From Gossypium raimondii (taxonomy: Eukaryota; Streptophyta; Magnoliopsida; Malvales; Malvaceae): a stretch of 64,000 nt of DNA. Every line of letters starts with the position of its first letter. The first letter of the stretch is position 1. The DNA is taken from NCBI RefSeq assembly GCF_025698545.1, contig NC_068567.1, positions 7,936,001-8,000,000 of the forward strand, given 5' to 3'. A program made the position numbers and the translations under genes. The notes beneath the pieces are model-generated. The model searched no databases, was not told the origin of the DNA, and saw only the letters and a list, made by a program, of their open reading frames with translations. Below are positions 1-64,000 of the stretch, piece after piece.

Positions 1-406
1 TCGAGATAGCAAGGTACCAATGAGACGATCCAAGCGTTATTTACAACCAACGAAGTATCCAATACGAGAAATTGGTGTGAAGCATTTGGTGGGAATTTGT
101 AAGCGGAAAAGAGCTATTAAAACAAAGCCACATCTAGGTGAGACGATGTTTCTGAATTCGGAATGGATAGTTCGATGGATGCAAGAAACGAGACCAATCT
201 ACGAGGACTATACATGGAAAAGCAAGTTGGGGCTGCCTCAATTCCCAGCAACAAAATATGAAGCAAAGGCGAAATCCAATAAGATAGAGATAGAAGAAGA
301 TCCAGAGGAAGACCCAGAAGAATATCTTGAAGAAATCTGGATTCAGAAGGTGATCCGGACAAAGCTAACGAAGAGTCGGACCATTGATAACCTAGGGTCC
401 CTCTAA
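1..406 (+). CDS. unrecognised basic/acidic ORF, open at the left edge
   Basis: A reading frame runs in from the window edge and stays open to a TAA at about 404-406. The first in-frame ATG is at 20 and would give 128 residues. The N-terminal half is rich in Lys and Arg. The C-terminal third is very acidic, with repeated EEDPEE/EEYLEE patterns at about residues 90-105, followed by a basic tail. I see no catalytic motif, signal peptide or membrane segment. I do not recognise the family. It could be the last exon of a gene upstream of the window or a transposon-derived ORF such as a gag-like tail. No intron boundary or poly(A) signal settles this. Confidence is low that it is an expressed gene. 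Confidence 0.3.
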   Translation, partial: RDSKVPMRRSKRYLQPTKYPIREIGVKHLVGICKRKRAIKTKPHLGETMFLNSEWIVRWMQETRPIYEDYTWKSKLGLPQFPATKYEAKAKSNKIEIEEDPEEDPEEYLEEIWIQKVIRTKLTKSRTIDNLGSL

Positions 407-984
407 TAAAACCTTTGTATAATCTTTTATTGATTGGAATCTTACCATTAAAAAAAATCATTTTCTAAGTTCATTGTTGAATAGGCTACAAAAGCTTTCA
501 TAAAGCTAATATTTTGCTCATTAGAGTATTGTAGTCAATTCTTCTGCCCAATAACTTAAGAATGAAAATTTTGGACATGCTCTACTCAACCAAAAAATGA
601 ACACATTTCGAGAATTTAATTGATTGACTACTATTCACTGCATCTATCACTACATCCTATAAATAAACCAAATATCATCATCATTCATTTCCTTGTTAAC
701 ATTATTGGGACCTTTAAAAAAGTTCAATGGTTTATCCTTGAATGATATTTTTTCACACTCTGAAGACTACATGAATCCTCATTTTCGGGAAGGTTTTTCA
801 CTTATAGACAAACCTTCTCATTGGCCTTACTTATACCCTTTTTCGAGATTGACACCCTCCCTAAGTGCTTTTGCCATTCACCATCTTCTTTTTTTTTTCT
901 CTAATATGAATACTTTAAAGATTCAATTAGGATGTATTGGAGTTTATAATCAATTTAAAATTTGGATGACAATTTGGAATAGAC
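407..984. other. intergenic, no gene seen
   Basis: AT-rich sequence with only short chance ORFs. One of them, about 693-1031, has no recognisable domain and runs into repeat-like sequence. Confidence 0.5.
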
Positions 985-1165
985 ATGTTTCAAGGGTTGG
1001 GCTACTTATTCAAGCCCGAAGGCTTGTTTAATATTTGATAGGGTTTGGACAAAAATATTAGGTTTAAAAAATGAGCTTTAGCAACAAAAAATATTCCATT
1101 TAAAATATGAGTTGGGTTGGGGCTTCAATATTCAAAGCTCGAGTTTAGCTCGATTCAACCCGTTT
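985..1165 (+). repeat. fragment of hAT-like GGGTTGGGC element
   Basis: The stretch resembles the left half of the element at 61902-62602. The shared order is GGGTTGGGC, AAGCCCGAAGG/CTCGAAGG, AGGGTTTGG then AAAAATAT, GAGTTGGGT, and a GCTCG-rich end. Similarity is clear by eye but degenerate, and the right half was not identified with confidence (possibly near 5780-5890). Confidence 0.4.
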
Positions 1166-1373
1166 TTAAGTTTATAATATGTTTTTACTTTTTTATTTTA
1201 TGTATTATGTATTTCATATCATATAAATTTCAATATATTATACTACAATGTAAATATTAAAAAAATGTTAACTTGTTTATATTTAGAGTTTTAGTAAAAT
1301 AAAAATTATATAATAACAGTAAAAGAAATGTCTATATATAGTTAGCTGAATGACAACTACTTTTTATAACAAC

Positions 1374-1493
1374 TAAATTTGTTGTAGAACCTATTTTTAT
1401 GATCTATTTTTACCTTATATAATAACTTTCCACCTAGAATAACAATAATTGTAAATTATGAATTACTTTCTTTACTAAATTGATTTTCTTTAC
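1374..1493 (+). repeat. 120-bp direct repeat, left copy
   Basis: Nearly identical to 5354-5473. Both begin AAATTTGTTGTAGAACC and end TTGATTTTCTTTA. I count about three substitutions between them, for example CCTATTTTT versus CCGGTTTTT and ATTACTTTC versus ATTACATTC. The pair brackets the PIF/Harbinger element and 27 bp to its left. Confidence 0.85.
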
Positions 1494-2513
1494 ACCTCTA
1501 ATCCGTGGCCCCACTGATTACCCTGTTTGGTTAGCTGTATTGCCCTAATACGGGCCTATTACCCAGCGCACCGATTCTCCATCTTCCCTTATGCAGCGCC
1601 GATTTGTAATCCCTTCCAAAGAAAGGATTACCTAATCGGTCCTCTTTTACCCTCCAAGCCGTTGCAGCATCTTCTTCTTTTTTTCATTTTTCTTCCCATT
1701 TCCTTCCAACCTTCTCCCTCCTTTCATGCTTCTATCCTGACCAACCCTTTAACAAACCCTAACAACCCTCAACAAGGCCTTCAATTACGAATCGTATGAG
1801 GTAACAGAGTAATGTATAGTAGCGAAATGGTTCCCAAGCACGCTTTTCCTTCTTCTATTCCTTTGATTTCAATTAAATTTCTTTATATATACCATGAATT
1901 TAATGATCTGTTCTTGAAATATTGTTTCTTTATTTTTGTTTTTTTGGGGAAAAAATGGATTTGCCTTTCATTTCATTCCATTTCTACCGAAATCGAAAAT
2001 ATGATTAATTTTTTGGTTTTTTAGGTTATATTTACATGTAATTTCAATGTTAACCAGTTTTGTGTTTAAATTTCGTCTTTGTAATGTTACACTTTCAATC
2101 GATCAACTGTACATAGGATTTGATTAATGAAGCTAATAGTTGTGAATTAACGAAAGGGAAAGGTTTTAATGCCAGATTTCCATCATGGATCTTTTTAAAC
2201 AATTCGGGAGAATATAGCTATGATGTTGCGGTGATTTACGTATTGCTGGCTCATTATGAATTCTTTGTTTTTTTTTTCTGAAGAAAAGCTCGTTATGAAT
2301 TCTAAAAGATGAAAAAGAAAATAGAGTTAGAGATGTGAGTATACTGTGTAGGTAACCATGATCAGCATTCTAATGGTTTTGTTATTTAATTGGTAATTTG
2401 GTTTTGTTGTTTTGATTACACTCTAACTTCCAATGTGGTTTAACGGGCATTATTGAATGATGACCATTAGGTCTACTGCAGTAATATCTTCTATAATATG
2501 GTAATAATTGCAG

Positions 2514-4253
2514 GTTCGTGCTACTCCTGGTCATACAATGGGTTGTGTTACCTATGTCACGGAGATGGACTGATCAACCTCGACCAAGGATGGCTTTCAC
2601 GGAGATGCTCTATTGATAAGGGGATGTGGGAGGATGATTTTCGTATAATTTCTTGAAAATGTTATTGCAACTAATCGCAAAAAATGGAACAATTAATATT
2701 AATGTCATTAATACAAAAGAAGCGATCTAAATTAAAATGTTAAGCATGTAAACCAATCTTGGCTTTTCTTATGCATTTTAAAATTTTTGTATGTCTCCAT
2801 GTGATGTTTGGATTAGGAATATATATTTATCCACTGATATTTGTCCCAGGAAGGGATTCTTGAACCAATAATTGATTGTTTTTGCATTTAATTTGCATGC
2901 CCTATTTGTATTTCAAACAATAGGACCGATGCGTAGATATCTAACTCTTGGTTACCTATTTGTCTAGTATTCTACTTATTGGTGCTTACCTTGTTAATGT
3001 GGTTGCACATAAAGTGTTTGTCATCCACAAGCCTCATGGTAAACTAATCAGTAATTAAATCATCCTTGAAGTAAAAGTTTGAACTATCAGGGCTATACTT
3101 TTTGCAAAGGATTTTCGATCGTGAGTACATAAATCTTTGGTCTTATATCTTGGCAATTTCTTTCCATCTGGATGTCATTGTCTAATTTTGTTATACTTAA
3201 GTTTTAAGATAATTTTCGTAATGCTCCCACATTCAAGGTAGCCATTGACTAGCACCGATTAATGCATTTTGCGGGGTGGAAGTTCACAAAGAACTCTACA
3301 AGTCGGTGCATTCACAGGTAAGGACGGGGACTTTTATGGTCCCATTCTTTGAGTTCTCAAAATTTTATTGTAATTGTCAAAATTGAATAAAATTATGGAC
3401 TTATTTGTTTCATGGATCCGATTTTTACATTACCGAAAGAGACATTTCTATATCCAACTCATGACTACAAAGGATTCTCAAGAAGATATAAAACTTTATT
3501 CCTATCATTTCTTACATATATAAATGATTGCTTGATTTTATAAACCTCATTGATTATAGGTAACCACTGTGGGAGAGGAGATGCTATATAATCCATGCTT
3601 GACAAAGGATGAGGTATTCTTTCTGGAACCATCCATCTTCCCTTTTCTTTGGAAAATGGCTTGGTACTTTTGACAATAGAAAATTAAGAGTGCCTATTTT
3701 CATTTCAGTGATAAGAAAGGGTTTCCTTTTGTCCATGAAGTCTTTTATGATCTTGAACTCATATAAGCTGCATATAACTTCTATAATTAAAATTACATAT
3801 GCATTGAACATTTCTTGCTGAGCATTGGTTTGATTCTCTTGGATGGGACTATTCCAATGAACATCGCCATGGTAAAACAGGAAATCATGAAAAAGCATGA
3901 CATCTCAATACCTTCACGCATTTGATTGAAGATTACTCTTTATTATGATCATAGAATACTAGTTTCAATTTGTCCTATCAATATGTCCGATTATATTATT
4001 TGTTGAATACCCTTTTGCGGAGACTTTCAAAACATCATGGAAAGTAAGTTGATGCTCAATATATCCATCTATAAAGATTATAAAAAGAAAAAGAAAAAGC
4101 ATCCTTGGGTTTTTTCGGATCGCCTGTTCTAATTTCTCCTCTGTTTTTGTTGGTGCAACAGATCTTAACTTGGCATATCCTAAGATGATTGATGTTGCAA
4201 GTGCCGACAAATATGGTTTGTGGGTTGCAAGATTTGGAACCTAAAGCCAACTG
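2514..4253 (+). pseudogene. ETHE1: ETHE1 (persulfide dioxygenase / glyoxalase II-like) fragment inside the transposon
   Basis: Several exon remnants line up in order with the 3' two-thirds of plant ETHE1, a mitochondrial sulfur dioxygenase of the metallo-beta-lactamase fold. At 2514 an AG acceptor is followed by VRATPGHTMGCVTYVT. About 3270-3317 reads as a KELYKSVHSQ-like block. About 3420-3480 encodes IFTLPKETFLYPTHDYKGFS. About 3560-3613 encodes VTTVGEEMLYNPCLTKDE between splice-like sites. About 4161-4253 encodes DLNLAYPKMIDVA then VPTNMVCGLQDLEPKAN and a stop. One-base indels break the frame in the first and last blocks. The N-terminal exons with the HxHxDH metal site are absent. Introns are retained, so this is a genomic capture and not a retrocopy. 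It cannot make an active enzyme. Confidence 0.8.
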
Positions 4254-4792
4254 AGGCTTTTTGGATCATCCATAAGTGTGCACTGATTTTAGTTGTATTA
4301 TAATTACGGATCTTAATATCATTGGATATGCTAAATAAAATGGCTAGAGAAGCCACGTGATTGCAAGGAATCCATAAATTATATATATTATATCATATTG
4401 TAATCATGTAATATTGTCGTCTTTCTATCTGCATCAACTTGTGTTCTTCATACATACCCTCCTAAGTTACCGGACTATCTAAACAAAACAACACCATGAT
4501 ATATTATATATCCTTTATTATTGGAGCAACCATATTCAGCCATATCATTTACATATCTGAATTATTTATATGTTAATTTATCTTATATATCATTTAGTAT
4601 TATTTTATTTATAATATTTTAATTGTATACTATAAATTATTAGCATTTTAATCGTATACTATAAATTCGTCATTACTATATTTATCTCTATGCTATTAAT
4701 TAGTCACGAAATATTAATTATACATCATATATTATTAAGGTTATAGTTACGAGAGTTCATTGATTTTTCTAGGTAAATGCACATTCAAACTT

Positions 4793-5090
4793 TAGATTAA
4801 ATTATATATTTTTATTAAATTATATTTAATAATAATTATTTTAAATTATATTTTATAGTATTATATATTATGATTTTAGTAAATTCATATAAGAATATAT
4901 TTAATATTAAGAATTTTATTAAATTATATATTTTATTAAATTATATTTAATAATAATTATGTTAAATTATATTTTATAGTATTATATATTATGATTTTAG
5001 TAATTTAATATTAAGAATATTTAATATTAAGAATTTTATTAAATTATATATTTTATTAAATTATATTTAATAATAATTATGTTAAAATAT
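4793..5090 (+). repeat. AT-rich tandem repeat, about 120-bp unit
   Basis: Three copies (the last partial) of a unit containing ATTAAATTATATTTAATAAT and TATAGTATTATATATTATGA start near 4803, 4922 and 5041. They lie in the 3' part of the PIF/Harbinger-like element. Confidence 0.75.
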
Positions 5091-5353
5091 GATTAAATTA
5101 TTTATTACTGATATTAATAATCTTATTAAAATTTAATAACAATAACAATAATCATTTATCTAAACAAATTTCTGCTAAGGGTATTCTAGTCATTTTAACT
5201 TTTTTCCTTATGCTATTACACTTCTATTCCATTCAACCAAACATAAGAATACTATTACGCCTCTATTCCATTACATTCAACCAAACAATTGATTTGCTAT
5301 TACGCCTCTATTCCATTACGTCTCTATTCCAATACAGCGAACCAAACGTGCCT

Positions 5354-5473
5354 TAAATTTGTTGTAGAACCGGTTTTTATGATCTATTTTTACCTTATAT
5401 AATAACTTTCCACCTAGAATAACAATAATTGTAAATTATGAATTACATTCTTTACTAAATTGATTTTCTTTAA
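5354..5473 (+). repeat. 120-bp direct repeat, right copy
   Basis: Partner of 1374-1493. It starts within the TTA at the right end of the PIF/Harbinger element and ends at the same TTTTCTTTA point as the left copy. Confidence 0.85.
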
Positions 5474-6870
5474 AAACCTTTTATCTCAAATTTTGGTGAA
5501 ATTAATTATATTTCTAAGTGAAATAAAAGTAATAAATTGTAGTTGACAATTGAGTCTTAGCGTTAGTATCGACATTATTGTCAGCATAAGAGGATGTGGG
5601 TTCGAGAACACTGAAGTGCATTTAAAAAATCTCAAATGTAGTTATAGTTGTATAACAACCACATCTTTGTATAAAAATAAAAATTGCAGCAAACAAATAA
5701 GGTTATTATAAAGAGGGTTGATTGTATAAAATTACTAAATATTAAATAAAAATATTTTTAAAAATAAAAAAAGATATAAGCAGACTCAAACAAACTTCAA
5801 TTAGTCATTTACAAAAATGAGCGGGATTGAGAAAAATTGAGGTCCATATCTTGAGTTGAACTAGACTTGAGCAAATATTATAGATAAACCAGAGCGAAAT
5901 CATATAATTTAGTTTAGAGATGTTAGGTTGAGTTAACCCTTTCATTTTTATCTTATTAATTTTTTTGCAAGATGGATACTTATCATTAATAGGAATCATA
6001 ATGAATGAACATATAGGTATAACACATAGTACAAACGATAAATAGAACACTATAAATTGTTGCACAAATGTCTCTATATTCAAAAATTTCTATATAAAGG
6101 AGAAAGACAAACTGATAGTAATCTCAACATTCGAAGAATTCAGAACCAACCAGAGATGTATCATATTGATGACAAACACCGGTCAACCAAGAAACCATTG
6201 CCATAAGCCTAAAAGACCCACCACATTAATGATGAATGAAAAGCTAAATCTCAAATGGCCTATGCTCTTCCTTGGCATGTTGGAATTCAATTTTATGAAC
6301 ACTATCACAATATTTTATCTCGACGAAGATCTCCAGGAACGATACCGAATAAATTTGAAACAAAACTAAAACAAAAACTATCACTAATGCTTTTAAAGAA
6401 AATAAAGTGGATAAAAAACACTACAAAATTTAAAATTAAAACTGCTACTGCCTTAAAAAAAATAAAATGGACTAATATTTATGTACAAAATTTCATACGA
6501 TGATATTCTATGAAACTAAGTTACCATAAAAACTATCACTAAAGTGTTGGAAACAAAATTGGAAAGAAAAGCCAAAAGAAAGAGGTGAGACAAAATATTT
6601 TTTATGTTAAGAAAACCTTTTTATTTCACATTTTCCTTTTCTATATATATTTCCTTTTAATAAGGGATTTGAATTTTTTATTTAAATTAATTTCTTAATT
6701 TAACAATTATTTCTAAATTCAGTCTAAATTTTCTTTTTTAACAAATTAGTTAGATATTTCCTTAAAAAAAGTTAAGACAGAAAATTTAAGGCTGAGAATA
6801 ATTCAAAAAGTCCATTCCTTTCAATTATCAAACGTTAAAAGAGTGCAAGTAAAATTATTCGATAGAAGGA
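5474..6870. other. intergenic, AT-rich, no gene seen
   Basis: Short ORFs at 5805-6083 (-) and 6166-6503 (+) have low-complexity Asn/Lys/Ile composition and no recognisable domain. The 3' part is the distal promoter of the HAD gene. Confidence 0.5.
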
Positions 6871-6875
6871 AAGGA

Positions 6876-6884
6876 AAACCCTAA
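6876..6884 (+). promoter_or_regulatory. telo-box (AAACCCTAA) in the promoter of the HAD gene
   Basis: The exact string AAACCCTAA lies about 250 bp upstream of the ATG at 7131. Telo-boxes are common just upstream of plant housekeeping genes, including translation and nucleotide-metabolism genes. Single short matches also occur by chance, so the function is inferred. Confidence 0.4.
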
Positions 6885-7130
6885 ACGCTCCTGTTGTTGT
6901 TGACTTGACCCTAATTAATTTATAGAGCGAACAGAAAAGGATGGCTTGAGCTTTGACCACAGATTATCCACCTTGTCTGTCTGGAGCAGGAGGAGAATAG
7001 CTAACCGAGAAAAAAAAATTTAATCGTTAATTATACACTGTAAGAAGTGGGTCTTTTTGGCTCTCAGTTTTTAGTCTGAGCGATACCTAATTTAACCATT
7101 TTATTTTGGCCAAATTTGCAGTCACTAGCA

Positions 7131-10100
7131 ATGGCTACTGCCAATCTTCAGTTTCTCCAAAATCCATTCCCAAGACCCACTTTTTCTTCTAAATATTTAG
7201 TGATGAGAGCTCCGAAAATGGTGTTCAAGTGTGGTTGTAGCAGTAGCAGCAGTGTTGGGGGGGATGCTTTCTCCCTCACTTCTTCCAGCAAGTGTGATGT
7301 TGATTATTTGGGTGAAAGCACCAAAGGCGATTTAAACATCAATCTGAAACATCTTGAGAATTTCGGTATTCTTTTTTGCGTATTTACCTCACATTTGATT
7401 GCTCTATTCTCTTTCGTCTCTTAACTTTGAATGTATGTATACCGTTGTACCACTCAGCATGAATATTGGATGGTCTCTTTCAAAATCTTTTATTTCTCTA
7501 CTTTAAACAGTGTTGATAATTATAATTTATACTGTATCTTGCTGGGTTTGCCTTTTTTATTAACTTTTTTATGTTCATGACATTCCCTTGTAGGGCTTGA
7601 TGGCCAGGCCACTTTAGAAGGTCCAATTGAACAGGTAGCTAGGTTGGAGGCTGAGGAAGCTGGGAGTTTACTCAGAGACTTGGGTATCCCGGTGCTGCAA
7701 ATCCATCCTTTTCTTTTAATTTCATACCTTTACATAGAGTTTCTAATATTCTTACTTAAGCTAACTGCATGTGACACTTTATGGTAATTAATTTATTTTC
7801 TAAGGTGGCTGCATTTCTTATTTAGCTGCTAGAAATCAGTTTAGTTTACTGCATAAGTCAGTAATGCTGTTTTTTGTTTTCTGTCAATCTCACCTGTGTC
7901 AATTTTTTTATCTGTAGAGTCCTTCAGCAGCAAGGCTCTCTCCTCGTGGTATGTTTTGCACCCGGACGCTGAATCTTAGGTCAATAAGTGCAATAGGATA
8001 TGACATGGACTACACTTTGATACATTATAATGTGATGGTGAATATCAGTTGAAATTCTTTATTAATGGAAATACTCTATTTTTTTATATTGCTTATAGCA
8101 ACCTAAATTGATTCATCTCTCTTTGTGGTTACTTTAGATTGTATGATGTGGATTAATTCCTTTGCAGGCTTGGGAAGGGCGGGCTTATGATTACTGCATG
8201 GAGAATTTAAAGAGTATGGGTTTTCCTGTTGAGGGACTTGCCTTTGACCCTGATTTGGTAATGTCTTCATTTCCGAGTATACTCATGACTTCTTTTTGAA
8301 TTGCTTTCTCATAATTTCATGGCCCTAAACATGCTTTTCTTCTTTTGGTTTTCTGCAGGTAATTAGGGGTCTTGTTATTGACAAAGAGAAAGGTAATTTG
8401 GTTAAGGCTGACCGGTTTGGCTATGTTAAAAGGGCCATGCATGGCACTAAAATGCTATCTACTCGAGCTGTTAGGTATGTATTGAGCTGTGTAACTTTAG
8501 TTATTAGTAACAATTATGTTGGATGTGTGTGTGATGTCTGGCTACAATCTCAATTGGACAAACCATCTTGTAGTGAAATATGATTTAGATCGATAGTTCT
8601 AGATCAATGATATCATTGCCATTTTTTCATATAGTAGCCTGTATGTGCATTACATTTTCTATTCTGATAGTTGACTCCCTTGTCAATCTATTTGATTTCT
8701 TACTTGTCTCTGCTTGGTATTTCATATTCTGTTACATTATTTGCGGCATATTTTCTATAGTGGCGCTTAACTTTCTATGCATGGAAGCGAGATGTATGGG
8801 AGAGAACTGGTGGATCTGCGGAAGGAGAGTCAATGGGAGTTCCTTAATACACTATTTTCTGTTTCAGAAGCTGTTGCATACATGCAGGTAGTTTCTTCCC
8901 GTTTAAACTACAAAACAAACAATTATCTAGTTTTCCTTAGAAACTGGTTTTAGGGCACTTGCACTTTGTAGTGAAATTTAATGACCAAGTTCCTTTCCTT
9001 TCTTCTTGATGTAATTAACAATAATGACATACCTCTGCAATTTTATGACCTTCTTCACGTTCACTTAATAAATTTCTATCCTATGTGTCTTTATTGCCAC
9101 TTGCATGGTGCTTGTAAGATCTCATAATCTCCAGATTCAAAAATCTTTAATTTCCACATTACTTTGCCTTTGTTCTGACTTCCATTATTGCTAATAATTT
9201 GCTCAACTAGGCAGGAATGGTGTAAATATTTTGAGCGTTATTATTCTTATATAAAATCGTAGTCTTCTAATTCTTTGTTGAGATAATTTTGTTATTAATA
9301 CCATATGGTTTTACTTCCAGATGGTGGACAGATTGGATGATGGAGTCATTCCAGCAGATCTTGGTCCACTGGACTATAAAGGACTTTACAAGGTAAATTA
9401 TTACTGCAAATGTAGTATTTAATCAACCTCTCAGATGAATATGTGCTTATATTGCAACTCTTTGCTTGGTTTTAAGGCTGTTGGAAAGGCTTTATTCAGG
9501 GCACATGTAGAAGGTCAACTTAAGGTAAACATAAACAGTAAATTTTGACAATTAAGGGTTGTAATCCATGAGTTCATACTGACGGGTCACAGTATGCAGA
9601 GTGAGATAATGTCCAAACCTGAATTATTTGTGGAGCCTGATCCAGAGCTACCTTTAGCACTTTTGGATCAAAAGGAGGTATTCTTTTGCAGTTTTACCTT
9701 CTCATCTAGTTTAACATGTTAGTTTATTATATTCTTTCTATTTATGTGTACATTTCATGCATCAGGCAGGTAAAAAGTTGCTGCTTATTACAAACTCAGA
9801 TTACCATTACACAGACAAAATGATGCAGCATTCTTTTAACAGATTCTTGCCCAATGACATGGGTTGGCGAGATCTTTTTGACATGGTAAGTATCAGTACA
9901 TGCTGAGCGATCTATCCCTTCTGCTAATGAGCACAACTTTTAGCGGATATTCTTTCTTTTTATTAGACCGTCTTTAAAAATAGACATTGATAATGTCAGC
10001 AAACAAGTTCTTGGTGAGGAGAAAACCAACTAACCAATCAATGAAACAAATTGACATATAGCTAGAGAAATCCAAAACAAGATTTCGGCAAATGCATTCT

Positions 10101-12841
10101 GGGATGACTTTTACTTGGACCTAACGGTTGGGCCTGTCTTACCATTGAGTATGGTCCAGTTGGCTTCCTTTTGGTCTCTGTTTTTAGTAGAATACTGACT
10201 TTAAATTTGTTTCTTCAAATCAAATTAAGAAAACTGATAATTTGTGATCTCACAACCTGGAAATTATCAAATGATACTCTGTGATATTAGAAAACACTAG
10301 CTTCGGTACAGTCTTCTCCTTGCACAACTTTTTGCAATTGGTTTTCCCATGAGTATTAAATTGCTCTAACAGAAGGAAATGTGAATGTTTGATTTAATGG
10401 CATTCAAACATGTTGACGCATTTGTGTTTTCCTGCTGTTCTGTATGTCTGTAGGTGATAGTCTCAGCAAGGAAGCCAGAGTTCTTCCAAATGTCACACCC
10501 ATTATATGAGGTTGTGACTGGTGAGGGCTTAATGCGTCCATGCTTCAAGACTCGTACAGGTGATCTATGTTTGTACCTTACGTTTTGATCTTATTTCTTC
10601 TTTATAATATAACATTTTATGTGGACGAAACCATGAGAGTGAAAGAGAAACCATTTACTTATCTGTTTTGATCCAGTTTCTTGGTTGTCATTGATGCCAG
10701 CATATGGGCCAAATTTTGGGGTTGAGAGAGATAATACCATTGAGTGGGTATATTATTGGGTATTTGAAAGCTATGTAATGGCTGCAGCATTTTCCATAGC
10801 TAAAACTTCAGCCAAATAATTCTTCATGTTGTTCTAAATATCTTCTCAACCAAAAGTTGAGGATACTGAGAAATTACTCCCTGTTGACATATGAACTTTT
10901 TAGCTTTTGATGACAGTGCACTTTTGGCACTCTGAGCCAATGATTTAATTGTTGAATATATTTGTCTTGTCTTGCAGTGTGTGCCAAAAAGAAGAAATCA
11001 TAGTTTGCTCATGATTTGCAGTTCTTACTTATTCATCTTTTGTTTCATCTGCAGGAGGTTTGTACTCGGGGGGAAGTGCTCAGATGGTTGAGAATTCCCT
11101 AAATATCCATGGAGATGAGATTCTTTATGTTGGCGACCATATTTACACTGATGTAAGTCAATCCAAAGTCCATTTACGATGGCGAACGGCATTGATTTGT
11201 CGAGAATTGGAGGAAGAGGTATGAATATGTTCTTTTATTATGTTTACTATTTCTGGATGGAAGCTGAATTTTGTGTTTCAAAAGTTCAGTTCTATTTTGT
11301 GCCAATATTTTGTTGTAATGACTTTCTCACTCTCTAGTCTATTGAGGATGAATTTAATCAGAACTATAAAGTGAAGTAAAAGGGACACCATTTAACTTGC
11401 AGTATTAATTACTGGACTTGTGAACTGTTAACGAAAATAAGGTTCATTTGAGATCGCTGAATTTCGACTATGGACAAAATTAAGTGGCAATGCATTCTTC
11501 TAAATCCTGACTGCTGAGTGCTGAAAATGGTCTTTATTTTGTGAAACAACAGTATAAGGCTTTAATACATAGTCGTGGTCCTCGTGCAACTGTGGTAGAG
11601 CTTATAAACCAAAAGGAGGTTGTAGGGGATCTCTTTAACCAACTACGGTTGGCTCTGCAACGCCGAACCAAAGGACGCCCAGCTCAGGTGACTTGATCCT
11701 ATTAAATGATGCCCCTTGTAATCCCTTGGATTTTAGATCCCTGCTTAATGCTACAGTGCGATTTCTGTTTTGTATAATTTACTGCTGTCTCATCCCTGTA
11801 AAAGGATGTTCTAAAATTTTGTAAATCATGCAAATTTATACCTGTTATCTTATTATCATTGATCTTCTGAAACGGCAAGCAGCATTCACACTCTCTCAGG
11901 CTTCTTGCAGTATAATTTCTTTTCTTTTTTTCTGAAATCATGCTCATATTTATTCTCAAAATTTGCAACTAAATGGTTGGATCATAAAAAGCACATATTC
12001 ATGGAAAAGGTGTTTATTGCAATGGTGAAATAACAAAATTCTTGAATCCTTCTCCATGGTTTTAGACACTTGCTGCAACTAACATGGATGACCGAGAACT
12101 GACAGAAAGCATGCAGAAGCTGCTTATTGTTATGCAAAGGCTTGATGAGAAGATTGCTCCATTGCTAGAAGCAGATGGAGAGCTGTTTAATAAAAGGTAA
12201 AAACGAGGACAGAGAACTTCATCTTTTTAGATTATTAGATTCAGATTATTTCAATATATCAAAATGAGGTAATGTTGAATATATGAATGCTCATATCCGG
12301 GGAGTCAACTGGTTAAAAGATTGTGATTAGTTGATCATACATGTTTCATTGTTTTGGGGATGCATACAATATTTGTATATATTGGACACCATAGAAACAG
12401 GTAATTGAGATAGGACAAAATGTTTGGTTTAGGTGGGGCTTTCTTTCACGTGCGGGTCTGTGGGACAAAAGCCACTTGATGCGTCAAATAGAGAAGTAAG
12501 TAGTCATGGCTGCCTGTCCTAATATACATTTTTCCGAAATAGAAAGTTGAAAAGTGATTGATTCGACAGAGTTATATATTAACGTATCTATAATTTGCAG
12601 GTATGCTGATATATATACATCTAGAGTGTCGAATTTTCTGAATTATACTCCTTTCATGTATTTCCGATCACAAGAGCAGGTAAGTGTTGGATGAAGTGGT
12701 AAATATATAATATAGATGTGGAGGATGGAATTCGTGGAACTGACATTGAAATGGTGGTGTTTCTGTTTGTGTTTGCAGACACTTGCTCACGATACATATT
12801 CACATTACTGTTCAGAACATAATGGGAGTTCGACAAACTAG
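7131..12841 (+). CDS. HAD-superfamily 5'-nucleotidase-like protein, 17 exons
   Basis: Exons: 7131-7365, 7594-7691, 7918-8037, 8168-8257, 8359-8474, 8788-8887, 9321-9392, 9477-9524, 9600-9677, 9766-9885, 10454-10559, 11055-11218, 11553-11687, 12066-12196, 12433-12495, 12601-12679, 12779-12841. They total 1818 nt (605 residues plus TAG). Every junction is GT-AG and in phase. The HAD motifs are visible: nucleophile DMDYT at 140-144, motif II LLLITNS at 324-330, and the acidic GDHIYTD motif at 421-427. The family is the cytosolic IMP/GMP 5'-nucleotidase-like HAD group (plant At2g23890 type), which dephosphorylates purine nucleotides; the substrate here is inferred. The first 45 residues are rich in Ser, Phe and Pro and poor in acid, which suggests a plastid or mitochondrial transit peptide. 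The start AGCAATGG has a good plant context. No lesions were seen. Confidence 0.93.
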
Positions 12842-12910
12842 TGAAGTTCGGAGTCATCTTGATGGTGATGATGATGAAGCTTTAGAAGATAATTTGTGTA
12901 TTTTTATATA

Positions 12911-12916
12911 AATAAA
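12911..12916 (+). terminator. AATAAA polyadenylation signal of the HAD gene
   Basis: AATAAA lies 70 bp after the stop codon in an AT-rich 3' UTR (TATATAAATAAATG). It is a plausible near-upstream element for cleavage. Confidence 0.5.
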
Positions 12917-14099
12917 TGTACTAATATACCTGGAGTAAACAACCAATGGATGAGCTGAGCTGAGCAAGCAGTTTAGATTGTTGTGCGTGTGTTAGCTTAG
13001 CTGTTTATGGTGGATCATTCATGCTGAGAGTGGAATGTCAAAATGTAGAAGAATAAGCACTTTTAACACATTTCCCCCCCCCTAAACATGATTTAAGCTT
13101 TGTTATATATAGGCCTGGTCAGTCCAAGCATGGGTTAATATGATCCTAAAACCTTGCAAGTCGTATTTGATATTAACAATGCACTGCCACATAACACTGA
13201 TGTCTTATTTTCTAAAATGCATGTATACGACTACAATCCAGGTAGGGGGTACCACCATTTTCATTTTAGTTGCAAACCCAAGTCAATTCACACGGTCAAA
13301 CGTATATAGTCCTAATGTACTTTGATGAATTCTATTATTCTTACATTTTGAAATGAGTTTTTTCAGTATTATCCTTTAAAACAATGGCATGTTTTTTTCT
13401 TTTAAATTAGGTGAATTAGGTCATGACGTGGAGTGTACATGATGGCATTCTTTGTTGCTATATATTTTCATCAAAGAAAAAAAATTGAAAAATCAATAGG
13501 AAATTAAAAGGAGAAAAATATTTGGTAGGGTTAAGAGTGATGATAAATTTGTAACTCTGTTGTACCTTAAAAGGAAAACTTAATAATTGGAAAAAAAAAA
13601 CTTTCATGCTCTTTGTAAACTAAATCCAGAATCTCATTTTAAACCCTAAACCTTCATTTGAAAACCCTACCCCCAAATTGGAATCTTGCAAATTTGATTC
13701 ATATTAAAGAAATTTGTTGCAGATTCAATTAAAGTAATAATTTTGTACCGTTACTAATAAATATTGAAATGCTCTATTCCGATGGTAATTCGAAACAACA
13801 ATGTTTATATGAGTTAACAATAACTAATTATACTCTAATTGAATTTGCAATAAATTGTTGTAATTAAAGTGTGTAAATTATAAACATCAAATTGCTCAAA
13901 ATTTTTGAAGAGTTTATACCCCAAGTTTGATCATGATTTAGCTGTAATTAAGAGTCAAAACAATTGATGGATTCTTTATATGCTCATGAAGCAAGGATCA
14001 ATAGTTTAGCCAACAGTAAACTTGACACTAATTTAGAAAATAATACCTAAATTTATCGCTATTTCCATATTTCCATACTTTTATATAAAATGCTTAAAA
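12917..14099. other. 3' UTR and intergenic DNA, no gene seen
   Basis: Contains a short poly-C run near 13074-13082 and otherwise AT-rich, low-complexity sequence. Confidence 0.5.
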
Positions 14100-14165
14100 A
14101 ACATGCAAACATGCAAACATGCAAACATATTAAGTTCAAACATGCAAACATATTAAGTTCAAAAT
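14100..14165 (+). repeat. short tandem repeat with CATGCAAA unit
   Basis: ACATGCAAA repeats three to four times, then a CATGCAAACATATTAAGTTCAA unit repeats twice. It is a small local array with no further function visible. Confidence 0.8.
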
Positions 14166-14401
14166 TTTACCATTTCAGAACTTTTATATTATCACTAATT
14201 TCAATGTGTATGCATTTAATATTTTAATTAATTTTTTTAAGAATGCATTTAATTAATGTAAATTTTTTAATTTATTATTTGAACATTATTAAAATATATT
14301 GACTTATTTAACCATCTAAATATAACATGAAAAAAATTCAAATCATAATTAAAGCATATATATTATATTAAAAAATTGACATATTTTAGATTAATACTAT
14401 T

Positions 14402-14419
14402 AAAAAATTCAAATCGTAA
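14402..14419 (+). repeat. target-site duplication, 5' copy, of the LINE
   Basis: AAAAAATTCAAATCGTAA immediately precedes the LINE. ATTCAAATCGTAA recurs right after the poly(A) tail at 20161-20173. The leading A run cannot be told from the tail, so the duplication is 13-18 bp. Confidence 0.85.
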
Positions 14420-14503
14420 ATAATAGACGTTTCAACTCCTCTCTGCTCCCAAGAGTGCTTTGCTAAGAAGTCCTAGAGATAGCAGTAAATGCTGCGGCTT
14501 GGG

Positions 14504-15687
14504 ATGGAAGCAAGCGGTGGCGACGACCGAGAGAGGAGGGATGAGATCTCTCTTCTTGCCGAAGAACTAGTTCAATTATCAGTCAAAGGCTCGATGGTGG
14601 TACCAAGTTCCAAACCTACATTGATATGTACGGTTTGGACAGAAAAGCTGTATAACCCAGATAGTTTTAGGGCTCATATGAAAGGTATATGGAAGACAAG
14701 GAAAAAGTTTGAGATCCAGGTGGTGGGATAAAATTTATTTTTAATAATTTTTGAGTTGGAAGAAGATCTGAAATTGATTTGGAGGGGAGACCTTGGCTCT
14801 TTCGTAAAAGTTTAATTTTATTTGACAAACTATGCCAAGCGGTGACGAGGGACCAGATCAAGCTTACTTCATCCCCGTTTTGGATAAAAATTGAATCGTG
14901 CTTCCCAGAGTTCGACAAGAAAGATCTATTGCATGCTATTGGTGGAACGTTTGGTGGGGTTCTCAGATCTGAAGTTAGTGAAGAATTTTGTCGACTCGGA
15001 ATTAATTTGGATGTTTAGAAACCACTTAGAAGAGGTATTTTTGTCTCTACTGATTATGTTAGTAAAGTATGGATCCCTTTTAAGTATGAAAACTTGCCAA
15101 TGTTCTGTTTTGGATGTGGAAGAATGGGGCATGGGATGAGTAGTTGCATCCAGATACCACTTGCAAGGAAAAATAAAATTAGTGAAAATCCTCCTTATTC
15201 GGTGGCCTTAAAAGCAGAATCAAGATTAGTTGGAAAAGAAGGTATGAAATTTAATAGTTTGATGAAGCATAAAGGGTTGCAAAGTTCTTATACTGGAGGG
15301 GAAAGAATGATGTCCAATAATATAAAACGTGCTGAGGAAGGATACACTGAGTTGGAAGGTTCACATGAATGTTTAAGATTAAAGGCAGGGGGAGATGCTA
15401 AAAGAACATGATAGTACTTCGGGGTTAGGGGAAGCTGAGAAGGTGTGGGAGAGTACCTTATCAAGAGGAGAAGGTAAATTGGACAAGAACACAATCTGGT
15501 GCATCAACAATAAAATCTAAAAATTACACGAGGAAGAGGAAGTCCCCAGATGCAGATTTTAAAAGCTATTTTAATGATAGTGTAGACAGAGATGGAATTA
15601 AAAGGCTGAAACAAGATATTTCAGAGGATTATGATAAAGGCCCTTCAGTGATGATGACAAACAACGTTGAGCAACTTGAGGTGTAAG
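14504..15687 (+). pseudogene. LINE ORF1 (nucleic-acid-binding protein), broken
   Basis: The likely start is ATGGAAGCAAGC at 14504. The N-terminal frame EISLLAEELVQLSVKG matches the DUF4283-type beginning of plant L1 ORF1. It is interrupted near 14730, resumes in other frames, and includes a perfect CCHC knuckle at 15106-15147 (C-X2-C-X4-H-X4-C, CFGCGRMGHGMSSC). The basic C-terminal part runs to about 15687, just before ORF2. In L1 elements ORF1 coats the transcript and aids target-primed reverse transcription. At least two frame breaks remove function. Confidence 0.8.
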
Positions 15688-15734
15688 ACTTATTGAGATC
15701 GGCGGCTGCCAATAGACAAGCCGACCGGACACAA

Positions 15735-18700
15735 TAAAAATCATAAGCTGGAATGTTCGTGGATTGGGGAGTCCACGAGCTGGAAGAAGGCTGCGTTATT
15801 CCTAAAGCAGCACAATCCCCAAGTGGTCTTTTTAGTGGAGACCAAAGTTGGTAAACAAAAGATGGAAAGAGTTAGACGAAGTTGTGGTTTTATGAATGGA
15901 ATTGATATTGAAGCTGAAGGCTCAAAAGAAGGATTATGCTTAGTATGGAAATGAGACATGAAAGTTAGTTTACGAAGTTTTCTAAAAATCATATTGATGT
16001 TTTGGTTAAAGAGGAGCAGGTTAAAGAAGAGTGGAGATTCACAGGGTTTTATGGCTCTCCATATGTCCACAACAAGAGCGATTCATGGGATCTATTGATG
16101 AATCTGAGGCAATATAAGAATTATCCATGGTTGGTAAGTGGTGACTTTAATGAGATCATGTATTCTTTTAAGAAATGTGGGGGCGTCCCAAGGGATGAGA
16201 GTAGAATGCATGCATTTCGAGAGGTCCTTGAAAACTGTCAGTTAGAAGACCTGGATTCGGGAGTATGGTTTACATGGGAAAAGGGGAAATTTACCAGAGA
16301 CAAACATTAGAGAAAGACTTGATAGGGGGTGATAAACGATAAATAGAGGCTCCTTTTTTCGGCAGGTAGCGTTAACCATCTCTCACACACAATGTTCGAT
16401 CATTGTCTAATTCTAATTAATACAGATGGCGATAGCATTTATAAGGGCAATTCAAAGTTTAAATTTGAGGCGTGGTGGTTGATGGAAGAGATGTGCGAAA
16501 TAGCAATCAGAGAATCTTGGGAGTCAGGAACAGGTACATTTGACGAGAAACTTGGAAAACTGCAAGCAGATTTATTAGTTTGGGCGAGAACAAGTAAGAA
16601 ATGAAGAGAAGGACTAAAGAAAAGGTTAACGAAGCAGCTTGATATGTTAATGGGAGAAGAAAGGAATGATAACACGTTGGCAAAAATCATTGACACCAAG
16701 ATCCACTTGAATATGGAAATTGATAAAGACGAAATGTATTGGGAACAAAGGGCAATGGCGAATTGGCTTAAAGTAGGGGACAAGAACTCAACCTTTTTTC
16801 ACAGGTTTGCTACATATCGAAGACGTATAAATTCAATATCCAGGTTGGAGAAAATTGAGGGAGGAGAAGCTAATGAAGAGAGTGAGATTAATGAAGTAGC
16901 TTCCACCTATTTTCAGGAGCTCTTTACGACAAAAGGAGATAGGGATTGTTCATATCTTTTATCGGGAATAAAGGAAAATATTTCGACAGATATAAATAAA
17001 GAGCTAATGTCAACTTTTACAGTAGATGATTTGTATGCGGCATTGAAGGGTATATGACCTACAAAAGCTCCAGGACATGACGGTTTCCCAGCTATTTTCT
17101 TTCAGAAATTTTGGCATATTGTAGGTAAGTAAATAACAAATTTTTGCTTGGATATCTTAAATAATGGTGCAAGTTTTGGTTCTTTTAATCATACAGATAT
17201 TGTGTTGATTCCTAAAATCCCAAATCCCACTAGCATTGTTAACTTTAGACCCATTAGTTTATGTTCAGTAATTTATAAAATGGTCGCAAAAATAATTGCA
17301 AACCGATTTCAAGCAGTTATTGGAAGATGTATTGATGCGACTCAAAGTGCGTTTGTTCCAGGAAGGTTAATAACTGACAACGTGCTACTAGCTTATGAGA
17401 TCTTGCATACATTTCAACAGAAGCGCACAAGGAAAAAAGGATATACGGCAGTAAAGATTGATATGAACAAAGCCTATGATAGGGTTAAGTGGGGATATTT
17501 GAAGGAAGTAATGCTACGAATGAGTTTCACATCAGAATGGGTTAGGCTGATTGTGAATTGTGTTTCCACAACATCCTATGCAGTTAATATAAATGGAAGA
17601 AGTGGAAGAATTTTTTCACCGTCTAGAGGCTTGCATCAAGGGGACCCTTTGAGCCCTTTCCTATTTCTGATATGTAGCGAGGGATTATCATCTTTGATGA
17701 GAATGGCTTCAGCAACGGGAATGCTAAAAGGTGCAAAAGCTAGTAAAAGAGGACCAGATATTTCACACTTGCTTTTTGTAGATGATTGTATTTTGTTCGG
17801 GGAAGCATCAGATAGGGGTGCTAGGGTTCTAAAGGATATTTTGAAGGAATATGGAAAGTGTTCTGGGCAATGTGTTAATTTCAATAAGTCTAAAATATTT
17901 TTTAGCACGAATACAGCTGAAGAGAAGAAGGAAGAAGCATCGGCAAAGCTGGGGGTTAGGATCTCAACAAACTTAGAACGTTACTTGGGGCTTCTGAACA
18001 TGGTTGGACGACGTAAGAAGGAATCCTTTAAGCATTTAAAAGAGAAGATCTTAACTAGGATTGATGGGTGGAGTACTAGATTGTTATGCCAATGAGGTAA
18101 AGAAGTCTTTATTAAATCGGTGTTACAGGCCATTCCAACCTATGCTATGTCGTGTTTCTTACTACCAAAGACTCTTTGTAGGGAATTTGAAAACATATTT
18201 GCTAAATTTTGGTGTCAGAAAGCGCATAGTAGAAGAGGTATCCATTGGTGTCAGTGGAAGTATTTATGTCGTCCTAAAGATGAGGGTGGATTGGGTTTTA
18301 GGAATATGGCTCAATTTAATATCTCCCTTCTAGCTAAACAGGGGTGGCGTATTTTGAATAATCCAAATTCTTTAGTAGCACAAGTATTAAAAGCAAAGTA
18401 TTTCCCAAAAGTAGATTTTTTAAATTCACAGTTGGGGAATAACGTTTCGTATACATGGAAAAGTATTTGGGATACTAAGGGTGTTTTAGCTGAGGGATTA
18501 TGTTGGAGGGTGGGTAAAGGTACGAATATTTCGATCAGTCGTGATTATTGGATTCCAGTTTTACCGCGTGATAGATTACCAGTTTTAACTACGAATTTGA
18601 ATGATAGTAAAGTTGCGAAATTAATTGATTCAAGCAGTAGAACATGGAAACATGAGTTGATAGCGTATACCTTTCCGGAGGATGTAGCCGAGATGATTCT

Positions 18701-19810
18701 CAGTATCCCGCTAGCTGAAAGACCACACGAAGATTTCCAAGTCTGGAATGCTGAAGCGTCGGGTGAGTACACAGCACGTAGCGCCTATAAACTATTACAA
18801 AGTACTGCAAATGATCCTAGAGCTTATGCTTTACAAGCCGACTATAAGGACTTTTACAGGAAACTATGGCTACTTGATCTTCCTTAAAAAATAAAAATTA
18901 CAGTTTGGAAGATCTCATAGAATTTCCTAGCTACTCGTGTTAATATGCTACTTAGAAGACTAACGAATACATCAATGTGTCCTCGTTGTGGCTCAGGAAC
19001 TGAATCTATGGAACATCTTTTTCGTGAATGCCCTGTTACAGTATCAGTGTGGAGAGAGTTATCATTTCATAAGTATGTGCAGGAAAATCAGATGGGGTTT
19101 CTACAATGGTTAACTTGGGTTTTTGTACATAGCTCGACATCCCAGCGTCGGATCTTCTGTGTTGCAATATGGGCCATCTGGGGAGATAGAAATAATAGAC
19201 TGCATAACAAAGGGAGTAAATCTGGAAAAGAAATAGGGAGATTTGTTAATAGCTACATATCAGAGCTTGAAGCGGTTGGTAAAAATTATCGACAAACTCC
19301 CATAATTGTTAAAAAATGGGAAAAACCAGTGGATAGGGTTGTCAAAATCAATTTCGATGCAGCATATGAAGTAGGACAAAAAAAAGCGGTTATTGGAGTT
19401 GTGGCCAGAGACAAAGAGGGTTCAGTTCTCTTATCTTGCTCGGAGGTTCATCAAAGGGTTTCCTCAGCCTTTGGAGCGGAAGCAATCGCATGTCGGAAAG
19501 CTCTCCAGATCGGCGTTCACTTGCAGTGGGAAAGAGTTATTATTGAAGGAGATTCTTTATCAATATTAAAGAAATGCAAAAGAAAAACCCAGATAAATCA
19601 TTGGTTAGTGCGTATATTCATGATATCCATCAGCTCTTGGTATATTTTAAGGAATGTAAGTTCGAGCATATCCCAAGATCAAGAAACAGTCTCGCGCATA
19701 CCTTAGCAACTGAAGCGTTTAAGAGCAATAGAGGAGATTACCTGGTCGGACGAGTCCCTGGAGTTGCAGAATTTCAAGCAAAAAATGAAAGGGTGAGAGA
19801 ACCAGATTGA
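15735..19810 (+). pseudogene. LINE ORF2 (endonuclease, reverse transcriptase, RNase H), broken
   Basis: Order along the DNA: the apurinic-type endonuclease starts with IISWNVRGLGSP near 15738 and has SGDFNE at about 16138. The RT follows, with FRPISLCSVIYKM near 17243, the GLHQGDPLSPFLF block near 17630, and the catalytic region LLFVDDCILFGE near 17770. The usual FADD is FVDD here, with both Asp kept. The thumb is followed by the zf-RVT cysteine cluster MCPRCGSGTESMEHLFRECP near 18975. The RNase H domain begins KINFDAAYE near 19345. In-frame stops or shifts occur near 15952, 16306, 17056, 17130, 18093 and 18887, and a shift lies near 19600. Several stops replace Gly or Trp codons. Not functional. 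Confidence 0.9.
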
Positions 19811-20160
19811 AGCAGGAAAAGGGAGAAATGGAGGGAAGGAATCAGGGAAGGGCAGATATCTAAGTGATTAAACTAAGCTCTCGGGTGATTCAAAACGTTT
19901 TGAAGAAGAAAAGAAATTGAAGAGACAAGATGTTTATCTGCTTTTGAGACTGATTGGGCAGGTGAATCGGCAACATTAATTGCTGCAGATATTGTTTCCT
20001 TTTTTCATTTTCTAGGTGATTAGGTTTCCTTTTATTGTGTTATTGCTTTTCCTTCTGTTGGGCCTAGTCTGTTTACTGGGCTTGTTCTATTTATTTTTCT
20101 AGAACTATTATTATTAGTTTAAATAAAGCCCAATCTGAGATTTATTTCAAAAAAAAAAAA

Positions 20161-20173
20161 ATTCAAATCGTAA
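20161..20173 (+). repeat. target-site duplication, 3' copy, of the LINE
   Basis: ATTCAAATCGTAA directly after the poly(A) tail, identical to the sequence before the element. Confidence 0.85.
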
Positions 20174-20416
20174 TCAAAGCACTTGTACCATAGTTAATGC
20201 ATAATATAATTTTACTTCATGTAATTAATACAAAATAATATTATTCAAAAATAGTAACTAATAAACATAATTAATATATAAAATTATTTTGATAATTTAA
20301 ATATAATGTTAATAAAAAATTCTTAATCATCATTAAAGCTTTTGTACAAACTATAAAAATAATATATTATAAATTAAACTCTTCACTTTTGAATTTTTAT
20401 CTTTTTCTTTTCGTAA

Positions 20417-21790
20417 TCGGGGTGAAGCTAGAAAATTATTTTAGGGGCGAAATTAAATTTTATTTTTAATAGTCTATATCTTTATAATTGTTAAAGGCTT
20501 AGATCAAAATTTTATCATTTTTAGGGGGCTAAAGTGTAATTTTACCTTTACTAATTTAAATTTTTTAAATTTTTAAAGAGCCTAAATGAATAATTTTCTA
20601 TTTTAGGGAGGCTCGGGCCCCTGCCAGTCCCCGCCACCGTTGGTAATGTTTTGTAGATAATATTTTATTATATAAATATATTATTTATAAAATTGTATAT
20701 ATGAAATATAAATTTAATTATTATATAAATAATTAGAATTTTCTATTTAAAACTCAAGTTATATAATTTTTCCTTTTTACTTTTTGGTTTATGAAAATAT
20801 AATAAATTAAATATAAAATTTATTTTATTTATTATTATATAAATAGAATTAAAATTCTTATTTATAAGTATGCTAAATCTTCTTGTAAAATAATTTATTT
20901 AACTAAATATTTTAGTATATTTAAAATTTTTATTTATAAATGTGATATATCTTATAAATAATAAAACATTTAAAATGATAAATCTAATAATATAATAAAC
21001 CATAAAGATTATATTATCAATTCAAAAAATTTCAAACTCGTGTTTTTATATTATAGATATATGAATTTTTGACATAAAATATATTTCTCACCCATATCGA
21101 GTTGTATGTGTCTATCTATATATATACATACACTATTATTTAAAATTTTGACTAAGTTGGTGTCATACTCAACTAAATTCTAATTCACTCGTGAAATTAT
21201 CAAAACCCAATATTTTTATAAAGCAAAGTTATAATTTTGAGGATATTTTTGTCTTTTACATACAATTTTAAAAATACATGCACATGATAAGATTTGAATT
21301 TGAGACTTCAAAATCTTCTTTCTCTCAACTTTATCATTTTAACCAAAACTACATTTAGATTTCACATCAATTTTTATAGATTTGTTACATAAAATTTTTC
21401 AGTCAAAATGTGGTCAATTTTTATGTGAGTGTGCCATAATGTATAATACTTATATTAATATCTTGACTGAGTTGTATCATGAATTAATTGAGCACTAGCT
21501 TAGTTTGAAAATTATTAAAATATAATTAATTTTACAAAGTAAAAAAAAAATATAAATACAAGTAGCCCCGTCCCCCCTAAAAATTTTCTATTTGGGCCCT
21601 TTAAAATTTTTAAAATTTTAAATTAGTAAAGGTGAATTGCGCTTTGCCACCTAAAAATGATAAAAATTAGATTTAATCCTTTAAAAATTCTAAAGATGTA
21701 GGGTATTGAAATGGTGAAATTGCATTTTTACTATCGTAAAAATTACAATTTAATTTCGGCCCCTAAAAATTTTTTACGACTTTGCCCCTA
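20417..21790. repeat. inverted pair of a roughly 200-bp repeat
   Basis: The segment at about 20430-20630 (GGGGCGAAATTAAATTTTA, TTTATCATTTTTAGGGGGCT, TTTACCTTTACTAATTTAAA, GGGAGGCTCGGGCCC) reappears in reverse complement at about 21558-21780. The right copy contains GTAGCCCCGTCCCCCCTAAA, AAATTAGTAAAGGTGAATT and TTAATTTCGGCCCCTAAAAA. The arms enclose about 930 bp of AT-rich DNA without ORFs. It could be a fold-back element or two independent insertions of a common repeat. Confidence 0.65.
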
Positions 21791-22439
21791 AATACAAGAT
21801 TTTTAAATTTTTTTTAAATAATACTATAATAGGATTCAAACTTGAGACACATAAATTTCAATTTTTAATTTAACCATTTCAACTAAGGTCACACTTTTTT
21901 TTAAATAATTTTTTATAAATAAATTTTTTGTATAGGGTTTTTTCACTCAAATCATGGGTGTGTCATAGAACTAGTACTATATTTCAGATTTTAATTGAGA
22001 TGATGTTTCCCATCAATCAACTACAACTCAGTTGTGAAGTTACCAAAAGTCCCTACGTTTATAAAGTAATAAATATTATTTTAAAGGTAATTTTATCTTT
22101 TCATATAAAATCTAGAAAAATACTTGTGCATGATTAGATTCAAATCCAAAATTATGGTTTTAGTGTCTTAACTTTATCATTTTAACCAAAATCATATTTA
22201 ATTGTAATATCAATTTTAAAAAATAAATTGTTATGTATTCAAATTTGCAAACCATCTAACTTTTAATATCCAAATTTGAATCAAAATTAAATATATCATT
22301 ATCTGTCGAATATCCGTATTCATTATTCTGATAAAATACTCGAATATCCGACTCTGTGTTGATTACAATATAGATAAATTTTTGCTTCCTTACGATTTGA
22401 ACACATGGCTTTTCATAATTAAAACTATGCTTTAACCAT
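21791..22439. other. AT-rich intergenic DNA, no gene seen
   Basis: Only low-complexity sequence. The short ORF near 21928-22137 has no recognisable domain. Confidence 0.5.
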
Positions 22440-23800
22440 TGAAGCTAATCCTTAACTTTAATTAAAATTTACACAAACTAATAAATAATGTATAGATATC
22501 AATAAAATAATTTCTAAAATTAAATAGAATACTTAATAATAAAATTAAATATAATAATTAATTACATATTTAAATATATTTTAAAAATTATCAAAAAATA
22601 TATCCCATTTAACATTTTATTCCCTTAAATCTCATGTAGCTTATCTTAAATATTATTCTTTTGTATTCGTAAACCTAACTAAAAATAAGATGAAGTCATC
22701 AAAATTTCTAGATTTGTGATAATCCTTTTTATTATTTGATCAATTAAATTAGTTAATTTTTAAACAGAAAACTAATTAATATTTATATAATTAAAATAAA
22801 TATTATATAATGAATTTATTTTGTAATAGTACATATTATATTATATAAAATAATATACATACATGTTTAAGGACATATAATATACTAATTGTTATATAAC
22901 TAAATTATGAATGTAAAATAATTGTTATAACATTATGATATTACAATGCGCATTCTTCTATTAACAATATGCAATCTCAACTTTAAATATGTAACTCATC
23001 ATATATAGGCTAGATTGATCTGTTACATCAACTAGACTCACTCTAACGATTTTTTTTTACTAGCCAATCCTAATTTCAAATAAATCACTCTTCCTCATTT
23101 GTTTTTCTTTTCTTACCTTTTATTAGTAAAGGGAATCCTCGAGAAAGCTTTTTTACCAATCTGGTAGAATCTGACATATGACGAAGTTATTTCCAGCCAA
23201 CATGCCAAATGGAGTTTGATATGTAACACTACACAATTATGTTATTATAATATACATAACTAATATACCTTAATTATATAATACTAATCGTATATATTAT
23301 AGTATAGCATAAAATTAGTTACATATTTCAGGTTTAAGTTGCATATCATTAATAGAAAAATGCACATTGTAATATCATAATGTTATAATAATAATTATTA
23401 TACATTCACAATTTAATTATATAACAATTGATATATATGTCCTTAAAAGTGTATGTATACCATTTTATAATATACTATGTACTAAATATAATTATGTCAT
23501 ATTAAAAAATTATATTATAATATTTATTTTGATTATATAAATATTAGTTAATTTTATTTAAAATAATTTAACTAATTGAGTTTAGAAATTTTGATGGTTT
23601 CTTCTCATTGTTCATTAGGTTTACGAATACAAAAGAATAAGATGTTAAATAAGATATATTTTTTGATAAATTTTAAGCATATTTACATTTATTATAATTA
23701 TTATTAATTAAAATATTTAATTTTAGAACATATTTTTATTGATATTTATATGTTGTTTATTAGTTTGTGTAAACTTTAATTAAAGTTGAAGATTAGTCTT
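22440..23800. repeat. large imperfect inverted repeat (arms about 480-560 bp)
   Basis: The left arm, about 22440-22999, pairs with the right arm, about 23317-23800, across a spacer of about 320 bp. Matching blocks include CTTTAATTAAAATTTACACA with its inverse at the outer ends, TTTTGTATTCGTAAACCTAA with its inverse in the middle (near 22660 and 23618), and CAATGCGCATTCTTCTATTA with its inverse at the inner ends. Arms differ by scattered substitutions and small indels. No ORF is present. The structure could fold into a long hairpin, as fold-back elements or inverted-repeat siRNA loci do. Confidence 0.75.
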
Positions 23801-26051
23801 GATAGTACAATATCTAAAATTACCTATAGTCCCTCCCTAACCCATAAATAGGAGGATAATACTCTTCAGCGCACTTAAACCTACGACCTCTTACATTTGA
23901 CAACAATTTCCATGCCAATCGGCAACTAAAGTTAAAAGTAATAGGTTTGAACTTTATTGGAAGCATCATAGAAAATTAAAAGTGGTATTTACAAATCACA
24001 TGAAATTAAAACAATTAAGAATAATTATTTTTGTTCCAACCCACTGTTACTACTGTTAATTGTGGTTTTGTTCCAATTCATTACTATTAGAATTAATTGT
24101 GATTTTTGAGGTTTATTACCAACGTTAGAGTGACCATAACTATAAAAAAAAGAGAATTGATCGATATTTTAAAATTATTAATTTGTCTTCAAATATTTAT
24201 GCTCACTGTAATGCTAATAAATATTAAACCAACTAAGGTTTATCTAGGCATACTATATATAAAATGAATTTCATTCGCATTTATAAGTTATTAAATTTTT
24301 TTATGTTTGAGGTTATTTGAGAATAGTTAAATTTTATATTACGCTTAAATTTTTATTTAATCTTTGCATTTTAATTTTTAACATAATTTGATACTTCAAT
24401 TTTATATTGCCATTGGTTAGTCTATATATTTTATTTTAATAAAAATATTGACATAATTTTTTTAAAATTATTAACATCATTAAAATTTTATTTTAATGTC
24501 ATATTTTTGTTACATGGCTAACAATTGTATTTTTTAAACTTTAAAATGTTATTTAATTGAATAATTTTAACAATGTTAAAAATTAAATTTGAATTTTAAA
24601 ATTTAAAAGTGGAGAGGTTAAACTTTTAAAAATAAAAGTATAAAGACTAAATTTCAAATATATGCCACTTATTTTAACTTTCAAATTTTTAATCTATAAA
24701 TATAGTCAATATTTTAATAATTAAATTAGTAGTTAAATTGGTCAGATAATAATAATTAAATAAATGATTAAAACCTCATAAAAAAATGATTCAAAAATTG
24801 GTTATCTGAACTGTTATTCAAAAATTGGTTCAATTCTTATGCACGAATTGATTCTCATTCTAACCGACGTGGGGAGTATACTGGTTTACCTTTATGAGCA
24901 AAGTGATATTGACCTTTGGGATGGTAAAGTGAACACGTGTGGTTGTAGAGAAAGAGTAAAGATAAGTGGGCTTTTGTGGGCCTGTTAGATAGGTCCGATG
25001 AAATGAGGGTGCATAAGGGGAGAGGTGTCGGGTCATGCAAGGCTTAAAACATACCATTATAATAATTAGCGGGAAGAAGGGGAAGATGCACCAACCTACC
25101 CTAGCTAATAGCCTAATGGAGATGTTTTTGCACTAACGTAACTTTGAACCAATCATTACATTGGTAGATTTTGATGATACAACTTGAACCGAAATTTATT
25201 TTTGAGTATGATTAAGGCGTACGCATTGTTACATCGTTGTACCACTAACCCCATCTTTTAAGGATATATCACCATCGTATTGTAGTTTAGTCACCCTCCA
25301 ACACCCTGTCCCATTTAAATTTGACATTAAAGAATTATGTACCAATAACAGCATGTAATTGTATATTAACAAACTGAGTAATAAATTGAAAAAGATTTTC
25401 ACATTAACGGAGAATTATAGAATGAATCTGTTGCGGTGCATGATGATGTCAAAGCATTTTGGGTGATGCGTAATTAATGGAACAACATTTCCCATCAAAC
25501 CTACTCATTATCTTTCCCATTCTGGATAAAATTTTCAACCATTAGTTAATTAAATTTCGAGTTTTATCCATAGTTTCATTTAATAGATGATCTGTAAGTA
25601 CCATTTTTAATGTGAATCTCAATTATTCGAGTAAATTTACTTGGGTCTGAAAGTCCTACACCTGGCCACCCAAGACGGTTTTTCATCCCACATCTGTCAA
25701 ATATTGTCGACATATAGAGTGCAGGCAGGATATAATGTAATGTAATGAAATAAAATGAAATGCTGTTTTGGTTTGGTTTTGTTTTTTTTGGTTGCGCAGC
25801 CATTAAAAATTGCTGGGTGGGCAGTCAGACGATGAGATGTTGACAGTCCTCCCACGGGTTTCGCATATTGCTAATGGAAACACAAGAGATAAGCTTCAAT
25901 ATCTGTTAGCGTTTTACATAACTTGTACGAGCAGTCTACCTTTTCTTTCTTGCATTTCCAGTTACAGGGGCACCTGATTTTCTTCATAATCAAGTCAATA
26001 TCAAGCAATGCAAGACTATTGAAGTCAAGTGGAGAAATTTGATTACCCCCT
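23801..26051. other. intergenic DNA and promoter region of the CHUP1-like gene
   Basis: AT-rich to about 24850, then more balanced. ORFs on the minus strand near 24855-25057, 25576-25803 and 25871-26161 show no domain. The last overlaps the 5' end of the real gene on the other strand and is a shadow. Confidence 0.5.
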
Positions 26052-29000
26052 ATGAAGCAGAATGAGCCAACAGCAAAGCTAAAACCAGCTTGCAAGGTTG
26101 CTCCCATTCCCATGTCGCAGCAGCGGAGCACCACCCCTTCGAGCTTTAGAGTTAACTCCAAGCCTAAAGATCAGTCAGCAGCTAGGCCCAAAAGTGTACC
26201 CCCTGACACCACCAAAAACAGTAGGAAGTCTGTGATGATGATGAACAAGCCTAAATCTGGGGACCAACTGCCAGCAGGTGGGTGCTATCACAAGGGTAGA
26301 GTTGTGGAACAATTTGGAAAGCCTAGGCGTTCTAGTGCTAATTCAAGCTCAACAACAGAGAAGAATAGTGCTGTTGATGAACTGAGAGAGAAGCTAAGTT
26401 GTAGTGAGGGTTTGGTTAAAGATTTGCAGACTCAGGTGATGGGTTTGAGGGCAGAATTGGATGGGGCTCGGAGCTTGAATATGGAGCTGGAGTCTCTTAA
26501 CAGAAAGCTCAAGGAGGACCTTGCTGCTGCTGAAGACAAGATAGCAGCTCTTTCAAGCCCTCAACCTGACCCTGACCCTGACCCTCACCCTGACCAGGTG
26601 CACCTGCAGGTTAGATCCTTAATATGTACTATAATTCCTTTCAAGTTCATTACTTTGTGATTTCTAACAACTTCATATATATAATATATATGCATGTATT
26701 TACTGAAAGAAGAGGGAGTCAAGTGGAGAGTACCAGAGCCGCAAATTCAAGGACATTCAGAAACTCATTGCCAACAAATTGGAACACCCAAAAGTTACGA
26801 GGGGGGAGGCAAGAACAGTTAAAGTGCCACCACGGCCAACTGCTTCTTTGGCTCCCAAAGATGCCAACCATCAGACAATCGCACCAATAACTTACTCTCA
26901 GCCACCGCCTCCACCACCACCGCTGCCATCGCTGCCACCGCTGCCACCACCTCCGCCACCACCTCGGTTCCCTGCTAAAGCAGCTACCACTCCAAAGGCT
27001 CATTCCGTTGTAGTGGGCCCTGTACAAAGTTACCAAGAAAAGAAAAAGGACCCCCCAGTAGCAGCAGCAGCATGGAATCAAAAGAAACCCACGGTTATTA
27101 GCGTGCATAGTAGCATAGTTGGTGAAATTCAGAACCGCTCAGCTCATCTGCTAGCAGTAAGCATCTAGTATTTTGAATTAGAGATATAGAGCTGATTGGT
27201 TTGTTTCCGTTGATTGTCTCTGAAAACTCGGCTGTTAAAAGTTGATGATACTTTTGCTAGATAAAAGCGGATGTTGAAACAAAAGGAGAATTCATCAACA
27301 GTCTTATCCACAGAGTCTTAGCTGCAGCCTATACAGACATAGAAGAGGTCCTGAAATTTGTTGATTGGCTTGACAATGAACTTTCATCCTTGGTAAAGTC
27401 TCAAACCTCTCAACGTTGTTTGCTTCGATATGGTTCTAATTTCATTTCAGTGCCACTGCATAATTGGTCTTAACAAATCTTGAGTCATATGTAACTCTGC
27501 ATAATCTGTCCCCAGTTTCTTCTTATAGATTTGTTACTCATATCGTAATGTTTTATCACAAGAAAGTATCTTCTTATAGATTCTATGAAAGAGAAGAATT
27601 ATTTTGTCCATGATATTAAAGAAGTTTAAGCAAAGGTAAATTCAAGTTGTATGAGGCAGTTTTAGTACATTGGAGATGCACATTTGAGTTATTTGCATTG
27701 CTTGTATCCTGTTTCTACAGGCCGATGAGCGTGCTGTGTTAAAGCATTTCAAGTGGCCTGAGAGAAAAGCTGATGCCATGCGAGAAGCTGCTATTGAATA
27801 TCGTGATCTAAAATTATTGGAAATGGAGATTTCTTCCTTTGAGGATGACACTAGCAATCCATGTGGAGTTGCCTTGAAGAGGATGGCTGGCCTATTGGAC
27901 AAGTAAGGGCTGCATAAACTGCACTCTAGCGTATAGTCTTAATTCTGATTAATTTGTGATTTAGTCAGGAAACTGAATGGTTCAGTCACCCATGAAATCA
28001 TACTAGGTCGGAAAGGAGCATACAGAGGCTTATCAAACTGAGAAATTCAGTAATCCGTTCTTATCAGGAGTGTAAGATTCCAGTTGATTGGATGCTTGAT
28101 TCCGGAATGGTGTATAAAGTAAGCTCTTTATTCTTTCATGTTCATGCCCTTAGTTTTCTTCTTATCCACATTTTCTCCTTTTCCCTTGTCCCTTTTCCCC
28201 ACATAGCAGGCAATCAAATTTATTGAACTTGTTTTTGGTTCAAGACTCTTGGTCTACTATATACAGCCTAATGGTTCGTTTTCTGCACTACTGTGGCGAA
28301 TCAACTAGAAACTTTATGAAATTTGGAAAAAAATGGCTTGAGACCAACAGTCACCAACTTGTCACCAACCATGTAACCATGCTTAGTTTAGGACTGATGT
28401 TGATATGGAATCTATACCACTTATGTATGGTGCTTGATTATGTAGAGTCACATGATAATTTGTTTTTCCAATTTGTAGTAGTTATGCCCCAGTTTCAGGA
28501 TTCTTCACCTTCTTGACTGCTTTAGGTTGGGAGGAGAAGATGAGAGGAAAAAAAAAATAGATTCATGAAGGGAAACAGGTCTTGTAGTAAATGGCCTGAA
28601 AATTTTGAACTTCTCTGAGTTTTCTAGTAGTTGAAAAGTGAAGAAAGCCTCCCTTTTAATGTATTTGACTAGTGGTACCTGCCCATGCTGTGAAAATTTC
28701 TTGAAGTGCAAACATGCATTGCATTCTCATCTCATATTCAACTGCTCTTCCTCTTTCACCATGTCACAAAAAAGCCATTGTCAGTGAAGAATGTGTAATT
28801 TTGTAGATAAAGCAGGCTTCTATGAAGCTGGTCACAATGTACATAAAGAGAGTGGGAACGGAGCTTCAATTGGTACGCAGTTTAGACAAGGAATCTGCAC
28901 AAGAGGCACTGCTTCTTCAAGGCATGCATTTTGCAAATAGGGCTCACCAGGTAATCCTTGAGTTGGTTCCCTTCCCTATAAACAAGAATCCCTGCCTACT

Positions 29001-29312
29001 CCTCAATGTTAAATCAATAGAAACCTAATTTGGAAAGTGAAATTGGTTTCTAGGATACATGATTCTGTATTTCTTTTTCATGTCATGATTCTTAAGTATG
29101 TGTTAGGGGGTTTCTATGGTATGAGAACTTAATGATTATTCTAGTTCTTGCTTGTGCTTATGAAAACATTCCTTATATAGCTCCTGCTGTGCGTGCAGTT
29201 TGCTGGAGATCTTGATTCAGAAACACTGTGTGCTTTTGAAGAGATCAAGGAATGCATTCCAGGACACCTTGTAGGATCCAAAGAATTGTTGGCAGGAATA
29301 TCATCAGCCTGA
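26052..29312 (+). CDS. CHUP1/IPGA1-like protein, 7 exons
   Basis: Exons: 26052-26609, 26710-27156, 27261-27392, 27721-27902, 28007-28118, 28807-28950, 29199-29312. They total 1689 nt (562 residues plus TGA), all GT-AG and in phase. The acceptor at 26710 is weak; 26713 would drop one Lys. Layout: a basic, Ser/Pro-rich N-terminus (1-100), a coiled coil at about 105-168, a PDPDPDPHPD stretch encoded by a GACCCT repeat, a proline-rich segment (251-273), and a conserved C-terminal alpha-helical domain (about 310-562). This matches the CHUP1-like family. CHUP1 itself anchors chloroplasts to actin, and the shorter relatives (At1g48280, At4g18570/IPGA1) are linked to the cortical cytoskeleton and anisotropic growth. 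No N-terminal membrane anchor is seen, so I favour the IPGA1-like branch. It looks intact. Confidence 0.9.
26565..26596 (+). repeat. GACCCT hexanucleotide run in coding sequence
   Basis: CCTGACCCTGACCCTGACC and following bases encode alternating Pro-Asp/Pro-His at residues 172-181 of the CHUP1-like protein. In-frame hexamer gain or loss would change length without frameshift. Confidence 0.8.
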
Positions 29313-29755
29313 GTCGCATGGTTAGTTAATAGATTTGATTTATCATCAGCACTTGAATTTTCCATTTTGTCCTCTGCAGAACTAGTTGTAGTTGTGGAAA
29401 TAACACAAGGTAGAGGTGATGTGAATTCAGAATATGTAACATATTTTTTCACTTTTTTGATGAAGTTGGGTTTATAATATCTCATGCATGCATGCATCCT
29501 TCTACTTGTACTCGTGCTCCAGGCATAATGCAGTTAAAAGTTTGTGGTTGTTTGTAGTGGGGGTGTCAAGAGAGAAGTCTAAAAAATGGTGACATTGTTA
29601 ATGGTTATATTGTACCTCCTTTGATTATAATTAAAGTTCCATTTGCACATGCATAAGAGTCACAGACATCAATTTCGAAAATACAAGATGGGAAGAAAGC
29701 AAGAGTAAGAGTTTTGAAACTAAGAGACATAGCACATCTTATTCTTAATCATATT
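29313..29755. other. 3' region between the CHUP1-like gene and the UGT pseudogene
   Basis: About 440 bp holding the 3' UTR of the plus-strand gene and the 3' flank of the convergent minus-strand UGT. No clear AATAAA was found, and no further gene. Confidence 0.5.
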
Positions 29756-31217
29756 TCATGGATCCATGTCAAACCTAATAACATTTTGTAAACATATTGT
29801 TATCACATCATCGACCAAACCACGTGTCGTAGAGTGTGAAGATCCACCATTCATCAGGGCTTTCCTACTCTTTTCACTCATCTCTTTTACCCTTTACCTA
29901 ACATCACTACCCTTTTTCATTACGCTCCTTTTCCTTTCTCTATCGTTTTGGCACTCACGATTTCAATTTCATCGCTACCTATACCATCTCTCCTATAATC
30001 CATTTTAATTTCCACTGCTAATCCCAACTCCCTCACCAATTTAAACGCATTCAGTTGTTGTTCTGCGAAAATTGGCCACACCGCTATCGGAACTTCGAAC
30101 CATATACTCTCCAGCGTCAAGTTCCACCCACAGTGCGATACGAACCCTCCAATCGCTGGGTGGCCCAAAATCGCCAATTGCGGTGCCCAACCAATGATCT
30201 TACCTATGCCATGCGTCCGATCTAAAAACCCTTTTGGCAGAACCGCCGATGCATCGTCGTAGTCAGTTGGGCTTGCCATCGGACCCTTGGATGGTTCTGG
30301 GGATTGGCGTAATGACCACAAGAACCGGTGCCCACTCTGCTCTAGCGCGCAAGCAATCTCTTTCACTTGATCCCCTTTGAAGCTCCCCCCGCTCCCGAAG
30401 CAAAGAAACACCACCGATGACGGAGGTTGTTCATCCAGCCATTTCATGATATCAGAACTCTGATGGACCTCACATTCACTCTTGAGATTCAATATAGGTC
30501 CCACTGGATAAACGGGTGGAGCACTAGCTTCAGAAAGGGAACTGATTGCATGGGATTCGAGCTCCCAAAACGTGTTTAACATTATACCCTTGGCCTTTCT
30601 TAGCCCTCTTGCCAAGGTATTCATCATAGGAAGAGATTCAGGTTTGAGCATAACAGTGGGAAAGAGTTTAGATGACACAGGGTTGAGATAGGAGGGTATG
30701 GTGAACTCAGTGTCCGAGTCCTTTAACTCAAAGATGTTAACATTTTGCTCATCGTGAAGGCCTAGTGCATAAAATTGAAAGCCGAGAAAAGCTGCATCCG
30801 ATGCGTAAAAAACATAACTCGGAACACCCAACTCGTTACCCAAATCAATGAAAGAAGGAAAAAACATGTCGAGAACAAACCCCGCGAGGCGATGCGAGTC
30901 GAGCACAGAGGTAGAGTACTGAAATATGTTGGTTGCAGCCTGTTTCACTAACGGTACATGGGTTTGCACTAAAGTAGTGATAAAGTTGGCGGGAGATAAA
31001 TCTTTGTGGGTTTCAAGTGGAGGGAGGTGGATGAATTTGATGCGAGTGGCAGTGAGAGAGTGGACGTAGGCATCGAGTTCTGCATGAGGGTTTAGTTTCA
31101 TGATGGGAACAGTAATGGAGAGATTGGGATGGAGATCAAGCAGAGCTTAGCCAGTTGGACCATAGATATGAAATGGCCCATTCGAGGCATTGGGATGAAC
31201 ACAAGCTCGGCTTTCAT
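29756..31217 (-). pseudogene. UDP-glycosyltransferase (UGT71/72-like), copy 1, frameshifted
   Basis: Minus strand, single exon, full length (about 485 residues if the frame is followed). The start codon is at 31217-31215, with MKAELVFIP and a GH motif. A one-base loss near 31145 shifts the frame after AKL; the long open frame then begins at 31101. The PSPG donor-binding box lies at about 30060-30195 and includes WAPQLAILGHP, HCGWN and AEQQ, with Leu replacing the usual Ser after HCGWN. A second shift near 29930 and a stop (TAA) near 29903 cut off the last 50 residues, whose other frame still reads EMSEKSRKALMNGG. Family enzymes move glucose from UDP-glucose to small acceptors in the cytosol. 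The lesions suggest a pseudogene, but two single-base events in one locus could also be sequencing error. Confidence 0.85.
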
Positions 31218-32039
31218 GACCAACTGGAACAGAAACGGAGCGACGGAACAACACAGGACAGGCAACAGAGACGATGAAGATGGGAGATAAGAGAAAAAAG
31301 TTGAGGACGGTAAAAGTGGAGTGATGATAGATTGTATAAATAAGGCGTAAACACGTGGAACTTCGCTTGGACGGTCAATTTATTTTCTTCTTTTTGAAGA
31401 AGAAAAAATAGCTTTAGAAATCGACAAGTGAGGCGCGAGATATTCGGAACTCGACGGATCTTTCTGTTCACTTTCATACTAACATCCTTGGGTCGATAAT
31501 GTTGACCAGTAGGTAAAAATATCATTCCTTACTAAGTTATAATTAATCATTCATCTGGCTTGAAATTGATAATTTGATTCATTTTGGTATTTATATTTTT
31601 TTATTTACTTTGATCTTTGACTTGATACTTAGATCTATTTTGTTCTCTAAATTTAGATTCTATTAAAATTTAATGATATAACCAGTGCTACTAAAACAAA
31701 ATCGAATCAGACAGATTGAGAATTGATCGATATAACAATTCAAACAAAATGGTTGAACTGATTGACTCGAAAACTGTTTGAAATTTGTAAAAATCTAAAA
31801 TCGAGGCAATAATCGACAGTTGAAATGTTTAATAATTTTTTAAAATTTTTTTAGATTATTATGAATTCTAATTATTTATTTAATTATTATTAGTTCGGTG
31901 GTCAAACTGATCAAATTAGTTGAATCAGGAATCGGTGGTCTGACTTGTTCTATCACTAGTCCAGCTATTAAACACTGAATGTGACACTCGAGGATTGTAC
32001 CGCATCATCACCTTTAATTGTCAAGTGATGGCGTGCCAA
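31218..32039. other. UGT upstream region and AT-rich intergenic DNA
   Basis: A TATAAATA-like motif near 31335-31342 on the plus strand (TATAAATAAGG) has no minus-strand equivalent that I would call a TATA box. No gene or clear transposon boundary was seen. The stretch near 31690-31980 looks like a degenerate dispersed repeat. Confidence 0.4.
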
Positions 32040-32363
32040 AATCTCAGAATGTCTTATCATCACACTTTTATATTTTTCAAGTTCTTACAAGAATAAGGTA
32101 ATCTCTTCAATTTTATTGATAGACCTCAAGGGTATATATATATATCAATACAGTAGTAATTACGTAGGAATCAAATTGCTAAAAAAATAATATCCTACAA
32201 TTTCTCATTAGGAATCAAATTGCTAAAAGATAATATCCCGTAATAATATCCTAACACCCTCCTCAAGTTGGAGCATGTAGATCATAAATGCCTAACTTGC
32301 TGAGAAGACATTCAAATTGCGGTTTACCAAGTGCCTTTGTAAAAATATCAACCACCTGAATGA

Positions 32364-34885
32364 TGTAACACCATAAATTTTAAGGTTAGTAGTTTTAGAG
32401 CTTTGTGATAGGGTTAGTGGCTAGAGGGTACATTTGAGTTTCATTTCGCGTTTTGATGTTAGAATGGGCCTGCTGGTCTGGTGGTTGGTGGTGTGTTAGT
32501 GTACCTTTAGGTTATGTGTTTGAACTCTTATAGGTGATTTGGGAAATTACTTCTAGTGAGGTTTTATTTGTTTTTTTCCCTTTTCTTTCTCAAAAAGTCA
32601 GTTATTTATTTATAAATGTTATTTTATTTTAATTGGAGAAGAAAAACTAGAAAAATTCTTCACGTTGGTTTTTCCCAAAAAGCTCTCTGAACGTTTTTTA
32701 TTTTATTTTATTTTATTTTTCTTCTTCTTCTTTTTCGTTCTTCTCTCACGCTCTTCTTACGTTAGATTTTATTTTCCTTTCTTGAGTTTTCCTGCTTCGT
32801 CATTTTGCTTCTGCACTATATTCATCTTCAATCATTGTGGTTCGTCGGTAGGGTTGGGTGCTTATCTTGCAAATCAGGTGTGGGATTCGAACCTTTCTTT
32901 TTTATTAATGAAATTATGATTTGGATATGTGAAATGCGGTAGTTATGGGTGTTTTCTGAATCGTTAAGTTTCGATGTTGAATTACTGATTTTTCTGTGGA
33001 ATTCGGCAAAAGCTGTGTGCTCTAAAATTGTTAAATTTAGCATTGAATCGTATGTTTTTGGCATATTTTGGTATCTTGTTAAGTTACCCAAGGTTCGAGA
33101 ACTATTTCGGCAACAAATACATGATCTGTAGCCTATTTCGGTGTGGTTTCATGACCACACAGGTAGCCACACAGGTGGCCACACGGGCGGTTCACACGAC
33201 CGTGTGTAATTGAGATTTAGGGTTTCTGGGCTAAATTGGGTGCCACACAGCCGTGTGACTGATTTGGGGAAATTAGTCGATTTTCACACGGCCTTGTCCC
33301 CTGGACACACAGGTGTGTGTGTTTGGGAAATAGGGCTTTAGTGATTTGGTGCCATACGGCCTGGTCACACGTCCGTGTGACTAATTTGGGGATTTAGGGA
33401 TCCCACATGGGTGTGCATTTTGGACACACTACCGTGTCTGGTGGGTACACGGGCGTGTGAGACCCTCACACAACTGTGTCTGCCGTACACTCTATTTTAG
33501 CACAATCGGACAAAGAGTTACACGATCAGATCACACAGCTATGTCCTTAGGTCACACAGGCGTGTGCCCCTCCACATGGGCGTGTTGACCCCCACACGGC
33601 CTAGACATTTCCACACGGCTGTGTGACCCGACCTCGCCAAATTTTGTTCTGTGTCAAATGAAAGTTTGATTGTAGTTCTCTATGTTTCGACTCCTAGCTA
33701 AGTCTTAGCATGAGTGTTCGAGACTTTGTTTCGGCCTAGTCTGGTGTGTTTTATATAGATATATCTTTATTTAAGTAGATTGTTTGATTGTTACTTGAGG
33801 TTACTATGAAATTGATTCTGAATCCGGGTAAATGAACATACGCATTCCTAATTCTGAGTGATTGGTGTATGAGTGTTTGAGTGTGGTGCGCATTCTGTGA
33901 CTGCTCGAGAATTTTGTAATTGATTGATTGGATGTGAGTTTCTGTGTCCGAATGACTATTTGGAAATTTTGTATTTTGATTTTGTATGTCTGTCTGCATA
34001 CATACATTTGCATAATACTTATGGGGTTTTGGTTGTGAAGAGAAGGAAGATTGTTTTAATCTAGCAGTTAAACTGCAACCTATCTGTACAGCGGTTTATC
34101 ACACTATACCGCATCTACGTCGGCTTTGCTGTGTACTATTATCTGATCTGGCAGTTTAAACTGCAACATGTCTGTACAACGGGTTACCTCATTACACTGT
34201 ACTGCATATACGCCAACCTTGCTACGTATTATATTCTGAGTGGCTTAGACCACATACATGGTGTGTAGGGTTGGATGGGTCTTTCGAGGTCCTAGTGGTC
34301 TGTTTGGTTGGATGAGCTTAAGTAACTCTTTTAGGGTGTGATCGGGGGACGGAGAGGTGTTTTGGCTGGATGGGTGGGTTTTTAATACCTAACTGCATTC
34401 ATATGCATCTGTTTGGGTGTTCTAGGTGTAAGATTATTTGACCGTAATCTGTCTGATTGAATAACACGTGTGTTGGGACGTTGGTTCTGAGTTTACTTTC
34501 TGTTTCTGCATATCTCTGTAAGTATGTTTTGCTATTAAACTGCCTTCCGGAGTTCTTTTCTGTAGATCTGTTGTTAGTCGTTTTGAACCCACACTGAGCT
34601 CTTGTAGCTCACTCATCTCAATTTTCCTTTTTCAGGATTTTAGTATGCTGTTGCTGGACTCGACATGTCGGACGTCTCGAAAGCATCACGTTTCTTAAAA
34701 TTGGTTAATAAAATGTTTTCTGTAAATCTAAGTTTTATGTAAATGATTTTGGACTGTAAATAATTGTTTAAAATACTATAATGTTTTTCTATTTGTTAAA
34801 CTAAAATTTCCCACGACTACTTAGGTGATTAATGTAACCTTTGAAGTTCGGTCTAAACTTCTAGGTCGGGTTTTGGGATGTTACA
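32364..34885 (+). repeat. left LTR of the Ty3-type element (2522 bp)
   Basis: Begins TGTAACACC and ends GGGATGTTACA. It holds a dense field of CACACGG/CCGTGTG half-palindromes at about 33150-33640 and a two-unit tandem repeat at about 34055-34235 (each unit AGTTTAAACTGCAAC... GCTGCGTACTAT-like). It has about 90 bp near 33370-33480 that the right LTR lacks. Confidence 0.9.
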
Positions 34886-35860
34886 TTTAGTGGTATCAAA
34901 TCCAAGTTTTCAAAAACTCGAAGTGTTCATTTAAATTTTTTTTGATAAACCGTACTATAGTATTTCGAAATGATGTGTGTTTCACTGATTTTGAGGAGAT
35001 AAAATGTCTGAGCCTCCAATGCTAGTTAAGGGTGGAAATTTGAAACTGTAAGATTAGAAACGTAGATTTTCGTTTTTATTTCGTGTTTGTTTTCTGAAAA
35101 TATAGATACTCTAAGTTAGTCACAAGACCGATATGGATTCTGATGGTAAGCATGATCGTGAGCGTCAATCTGGTGAGACTCTCGAAGAGTCGTTAGCTCT
35201 TCGAGACGTGAGCTTGTTAAGGAGTCAGAAGTCAATGCGGTTCTGCCAGCTTCAGGTAGTGATAACCCAGAGGTTGGTACTGAGGCGCTGACTCGAGTGG
35301 TGAGAGAGGTGTTAGAGAAAGTCTTCGAGGCTAGTTTAGAGAGGAATAGAAAGTTAGTTCAATGTAGGTGTGTAGATTGTGGGAAGAAAAGAGATCGTAG
35401 CCCTTTGAGGTTGGAGCCTCAGTCTGCGAAGCGTATAAGAACGCAGTTAGGTGTTAGTAAAGGTTGTGTGAATGGTTCTGGTAATGGGGCGAGCGTATCG
35501 ATTTATGGGCACTATAAGAAGTGCCATTCGAATGACTGTTGGAAGAAGTTAGGAGCGTGTTTTAGATACGGGTCCAAAGAGTATCGAATTAGGGAGTGTC
35601 CGCGACGACATTGAGACAGGTATGGTTGTGAATGTTCCAATGTTTTGATTAGAGCATGGTAATTGTGTGTGATATAATAAATGTGTATCTGCTTCAGTGG
35701 TCAAGTGCTCTGGGTTTGTGTATGAGGTATTGAGTTTAAGTCTAGCATGGTAGCGCTTCGGGACTAGAGTGCATAGCGGGAGCGTAGTGGTGTAGCTTGT
35801 ATACCACTGTTCTGTTAGTTGGAAATTTCGAGGACGAAATTTATTTAAAGAGGGGTGAGT
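34886..35860 (+). other. interior of the Ty3-type element with gag remnant
   Basis: A gag-like start ATGGATTCTGATGG at about 35133 shifts frame. The ORF at 35297-35614 (about 105 residues, counted from a non-ATG-conserved point) ends with a zinc-knuckle-like block CWKKLGACFRYGSKEY then RIRECPRR. The expected second Cys is Tyr (CFRY for CFRC) and the His is Tyr, so the knuckle is damaged. After it come about 240 bp without ORF, then the polypurine tract. Confidence 0.75.
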
Positions 35861-38302
35861 TGTAACACCCCGAATTTTGGGGTAGTAGTTTTGGAGCTTT
35901 GTGATAGGGTCAGTGGCTAGAGGGTACATTTGAGTTTCATTTTGCGTTTTGATATCAAAATGGGCCTGTTGGTCTGGTGGTTGGTAGTGTGTTATTGTAC
36001 CTTTAGGTTCTATGTTCAAATCCTCATAGGTGATTTGGGGAATTATTTCTAGTGGGGTTTTATTTGTTTTTTTCCCTTTTCTTTCTCAAAAAGCCAATTA
36101 TTTATTTATAACTGTTATTTTATTTTAATTGGAGAAGAAAAACTAGAAAAACTCTTCATGTTGGTTTTTCCCAAAAAGCTCTCTAAACGTTATTTTATTT
36201 TATTTCTTCTTCTTCGTTCTTCCCTCCCTCTTTTCTCACGTTAGATTTTCTTTTCCTTTCTTGAGTTTTTATGCTTCGTTGTTTTGTTCCTACACTATAT
36301 TCGTCTTCAATCATTGTGGTTCGTAGGCGGGGTTGGGGCTTATCTCGCAAATCAGGTGTGTGATTCGAACCTTTCTTTTTCATTAATGAAATTATGAATT
36401 GGATATGTGAAATTCAGTAGTTATGGGTGTTTTCTAAATCGTTAAGTTTCGATGTTGAATTTCTGATTTTTCTATGGCATTCGGCAAAAGCTCTGTGTTC
36501 TAAAATTGTTAAATTTAGCATTGAATCGTATGTTTTCAGCATATTTTAGTATCTTGCTAAGTTACCTAGGGTTCGAGAACTATTTCAGCAATAAATACAC
36601 GATCTATAGCCTGTTTCGGTGTGCTTTCGTAACCACACAGGTGGCCACACGGGCAGTTCATATGGCCGTGTGTAATTAAAATTTAGGGTTTCTGTGCTAA
36701 ATTGGGTGCCACAAAGCCGTGTGGCTGATTTGGGAAATTAGTTGATTTTCACATGGCTGTGTCCCCTGGACACACGGGTGTGTGTGTTTGGGAATTAGGG
36801 ATTTAGTGATTTGGTGCCACACGGCCTGGCCACACGGCCGTGTCTGGCCTGTACTTTATTTTAGTACAATTGGACAAAGAGTTATACGGCCGGATCACAC
36901 GGCCATGTCCCTAGGTCACACGGGTGTATGCCCCTTTACATGGGCATGTTAAACCCCACACGGCCTAGGCATTTCCACACGGCCGAAGCATATGACCGTG
37001 TGGCCCGACCTTGCCAAATTTTGTTCTGTGTCAAATTAAAGCTTGATTGTAGTTTTGTGTGTTCCGACTCCTAGCTAAGTCTTAGCAAGGGTGTTCGAGA
37101 CTTTGTTTCGGCCTAGACTGGTGTGTTTTATATATATCTTTATTTAAGCAGATTGTTTGAGTGTTACTTGAGGTTACTATGCAATTTATTCTGAATCCGG
37201 GTAAATGAACGTACGCATTCTTGATTCTGAGTGATTGGTGTATGAGTGTTTGAGTGTGGTGCGCATTCTGTGACTGCTCGGGAATTCTATAATTGATTGA
37301 TTGGATGTAAGTTTCTGTGTCCGAATGACTGTTTGGAAATTTTGTATTTTGATTTTGTACGTCTATTTGCATACATACATTTGGATAATACTTATAGGGT
37401 TTTGGTTTTGAAGAGAAGGAAGGATGTTCTGATCTGGCAGTTAAACTGCAACCTATTTGTATAGCGGTTTACCGCACTGTACCGCATGTACGTCGGCTTT
37501 GCTGCGTACTATTATCTGATCTGGTAGTTTAAACTGTAACATGTTTGTATAGCGGGTTACTACATTGTACTGTACTGTATATACGCCAGCCTTGCTGCGT
37601 ATTATATTTTGAGTGGCGTAGACCACATACATGGTGTGTAGGGTTGGATGGGCCTTTCGAGGTCCTAGTGGTGTGTTTGGTTAGATGAGCTTAAACAGTT
37701 CTTTTGGGGTATGATCGGGAACGGAGAGGTGTTTTGGCTGGATGAGTGGGTTTTTAATACTTGACTGCATTCATATGCATCTATTTGGGTGTTTTCGGTG
37801 TAAGATTATTTGACCATAATCTTTCTGACTGAATAACACTTGTGTTGAGTATTCTGTGGGTGATTTGGGTACTTTGACTGTTACGTGTGTTGGGACGTTG
37901 GTTCTGAGTTTGCTTTCTGTTTCTGCGTATCTCTGTAAGTATGTTTTGCTATTGAACTGCCTTCCGGAGTTCTTTTATGTAAATATGTTGTTAACCGTTT
38001 TGAACTCACACTGAGCTCTTGTAGCTTACCCCCATAAGTTTCCCCTTTTCAGGTATTTGAGTATACTATTGCTGGGCTAGGCATGTCGGAGGTCTCGGAA
38101 GCATCACGTTTCTTAAAATTGGTTAATAAAGTGTTTTCTATAAATATGAGTTTTATGTAAACGATTTTGGACTGTAAATAATTGTTTAAAATACTATAAT
38201 ATTTTGTAGTTGTTAAACTAAAATTTCCCACGATCACTTCAGTGATTAAGATAACCCCCGGAATTTAGCCTAAACTTCTAAGCCAGGTTTTGGGGTGTTA
38301 CA
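35861..38302 (+). repeat. right LTR of the Ty3-type element (2442 bp)
   Basis: Begins TGTAACACCCCGAATTTTGG and ends GGGGTGTTACA. It is collinear with the left LTR with many transitions and some indels. The palindrome-rich zone is at about 36630-37010 and the tandem pair at about 37430-37600. Confidence 0.9.
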
Positions 38303-38737
38303 ATGGAGGTCGGAACATAAGAAGGTGCAATCAATCCATCCTGAATTGCTTCTTTAACAAAGTGATAATCCACTTTAATATGTTTAGTATACTTGTGAAA
38401 TAAGGGATTTTGTGCAATGTGCAACTCAGATTTTCTATCACAAAATAAATGAATTACTTTAGGATGATGAACACCTAAGCTCAATAGCAAAGCCTTTAGC
38501 CATTTGAGCTCTCAAGTGACAGAATTCATAGACTTATGCTCAGCCTCAGCAGAAGAACGAGAAACAATATGTTGTTTTTTAGTTTTCTAGGAAATAAGAT
38601 ATTGTTTTAGAAAGACAAGCTAGCCAATAAGCGAATGTCGAGTTAACAGACAAGTAGCCTAATCCGAATCACATCACCCTTTCAAGGACAAATCATTATA
38701 AGATCTCAAAAAGAATCCCTTGGCCAGGAGAACCTTT

Positions 38738-40305
38738 TGTTAGAGTATTCCCAAAGACCAACCATGAGATGATTGTAATCACATACTCGTTTTACCTTGC
38801 TTGTTAAAATAAGGCATTGCCATTATTATTTCTGTTTCTTTTTTTGCGTGTATTAATAAACTGGTTAATAATAAGTCTTGAGAATAATATGATTATTTTT
38901 AAAAGGTCCTTAGTCAAGTATTATTGTAGGCTTGGACAATGATAATGCATTGAGACTAAAGTGTAGTTAAGTGATGACAAAGTGTTGTCACTGACGTAGG
39001 GATGTCGAAATCGATACATGAGTATGTGTTAGAGAACAATATACTGGACTGACTCGCTATGAGTATGTTTCTTGGATTATTATGTAAGATTATTATGTAA
39101 TAATCACAACATTACTCATAGTGATAATTATATATATGGTCCTTAGACTTTAGATCATCATTGTCCTAACATCGTGAGTCGTATATTTTGACACAGTCAA
39201 ACGTCTACCACAACAGGTTATACTATTAAGATTGATGTTGGGTATGACGCAATCTATGTAGTGGGATATGATTGATCAAGATAGGATTTGTCCTTCCTAC
39301 ATAATGAGAGCAATATATTAGGCCTCTTGATGGAGTGTGACTAGAAATGCATGGCCATGCTCGAATAAGTTGATATGAGATATCACACTTATTTGTTTAT
39401 TATAATCTACTCAGAATATCAAGAAATATGAGATTAGACTATACAAGTGTGACTATTCCATGACTTGTGTCCAATCTAGATATTAAGGATGAAACGATAT
39501 AATACATGAAACAAATTATCACAGAAAGGTTATATCGTAGCTCATTGCTTGTAATATTGGAAATGTTCTAGTATTACAAAAGCCTACAGTGTCACACCCT
39601 ATAGTGGAAGCGAACAAAATACAAATGCATTTGGTATTGTATTTAGCTATCACATGAATTAAATTAATTATTGTTAAATATTGAACACATTATATGTACA
39701 AACTTGTACACAAACAGAGAACATAGATAAAATTAATTTATGAATTTGGTTCATACAAAATATTAATTGTATATAGTTTATCGAAATTATTAATATAATT
39801 AATATAATTAATTATATTAATACTTTTAGCTAAAATATAAAAGGATATGAAAATTGATATTCTTTTGGAAAGAATATAATTTCTTTTTCTGGCTTTCCAT
39901 TTGTTTCTCTAAAAATAAGGGAATAATCCCTTTTTTTATGCATGTGATATCAAAGAAAAATAAAAGGAATATGAATCCCTTATTGTGTTAGGGTTACCAA
40001 GAAAAACAAATTAAAAGGTTTAGTAGCCGTTTTTAAAAATTTTCTCTGAAAAGTTCAAGAGAGTTTTACTGTTCATTCTTTGACTGGATGGATTAGATAG
40101 AGGTTAAGATGTTATTTTTGCGACTTGTGATCGATATCGTTCATAGGGGTCCTATCAACAACGCTATTCGTCGCTTTTTTAGTTTCAAAAATGTATATTT
40201 TTGACTCTTGTTTCAACCTGATTTGTTCATCGTACATGGATCCATGGCTGATGATCACCAAAATATTTTTTCCGTTGCACCACGGGGTGTACTGTCAATC
40301 CAACA
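38738..40305. mobile_element. solo LTR (1568 bp) in the copia remnant
   Basis: It starts TGTTAGAGTATTC and ends CAATCCAACA. The 5-bp target duplication CCTTT is perfect at 38733-38737 and 40306-40310. Its termini are TGTT...AACA. It splits the copia pol between the KG of RYLKG and PGQGILF. It shows no similarity by eye to the 2.4 kb LTRs and has no coding region. Confidence 0.85.
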
Positions 40306-40757
40306 CCTTTCAAGTACCGGACAACACGCAAAGTCACATCCCAATGCTCCTACCTTGGCTCATACATAAATTGGGATAAGACATGAAACGAGTATGCCAA
40401 ATCAGGTATGGCCACTGCCAAATAAATCAAACGACCCATTAACCGTTAGTACAACTCAGGATCGAACAAAATTGTCCCAGTAACATATGCTAATTTATGA
40501 TTTTGATTTATTAGGATCCTACGGGCTTTGCTCCCAAAAGACTCACCTTCGAAATGATATCAAGTGCATATTTCTTTTGACAAAGAAATAATCGCAAAGA
40601 GCTACGAGCTACCTCTATCCCTTAAAAAATATTTAAAAACGCTAAGATCCTTCATATGGAAGCAAGAACTGAGATACCCCTTAAAAGTTTTCAAAGCATC
40701 GGAATCATTCCCAGAAATAAGCAAATCACGACCATAAACTAGCACATTAATGTCTAC

Positions 40758-41983
40758 TTAAAATATGCGTAATTAATTTTTTATATTCAAATAAAAACCT
40801 AGTATACTTTACATATAATTTTAAGTCTAAAATATGAGGTTAGTCCCTATACTTTGACACAATTTGATATTTAGTTTCTGTACTTAAAATGTTAAAAATT
40901 AAGTCCTAATTTTTTTTATTTAAAAATCCTAAACAATCATTAAGCAATGTTTCGAATAGTCAATTCAACAAGCAATCTTCCTGAATAATCCCGGAATGAT
41001 TCATTCAATGTTTTAAGAATTCGTTGAACCAAACATATGTTCTACTGTTTAATCTTGAACCATCCTATAATAGCATTTCTATTACATTGAACCAAACACA
41101 TTTTCAATTCCTTTCTTCTTCTTTCATATTCCCATAACTCCCATGATTTCCTTAAAATTTCTATGTAACCTACAAGTTGTGTTTTATTTGTTTGATGATT
41201 GAAGGATCCGACATGCGTGAAGGCAATTGGTTCAGTGATGACTAAACATCAGGCACTGGTTTCCTTGAAAATTCTTGCTTGGTGGAGGGTTGAGACTTCA
41301 ACAATAGCACTTCTAGGGAGGATTTGGGCAAGCCCCGCCTTGATAGAGAAAGGGTTTTTCTTGGCATCGGTTATGGACGTCTTGTTGTAGGATGTTACGA
41401 CTCTGCCTTCTGCCATGGCTACCAAATACTTGTGGGAATGCTTCAAATGAAGTAGTTAATGCAGAATCGTATTTCAGATTGCTTTTAGTTTTGGTGTTTG
41501 GCAGATTGCTTGTAAGGATGGGAGCCTGAGATGGAATAAAATAGGGGTAGCTTTTGATGTTTTGTTAGTTTGAGAAGTTTCAATAAACATTAACTTATTC
41601 AAGAATTTTATTCAGTTTAACTTATTTAGTGCTCAATTTTCAATTTTATTGATTTTTTATATATTATCTTCTAGGTAGTTAATAAATCTTGAAACAGGAC
41701 AAAAGAAATTATAATAATTTTATTGATCTTTTACATATTTAAAATTTTATAACTTTTTACTAAGTTTTAATATCTTTTAATAATTTTTAAAATTTTGGTT
41801 GAATTATAATCTTTTAATTGATTTTTTTACATATTTAAATTTTTATAATCTTTTAGTAAGTTTTAATAACCTTTTAAAAAATTATATTTTAATATATTTT
41901 AATTTTGTAAAATTTTTGTTGACGTGATATGTCAAGTTAGTGTTGTTTGTCATGTTAGCACCTGTTGATGTGATATGTCAAGT
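40758..41983. other. intergenic DNA with an unrecognised short ORF pair
   Basis: Mostly AT-rich. At 41199-41450 base composition is balanced and both strands stay open (63 residues on +, 65 on -), which suggests an old coding or repeat fragment. I do not recognise either reading. Just before the CACTA element, a block containing GATATGTCAAGTTAGTGTTG is partly repeated. Confidence 0.4.
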
Positions 41984-41999
41984 CACTACACCAAAATAG

Positions 42000-42645
42000 G
42001 CTTTTAGTGGCGTTTGGATAAAAAGCGACGCTAACGATCGATCATTAGCGGCGCATTACGGAAAACGCCGCTGAAAATAAGCATTAGCGACGTTTCTGAG
42101 AAAGCGCCGCAAAAAACCTAAGCCCAGCGACGTCGTTTCCCAAGCTTTCGGGGGTTTAGCGGCGTTTCTAAGAAAGCGCCGCTAATGCTCAGGGCTTTAG
42201 CGGCGTTTTTGGAAAAGCGCTGCAAAAAAACCTAAGCCCAACGACGTCGTTTTTTGAGCTTTCGGGGATTTAGCGGCATTTATAAGAAAGCGCCGCTAAT
42301 GCTCAGGGCTTTAGCGGCGTTTTTGGGAAAGCGCCGCAAAAAAACCTAAGCCCCACGAACGCCGTTTTCTAAGCTTTCGGGGATTTAGCGGCATTTTTAA
42401 GAAAGCGCCGCTAATGCTCAGTGCTTTAGCGGCGTTTTTGAGAAAGCGCCGCAAAAAAACCTAAGGCCAACGACGCCGTTTTCTGAGCTTTCAGGGATTT
42501 AGCGGCATTTTTAAGAAAGCGCCGCTAATGCTCAAGGCTTTAGCGGCGTTTTTGGGAAGCGCCGCAAAAAAACCTAAGCCCAACGACGCCGTTTTCTGAG
42601 CTTTCGGGGATTTAGCGGCGTTTTTGGAAAAGTGCCGCTAAAAAT
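42000..42645. repeat. left subterminal repeat array of the CACTA element
   Basis: About five units of roughly 115 bp. Each contains TTTAGCGGCGTTTTTGGGAA, AGCGCCGCAAAAAAACCTAA, CGACGCCGTTTTCTGAGCTT and AAGAAAGCGCCGCTAATGCT. Such motifs in CACTA ends are binding sites for the TnpA-type protein, by analogy. The inverted AGCGGCG/CGCCGCT pairs could also form hairpins. Confidence 0.9.
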
Positions 42646-42790
42646 GTTTTATCTTAATTGGTTTATTCATATTAAATAAAATTCAATTTATTTCTAATTG
42701 AATATTTAAAATCTTCAGAAAAAAATAATGACACGTAGAAATAATTTGAAATAAAACACATGGAAAAATGAAAATATTATTATTTAAAAT

Positions 42791-43375
42791 AATTGTAAAA
42801 GAGATAATAATAAATTTGTTTAGGGTTTTTGGTTTAGAGTATATGATTTATTTAAGATTTAAGGCCGGTTTAGGAGTTTATATTTTAAGGTTTAGGGATT
42901 ATGGGTTTAGGGATTATGGATTAGGGGTTGGGATTTAAGGTTTAGGGGTTAGAGGGTTAGGGGTTTAGGGATTAAAAGTTAGGGATTCAGGGGTCGAGTT
43001 AGGGTTTTGGGTTTAGATTAATTATTTTTTAATTTATATTTTAAATATGTTCTTATATAATTGTAAAAGAGATAATAATAAATTTGTTTAGGGTTTTTAG
43101 TTTAGGGTATATGATTAATTTAAGATTTAAAGCCGGTTTAGGAGTTCATATTTTAAGGTTTAGAGAGTATGGATTTAGGGATTATGAATTAGGGATTATG
43201 GTTTAAGGGTTGGGATTTAAGGTTTAGGGGTTAGGGGTTAGATGTTAGGGGTTAAGAGTTAGGGATTTAAGGTTTAGGGATTCATGGGTCGAGTTAAGGT
43301 TTTGAGTTTGGATTAATTATTTTTTTAATTTATATTTTAAATATGTTCTTATATAATTGTAAAATAGATAATAAT
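42791..43375 (+). repeat. telomere-like GTTTAGGG stretch with a roughly 270-300 bp duplication
   Basis: AATTGTAAAAGAGATAATAA starts at 42791 and 43059, and a third partial start is at 43355. Between them lie degenerate GGTTTAGGG/GGATTATGG runs and TTTAAGGCCGGTTTAGGAGT. This is an internal tandem duplication of the CACTA element, not a true telomere repeat. Confidence 0.75.
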
Positions 43376-43854
43376 AAATCCCATATATTGAAATTACAGT
43401 ATAGTTTAAATTAGTTAAGAGATATATAATAGATAGATTTTATATGTATTGAATGGTTAATTTAGAGGGTTTAAGGTTAAGGTTTACTTGAGATTTGTTA
43501 AATGATAAAATTTTATACAATTAATTAATGCTTTTATATTTAAAAAATGTAATCTAAACCATTTGATATATTTAAATATTAGTTTAAATAGAATTAATAA
43601 ATAAGTTAAAAAAGTAATAGATTGATATGAATATTTATGTATAATTATTTATTTTGGAGAGGACCAAATTACAAGAAAAAATACAAAATAAAATGAAATA
43701 AAAATGATATGGATATATAGGTAATTATTTAATTTAGATAATTCTAACTTAATAATTAATTACAACCATTTTATCATTTGTTTTCTTATTAAAATATACA
43801 ATATTTATTTTGAGAGTACTTTTTATTTTAATTTATAAAAAACAAAATAAAAAA

Positions 43855-44700
43855 ATTTTAGCATAGCAAAACGGCGTCATTTTGTTCAAAATGAAATAAT
43901 ATTTTGCGGCGTTTTTATGAAAAACGCTGCAAATAATAAATCAATTAATAAAAGCCAAAATAGCAAAACGACGTCATTTTGTTCAAAATGAAAAAAATTT
44001 TGCGGCGCCGCAAAAAATAAATCAATATATAAAAAATAAAATAAAAAATTTTTAGCATAGCAAAACGGTGTCATTTTGTTCAAAATGAAATAGCGGCGTT
44101 TTTATAAAACGCAAAAAAATAAATCAATTTATAAAAAATAAAATAAAATTTTTTTAGCATAACAAAACGGTGTCATTTTGTTCAAAATGAAATAGCGGCG
44201 TTTTTTATAAAAACGCCGCAAAAATAAATCAATTTATAAAAAACAAAATAAAAAATTTTTAAAATAGCAAAACGGCGTCGTTTTGTTCAAAATGAAAAAA
44301 ATTTTGCGGCGTTTTTATGAAAAACACCGCTAAAGGTAAGCAATAGCGGCGACGTTTTTTAAAAACGCCACAAAAAATAAATCAATTTATAAAAAATAAA
44401 GTAAAAAATTTTTAGCATAACAAAACGGTGTCATTTTGTTCAAAATGAAATAGAAAAACGCCGCAAAAATAAATCAATTTATAAAAAACAAAATAAAAAA
44501 TTTTTAGAATAGCAAAACGGCGTGTTTTTGTTCAAAATGAAAAAAATTTTGCGTCGTTTTTATGAGAAACGCCGCTAAAGGTAAGCAATAACGGCATTTT
44601 TATAAAAACGCTGCAAAAATAAATCAATTTATAAAAAGAAAAAAATAAATCAATTTATAAAAAGAAAAAAATAAATCAATTTATAAAAAAGCAATAATGG
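43855..44700. repeat. roughly 100-bp tandem repeats with GCGGCG hairpin motifs
   Basis: Units with AGCAAAACGGCGTCATTTTG, TTCAAAATGAAA, GCGGCGTTTTTATAAAAACG and AAATAAATCAATTTATAAAA recur starting near 43860, 43960, 44050, 44155, 44262, 44410 and 44507. It ends in a short AAAAATAAATCAATTTATAA array. Confidence 0.85.
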
Positions 44701-46099
44701 CGTTTTTCTTATAGCATACAAAATTCATTTACATAGAAAAAATTTGGTGATTTTTCCCAAATTTCCCCCCTAAAACCCCTAACTTTGCAAACAAAATGAA
44801 AAAAAGAAGAGGAAAATGGAGGTACCAAAGACGATTCAGCACAGAACCTCTCCAATCTACTTACGAGTTCTACCATTTGTTTCCCTGGAAAATATATGAG
44901 ACTTAATATTTTTATTTTGTTAGTTTATTTGTGTGTGTATTTCATCTTGTTGTGTTCATTACTCAGATCCCTATCGCTTTTATTTCTGTTCCATTTTTCC
45001 TCCTTATTTTCTAATTTTGGGTATTATTTACTCAGATCCCCTTTCTTTTTATTATTGTTTTTTTCTCTTATATTTTAGCTAGAAATCGACGATGCTAGAA
45101 GAAGCTAGAAATCGACGATGCAAGTTACTGCTGGTCTCATTGCTGCTGGTAACAAGTTATTGCTTAAAATTCATGGTAACAAATCTACTTCAAAGGAAGT
45201 TATTCATATTCCTTCGTATAGAAGCGAAGTTATTTACGGTGGAACTTGGTTCTCCAGCTCTCGTAAGTTTGTTCCCAGTTTTGTTTTTGCCATCTATACC
45301 AGGTTTACCTCTCTTGGTTCTCTTCGTCTTCATCTCCCTTTCATTTATTCTACCAAAAACGCCTCTTACTTGTAATTTTTTTTCTCACATATCGTGCAAG
45401 ACTCATTTTTCTTTCTTTATGCTCTAGTCTTAACAATGCACTTCAACTGTTCGATATAATGCTTCTCTATACAATTTGTTTCTGGCTTTCGGTGGTGTTG
45501 TGCGTAAGATGTTGAAGCAAGCGATATGGAAGGTGTTGAGCAAAAGGGTAGTTTGATTCGTGATAAACTTCTTTTGCCTTGTTTGTACTTACCCGACTTC
45601 TTTTCACGCCGGGCGGTAGGTACTCTTTTTTTTTCTTTTAACTCTTACTTCAGTTTTTTTATGGATACCCAATTGTTATTTTATTAAATAATAAATCTTT
45701 AATAATAAACCTAAATTTATGGCATTTAAAAATGAAAAGGTTATGATGTTAAGTCCCATGTTGAATATCAAGGTTCACTTCATGATGTATGTACATATAC
45801 CTACTTTTATTATCATATAGGAAAAGCTTTGATGAGGGATTAGAGATAAGAGGGGATAAGAGGGGATGAGAAATCTTGGCCGGCCAACCATTTACTAAAT
45901 GAAAAACTATTTCTTTTTTGATGCTAAAATAAAGTAACATATTTATTTTCATTTGTAAATTTCTGTTGCACTTCCTCTATACGAACTTGGAGAATTGTAA
46001 GTTCTAACTTTCTTTAGTTCTTTGTAGGGCCTGTACATGATTGTCTTTACAAGTCACCCTTGAAATTATAACAACAATTGGTTTATGAATTTGGCCGAT

Positions 46100-46270
46100 A
46101 CATTAATAGTTGTGCATTAAGTGGTGAGATCCCCTCAACATTTGCTAAACTTAAAGAACTGCGAACTGTGTAAGAAAGACTCCCTAATGTTTATATAGGA
46201 GATTTCAAGGGAACTCTTTTGAAGGTCCAATACCATCCAGTTTAGGAAATCTAACCTCATTGACTTCTTT
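46100..46270 (+). pseudogene. captured LRR receptor-kinase fragment (class VIII-like)
   Basis: Two exon remnants are visible. About 46104-46169 reads INSCALSGEIPSTFAKLKEL up to a GTAAGA donor. A 72-nt exon at 46199-46270, between TATAG and GTAAGT, encodes FQGNSFEGPIPSSLGNLTSL. In class VIII LRR receptor kinases each leucine-rich repeat is encoded by a 72-nt exon with this phase, so the fit is specific. Kinase and signal-peptide regions are absent. Splice sites are kept, so this is a genomic capture inside the CACTA element. It could be spliced into an element transcript but cannot encode a receptor. Confidence 0.75.
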
Positions 46271-47511
46271 GTAAGTAGAGATATTTTGCTTTTCTGATAG
46301 TACTCCTACCACCGAATGACTCTGTTCCTTTGTTATCTACTGGTAACAAATCTTATATTTTAGTTTAAAATTCATGGTAGTTAGTTACTACTGCTGGTCT
46401 CATTGCTGATGGTAATAAGTTGGGTTTTGGTATCTTATTTGAATTATTTGTAGAATTTGAATCATAAAAACATTGTTAAGTATCTTGGATCATTGAACAC
46501 AACAAGTTGGGTTTTGTAGTCTCTGTCTGGAATTCTTGCTCTGAAGTTTGTCTATTTTATACGAGTTGAGTTTTCATGGTTTGCTGTTGCATTGTTTCTT
46601 CTGTTCTTTGTTTTGTTATTGGAACTATTTCCAATTGTCTGGTTTACTTGAAATTCGATATTTGATTAAATGGACCAAATAGAGAGCACAAGTGAGAGCG
46701 AATGCAGTGCAAGTGATGAATTGCTTGTTGTTCCTTATGATAACTTTGCACCTATGTCTTGTGGTAATATTTTCTCATTATTCTTCTACTTGTGAATTTA
46801 TTGTATTCCAAATATAGCATCAAGAAAAATATAACAAGACATTAGAGTTCAAACTTGTATAATTTGTTTGGATTCTTTACGTCTTGAAGCGGATATTCTT
46901 TGAATCTAAGCAGCTTTTGGATAAGCTTGTTGTGGTGAAGAATAATGGAGCTTTGGGAAAGAATATGGGTTTCGGTGGTCCCGAGTAAGCAATTATCTAA
47001 CTTCTGAAAGTTTGATACTTATTTTTTTTCCAAGAAAAGAGAAGCATTTCTTGATGATTCCATAGTTATATATTAAAGACTTGCCTCTACATAAATGAAT
47101 ATAGTTTCGTGACATACATATATTTATATATGCTTTTATATATGCCTCTACATTCATATATTTATATATGCTTTTTATATTGTATTGTGCCAAATAAAGA
47201 GAATAAAAGTTTTAATTATTGATAGATTCTGCTGCTTTTTTATGTACTTTTTATTAAATCACTCTTTAATCAAATGTAGAATTATAAAATTATTAAATTT
47301 TACTATAAATAATTATCCTTATATAATTAATCATTTTAGTAAATTCTCCAACTATCAAAACAGATCACTCCACCATCCCACGTCAAAATTTTGTTAAGGG
47401 TAGGAGTTGAGAGAGGTAGATACTTTGATGAATATTTTCTTTTACATGATAATTATATACTTCTTTAAGTTTGTTTTGGATGTTGGGACAATGTCAGTTG
47501 ATGCCAAAATT

Positions 47512-47952
47512 TGATAGTGCTGCAAATTGAAGTGTTTAAGTGCTGCAAATTGAAGTATTTAGTTGCTGGAAATTGAGATGTTTTATTGCTGTAATTGAGG
47601 TGTATAAATGTTGTTAATTGATATGTTTAAGTCCTGCAAATTTAAGTGTTTAAATGTTGTAAATTGAAGTGTTTAAGTGCTGCAAATTGAAGTGTTTAGT
47701 TGCTGGAAATTGAGATGTTTTATCGCTGTATTTGAGGTGTATAAATGTTGTTAATTGATATGTTAAGTGCTGCAAATTTAAGTGTTTAAATGTTGTAAAT
47801 TGAAGTGTTTAAGTGCTGCATATTGAAGTATTTAGTTGCTGGAAATTGAGATGTTTTATCGTTGTAATTCAGGTGTATAAATGTTGTTAATTGATATGTT
47901 TAAGTGCTGCAAATTGAGATGTTTTATCGCTGTAAATTGAAGTGTTAAAGTG
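47512..47952 (+). repeat. 23-bp minisatellite with about 137-bp higher-order unit
   Basis: Variants of GTGCTGCAAATTGAAGTGTT repeat about 19 times. AGTTGCTGGAAATTGAGATG recurs at 47561, 47698 and 47834 (spacing 136-137 bp, six basic units), so blocks of six amplified together. Confidence 0.85.
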
Positions 47953-48037
47953 CTACTTTCCATTGTCACCTCCCCCATTTCCTTATGCATCAATAACTAT
48001 ATTAATGAAATCAAATACTACAATTATATATTATTAC

Positions 48038-48382
48038 AGATGGGGGTTGGAGAATACGATCAAAGGGAAAACATCAGATATGGTTCCCAGCCAAGCAGTG
48101 GCTTCTTAGACACCCAACATTTTGCACAACCAAATATGACCACAACTTTTAAACCTACATGTTGAGGTTGCTACACACAAGTCCCTTCCTTTTTTTAGTT
48201 TATGTGCTATGTGATGATTGTGTTTTAAAATTTAACTTGTTTTAGTTCCTTACATTCTTATAGGATTCACATTCAAGGAGCAAGAAACATCTCAGCAACT
48301 TATTGGGATCGAGTAGTCAAAATTCAGAATCAAGTGACACACAAGAGCTAGATTTGGAGCTTGGACATCCACCGTGTCGATA
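48038..48382 (+). other. two-part ORF fragment ending in an LDLEL motif
   Basis: After an acceptor-like TTACAG, MGVGEYDQRENIRYGSQPSS opens at 48041 and stops at 48165. A second block near 48265-48382 (SKKHLSNLLGSSSQNSESSD, then TQELDLELGHPP, Cys-Arg, stop) could be its next exon. LDLEL resembles the EAR repression motif seen at the C-terminus of some plant zinc-finger repressors. No zinc finger is present. It may be a captured gene end or an element gene remnant. Identity is uncertain. Confidence 0.4.
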
Positions 48383-48839
48383 ATTTTTTTGCTACTTTAA
48401 ATGCATGCTCATGGAACTACATTTTATGCTTTCCTAGAATTGTAAGTTCAAATAAGGTGTTGATCTGCAATTTATAGATTCAACTTGAGCAAGTTGATAT
48501 GAACTAGTTTCAATTTTTTTTAAAAAAAAATTGAAAGGAATGTTATGTAATCAAAGGCAATTTGACTTGCTGCATGAGATATAGTGAAAAACATTTATCT
48601 TCTTGTTCATGAATTTCCATTTTAATACGTCTTCAAATTAAATCATACATTTCTTAATTGGTGGAATCTCACTTTTGCTGTTGCTGCAATATTTAACCAA
48701 AGAATGATGTGTGTACTGATAACAGTTCTAAATGATTTGTTTAAGCAAGTAAAGGGATTGGCGTTTTTATAATAATTTAGGATAGGAATGGAGCAAATCT
48801 AAAGAATGGAGTGGCGTTTTTATAATTTTTTTTTATTTT

Positions 48840-49200
48840 TCGTGACCTTTAGTGGCATTTTTGGAGAAAGCGTCGCTAAAGGTCTTGTTTTTTAGCGGCG
48901 TTTCAGGGAAAAGCGCCGCTAAAGGTCTTGGTCTTTAGCGGCGTTTGTGGGAAAAGCGCTGCTAAAGGTCATTGTCTTTAGCAGCGTTTTTGGGAAAAGC
49001 GCCGCTAAAGGTCCTGGTCTTTAGCGGCGTTTGTGGGAAAAGCGTCGCTAAAGGTTCTGGTCTTTAGCGGCGTTCGTGGGAAGAGCGCCGCTAAAGTTAG
49101 CGACACTGTCGTCAGCGGCGTTTTTTCCGGCGCTTATCAAAGCGCCGCAAATACTTTTAGCAGCGCTAAAAAGCGCCGCCAAAGGCCTTAAAAAGCGCCG
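48840..49200. repeat. right subterminal repeat array of the CACTA element
   Basis: Six units of about 45 bp with TTTAGCGGCGTTTGTGGGAA and AAGCGCCGCTAAAGGTCTTG, followed by a compact AGCGCCGC cluster next to the terminus. The unit is shorter than in the left array. Confidence 0.9.
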
Positions 49201-49224
49201 CTAAAAGCCTATTTTGGTGTAGTG

Positions 49225-50600
49225 AGTTAGTGTTGTTTGTCAGGTTAGCACCACTAACAGTCAAATCGATTAACTGACAATTTTCGTTAATGAAATTTGT
49301 TGATTTTTTTGTCATTAAGGGTTCAATAAGATCATTTTTGAAGGGTTCAATTACTTTATTAAATTTTTTGCTAAAAGTAACATGTTTTAATCTCATTCTT
49401 AATACGTTTTTGGGTGATTATTTCATGTTAATGGTGAATTTTATGCTCCTAATCCTTTAAATTCATGTTTTTATACTTAGGAGAACATTTGGGAGTAAAA
49501 TGAGCGAAAAATGAGTGAAAACTAGAAAATTAGAGTAAGGTACAAGAGCCATACGAGCTAACCCCTTCCACATAGCTTGGCCACATGGCCATGTGGCAAG
49601 TCATGTCAATTGCGTGAATTCGCACTCTGAACAACAAAAAATTATAATTTTTAGGTTTTTCGGGTATTTTAAGGCATATATATGACAAAAATAAGAAGAT
49701 ATGAGAGAGCCATCATAGAATATTCAAGAAAACAAGTCGGAAAACACCATTGAAGCTGATTCTAAAGCAGATTTCCGTTAAGATTGAATATTCCGATTGA
49801 TTTCTTAGGAAATTAACATGAGTTTCTTTATTTCTTTCGATTATACCGTGTTTTGGATGTTTTTATTTTTAAGCATGAACTAATTTTCTAAATACCTAGG
49901 GAGATGAACCCTATGATGAATTCTATCTTTTGATTTTTATTTTACGCAATAAAAACTTAGATCTTGTTCTCAATTATATGTCCTTAATTCTTGGTTTGAT
50001 AGTTCTAGATTATTGATCCATATTTGATGTGCTTAAATTAGAGGAGGAATAGACCCTGTTTAAGAGTAGATCTAGTGTAATTGAGTGGAGTTGCATGCAA
50101 TCCTAAAAATAAAATGACATAAATCTACCGGATTAGAGTCAAATCTAATAGGGGAATCCATAAATCGAGTTAATGTGATAATCATGGTTTCAATTGGAAA
50201 GAAATTTCAATTAATCAACTTAGAGTCAATTGCTCTTACTCTCGAAAGAAATATTAGCATAATTTATGGATTTCTAGGGATTAAGATACTAAGTAACTAA
50301 ATTGCGTAATTTAGATTGATAGTGATAGATGAAATCTAGGTGAATTCTTTCTTGGGTATTGTTTCGCTTCTTGGTTATTATTTTAGTATTTTCTTGAATT
50401 TTTATTTGTCGTGTTTGTTATCTATTAATTTAGTTAATTTTAGTTTTCAATCAATCATTCAATTTATCGATTAAATAATAGAAAAACGGTATTTACTAGT
50501 ACTTTTACTCTTCGTGGGAACAATATCTTTACTCACTGTAACTATACTATTAATTGATGTACACTTACCTTAGTCAAATTTTAATTAGTTCACAGCGCAT
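49225..50600. other. degenerate LTR-like, non-coding DNA
   Basis: No ORF. A CACATGGCCATGTGG palindrome near 49581 and the stretch CTCTTCGTGGGAACAATATC near 50509 resemble Ty3-type LTR and leader sequence. I see no clean LTR ends or target duplication, so this is only a probable retroelement relic. Confidence 0.35.
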
Positions 50601-50913
50601 CTTTGACTTTTAAACCTTATTATTATTATTACCCTTGCATCGTGAAGATTTAATTTGTTAATGATTTAATTTTTTAAATTTTGTTTATAGGATGAATTTT
50701 CTTAAAAGTAGGTTTGTGTGGCTATATTATTTGTCTTTAATATATATTTTGATTGTTGTGATATATGGCATGATTTAATTAGTGGATGTGATCTTTTGTT
50801 GAGTATGATTTATGATGCAAGTTTAATTATTGGTTCTGTTTGGTTTAATTGATGAATGATTGAGATTTTAATTATGAGTGGCTAGGAATTAATAAGATAC
50901 CATAATAAAGGTA

Positions 50914-52255
50914 CAATGGGAACGACTGGCTATGGGTTGGTGCAAAGTGAACACTGATGGGGTTGTACGGAGTGATGATGAAATGGTTGCGACTGGTGGT
51001 GATACTCTTGTTGGACAGCACACGTTAGTGAACAAAATAGATAAATATAATAAATAAATATTCATATATAAAATAAAATATAAATAGAATAATTTATATT
51101 TAATTCGTCAAATACGAAAATCAATCAAAACCATAACAAAAATTGAAATCGAAAATAAGAATAGAGATTTTACTAAATGTTGAGGCTTGTGAAACACAAT
51201 TTCCTTAAGACAAATTCAGCCGCTCCTATGGTACTTGGAGATGGATGAATGTCTCCCAAGATACAACAATTTAATGATCAAAGCAGCAGCACAAATGATA
51301 CATTTTTCTATCATCGGAACGTTTGAAAAATACGGAGAAGAAAAGAAGAGTTTATGAGAGCAACAAAATTTCGGTGTGAGAGAATAGGGAGTGTATAAAA
51401 ACCTTCAGAATTCATAGCCTTTTATAGGAATTGAGAATGTTGGAATTTTGGAAAATTTCCACAAAATCTGTCATTAAAGAGCCAGTAAATCAATTTGATT
51501 AAAAAATTAAATCAAATTGATTGGAATCAAATAAACAAGATAAGTGTCCTTATATAAGCAGATTATGTCTACTGAGGAAAAAATAATTTCGTGTTGGGCT
51601 AAAATATCTACAAACCCAACCGGTCCGGATGTTTTGCATCGTCAACGTCGTGCGGGTGCGCCCCAACCCTGTCAGGTTTGGACCTACACCCCTTTGCGCT
51701 TGAGACAATGTTCTAAACTTAGTCATTCAATCACTTTTTTAGAGGGTTCCCATATACAAACACATTTCACACTTTGTATTTAACCAATGTGGGATCTAAG
51801 CCTTTACTTTTCCTCAACAAATATTTCCAAGTAGCTTACTTTGAGCATCAAGTTCTCATTCATCACTCAACCATTTTGAGCATATGATATACCGTTGTAA
51901 AGGTCTCATGAAGTAGAATATGAAACCATAATTTTATGATTCAACTATCCACTTTTACCTATTAAGAATATGCCTCAAAGTTCCATAAAAATAAAATTTT
52001 TCCAACAATACTCGGGATTGTCAAATAGGCTGAATGATCGAACTTTGTAGGAGGATTGGGGTGCATATGATAGGCTTGTTCATGCTTGGCAACTGAGAGC
52101 TAGGCAAGTGATCTTGGAGTTGGATGATATGTCAATTGTCCAAATGGTGAACGGGCAAGGAAATGTTGTGTTCTGAGCTATACAGTGGAGTTAAGACGTT
52201 AAGGTAAAATATTTATTTAAAAAAAGGAACCGTGTTGCTGATGCAATGGTTTTGG
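50914..52255 (+). pseudogene. retroelement RNase H remnant, split by a solo LTR
   Basis: 50914-51008 encodes QWERLAMGWCKVNTDGVVRS, the start of a plant LINE-type RNase H domain. After the inserted LTR, about 52045-52255 continues with WGAYDRLVHAWQLRARQVIL, ELDDMSIVQMVNG and KNRVADAM, the second half of the same domain. Stops and a frame slip are present. Neither endonuclease nor RT is seen nearby, so only the 3' end of an element, or an isolated domesticated-type domain, remains. Confidence 0.75.
51009..52007. mobile_element. solo LTR (999 bp) inside the RNase H remnant
   Basis: Starts TGTTGGACAGCAC and ends TTTTTCCAACA, giving a TGTTGGA...TCCAACA terminal inverted repeat. ATACTC flanks both sides (51002-51007, followed by an extra T, and 52008-52013), consistent with a 5-6 bp target duplication with one base of uncertainty. 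No coding region of note. The short ORF at 51544-51783 has no domain. Confidence 0.75.
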
Positions 52256-52284
52256 TCTGTCTATAGGCCAAATACACAGTCCTT

Positions 52285-55200
52285 TTTTAAGCATATTTCA
52301 TGGATCCATCGTTAATTCTACTAATTTTTCTTAAACATTGTCTATAACATCATTGATGAAATCACGTATTGTGGAGTGTGAATATCCATTGTCGATCAAA
52401 GCTTTCCTACTCTCTTCACTCATCTCTTTTACCCTCTTTCTAACATCACTATTCTGCTCCATCACACACTAGATTCCTTTCTTTATCGTCTCAGCCCTCA
52501 CTATTTCAAGTTCACCCCTACTTATAACATATCTCCTAGAATCCATGTTAATTTCCACTGCTAATCCCAACTCCCTCACCAATTCAAACGCGTTCAGCTA
52601 TTGCTATACATAAAGTGGCCACGTCACCATCGGAACTCCGAACAATATACTTTCTATCGTCGAGTTCCACCCACAGTGCGATATGAACCCTCCAATCGTT
52701 GAGTGGCCCAAAATCGCTATTTGCAGTGCCCAACCAATGATCTTACCTATGTTATGCGTCCGATCTAAAAACCCTTCTAGTAAAACCTCCGATGCGTCGT
52801 CATAATCTGTAACTCCTTGGAATTTGAGGTTAGAAGTTTTGTGATTTGTAGGTAGGGTCAGTGGCTAGTTCGGGTATTTGAAGTCATGTTTACGGTTTAG
52901 TGTCAAAATGGGCTTGTTGGTCTGGTGGTTTGTTGTGTGTTTGTGTACCTTTGGGTTTTGAGTTCGAGCCATCATGTGTGTGGTTTGGGGAAATAATTTT
53001 AATTTAGTTTTGTTGTAACGTCCAAAATACCTATTTTAATTTTAATTATTTTTTTTTGATTTTGGATAAGACTTCCCAAGATCACTTTCACGTTCTGTTG
53101 TTTCTCTCCCTACTCTCTCTTGTTAGTTTTTATTTTTCTTCTCTTCTTTTTATTTTTCTTCGGGTTTTAAAAATTATACATTTCTCTGCAATTAAGTTAT
53201 CTTCTTTAATTTTCGTTGATGGTTTTTGGGTAGTTCAAGGTTTTGAGTAGAGGTAAGTGGTGTAGGTTTTTGGTAAAGTAATTTTAGGTTTTATATGTGT
53301 TAGATTGGTATGGTGATGATATTGGTTCTTGTTTGTGTAATTAAGATTTCAAAATTGTGTTGAGGAGGCGTTCCAATCTTCTTTCGTGTTTGGAATCGCG
53401 AATTCAGGTGTGGGTTCGGTAACACTTTCTTTTCATTGACGAAATTTTGATTTAGTTCAATGAAATTTGATATAATTGGTGTATCTTTGAAAAATTACCA
53501 TTCGAAGTGTCAACTATTACGATTTACCTTGAAATACTATGGGTTTTTGGTGTGTTACTAGATTAACAATGGTTGGGTAGCGTCTCGAGAGCAAAGTCAC
53601 GTTCTACAGTTAGTTCTGGTGTGGTTTCGTGACCACACGAGTGGCCACACGGGCATGTGCCCCAACATGGGTAGTTCACATGGTAGTGTAGATTTGGGAA
53701 TTAGGGTTTCTGGGCAGGATTAGGTGCCACACGGCCATGGCAGACGATCGTGTGGCTGATTTGGAAAAATTAGTCGATTTTTACATGGCCATCTCTCTTG
53801 GGTACACGCGCGTGTGCGTTTGGGAATTTAGGGTTTTTGATGAATTGTGGTGTCACACGGCCTGACCACACGGGCATATGTTCCCACACGGACGTGTGAG
53901 ATCTCCACACGATTGTGTCTTCTCTGCTCTTAATTTTTAGCACTTTTGGACAGTGAGTTACACGGGCTACTCACACGGACGTGTGGCCTTATGTCGCCAA
54001 TTTTTGTATTGTGTCTATTTTTGACTTGTTTGTGATCTTGTGGGTTCCGAACCTCAGTTAGGTCTTAGTAAGGGTGGTTGGGACTCTGTTTGGCTAGGAC
54101 TTACGAGTTTTTTGTAATCGTTACACTAATATAATGATTCGTCATTGCGATGTTGCCTAATAATTCTGTATTGTGATACTTGATTCTGAACCTGGAGTGA
54201 TTTGAATGTGTGCATTTCTGATTTCGTACTCTGCTTCTGTAAGTCTATCTTCAAAAGGTGTGCATTTTTCATTTGCATTAATCTTTTTAGATTGGGTTGC
54301 GAAGAGAAAGGAGTCAGATTTGTTTTTGCAGTTTCAACTGCAATACGTCTGTATATCGGTTTACCGCACAGTACGTCATATATGTCAGCTTTGCTGCATA
54401 TTAACATTTGAGTGGCTTAGTCCACATACTTGGTGTGTAGGGTTGGATGGGCCTTTCGAGGTCCTATGTGGTGTGCATGGTTGGATGAGCTTAGTTAGCC
54501 TTTTTGGGGTATGATTAGGGGATGGAGAGGTGTTTGGCTGGATGGGTGAGATTACTTTCTAACTTGTTACATACCATTTGCATCTGTTTACATGTTGTTT
54601 GTCTAAATGATGATCTTAATTACATGTTGTTTGTCTGAACGTTGGGTAATTATTGTGTGTGATTGGGTGTGATTGGAACTTTGTAAACGCGACTTGTGAG
54701 TTTTGTATCCGTATTTTTTATTTCTGATCGGTTGTTCGGGTAATGTTTTGAGAGCATTCTGGTTTGTTTCTTCATCTTTTTGCTTCTTATGTTTAGATTC
54801 GAACTCATACTGAGCTTGTGTAGCTCACCCCCCTCAGTTTCCCTTGCAGGTACATTTCTAAATTCTGACGCTAGACTCAGTATGCAGAGGTCTCGAACGG
54901 TCGCGGTTAAAAATAAATTAACAGTTCTTCTTTTCAGTTTCCATTTTGTTATACGGTCTTGAACTGTAAGGTTTTATAAAATCTGTGGTACAATTTTTGT
55001 TTTTTTTATTTTTCTCGTAAATCTTACTTTTTTCATAAATTAAACTTATCTGTTTTATTTTCTGATTGAGATCTAGAAGATTAAATTTTCTTGGTTCGTA
55101 AAGGGATAAATATGTATGTAATGGAATTTGATATAATTTGTTTTGTAAAACTTTCCTACGATCACGTCGATGATCAATGTAACCTCCAGGATTTGGTCTA

Positions 55201-55650
55201 ACTTCTAGGCCGAGTTTTGGGGCACTACATAATCAGTTAGGCTTGCCATTGAACTCTTGGATGGGTTTGGGGGTTGTAGTGACCACAAGAACCGATGCCC
55301 ACTTTGTTCCAGTGCACAAATGATCTCTTTCACTTGATCCCCATTAAAACTCCCCCCGCTCCCGAAGTAGAGAAACACCGCAGATGAAATAGGTTGTTCA
55401 TCCAGCCATTTCATGATATCAGAACTCTGATGGACCTCACTTTCATTATCGAGATCCTATATACTTCCCACCATAAAAAAGGGAACTGACTGCATGGGAT
55501 TCCAGCTCCCAAAACGTGTTCATCATTATACCCTTGGCCTTTCTTAGCCTTCTTACCAAGTTGTTCACCATAGGAAGAGATTTAGGTTTGAGCATAACAG
55601 TGGGAAAAAGTTTAGATGAAACAAGGTTAAGATAAGAAGGTATGGTGAAG
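52285..55650 (-). pseudogene. UDP-glycosyltransferase copy 2, 5'-truncated and split by an LTR
   Basis: Minus strand. 55650-55235 and 52802-52285 align with the middle and C-terminal parts of copy 1. Shared pieces are the TIPSYLN-like start, [37 protein letters not shown], then the PSPG box and [11 protein letters not shown]-type tail. The first 130-odd residues, including the catalytic His region, are missing upstream of 55650. Several stops occur in both parts. A solo LTR (52808-55229) lies inside. Removing it with one TAATC restores collinearity with copy 1 at about its position 30260. Confidence 0.88.
52808..55229 (+). mobile_element. solo LTR (2422 bp) of the same Ty3-type family
   Basis: Begins TGTAACTCCTTGG and ends GGGGCACTACA, with a perfect TAATC duplication at 52803-52807 and 55230-55234. 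It is collinear with the LTRs of 32364-38302, including the palindrome-rich zone at about 53620-53990. It has only one unit of the AACTGCAA... repeat (54330-54420) where those have two. No interior sequence is left, so it arose by LTR-LTR recombination. Confidence 0.9.
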
Positions 55651-56983
55651 ATTATGATTGATAGTCGTTTGTTTTGATGGTGTTTGTTCGACTGCTCACA
55701 AGAATGTGAAAGTAGCTGTAGAAGTTGAGCGGGTTTAGCTTGCGACAATCATCATTTTTGGTAGTTAATCATCAGGTGGAAAATGAAAATTTTGGTCCCT
55801 AGATGATTTCTCATTGATGATAAAGACGATCAATCGGTAATGGGAGTAGAAGAGGCTCTTGATTAATGCTGGGCCTAAGGTAGTGTTCAAGGCAGGTGGA
55901 TCAAACCGAAGATAAGGGCATTTCTTTAAATAACTGGCCCAATATATTTTTTAAATATTAATGTTGAATTTTAGGCACACATCTTTTTAATATATTTTTA
56001 ATTTACTCATTTTCATGAAATAATTATAAAAAAAAAGTAAATGAACTTAATTTGATGGTCAAGATATTTACCGACCTAAGTGTGACATTGATTCGAGTTG
56101 CGTTAGTTGCATTGTTGTTAGGGTTTTGCCCTCCTCTTATCATTTACACAAAAAAAATTCATTAATAAATACCATTATTATCATTATTTTATAAATAACA
56201 CAATTAATATAAAAAATTAATTGTATAGTACTTTACAATAATCATATATGGTTTTCTATATTATTAAATATTTTTAATTAAAAGATGAAAATGATTATAA
56301 TATTTTTTAAAAATTATTCTTATGCTTAATTAATTAAATAATTGTTTATACCATAAATGCTTCTACAAATAATCATTTACTAAATATGTACAATAATTAA
56401 AAATTAATATAAGTACATCAAACCTGATTATTTTTTTCAAAGAAATATACATACTTCAACATGTTTTTAAAAAAGATTCAGGACAAGCTTTTGACAAATT
56501 TGGTATTTCATTGAGATTTAAATTTCTCACAGAAAAATCACAGCTTTTAATTTTAAAAATCCATCCTTATATACTTTTATAAAAACAACATCAAGAATTT
56601 CATTTTTTCCAATTACATATAGAATAAAAATAGTTTATGTTTGAATTTTTTTTCATAAATAGATTATTTGAGTTTATTAAAAAATACACATCTATTTTTT
56701 TTTCGAAAACTTTCAAAACACTTACATAAATTAATAAAAGTTGCGGTCTCTTATAATTTAGATGCTTCAATGGATTTAAGTACCCTCACGTTAGAGAAGA
56801 CGATTACTACTAATGAAAATCAAAGGATGAAATGGTGATAAAAATTGTATAGATTTTAGATATTTGAAAAGATGAAAGTTAAATATCGCTTTTGGTTTCT
56901 AAGGAGGTGAAAATTTTAACCTTTTTTTTTTCAACAACACAAAGATACACTTTTTTTCAAATACAAGCTATAAAAAATGGGTT
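55651..56983. other. AT-rich intergenic DNA, no gene seen
   Basis: Only low-complexity DNA with poly-A/T runs. It separates UGT copy 2 from the Mutator-like structure. Confidence 0.5.
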
Positions 56984-57340
56984 TAGTACCAATAAAGGCC
57001 CAGTTCCGAAATTATTTTCAGAAATGGGTCGTTTCTAAAAATAATGACTTGTATAGACCGAAAATCCAAAAACATGTTGAGTGGACGCGTTTGCACGTCA
57101 GCACTTGTTTTTTTTGTGTTAGGTAAAAACACGCTGACATGGACGCACTTTAGTAAAAAGCGCTAACGAGGATGTGCTTTTAGCAGTGCAATCCCCAGTG
57201 GGTTATTTGCAAATTAGAGCCTAGGTTTAGAGTTTTGGGTTTGATTAGGGTTTAAGAAAATTTAAATTAGGGTATTAGGTTTTTAATTGTTTAAGGTTTT
57301 AGGGTTTAATTTCTTGAAAAGGACCTAGAAAAAATATATA

Positions 57341-57413
57341 TGTTGCTACCCAGGATTGAACGGGGGACCTTTAGTGTGTAAGACTAACGTGATAACCACT
57401 ACACCACAGCAAC
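57341..57413 (-). tRNA. tRNA-Val (anticodon UAC), left arm of the MULE
   Basis: On the minus strand, from 57413 down, a 72-nt cloverleaf plus discriminator A is seen. Acceptor GTTGCTG pairs with TAGCAAC (one G-T). The anticodon stem TTAGT/ACTAA is perfect. The loop CTTACAC has U33, anticodon TAC (57380-57378) and A37. The T arm has TTCAATC with one C-T mismatch in its stem. The A box TGGTGTAGTGG and B box GTTCAATCC are present. T6 (A6 on the plus strand at 57329-57334) follows within 12 nt, as a Pol III terminator. No intron. It would decode GUA. It may be a functional nuclear tRNA gene or a decaying copy carried by the element. Confidence 0.7.
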
Positions 57414-57843
57414 CTATTGATTTTAAAATTGGAATTTAATTGTAATTATGTTTAGATTTATTTAAGAAGTCACATGATAATGAATGAAAGAGGGTTAATA
57501 TACTATTTGGTATTTAATTTTAACTTTAGTATTCAATTTAGTATTTGAAGTCAACAAAAAATTAAACATTGCAAATCATTTATCACTATACCAATAGCTA
57601 TTTAATGAGATTGAGTTAGATTGGTTTACGGTTTTTGTAAACATATGGCACGATCTAATCTAAATGAGAGTATATATTAATATGCGGCGCTTTTTAATTT
57701 CGTTTATGGAGTTAAAAAAAATTCACCACCAATTTATTAAATAATTATCATAACGTAACTACTTTATAAAACATTTTCTTCACTTGAATAACAAATTTAT
57801 TAAACCTCAAACCTGGCGGAATGCATCAATTTTGTTTTAAAAG

Positions 57844-58136
57844 AAACGCGTCATTTGCCAATAACCTCAGTTGTGAAGGAGACATACTTCCGTTTGGAGG
57901 CACTATTCCCAAAACGAGTAGCGAGTTATAAATGTCAAATACAGGGAGGCCATATATGGTGCCGGAAGGTATTGCAAGAAATTAATAAGGCTAAGGCGCG
58001 AGCCAATTCCATGCATGTAGTGTGTCACGATCGCGACAACCTATAGTTTTGGGTGACAGAGCTCGACAAACTGAACCAAGGTATTGTCGACGGACAATAT
58101 CGTGTACACCTCAGAAATAGGACTTGCGACTGTGGG
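57844..58136 (+). pseudogene. MULE transposase C-terminal fragment, left arm copy
   Basis: PITSVVKETYFRLEALFPKR opens at about 57858, then CRKVLQEINKAKARANSMHV, a TAG stop at 58043-58045, QGIVDGQYRVHLRNRTCDCG and an abrupt end at 58136. This is the region leading into the SWIM zinc finger of MuDR-type transposases. It is an inverted duplicate of about 59940-60232 and shares its TAG stop. Confidence 0.8.
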
Positions 58137-58149
58137 TCATTTCATGTAT

Positions 58150-58240
58150 TTCCAAAATTATTTACGGAAATAGACCGTTTCTAAAAATAATGACGGGTAT
58201 GGACTGAAAACTCAAAAACGCATTGACGTAGACACGTTAT
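58150..58240 (+). repeat. third copy of the MULE terminus, direct to the left end
   Basis: CCAAAATTATTTACGGAAAT, GACCGTTTCTAAAAATAATG, ACGGGTATGGACTGAAAACT and a CACGTCAACG zone repeat the sequence seen at 56995-57110. It suggests that a second, partly nested element starts here. Confidence 0.75.
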
Positions 58241-58557
58241 TAGGGGATATCCCAGAAACACGCTTCCACGTCAACGTTTTTTTTGTGTCAAGCAAAAGCG
58301 CATTGATGAGGACGCATTTTTGACCTTGTAATCCCCCAACGGTCACCTCCAACGGCCATTTAAAAATCTGACCGTAGGTCCAACGGTCGGGAAAAAAAGT
58401 ATAAAAACTCCCTACAACCCATTTTTTCACACCAAATTCCAAATTTCTCTCTAAATTTCTCAAAAAAAATCTTTAAAGCTATCTAAATTTTTTTTATTTT
58501 AGTCTGAATTAGTATTATTATTTTTTATAATTTCTAAGAAATTTGATCGTGTTAGCA

Positions 58558-59412
58558 ATGGTTCGGCAATTAATTCGTCTCGATGATAAACATATCTCCG
58601 TCGACCAAATGAAAATGATAAGGGTTAATTTCATTTTTCTTAATATTATTTAATTTTTTATTTAATTTTTATAATTTAATTAATATTTTTTTATAATAGT
58701 CGGTAGATCGAGTGTTATAATGTTTTATTCGTAATCTACCTGGTCCTCCATCATCGTTGATCGAAAATTACTTGAGAGAAGCGAATTTTTGACACGTGGC
58801 TCATATAGGCCAGGGTGCAAGTTGGACCCAAAACTCAATAGCACGTTTGTGGAGAGGTGGATACCCGAGATGCACACGTTCCATTTTCCATGTGGGGAGT
58901 GTATTATCACTTTGGAGGATGTGTAGTTACAGTTGGGCTTACTAATGGATGGCTCCGTACTCACCAGGTCCGCTCAATCTACTGATTGGGGAGCCATATG
59001 TTACGATCTTTTGGGTGCGATTCTAGATATTATTTATGGAGGTCGGATCGTTATGGGCTAGTTACGAGAGAAATTCCCAATGCCGAGGGATGATTTGACC
59101 GAAGTACAAAGAGTACGATATGCTCCGGCGTACATCCTTCAGATCATCGAAGGTTATCTGATGCCGGATAAGTCACGAAACCTCGTACATCTAAGGTGAC
59201 TGCTGAAACTTATCGATTTTAGAGCAGCTGGTGAACTTAGTTGGGGGTCTACCATGTTGGCAACATTGTATCGGGAGATGTATCGGGCAACGCAACCAAA
59301 TAAAATCAACATTGGAGGTTGCCTCTTATTGCTACAATCATGGGCTTAGTTTCGCTTTCCATTTTTCCGTCCTCGAGTAAACCACCCATATACATTCCCA
59401 CTCGTAACAAGG
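58558..59412 (+). pseudogene. plant mobile domain (PMD, aminotransferase-like) pseudogene
   Basis: The start ATGGTTCGGCAATTAATTCG (58558) gives MVRQLIRLDDKHIS. After a short intron (about 58618-58700) come NLPGPPSSLIENYLREANF, FHVGSV/CTRSIFH in shifted reading, and LTRSAQSTDWGAICYDLLG; farther on GYLMPDKSRNLVHLR and LYREMYRATQPNKINIGG. These match the PMD family, found in MAIN/MAIL proteins and in Ty3 and MULE transposons. Four or more stops replace Trp codons (TGG to TGA/TAG, for example at about 58789, 59058 and 59198), and frame slips occur. It ends at a GTAAAAC donor-like site. I infer an accessory gene of the MULE. Confidence 0.75.
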
Positions 59413-59589
59413 TAAAACTTATATTAGATTTTACAATTATTAAATAGATTTAATAAAATATTTTTACGTCATCGATTTTTGAATATTTTTGTACAAATTA
59501 TTTTTATATTGTTTCATTTAATAAAATAGATGTTCTTTTGAATATTTTTATACAAATTATTTTTATATTGTTTCATTTAATAAATTAGA

Positions 59590-60250
59590 AGTTCTTTCAA
59601 TGTAGACATGTTGGCATTTTATGACTCGGGTTCCTACACCACCCGCATAACTTCTATTGGCTCGTTCTTTTCCAGATATCCATATTATCACGTATTCTAG
59701 TCGAGAACGGTGGACGTTTTGGTTTGCAAGACAATTCTCTATTCAGTAACAACTTAAACAGAGCAAGCGATACAGATGACCACTTACGTTCATTTGGGAC
59801 TGGTGGGAATACGCGTCTCCACACGTTGTACATGTATTCTAATTTGTATACTTCGTCGACATAGCTCATGGGATCCAAACTGAGATTCTGACAAGCTACA
59901 ATTACATGAGCGCATGGATAACGAGGTGCATCAAGCCTCCCACAGTCGCAAGTCCTATTTCTGAGGTGTACATGATATTGTCCATCGACAATACCTTGGT
60001 TCGGTCTGTCGAGCTCCTTCACCAAAAACTATAGGTTGTCGCGATCGTGGCACGCTACATGCATGGAATTGGCTCGCGCCTTAGCCTTATTAATTTCTTG
60101 CAATACCTTCCGGCACCATACATGACCTCCCTATATTTGACCTTTATAACTCGTTGCTCGTTTTGGGAATAGTGCCACCAAACAGAAGTATGTCTCCTTC
60201 ACAACCGAGGTTATTGGCAAATGACGCGTTTCTTTTAAAACAAAATTGAT
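59590..60250 (-). pseudogene. MULE transposase C-terminus with SWIM and CCHC zinc fingers, right arm copy
   Basis: Minus strand from about 60232: VVKETYFC, ALFPKRATSYKGQI, CRKVLQEINKAKARANSMHV, a TAG stop near 60032, then the open frame 60025-59654. The SWIM motif is complete: CDCGRLDAPRYPCAHVIVAC (C-X-C-Xn-C-X-H). YVDEVYKLEYMYNVWRRVFP follows. After a TAG near 59652 the same frame continues to a CCHC knuckle (CGWCRNPSHKMPTC, about 59600-59642). The DDE catalytic part is not present. Function lost; only the DNA-binding tail region remains. Confidence 0.85.
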
Positions 60251-60661
60251 GCATTCCGCCAGGTTTGAGGTTTAATAATTTGGTTATTCAAGTGAAGAAA
60301 ATGTTTTATAAAATAGTTACGTTATGATAATTATTTAATAAATTGGTGGTAAATGTTTTTTAACTCCATAAACGAAATTAAAAAGCGTCGCATATTAATA
60401 TATACTCTCATTTAGATTAGATCGTGCCATATGTTTACAAAAACCGTAAACCAATCTAACTCAATCTCATCAAATAGCTATTGGGATAGTGATAAAGGAT
60501 TTGCAATGTTTAATTTTTTGTTGGCTTCAAATACTAAATTAAATATTGAAGTTAAAATTAAATACCAAATAGTATATTAATCCTCTTTCATTCATTATCA
60601 TGTGACTTCTTAAATAAATCTAAACATAATTACAATTAAATTCCAATTTTAAAATCAATAG

Positions 60662-60734
60662 GTTGTTGTTGTGTAGTGGTTATCACGTTAGTCTTACACA
60701 CTAAAGGTCCCTAGTTCAATCTTGGGTAGCAACA
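60662..60734 (+). tRNA. tRNA-Val (anticodon UAC), right arm of the MULE
   Basis: 72-nt cloverleaf plus discriminator A, sharing the anticodon arm TTAGTCTTACACACTAA with the left copy. Acceptor GTTGTTG/TAGCAAC and T stem CCTAG/TTGGG form with G-T pairs only. D-arm TGTGTAGTGGTTATCAC is the same apart from G9 to T. A T7 run at 60741-60747 follows as a Pol III terminator. It differs from the left copy at about six positions, all compatible with folding. Confidence 0.65.
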
Positions 60735-60765
60735 TATATATTTTTTTCAATTTTTTTCAAAAATT

Positions 60766-61123
60766 AAACCCTAAAACCCTAAATAATTAAAAACATAATA
60801 CCCTAATTTAAAATTTCCTAAACCCTAATCAAACCCCAAAACTTTAAACCTAGGCCCTAATTTGCGAATAACCCACTAGGGATTACACAGCCAAAAGCGC
60901 GTCCACGTCAGCGCGCTTTTGCCTGACACAAGGAAAAAAGCTTTAAACCCTAAAACCCTAAATAATTAAAAACATAATACCCTAATTTAAAATTTCCTAA
61001 ACCCTAATCAAACCCCAAAACTCTAAACCTAGGCCCTAATTTGCGAATAACCCACTAAGGATTACACAGCCAAAAGCGCGTCCACGTCAGCGCGCTTTTG
61101 CCTGACACAAGGAAAAAAGCTTT
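60766..61123 (+). repeat. 179-bp tandem duplication in the right arm
   Basis: AAACCCTAAAACCCTAAATA...GGAAAAAAGCTTT occurs at 60766-60944 and again at 60945-61123 with very few differences (for example CTAGGG versus CTAAGG). The left arm has one copy. The near-identity implies a recent event. Confidence 0.9.
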
Positions 61124-61265
61124 GACATGAAAGCGTTTTTCCATGATATCCCCTAAAAGCGCGTCCACGTTAGCGCGTTTTTGGGTTTTCGGTCCATACC
61201 CGTCATTATTTTTATAAACGGCCAATTTCTGTAAATAATTTAAAAAATGACCTTTATTGGTACTA

Positions 61266-61621
61266 TATCTAGATACTTTAGTACATAAATTTGAATTGGT
61301 AAATTAATTATTTAGATCCTCAAAATTATTATTTTTAAAATTTTCAAAAATTTTATGTATTATTTAGAATTTTTATTTATTTAAATTTTTATGAATTTTA
61401 AAAATATTTATGAAAATTTGGATTTTTTATAAAAGTTGAGAATTTTAAAAATATTTTGAATTTGAAATTTTGTTGAGAAAGACTAATATGCTCATTTTTA
61501 AAATTTATAAGAACTGTTTACACTAATTTATTATTTGAATAATTTAAATTATTTAAATTATTCGAATCTAAAATTTAACTTAAATTAAACTTAAAAATTA
61601 AATCAAATCGAATCAAATTTT
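61266..61621. other. AT-rich DNA, no gene seen
   Basis: Low-complexity A/T sequence between the MULE end and UGT copy 3. Confidence 0.5.
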
Positions 61622-62742
61622 GGTGATGAATATTCACTGTTGATCAAAGCGTTCTTCGTAGCATCACTACGTTTTTCCTTCATCACACATTTAATTTATA
61701 ACATTTTTCGTATAATCCCTTTTAATCTCCACCGCTAATCCCAACCTTGTCACCACTTAGCTGTTAGTCGGCGTAAAGCAGCCACACTGGTGTAATAAAA
61801 ACTCTGGAATTGCTAGGTGGCCTACGTGCGATGCCCAACAAATAATTTTACCTATGTCATGCGTTCCAGTTGGGGTTGCAGTCAGACCTTGGATGGGTAG
61901 TAGACTTGTTCATGGGTTGGGCCACTTAGCTCGGCTCGAAGGTCCGCTTGAAATGTTGCAGGGTTTGGGTAAAAATATAGGCCTAAAAATGGGCTTGGAC
62001 AAAAAAATAAAACCCGTTTAAAAAACGAGTTGGGTCTCGGATAAGAAATTTTTGGCTCGGGCTCGGCCCGAATTCACTAAAAGACAAAAAAATCTTTTTT
62101 TTTTGTTTTTGTTTTTTAATATCATTTTCTTATTGTTTTCTTCCTATTTTGCTACCATTTTATTATTATGTTGCTACTATTTTGTTGTTATTGTTTGGAT
62201 ATTGTATAAAACTTATTTTATTGTTAATTTTGTTATTATTTTAAAGACATTTGTTAATTTTGTTATTATTTTAGAGGCATTTGCTTGTTAAGTTGCATCT
62301 ATCTTAATGATATTTAAGTATACATATTTTTTAAAATTTATTTTCAATTTGTTGAAAATATTTATTTTGATATTTTTAATATTTTTGATGTATTATATAT
62401 ATTTTAAAATTATATAAAAAATAATATGAAAAATAATATGGGCGGGCCGGATCTAGCCCGAGTTTTAACATTTTTATCCGGGTTGAGCTTGAACAAATTT
62501 TTAGGCCCATTTTTTGGGTCAAGCCCAGACCTAACAAACGAGCCTAAAATTTTAATTGAAACAGGCCCGGCCCGGCCCGATCCTACTCATGCATACCTCT
62601 AATGTGTAGTGACCAAAATTCGATTCCCACTTTGCTCCACCCAGAACATCTCTTTCACATTATATATGTTGAAGCTCCCGAAGCAAAGGAACATCATAAT
62701 TGATATCCAACCATTTCATGATATCAGAACTCTGATGTTAAC
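61622..62742 (-). pseudogene. UDP-glycosyltransferase copy 3, remnant split by a hAT-like element
   Basis: 61622-61901 and 62603-62742 align by eye, with gaps, to the C-terminal half of copies 1 and 2. Shared strings include CACCGCTAATCCCAAC, GGTGGCC near the PSPG box, CTATGTCATGCGT, CTTGGATGG, GTAGTGACCA and AACCATTTCATGATATCAGA ahead of CTCTGATG. Large internal deletions and many stops remove all coding capacity. It has the same orientation as copies 1 and 2. Confidence 0.8.
61902..62602. mobile_element. hAT-like non-autonomous element (701 bp)
   Basis: Inserted in UGT copy 3 between TGGGTAGT (61894-61901) and TGTGTAGT (62603-62610), an 8-bp target duplication with one mismatch, typical of hAT elements. 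The ends are GC-rich (GTTCATGGGTTGGGCC at left; GGCCCGGCCCGATCC near the right end) and roughly inverse. The centre is T-rich with a chance ORF (62052-62291). A related fragment is at 985-1165. Confidence 0.65.
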
Positions 62743-64000
62743 CCACAAAACAAACATCATAATTGATTCATAATTACAAAAAGAACAAAACATGAATTGC
62801 CTAGCAACACAAGAATGTGCACTTGGCCATAACAAAACTTGCCCTAGAGAGGCAAAACTTCTAATAAAATGTTACATAAATATATATTTTTATTTGAATT
62901 GGTATTTATGTTTGATTTCTGTTATATAATATTAATGGTGTTAATTCTTTTATATTGTCCAGTAAATATTTGATACATGGTGATTATAGTATCATAATGA
63001 CGACATCATTCAAAAACCATTAAAAATTAAAAATAATCATATAAAATATTTTATAATTTAATTATAAAAATAAAAATAAGTATAAGAAACAAATGTCTTT
63101 TATAAAAATAACCAAAGAAAATAACCTAGTGGTTAGAATTTAAATTATTAAATTTAAAAGGTTTTTTTATTTTGTTTAAAATTACTGATTTACCTTTAAT
63201 TTCATAGTTGAAACAAAAAAAAAAGATTTTCCACTTCAGTGTATTTATCTTCAAAACAAGATTTAAGTTGAAAATTTTCTTACACCAAAGTTATAACTTT
63301 TTGAAAAAATAGTTACTGAAAATTTAAAAATAGAATGTATTTTTTTATCAAACATGAAAGTGGACTGACATTTGAATGTGAAATAAATATCATTCTATAC
63401 CTAAATAGACATTCTTATAAAAAATATGTTGTATACTTCTTTTAAAGTAAATTAATTTTTAGAAATAATTTGTCTTTTTAATGAAATCTATTTTAATCAA
63501 TTTTACAAAATATATTTTTATAAGAATAGAAAATTATAAATTTTACATATAAATAATATTGTAGATTTTTAATAATTTTTAATTCTCAGATACGTCATCA
63601 ACGTCACATTTTAAATATTCATTGGACCACATGGTAAAAGTTAACAACATTAGCCTCAAGTACCATTTTGTGTAATGAAAACCAAACATAGATACCAATT
63701 TGGACAAAAAAAACATAAATACGAAAATGAACATTGAAACTAAGGTAGTCAGTATCGCATTGGTGGACACACTGTTTTTCTACTAGAACTGGTACATACC
63801 TATACCAATTTGTTTCGGTGTACTGTTTTAAATTTATTGATTTTTTTTAAAAATATTTAATATATGTGTATAAAAATATTTACAAATATCAAATAAATGA
63901 TACTGAATAGATTTTAAATATGAAATATCCATCAATTATATAAAATATTCATTAATAAATTTTGCAAATAAAATGTATGATTCAATAAATTAAAATTAAC
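62743..64000. other. AT-rich DNA to the right edge, no gene seen
   Basis: Low-complexity A/T sequence. The 63-residue minus ORF near 63579-63770 has a hydrophobic stretch but no conserved features and is probably fortuitous. Confidence 0.45.

Follow-up and report, generated by a model that had tools for sequence, protein, structure and literature searches.

Mutator-like elements (MULEs) are known to capture the exons of genes. In Pack-MULEs and in MULE transduplication, host DNA is copied between Mutator-like termini while the donor remains in place. The locus described here resembles them in that host sequence lies between termini and its donor is present, a rearrangement being possible given the missing target-site duplication. 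It differs in its cargo, an entire Pol III gene plus flanking sequence in place of coding exons, and in having retained a transposase remnant (59601-60271), whereas Pack-MULEs are defined by the lack of a transposase. Detection of Pack-TYPE elements, as laid out in the available text of PMC8903248, requires a match to a CDS, and elements with a transposase match are filed as autonomous or derived. No word starting with "trna" occurs in that text or in the available text of the review PMC13317346. Capture of tRNA genes by MULEs was likewise undescribed in titles and abstract beginnings among the matches listed from the non-subscription literature, which is weak evidence of absence.

Three other systems are close to this locus, as far as the excerpts of the corresponding papers go. 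MULEs with a plant mobile domain (PMD) gene have been described and, in several grasses and in Amborella, members of PMD-C are fused to transposases (PMC5418596); the present element also carries a PMD gene, but PMD and transposase occur on opposite strands. In the maize Mu killer, part of mudrA is duplicated in inverted orientation and the TIRA region occurs twice, and a read-through hairpin of ca. 4 kb has been proposed to account for silencing (PMC3440606). Here too, an inverted duplication covers a terminus together with a portion of the transposase; unlike in Mu killer, the arms hold a captured tRNA gene and the loop a PMD gene, and silencing by the locus would be hypothetical. Finally, Dada elements are DNA transposons associated with tRNA genes (PMC3706591), but they insert into tRNA genes whereas here the tRNA gene is found within the element.

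The window, that is the whole stretch of 64,000 nt that was analysed (numbers without prefix are window coordinates), contains two inverted arms of 808 nt each (57329-58136 and 59939-60746), identical at 771/808 positions (95% complementary) and separated by a loop of 1.8 kb. Over the whole window, ARAGORN detected two genes only, both tRNA-Val (tac) and one in each arm (Table 1). Both also matched the Rfam model RF00005, whose gathering score is 29, with 56.7 bits (E 1.4e-9) for the left copy and 49.8 bits (E 1.2e-7) for the right copy, and because these E-values apply to the whole window the pair is far beyond chance. These scores, together with the alignment of the arms, bear out the original prediction of two 73-nt tRNA-Val(UAC) sequences located in opposite orientation within inverted arms. 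The assignment of the element as Mutator-like also held, based on a tip common to the termini, on target-site duplications of 9 bp that some relatives show, on a SWIM zinc finger and on the transposase domains of relatives.

Table 1. Features of the compound element in the window
Feature	Position	Strand	Remarks
Left terminus of compound MULE, tip GGGTTTAGTACCAATAAAGG	56979..57334	+	Tip common to family ends; homology to right end and to relative L075
Captured segment, left copy (tRNA gene and upstream flank)	57335..57806	-	90.5% over 472 nt to C1:1528459-1528926
tRNA-Val(UAC), left copy	57341..57413	-	Outward-pointing; 3 changes vs intact gene; ARAGORN, Rfam 56.7 bits
MULE transposase 3' fragment, left copy	57807..58136	+	Ends at inverted-duplication breakpoint; ORF 57804-58046
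Inner terminus copy without outermost tip, just past left arm	58148..58335	+	ca. 81% to right terminus; 80% to left over 89 nt
Broken PMD gene region	58557..59430	+	Pfam PF10536 38.3 bits on 58735-58926
MULE transposase C-terminal remnant, SWIM zinc finger	59601..60271	-	Pfam SWIM 22.6 bits on 59654-60028
Captured chromosomal segment, right copy	60269..60752	+	89% over 484 nt to C1:1528447-1528926
tRNA-Val(UAC), right copy	60662..60734	+	Outward-pointing; 6 changes vs intact gene; ARAGORN, Rfam 49.8 bits
Right terminus of compound, outermost tip degenerate	60759..61265	+	Commonest inner start and outer end of family homology

The transposase remnant is truncated on its N side at the start of the captured segment. 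In 18 of 21 related loci, recruited by the transposase piece itself and represented by their best match only, this match begins at 60269-60272 (17/20 places, L022 and L023 being the same place). Upstream of this piece, relatives encode a DBD_Tnp_Mut domain (32.7 bits in L043) and a MULE domain (29.4 bits in L034, with 17.2 bits in L040 and 17.9 bits in L043 falling under the cut-off of 27.6), both of which are missing upstream of the remnant of the window. The SWIM domain of the remnant and these upstream domains of its relatives correspond to a MuDR-type transposase, and the ORF of the left fragment holds a TSNLAECINF stretch also found in the family transposase. The nearest two-ended relative fetched, L075, has a DBD_Tnp_Mut domain and, as in the window element, PMD and transposase on opposite strands; no nucleotide match was found between L075 and the transposase remnant. 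The PMD region has at least 40 matches in the genome (81-100%, the 100% match being itself; best 40 scored of 1544 first-look candidates), and the genome counts for terminus, transposase and PMD are all lower bounds obtained by scoring the best candidates. Homology among termini starts most often at 60759 on the inner side (16/63 rows) and ends most often at 61265, the inner edge being soft since five rows from elsewhere begin at most 11 bases further in. The right terminus also contains a 181-bp tandem duplication (60764-60944 and 60943-61123, 99%).

The piece located between transposase and terminus matches a chromosomal tRNA-Val(UAC) gene and its upstream flank in the same genome, on a large nuclear-type contig, with homology covering ca. 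390 bp on the 5' side of the tRNA and 18 bp on its 3' side. A genome search with 60272-60520 returned five candidates, all scored. Besides both arms these are the donor, which aligns at 89% over 247 nt, a donor-adjacent piece of 79 nt and a partial match of 63 nt; no further long copy was found. Scoring was exhaustive both for the captured segment (5/5 candidates) and for the tRNA (16/16 and 13/13). When the element was compared by blastn with 9 kb around the donor, only short A/T-rich matches were found beyond the captured piece and a neighbouring tRNA copy, and in the captured stretch no ORF read from stop to stop reached 60 aa. Because the segment fills the gap between the transposase cut (60271) and the terminus (ca. 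60759) and has a unique donor match, capture is supported and the donor can be named as C1:1528447-1528926 (89% over 484 bp), in agreement with the earlier proposal that a MULE had captured a nuclear tRNA gene. Over the 386 columns of the captured 5' flank, 31 differences from the donor are common to both arms while 12 are private or three-way. Two independent captures were ruled out by these 31 shared flank differences, two shared tRNA differences and near-identical end points.

These data make it very probable that a PMD-carrying MULE captured donor-derived DNA that later underwent inverted duplication, both tRNA copies then drifting without selection; judged by its sequence, the locus is a case of MULE transduplication whose cargo, a Pol III gene, is unusual. 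In such a history, the element would have acquired a piece of ca. 484 bp composed of a complete tRNA-Val(UAC) gene with ca. 390 bp of 5' flank and 18 bp of 3' flank, its source being the locus now at the donor position since homology was found nowhere else. This piece lies between the inner border of a terminus and the transposase, which lacks its N-terminal part on that side. Later, the captured gene, the transposase fragment and the inner part of the terminus would have come to lie, inverted, at the other end as well, giving the two arms, perhaps by aberrant gap repair or recombination, after which both tRNA copies would have drifted as unselected passengers. Divergence supports a capture that would predate the arm duplication.

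No target-site duplication was found for the compound, whose flanks match at 4/9 bases. Among 12 distinct two-ended elements including this one (13 rows, L056 and L057 being one element), flanks match at 9/9 bases in 3, 8/9 in 1, 7/9 in 4 (some A-rich) and 3-4/9 in 4, compared with a mean of 2.98 matching bases and with 7 or more in 3/156 pairs for wrongly paired flanks, a control that includes the doubled element. Because of this 4/9 match and of the degenerate right tip, the captured gene may never have moved within a transposing element, and a rearrangement beside the element may have joined the pieces. The same two features, as well as the third, truncated terminus within the compound and the 181-bp tandem duplication, could also be produced without transposase-mediated capture if repair of a chromosome break or nested insertion and deletion had put a copy of the tRNA locus next to MULE fragments as filler. 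This scenario is unlikely, yet the most plausible of the alternatives, as the segment sits between terminus and transposase, the usual capture position in MULEs, and was apparently in place before the arm duplication. A tRNA-derived SINE, suggested by a tRNA-like sequence within repeated DNA, was rejected as highly improbable: donor homology reaches ca. 390 bp 5' of the tRNA and 18 bp downstream of it, and tRNA matches elsewhere in the genome searches have no common body.

The arms have the layout of maize Mu killer (PMC3440606, excerpt), so that a read-through transcript might fold into a long hairpin and yield siRNAs silencing related elements, with the tRNA as a bystander. The arms share 326/788 perfect 21-nt windows, and at least one exact 21-mer is common to their transposase part and 15/21 related loci. 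However, the loop is 1.8 kb long, and related loci share no more than 14 exact 21-mers, 6/21 having none. Inverted rearrangements of elements can moreover occur without any function, and a silencing role appears improbable. Even less probable is active dispersal, in which the MULE would spread working tRNA-Val genes across the genome. Both copies do have a full cloverleaf, a UAC anticodon and a T-run, but the captured segment has no third copy besides the donor. Full-length tRNA-Val(UAC) loci number 12 in the genome, of which only the two of this element are carried in such arms (2/12); four matches that do not span positions 1-73 (C11:51766469, C8:21424744, C13:58047253 and C6:59819866) are not among the 12, and no ARAGORN gene was found in L013, one of these four. 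In the 3-kb loci of the 8 full-length genes outside the element and the donor pair, element matches beside the tRNA do not exceed 17 nt. Among terminus loci (at least 41 matches; best 40 of 81 candidates scored), 30 were cut out and the tRNA was present in this element's two only. The proposals that the element multiplies the gene when it moves and offers a route for tRNA gene dispersal thus found no support in this genome, where by sequence the element is a broken one with decaying cargo, no visible gene-dispersal activity and no indication that it makes use of the tRNA.

With capture from the donor retained as the preferred reading, the locus combines a complete tRNA gene as MULE cargo with an identifiable donor. 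One broken example without spread shows that such capture occurs and not that it is important for tRNA gene number. A rather speculative extension is that MULEs serve as overlooked vehicles for Pol III genes: entire tRNA genes, promoter and terminator included, would be captured just as exons are and would escape searches based on coding sequence, in which case this locus would be one decayed case and younger working cases would exist elsewhere. A survey for tRNA genes inside MULE termini is suggested by this locus.

Five identical intact genes provide the original sequence, so that the decay that followed capture can be counted at single-base level. These five genes and two variants score 67.1 bits with RF00005 and three more tRNA-Val(UAC) loci score 64.7, 61.0 and 56.9; the left copy stands just under the lowest of these and the right copy, the more damaged by score, clearly under it. 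Since the 56.9 bits belong to a locus outside such arms (L012), the score alone is insufficient for a pseudogene call. No constraint on the tRNA copies was seen, because private changes amount to 5/73 in the tRNA, which is the faster of the two, and to 12/386 in the 5' flank captured with it (Fisher p 0.17). This test omits the 18 columns of 3' flank that can be compared, with 4 shared and 4 private changes; once they are included the flank reaches 16/404 (Fisher p 0.35). Both tRNA copies are probably pseudogenes now, and the rates are consistent with, without proving, their drift as unselected passengers; the counts are small, however, and weak selection may act on the left copy, with its 3 changes, intact A box and T-run.

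Acceptor, D, anticodon and T arms are present in both copies, as originally described, and the anticodon loop reads CUUACAC, including U33, UAC and A37. A U.U at pair 13-22 also occurs in the intact genes. Compared with the intact gene, both copies carry G57A and C66T, the left one A52C, and the right one C5T, G9T, C51T and C61T. Wobble pair G7-U66 is common to both, and the single T-stem mismatch noted in the left copy was confirmed as C.U at 52-62. The internal Pol III promoter that the tRNA might give the element, as first suggested, would depend on A and B boxes that are partly retained but eroded. Erosion is stronger in the right copy, which has four wobble pairs, U9 in the A box and U61 in the B box. 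The seven changes pooled over both copies break one pair, and their fold-compatible look is weak evidence of selection: 0 or 1 broken pair occurred in 45% of 20,000 trials when the same base changes were placed at random, and in 20% of trials with seven freely drawn changes (60% transitions). Selection as a requirement for the kept fold was ruled out on these frequencies. A T-run directly follows each tRNA, as first noted (left TATATATTTTTT, T6; right TATATATTTTTTT, T7), and because both genes face outward with this run immediately 3', a transcript ending there would stay out of the element interior.

The two oppositely oriented tRNA-Val(UAC) genes originally predicted at matching points of the inverted arms were confirmed with ARAGORN and the Rfam tRNA model (see table); both score above the gathering score of the latter (29) and ARAGORN found no further tRNA in the 64 kb. 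When checked by position, the four stems are present in both copies and the predicted T-stem mismatch of the left copy is real. The anticodon loop CUUACAC with U33 and A37 occurs in left and right copies alike and each is followed by a T6 or T7 run. The right copy, the worse by score, has four wobble pairs, one of which is common to the left copy.

Features of the compound element (window positions)
Feature	Position	Strand	Details
tRNA-Val (tac), left copy	57341-57413	-	ARAGORN; Rfam tRNA model 56.7 bits
tRNA-Val (tac), right copy	60662-60734	+	ARAGORN; Rfam tRNA model 49.8 bits
Inverted arms	57329-58136 / 59939-60746	opposite	808 nt each, 95%
PMD piece	58557-59430	+	
Transposase remnant	59601-60271	-	SWIM zinc finger
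Tandem duplication, right terminus	60764-60944 / 60943-61123		181 bp, 99%

A chromosomal tRNA gene together with its flank has a copy within this Mutator-like element (MULE), which also carries a plant mobile domain (PMD) gene; that copy was doubled inside the element and both resulting copies have changed. The evidence comes from searches of the 750.8-Mb assembly (281 contigs; the window is C3:7936001-8000000). The query 60220-60660 (42 rows; 40 of 297 candidates scored) behaves as two parts: its first ca. 52 bases match numerous places while bases 50-439 have long matches, among the candidates scored, only in the two arms and at C1:1528541-1528926 (89%); other places give short, partial ones (to 307-381). 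With 60272-60520, all five candidates were scored and correspond to the two arms, the C1 locus (89%), a 79-nt piece adjoining it and a 63-nt partial match elsewhere on C1. In pairwise alignments, C1:1528447-1528926 matches 60269-60752 over 484 nt (89%) and 57335-57806 over 472 nt (90%). In 9 kb around this donor, the only matches to the element are the captured piece, the neighbouring tandem copy and short A/T-rich stretches. The donor belongs to a tandem pair of identical, intact tRNA-Val(UAC) genes 700 bp apart, 1528465-1528537(-) and 1529165-1529237(-) (locus C1:1524000-1533000); including flank, the pair aligns over 212 nt with 79% identity only, indicating that genes are kept while flanks drift.

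Ends of the element's family begin with GGGTTTAGTACCAATAAAGG or a near variant, and the window order is inner terminus, PMD (+), transposase remnant (-) and right terminus. In 12 distinct two-ended elements the target-site duplication matches at 9/9 positions in three, thus perfect 9-bp duplications in some relatives, 8/9 in one, 7/9 in four and 3-4/9 in four, the compound being among the lowest four with 4/9; wrongly paired flanks match at 7 or more in 3/156 cases. L075, a 4.1-kb relative on C13 with both ends present, has a PMD gene and a MuDR-family DNA-binding domain on opposite strands; it shows no nucleotide match to the window transposase remnant. Of 21 related transposase loci, recruited by that very piece of the remnant, 18 (17 of 20 places) have their best window match starting at 60269-60272. 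The relatives' transposase runs beyond this stop point: the preceding stretch is legible by eye in the same frame in 12/21, and further upstream lie a MULE catalytic domain (29.4 bits in L034, above the cut-off; below it in L040 and L043) and DBD_Tnp_Mut (32.7 bits in L043). Homology to the relatives' terminus starts most often at 60759 (16/63 rows) and up to 11 bases further in for five rows from elsewhere. Together, these two edges, 60271 and about 60759, delimit a gap that the captured piece fills. The tandem duplication of the right terminus is younger than the arms, as its identity indicates. The PMD piece gave 1544 first-look candidates, of which the 40 scored showed 81-100% (one being itself), and apparently belongs to a very large family.

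Over 386 comparable columns of the captured 5' flank, 31 differences from the donor are common to both arms, part of which will be changes in the donor itself; a further 11 are found in a single arm, and at one column all three sequences differ. The whole captured piece has K2P distances of 0.111 and 0.108 from the donor, compared with 0.050 for one arm against the other. Both results argue that capture predates the inverted duplication, unless the arms converted each other. The left arm stops at 58136 and is joined there to a third copy of the terminus, whose tip is missing. Over their outer ca. 170 bp the two ends agree to 69-79%, less than the arms do; simple copying of entire ends therefore did not take place. 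The inversion itself may have come about through aberrant gap repair or recombination. The original prediction of a captured nuclear tRNA gene stands as regards the copied gene; the copy might have entered as filler DNA at a repair site, yet we infer transposase-linked capture instead.

MULE gene capture is well documented for coding fragments (PMC13317346, PMC8903248) and PMD genes are known within MULEs (PMC5418596). What is unusual is that the cargo is an entire Pol III gene, a case for which a limited literature search found no published report. The element is not a Pack-MULE in the strict sense, because a transposase remnant is retained and the cargo is non-coding. Its layout recalls maize Mu killer (PMC3440606), and a similar role is possible for the compound: of the 788 windows of 21 nt, 326 match perfectly from arm to arm, and the arms' transposase part has at least one 21-mer in common with 15 of 21 related loci and none with the other six. 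Both tRNA genes face outward with the T-run immediately 3', so that Pol III transcription terminating at that run would not reach the element interior.

Relative to the starting sequence, given by five mutually identical genes, both copies carry G57A and C66T, the left copy also A52C and the right copy C5T, G9T, C51T and C61T. Elsewhere, the five intact genes, like two variants, score 67.1 bits with the Rfam model, and three more loci 64.7, 61.0 and 56.9; the left copy falls barely under the last, which lies outside any such arm. Since the arms split, 5/73 tRNA sites have changed versus 12/386 in the 5' flank (Fisher p 0.17) or 16/404 with the short 3' flank added (p 0.35); judged from these small counts, the copies give no sign of constraint. 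Of the five stem changes, four replace C by T opposite G, which leaves a wobble pair regardless of selection. When seven changes of the same types were placed at random, no more than one pair was broken in 45% of trials; for freely drawn changes the figure was 20%. The copies are presumably without function.

The expectation that the element multiplies its captured tRNA finds no support in this genome. Sixteen of 16 candidates were scored, four being partial, which leaves 12 full-length tRNA-Val(UAC) loci including the two in the element, all with a UAC anticodon by ARAGORN. In the eight outside the element and donor pair, the match to the element is confined to the tRNA and a few bases. From 41 matches to the family's terminus, for which 40 of 81 first-look candidates had been scored, 30 loci were cut out; ARAGORN detected a tRNA in two of them, both from this element. 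No dispersal of the tRNA by the element is therefore seen in this genome among these 12 and 30 loci. Two other tRNA-Val(UAC) loci, C7:39380133 and C7:39412241, lie 32 kb apart with flanks that are similar in part (pieces of 76-82%), which probably reflects local duplication.
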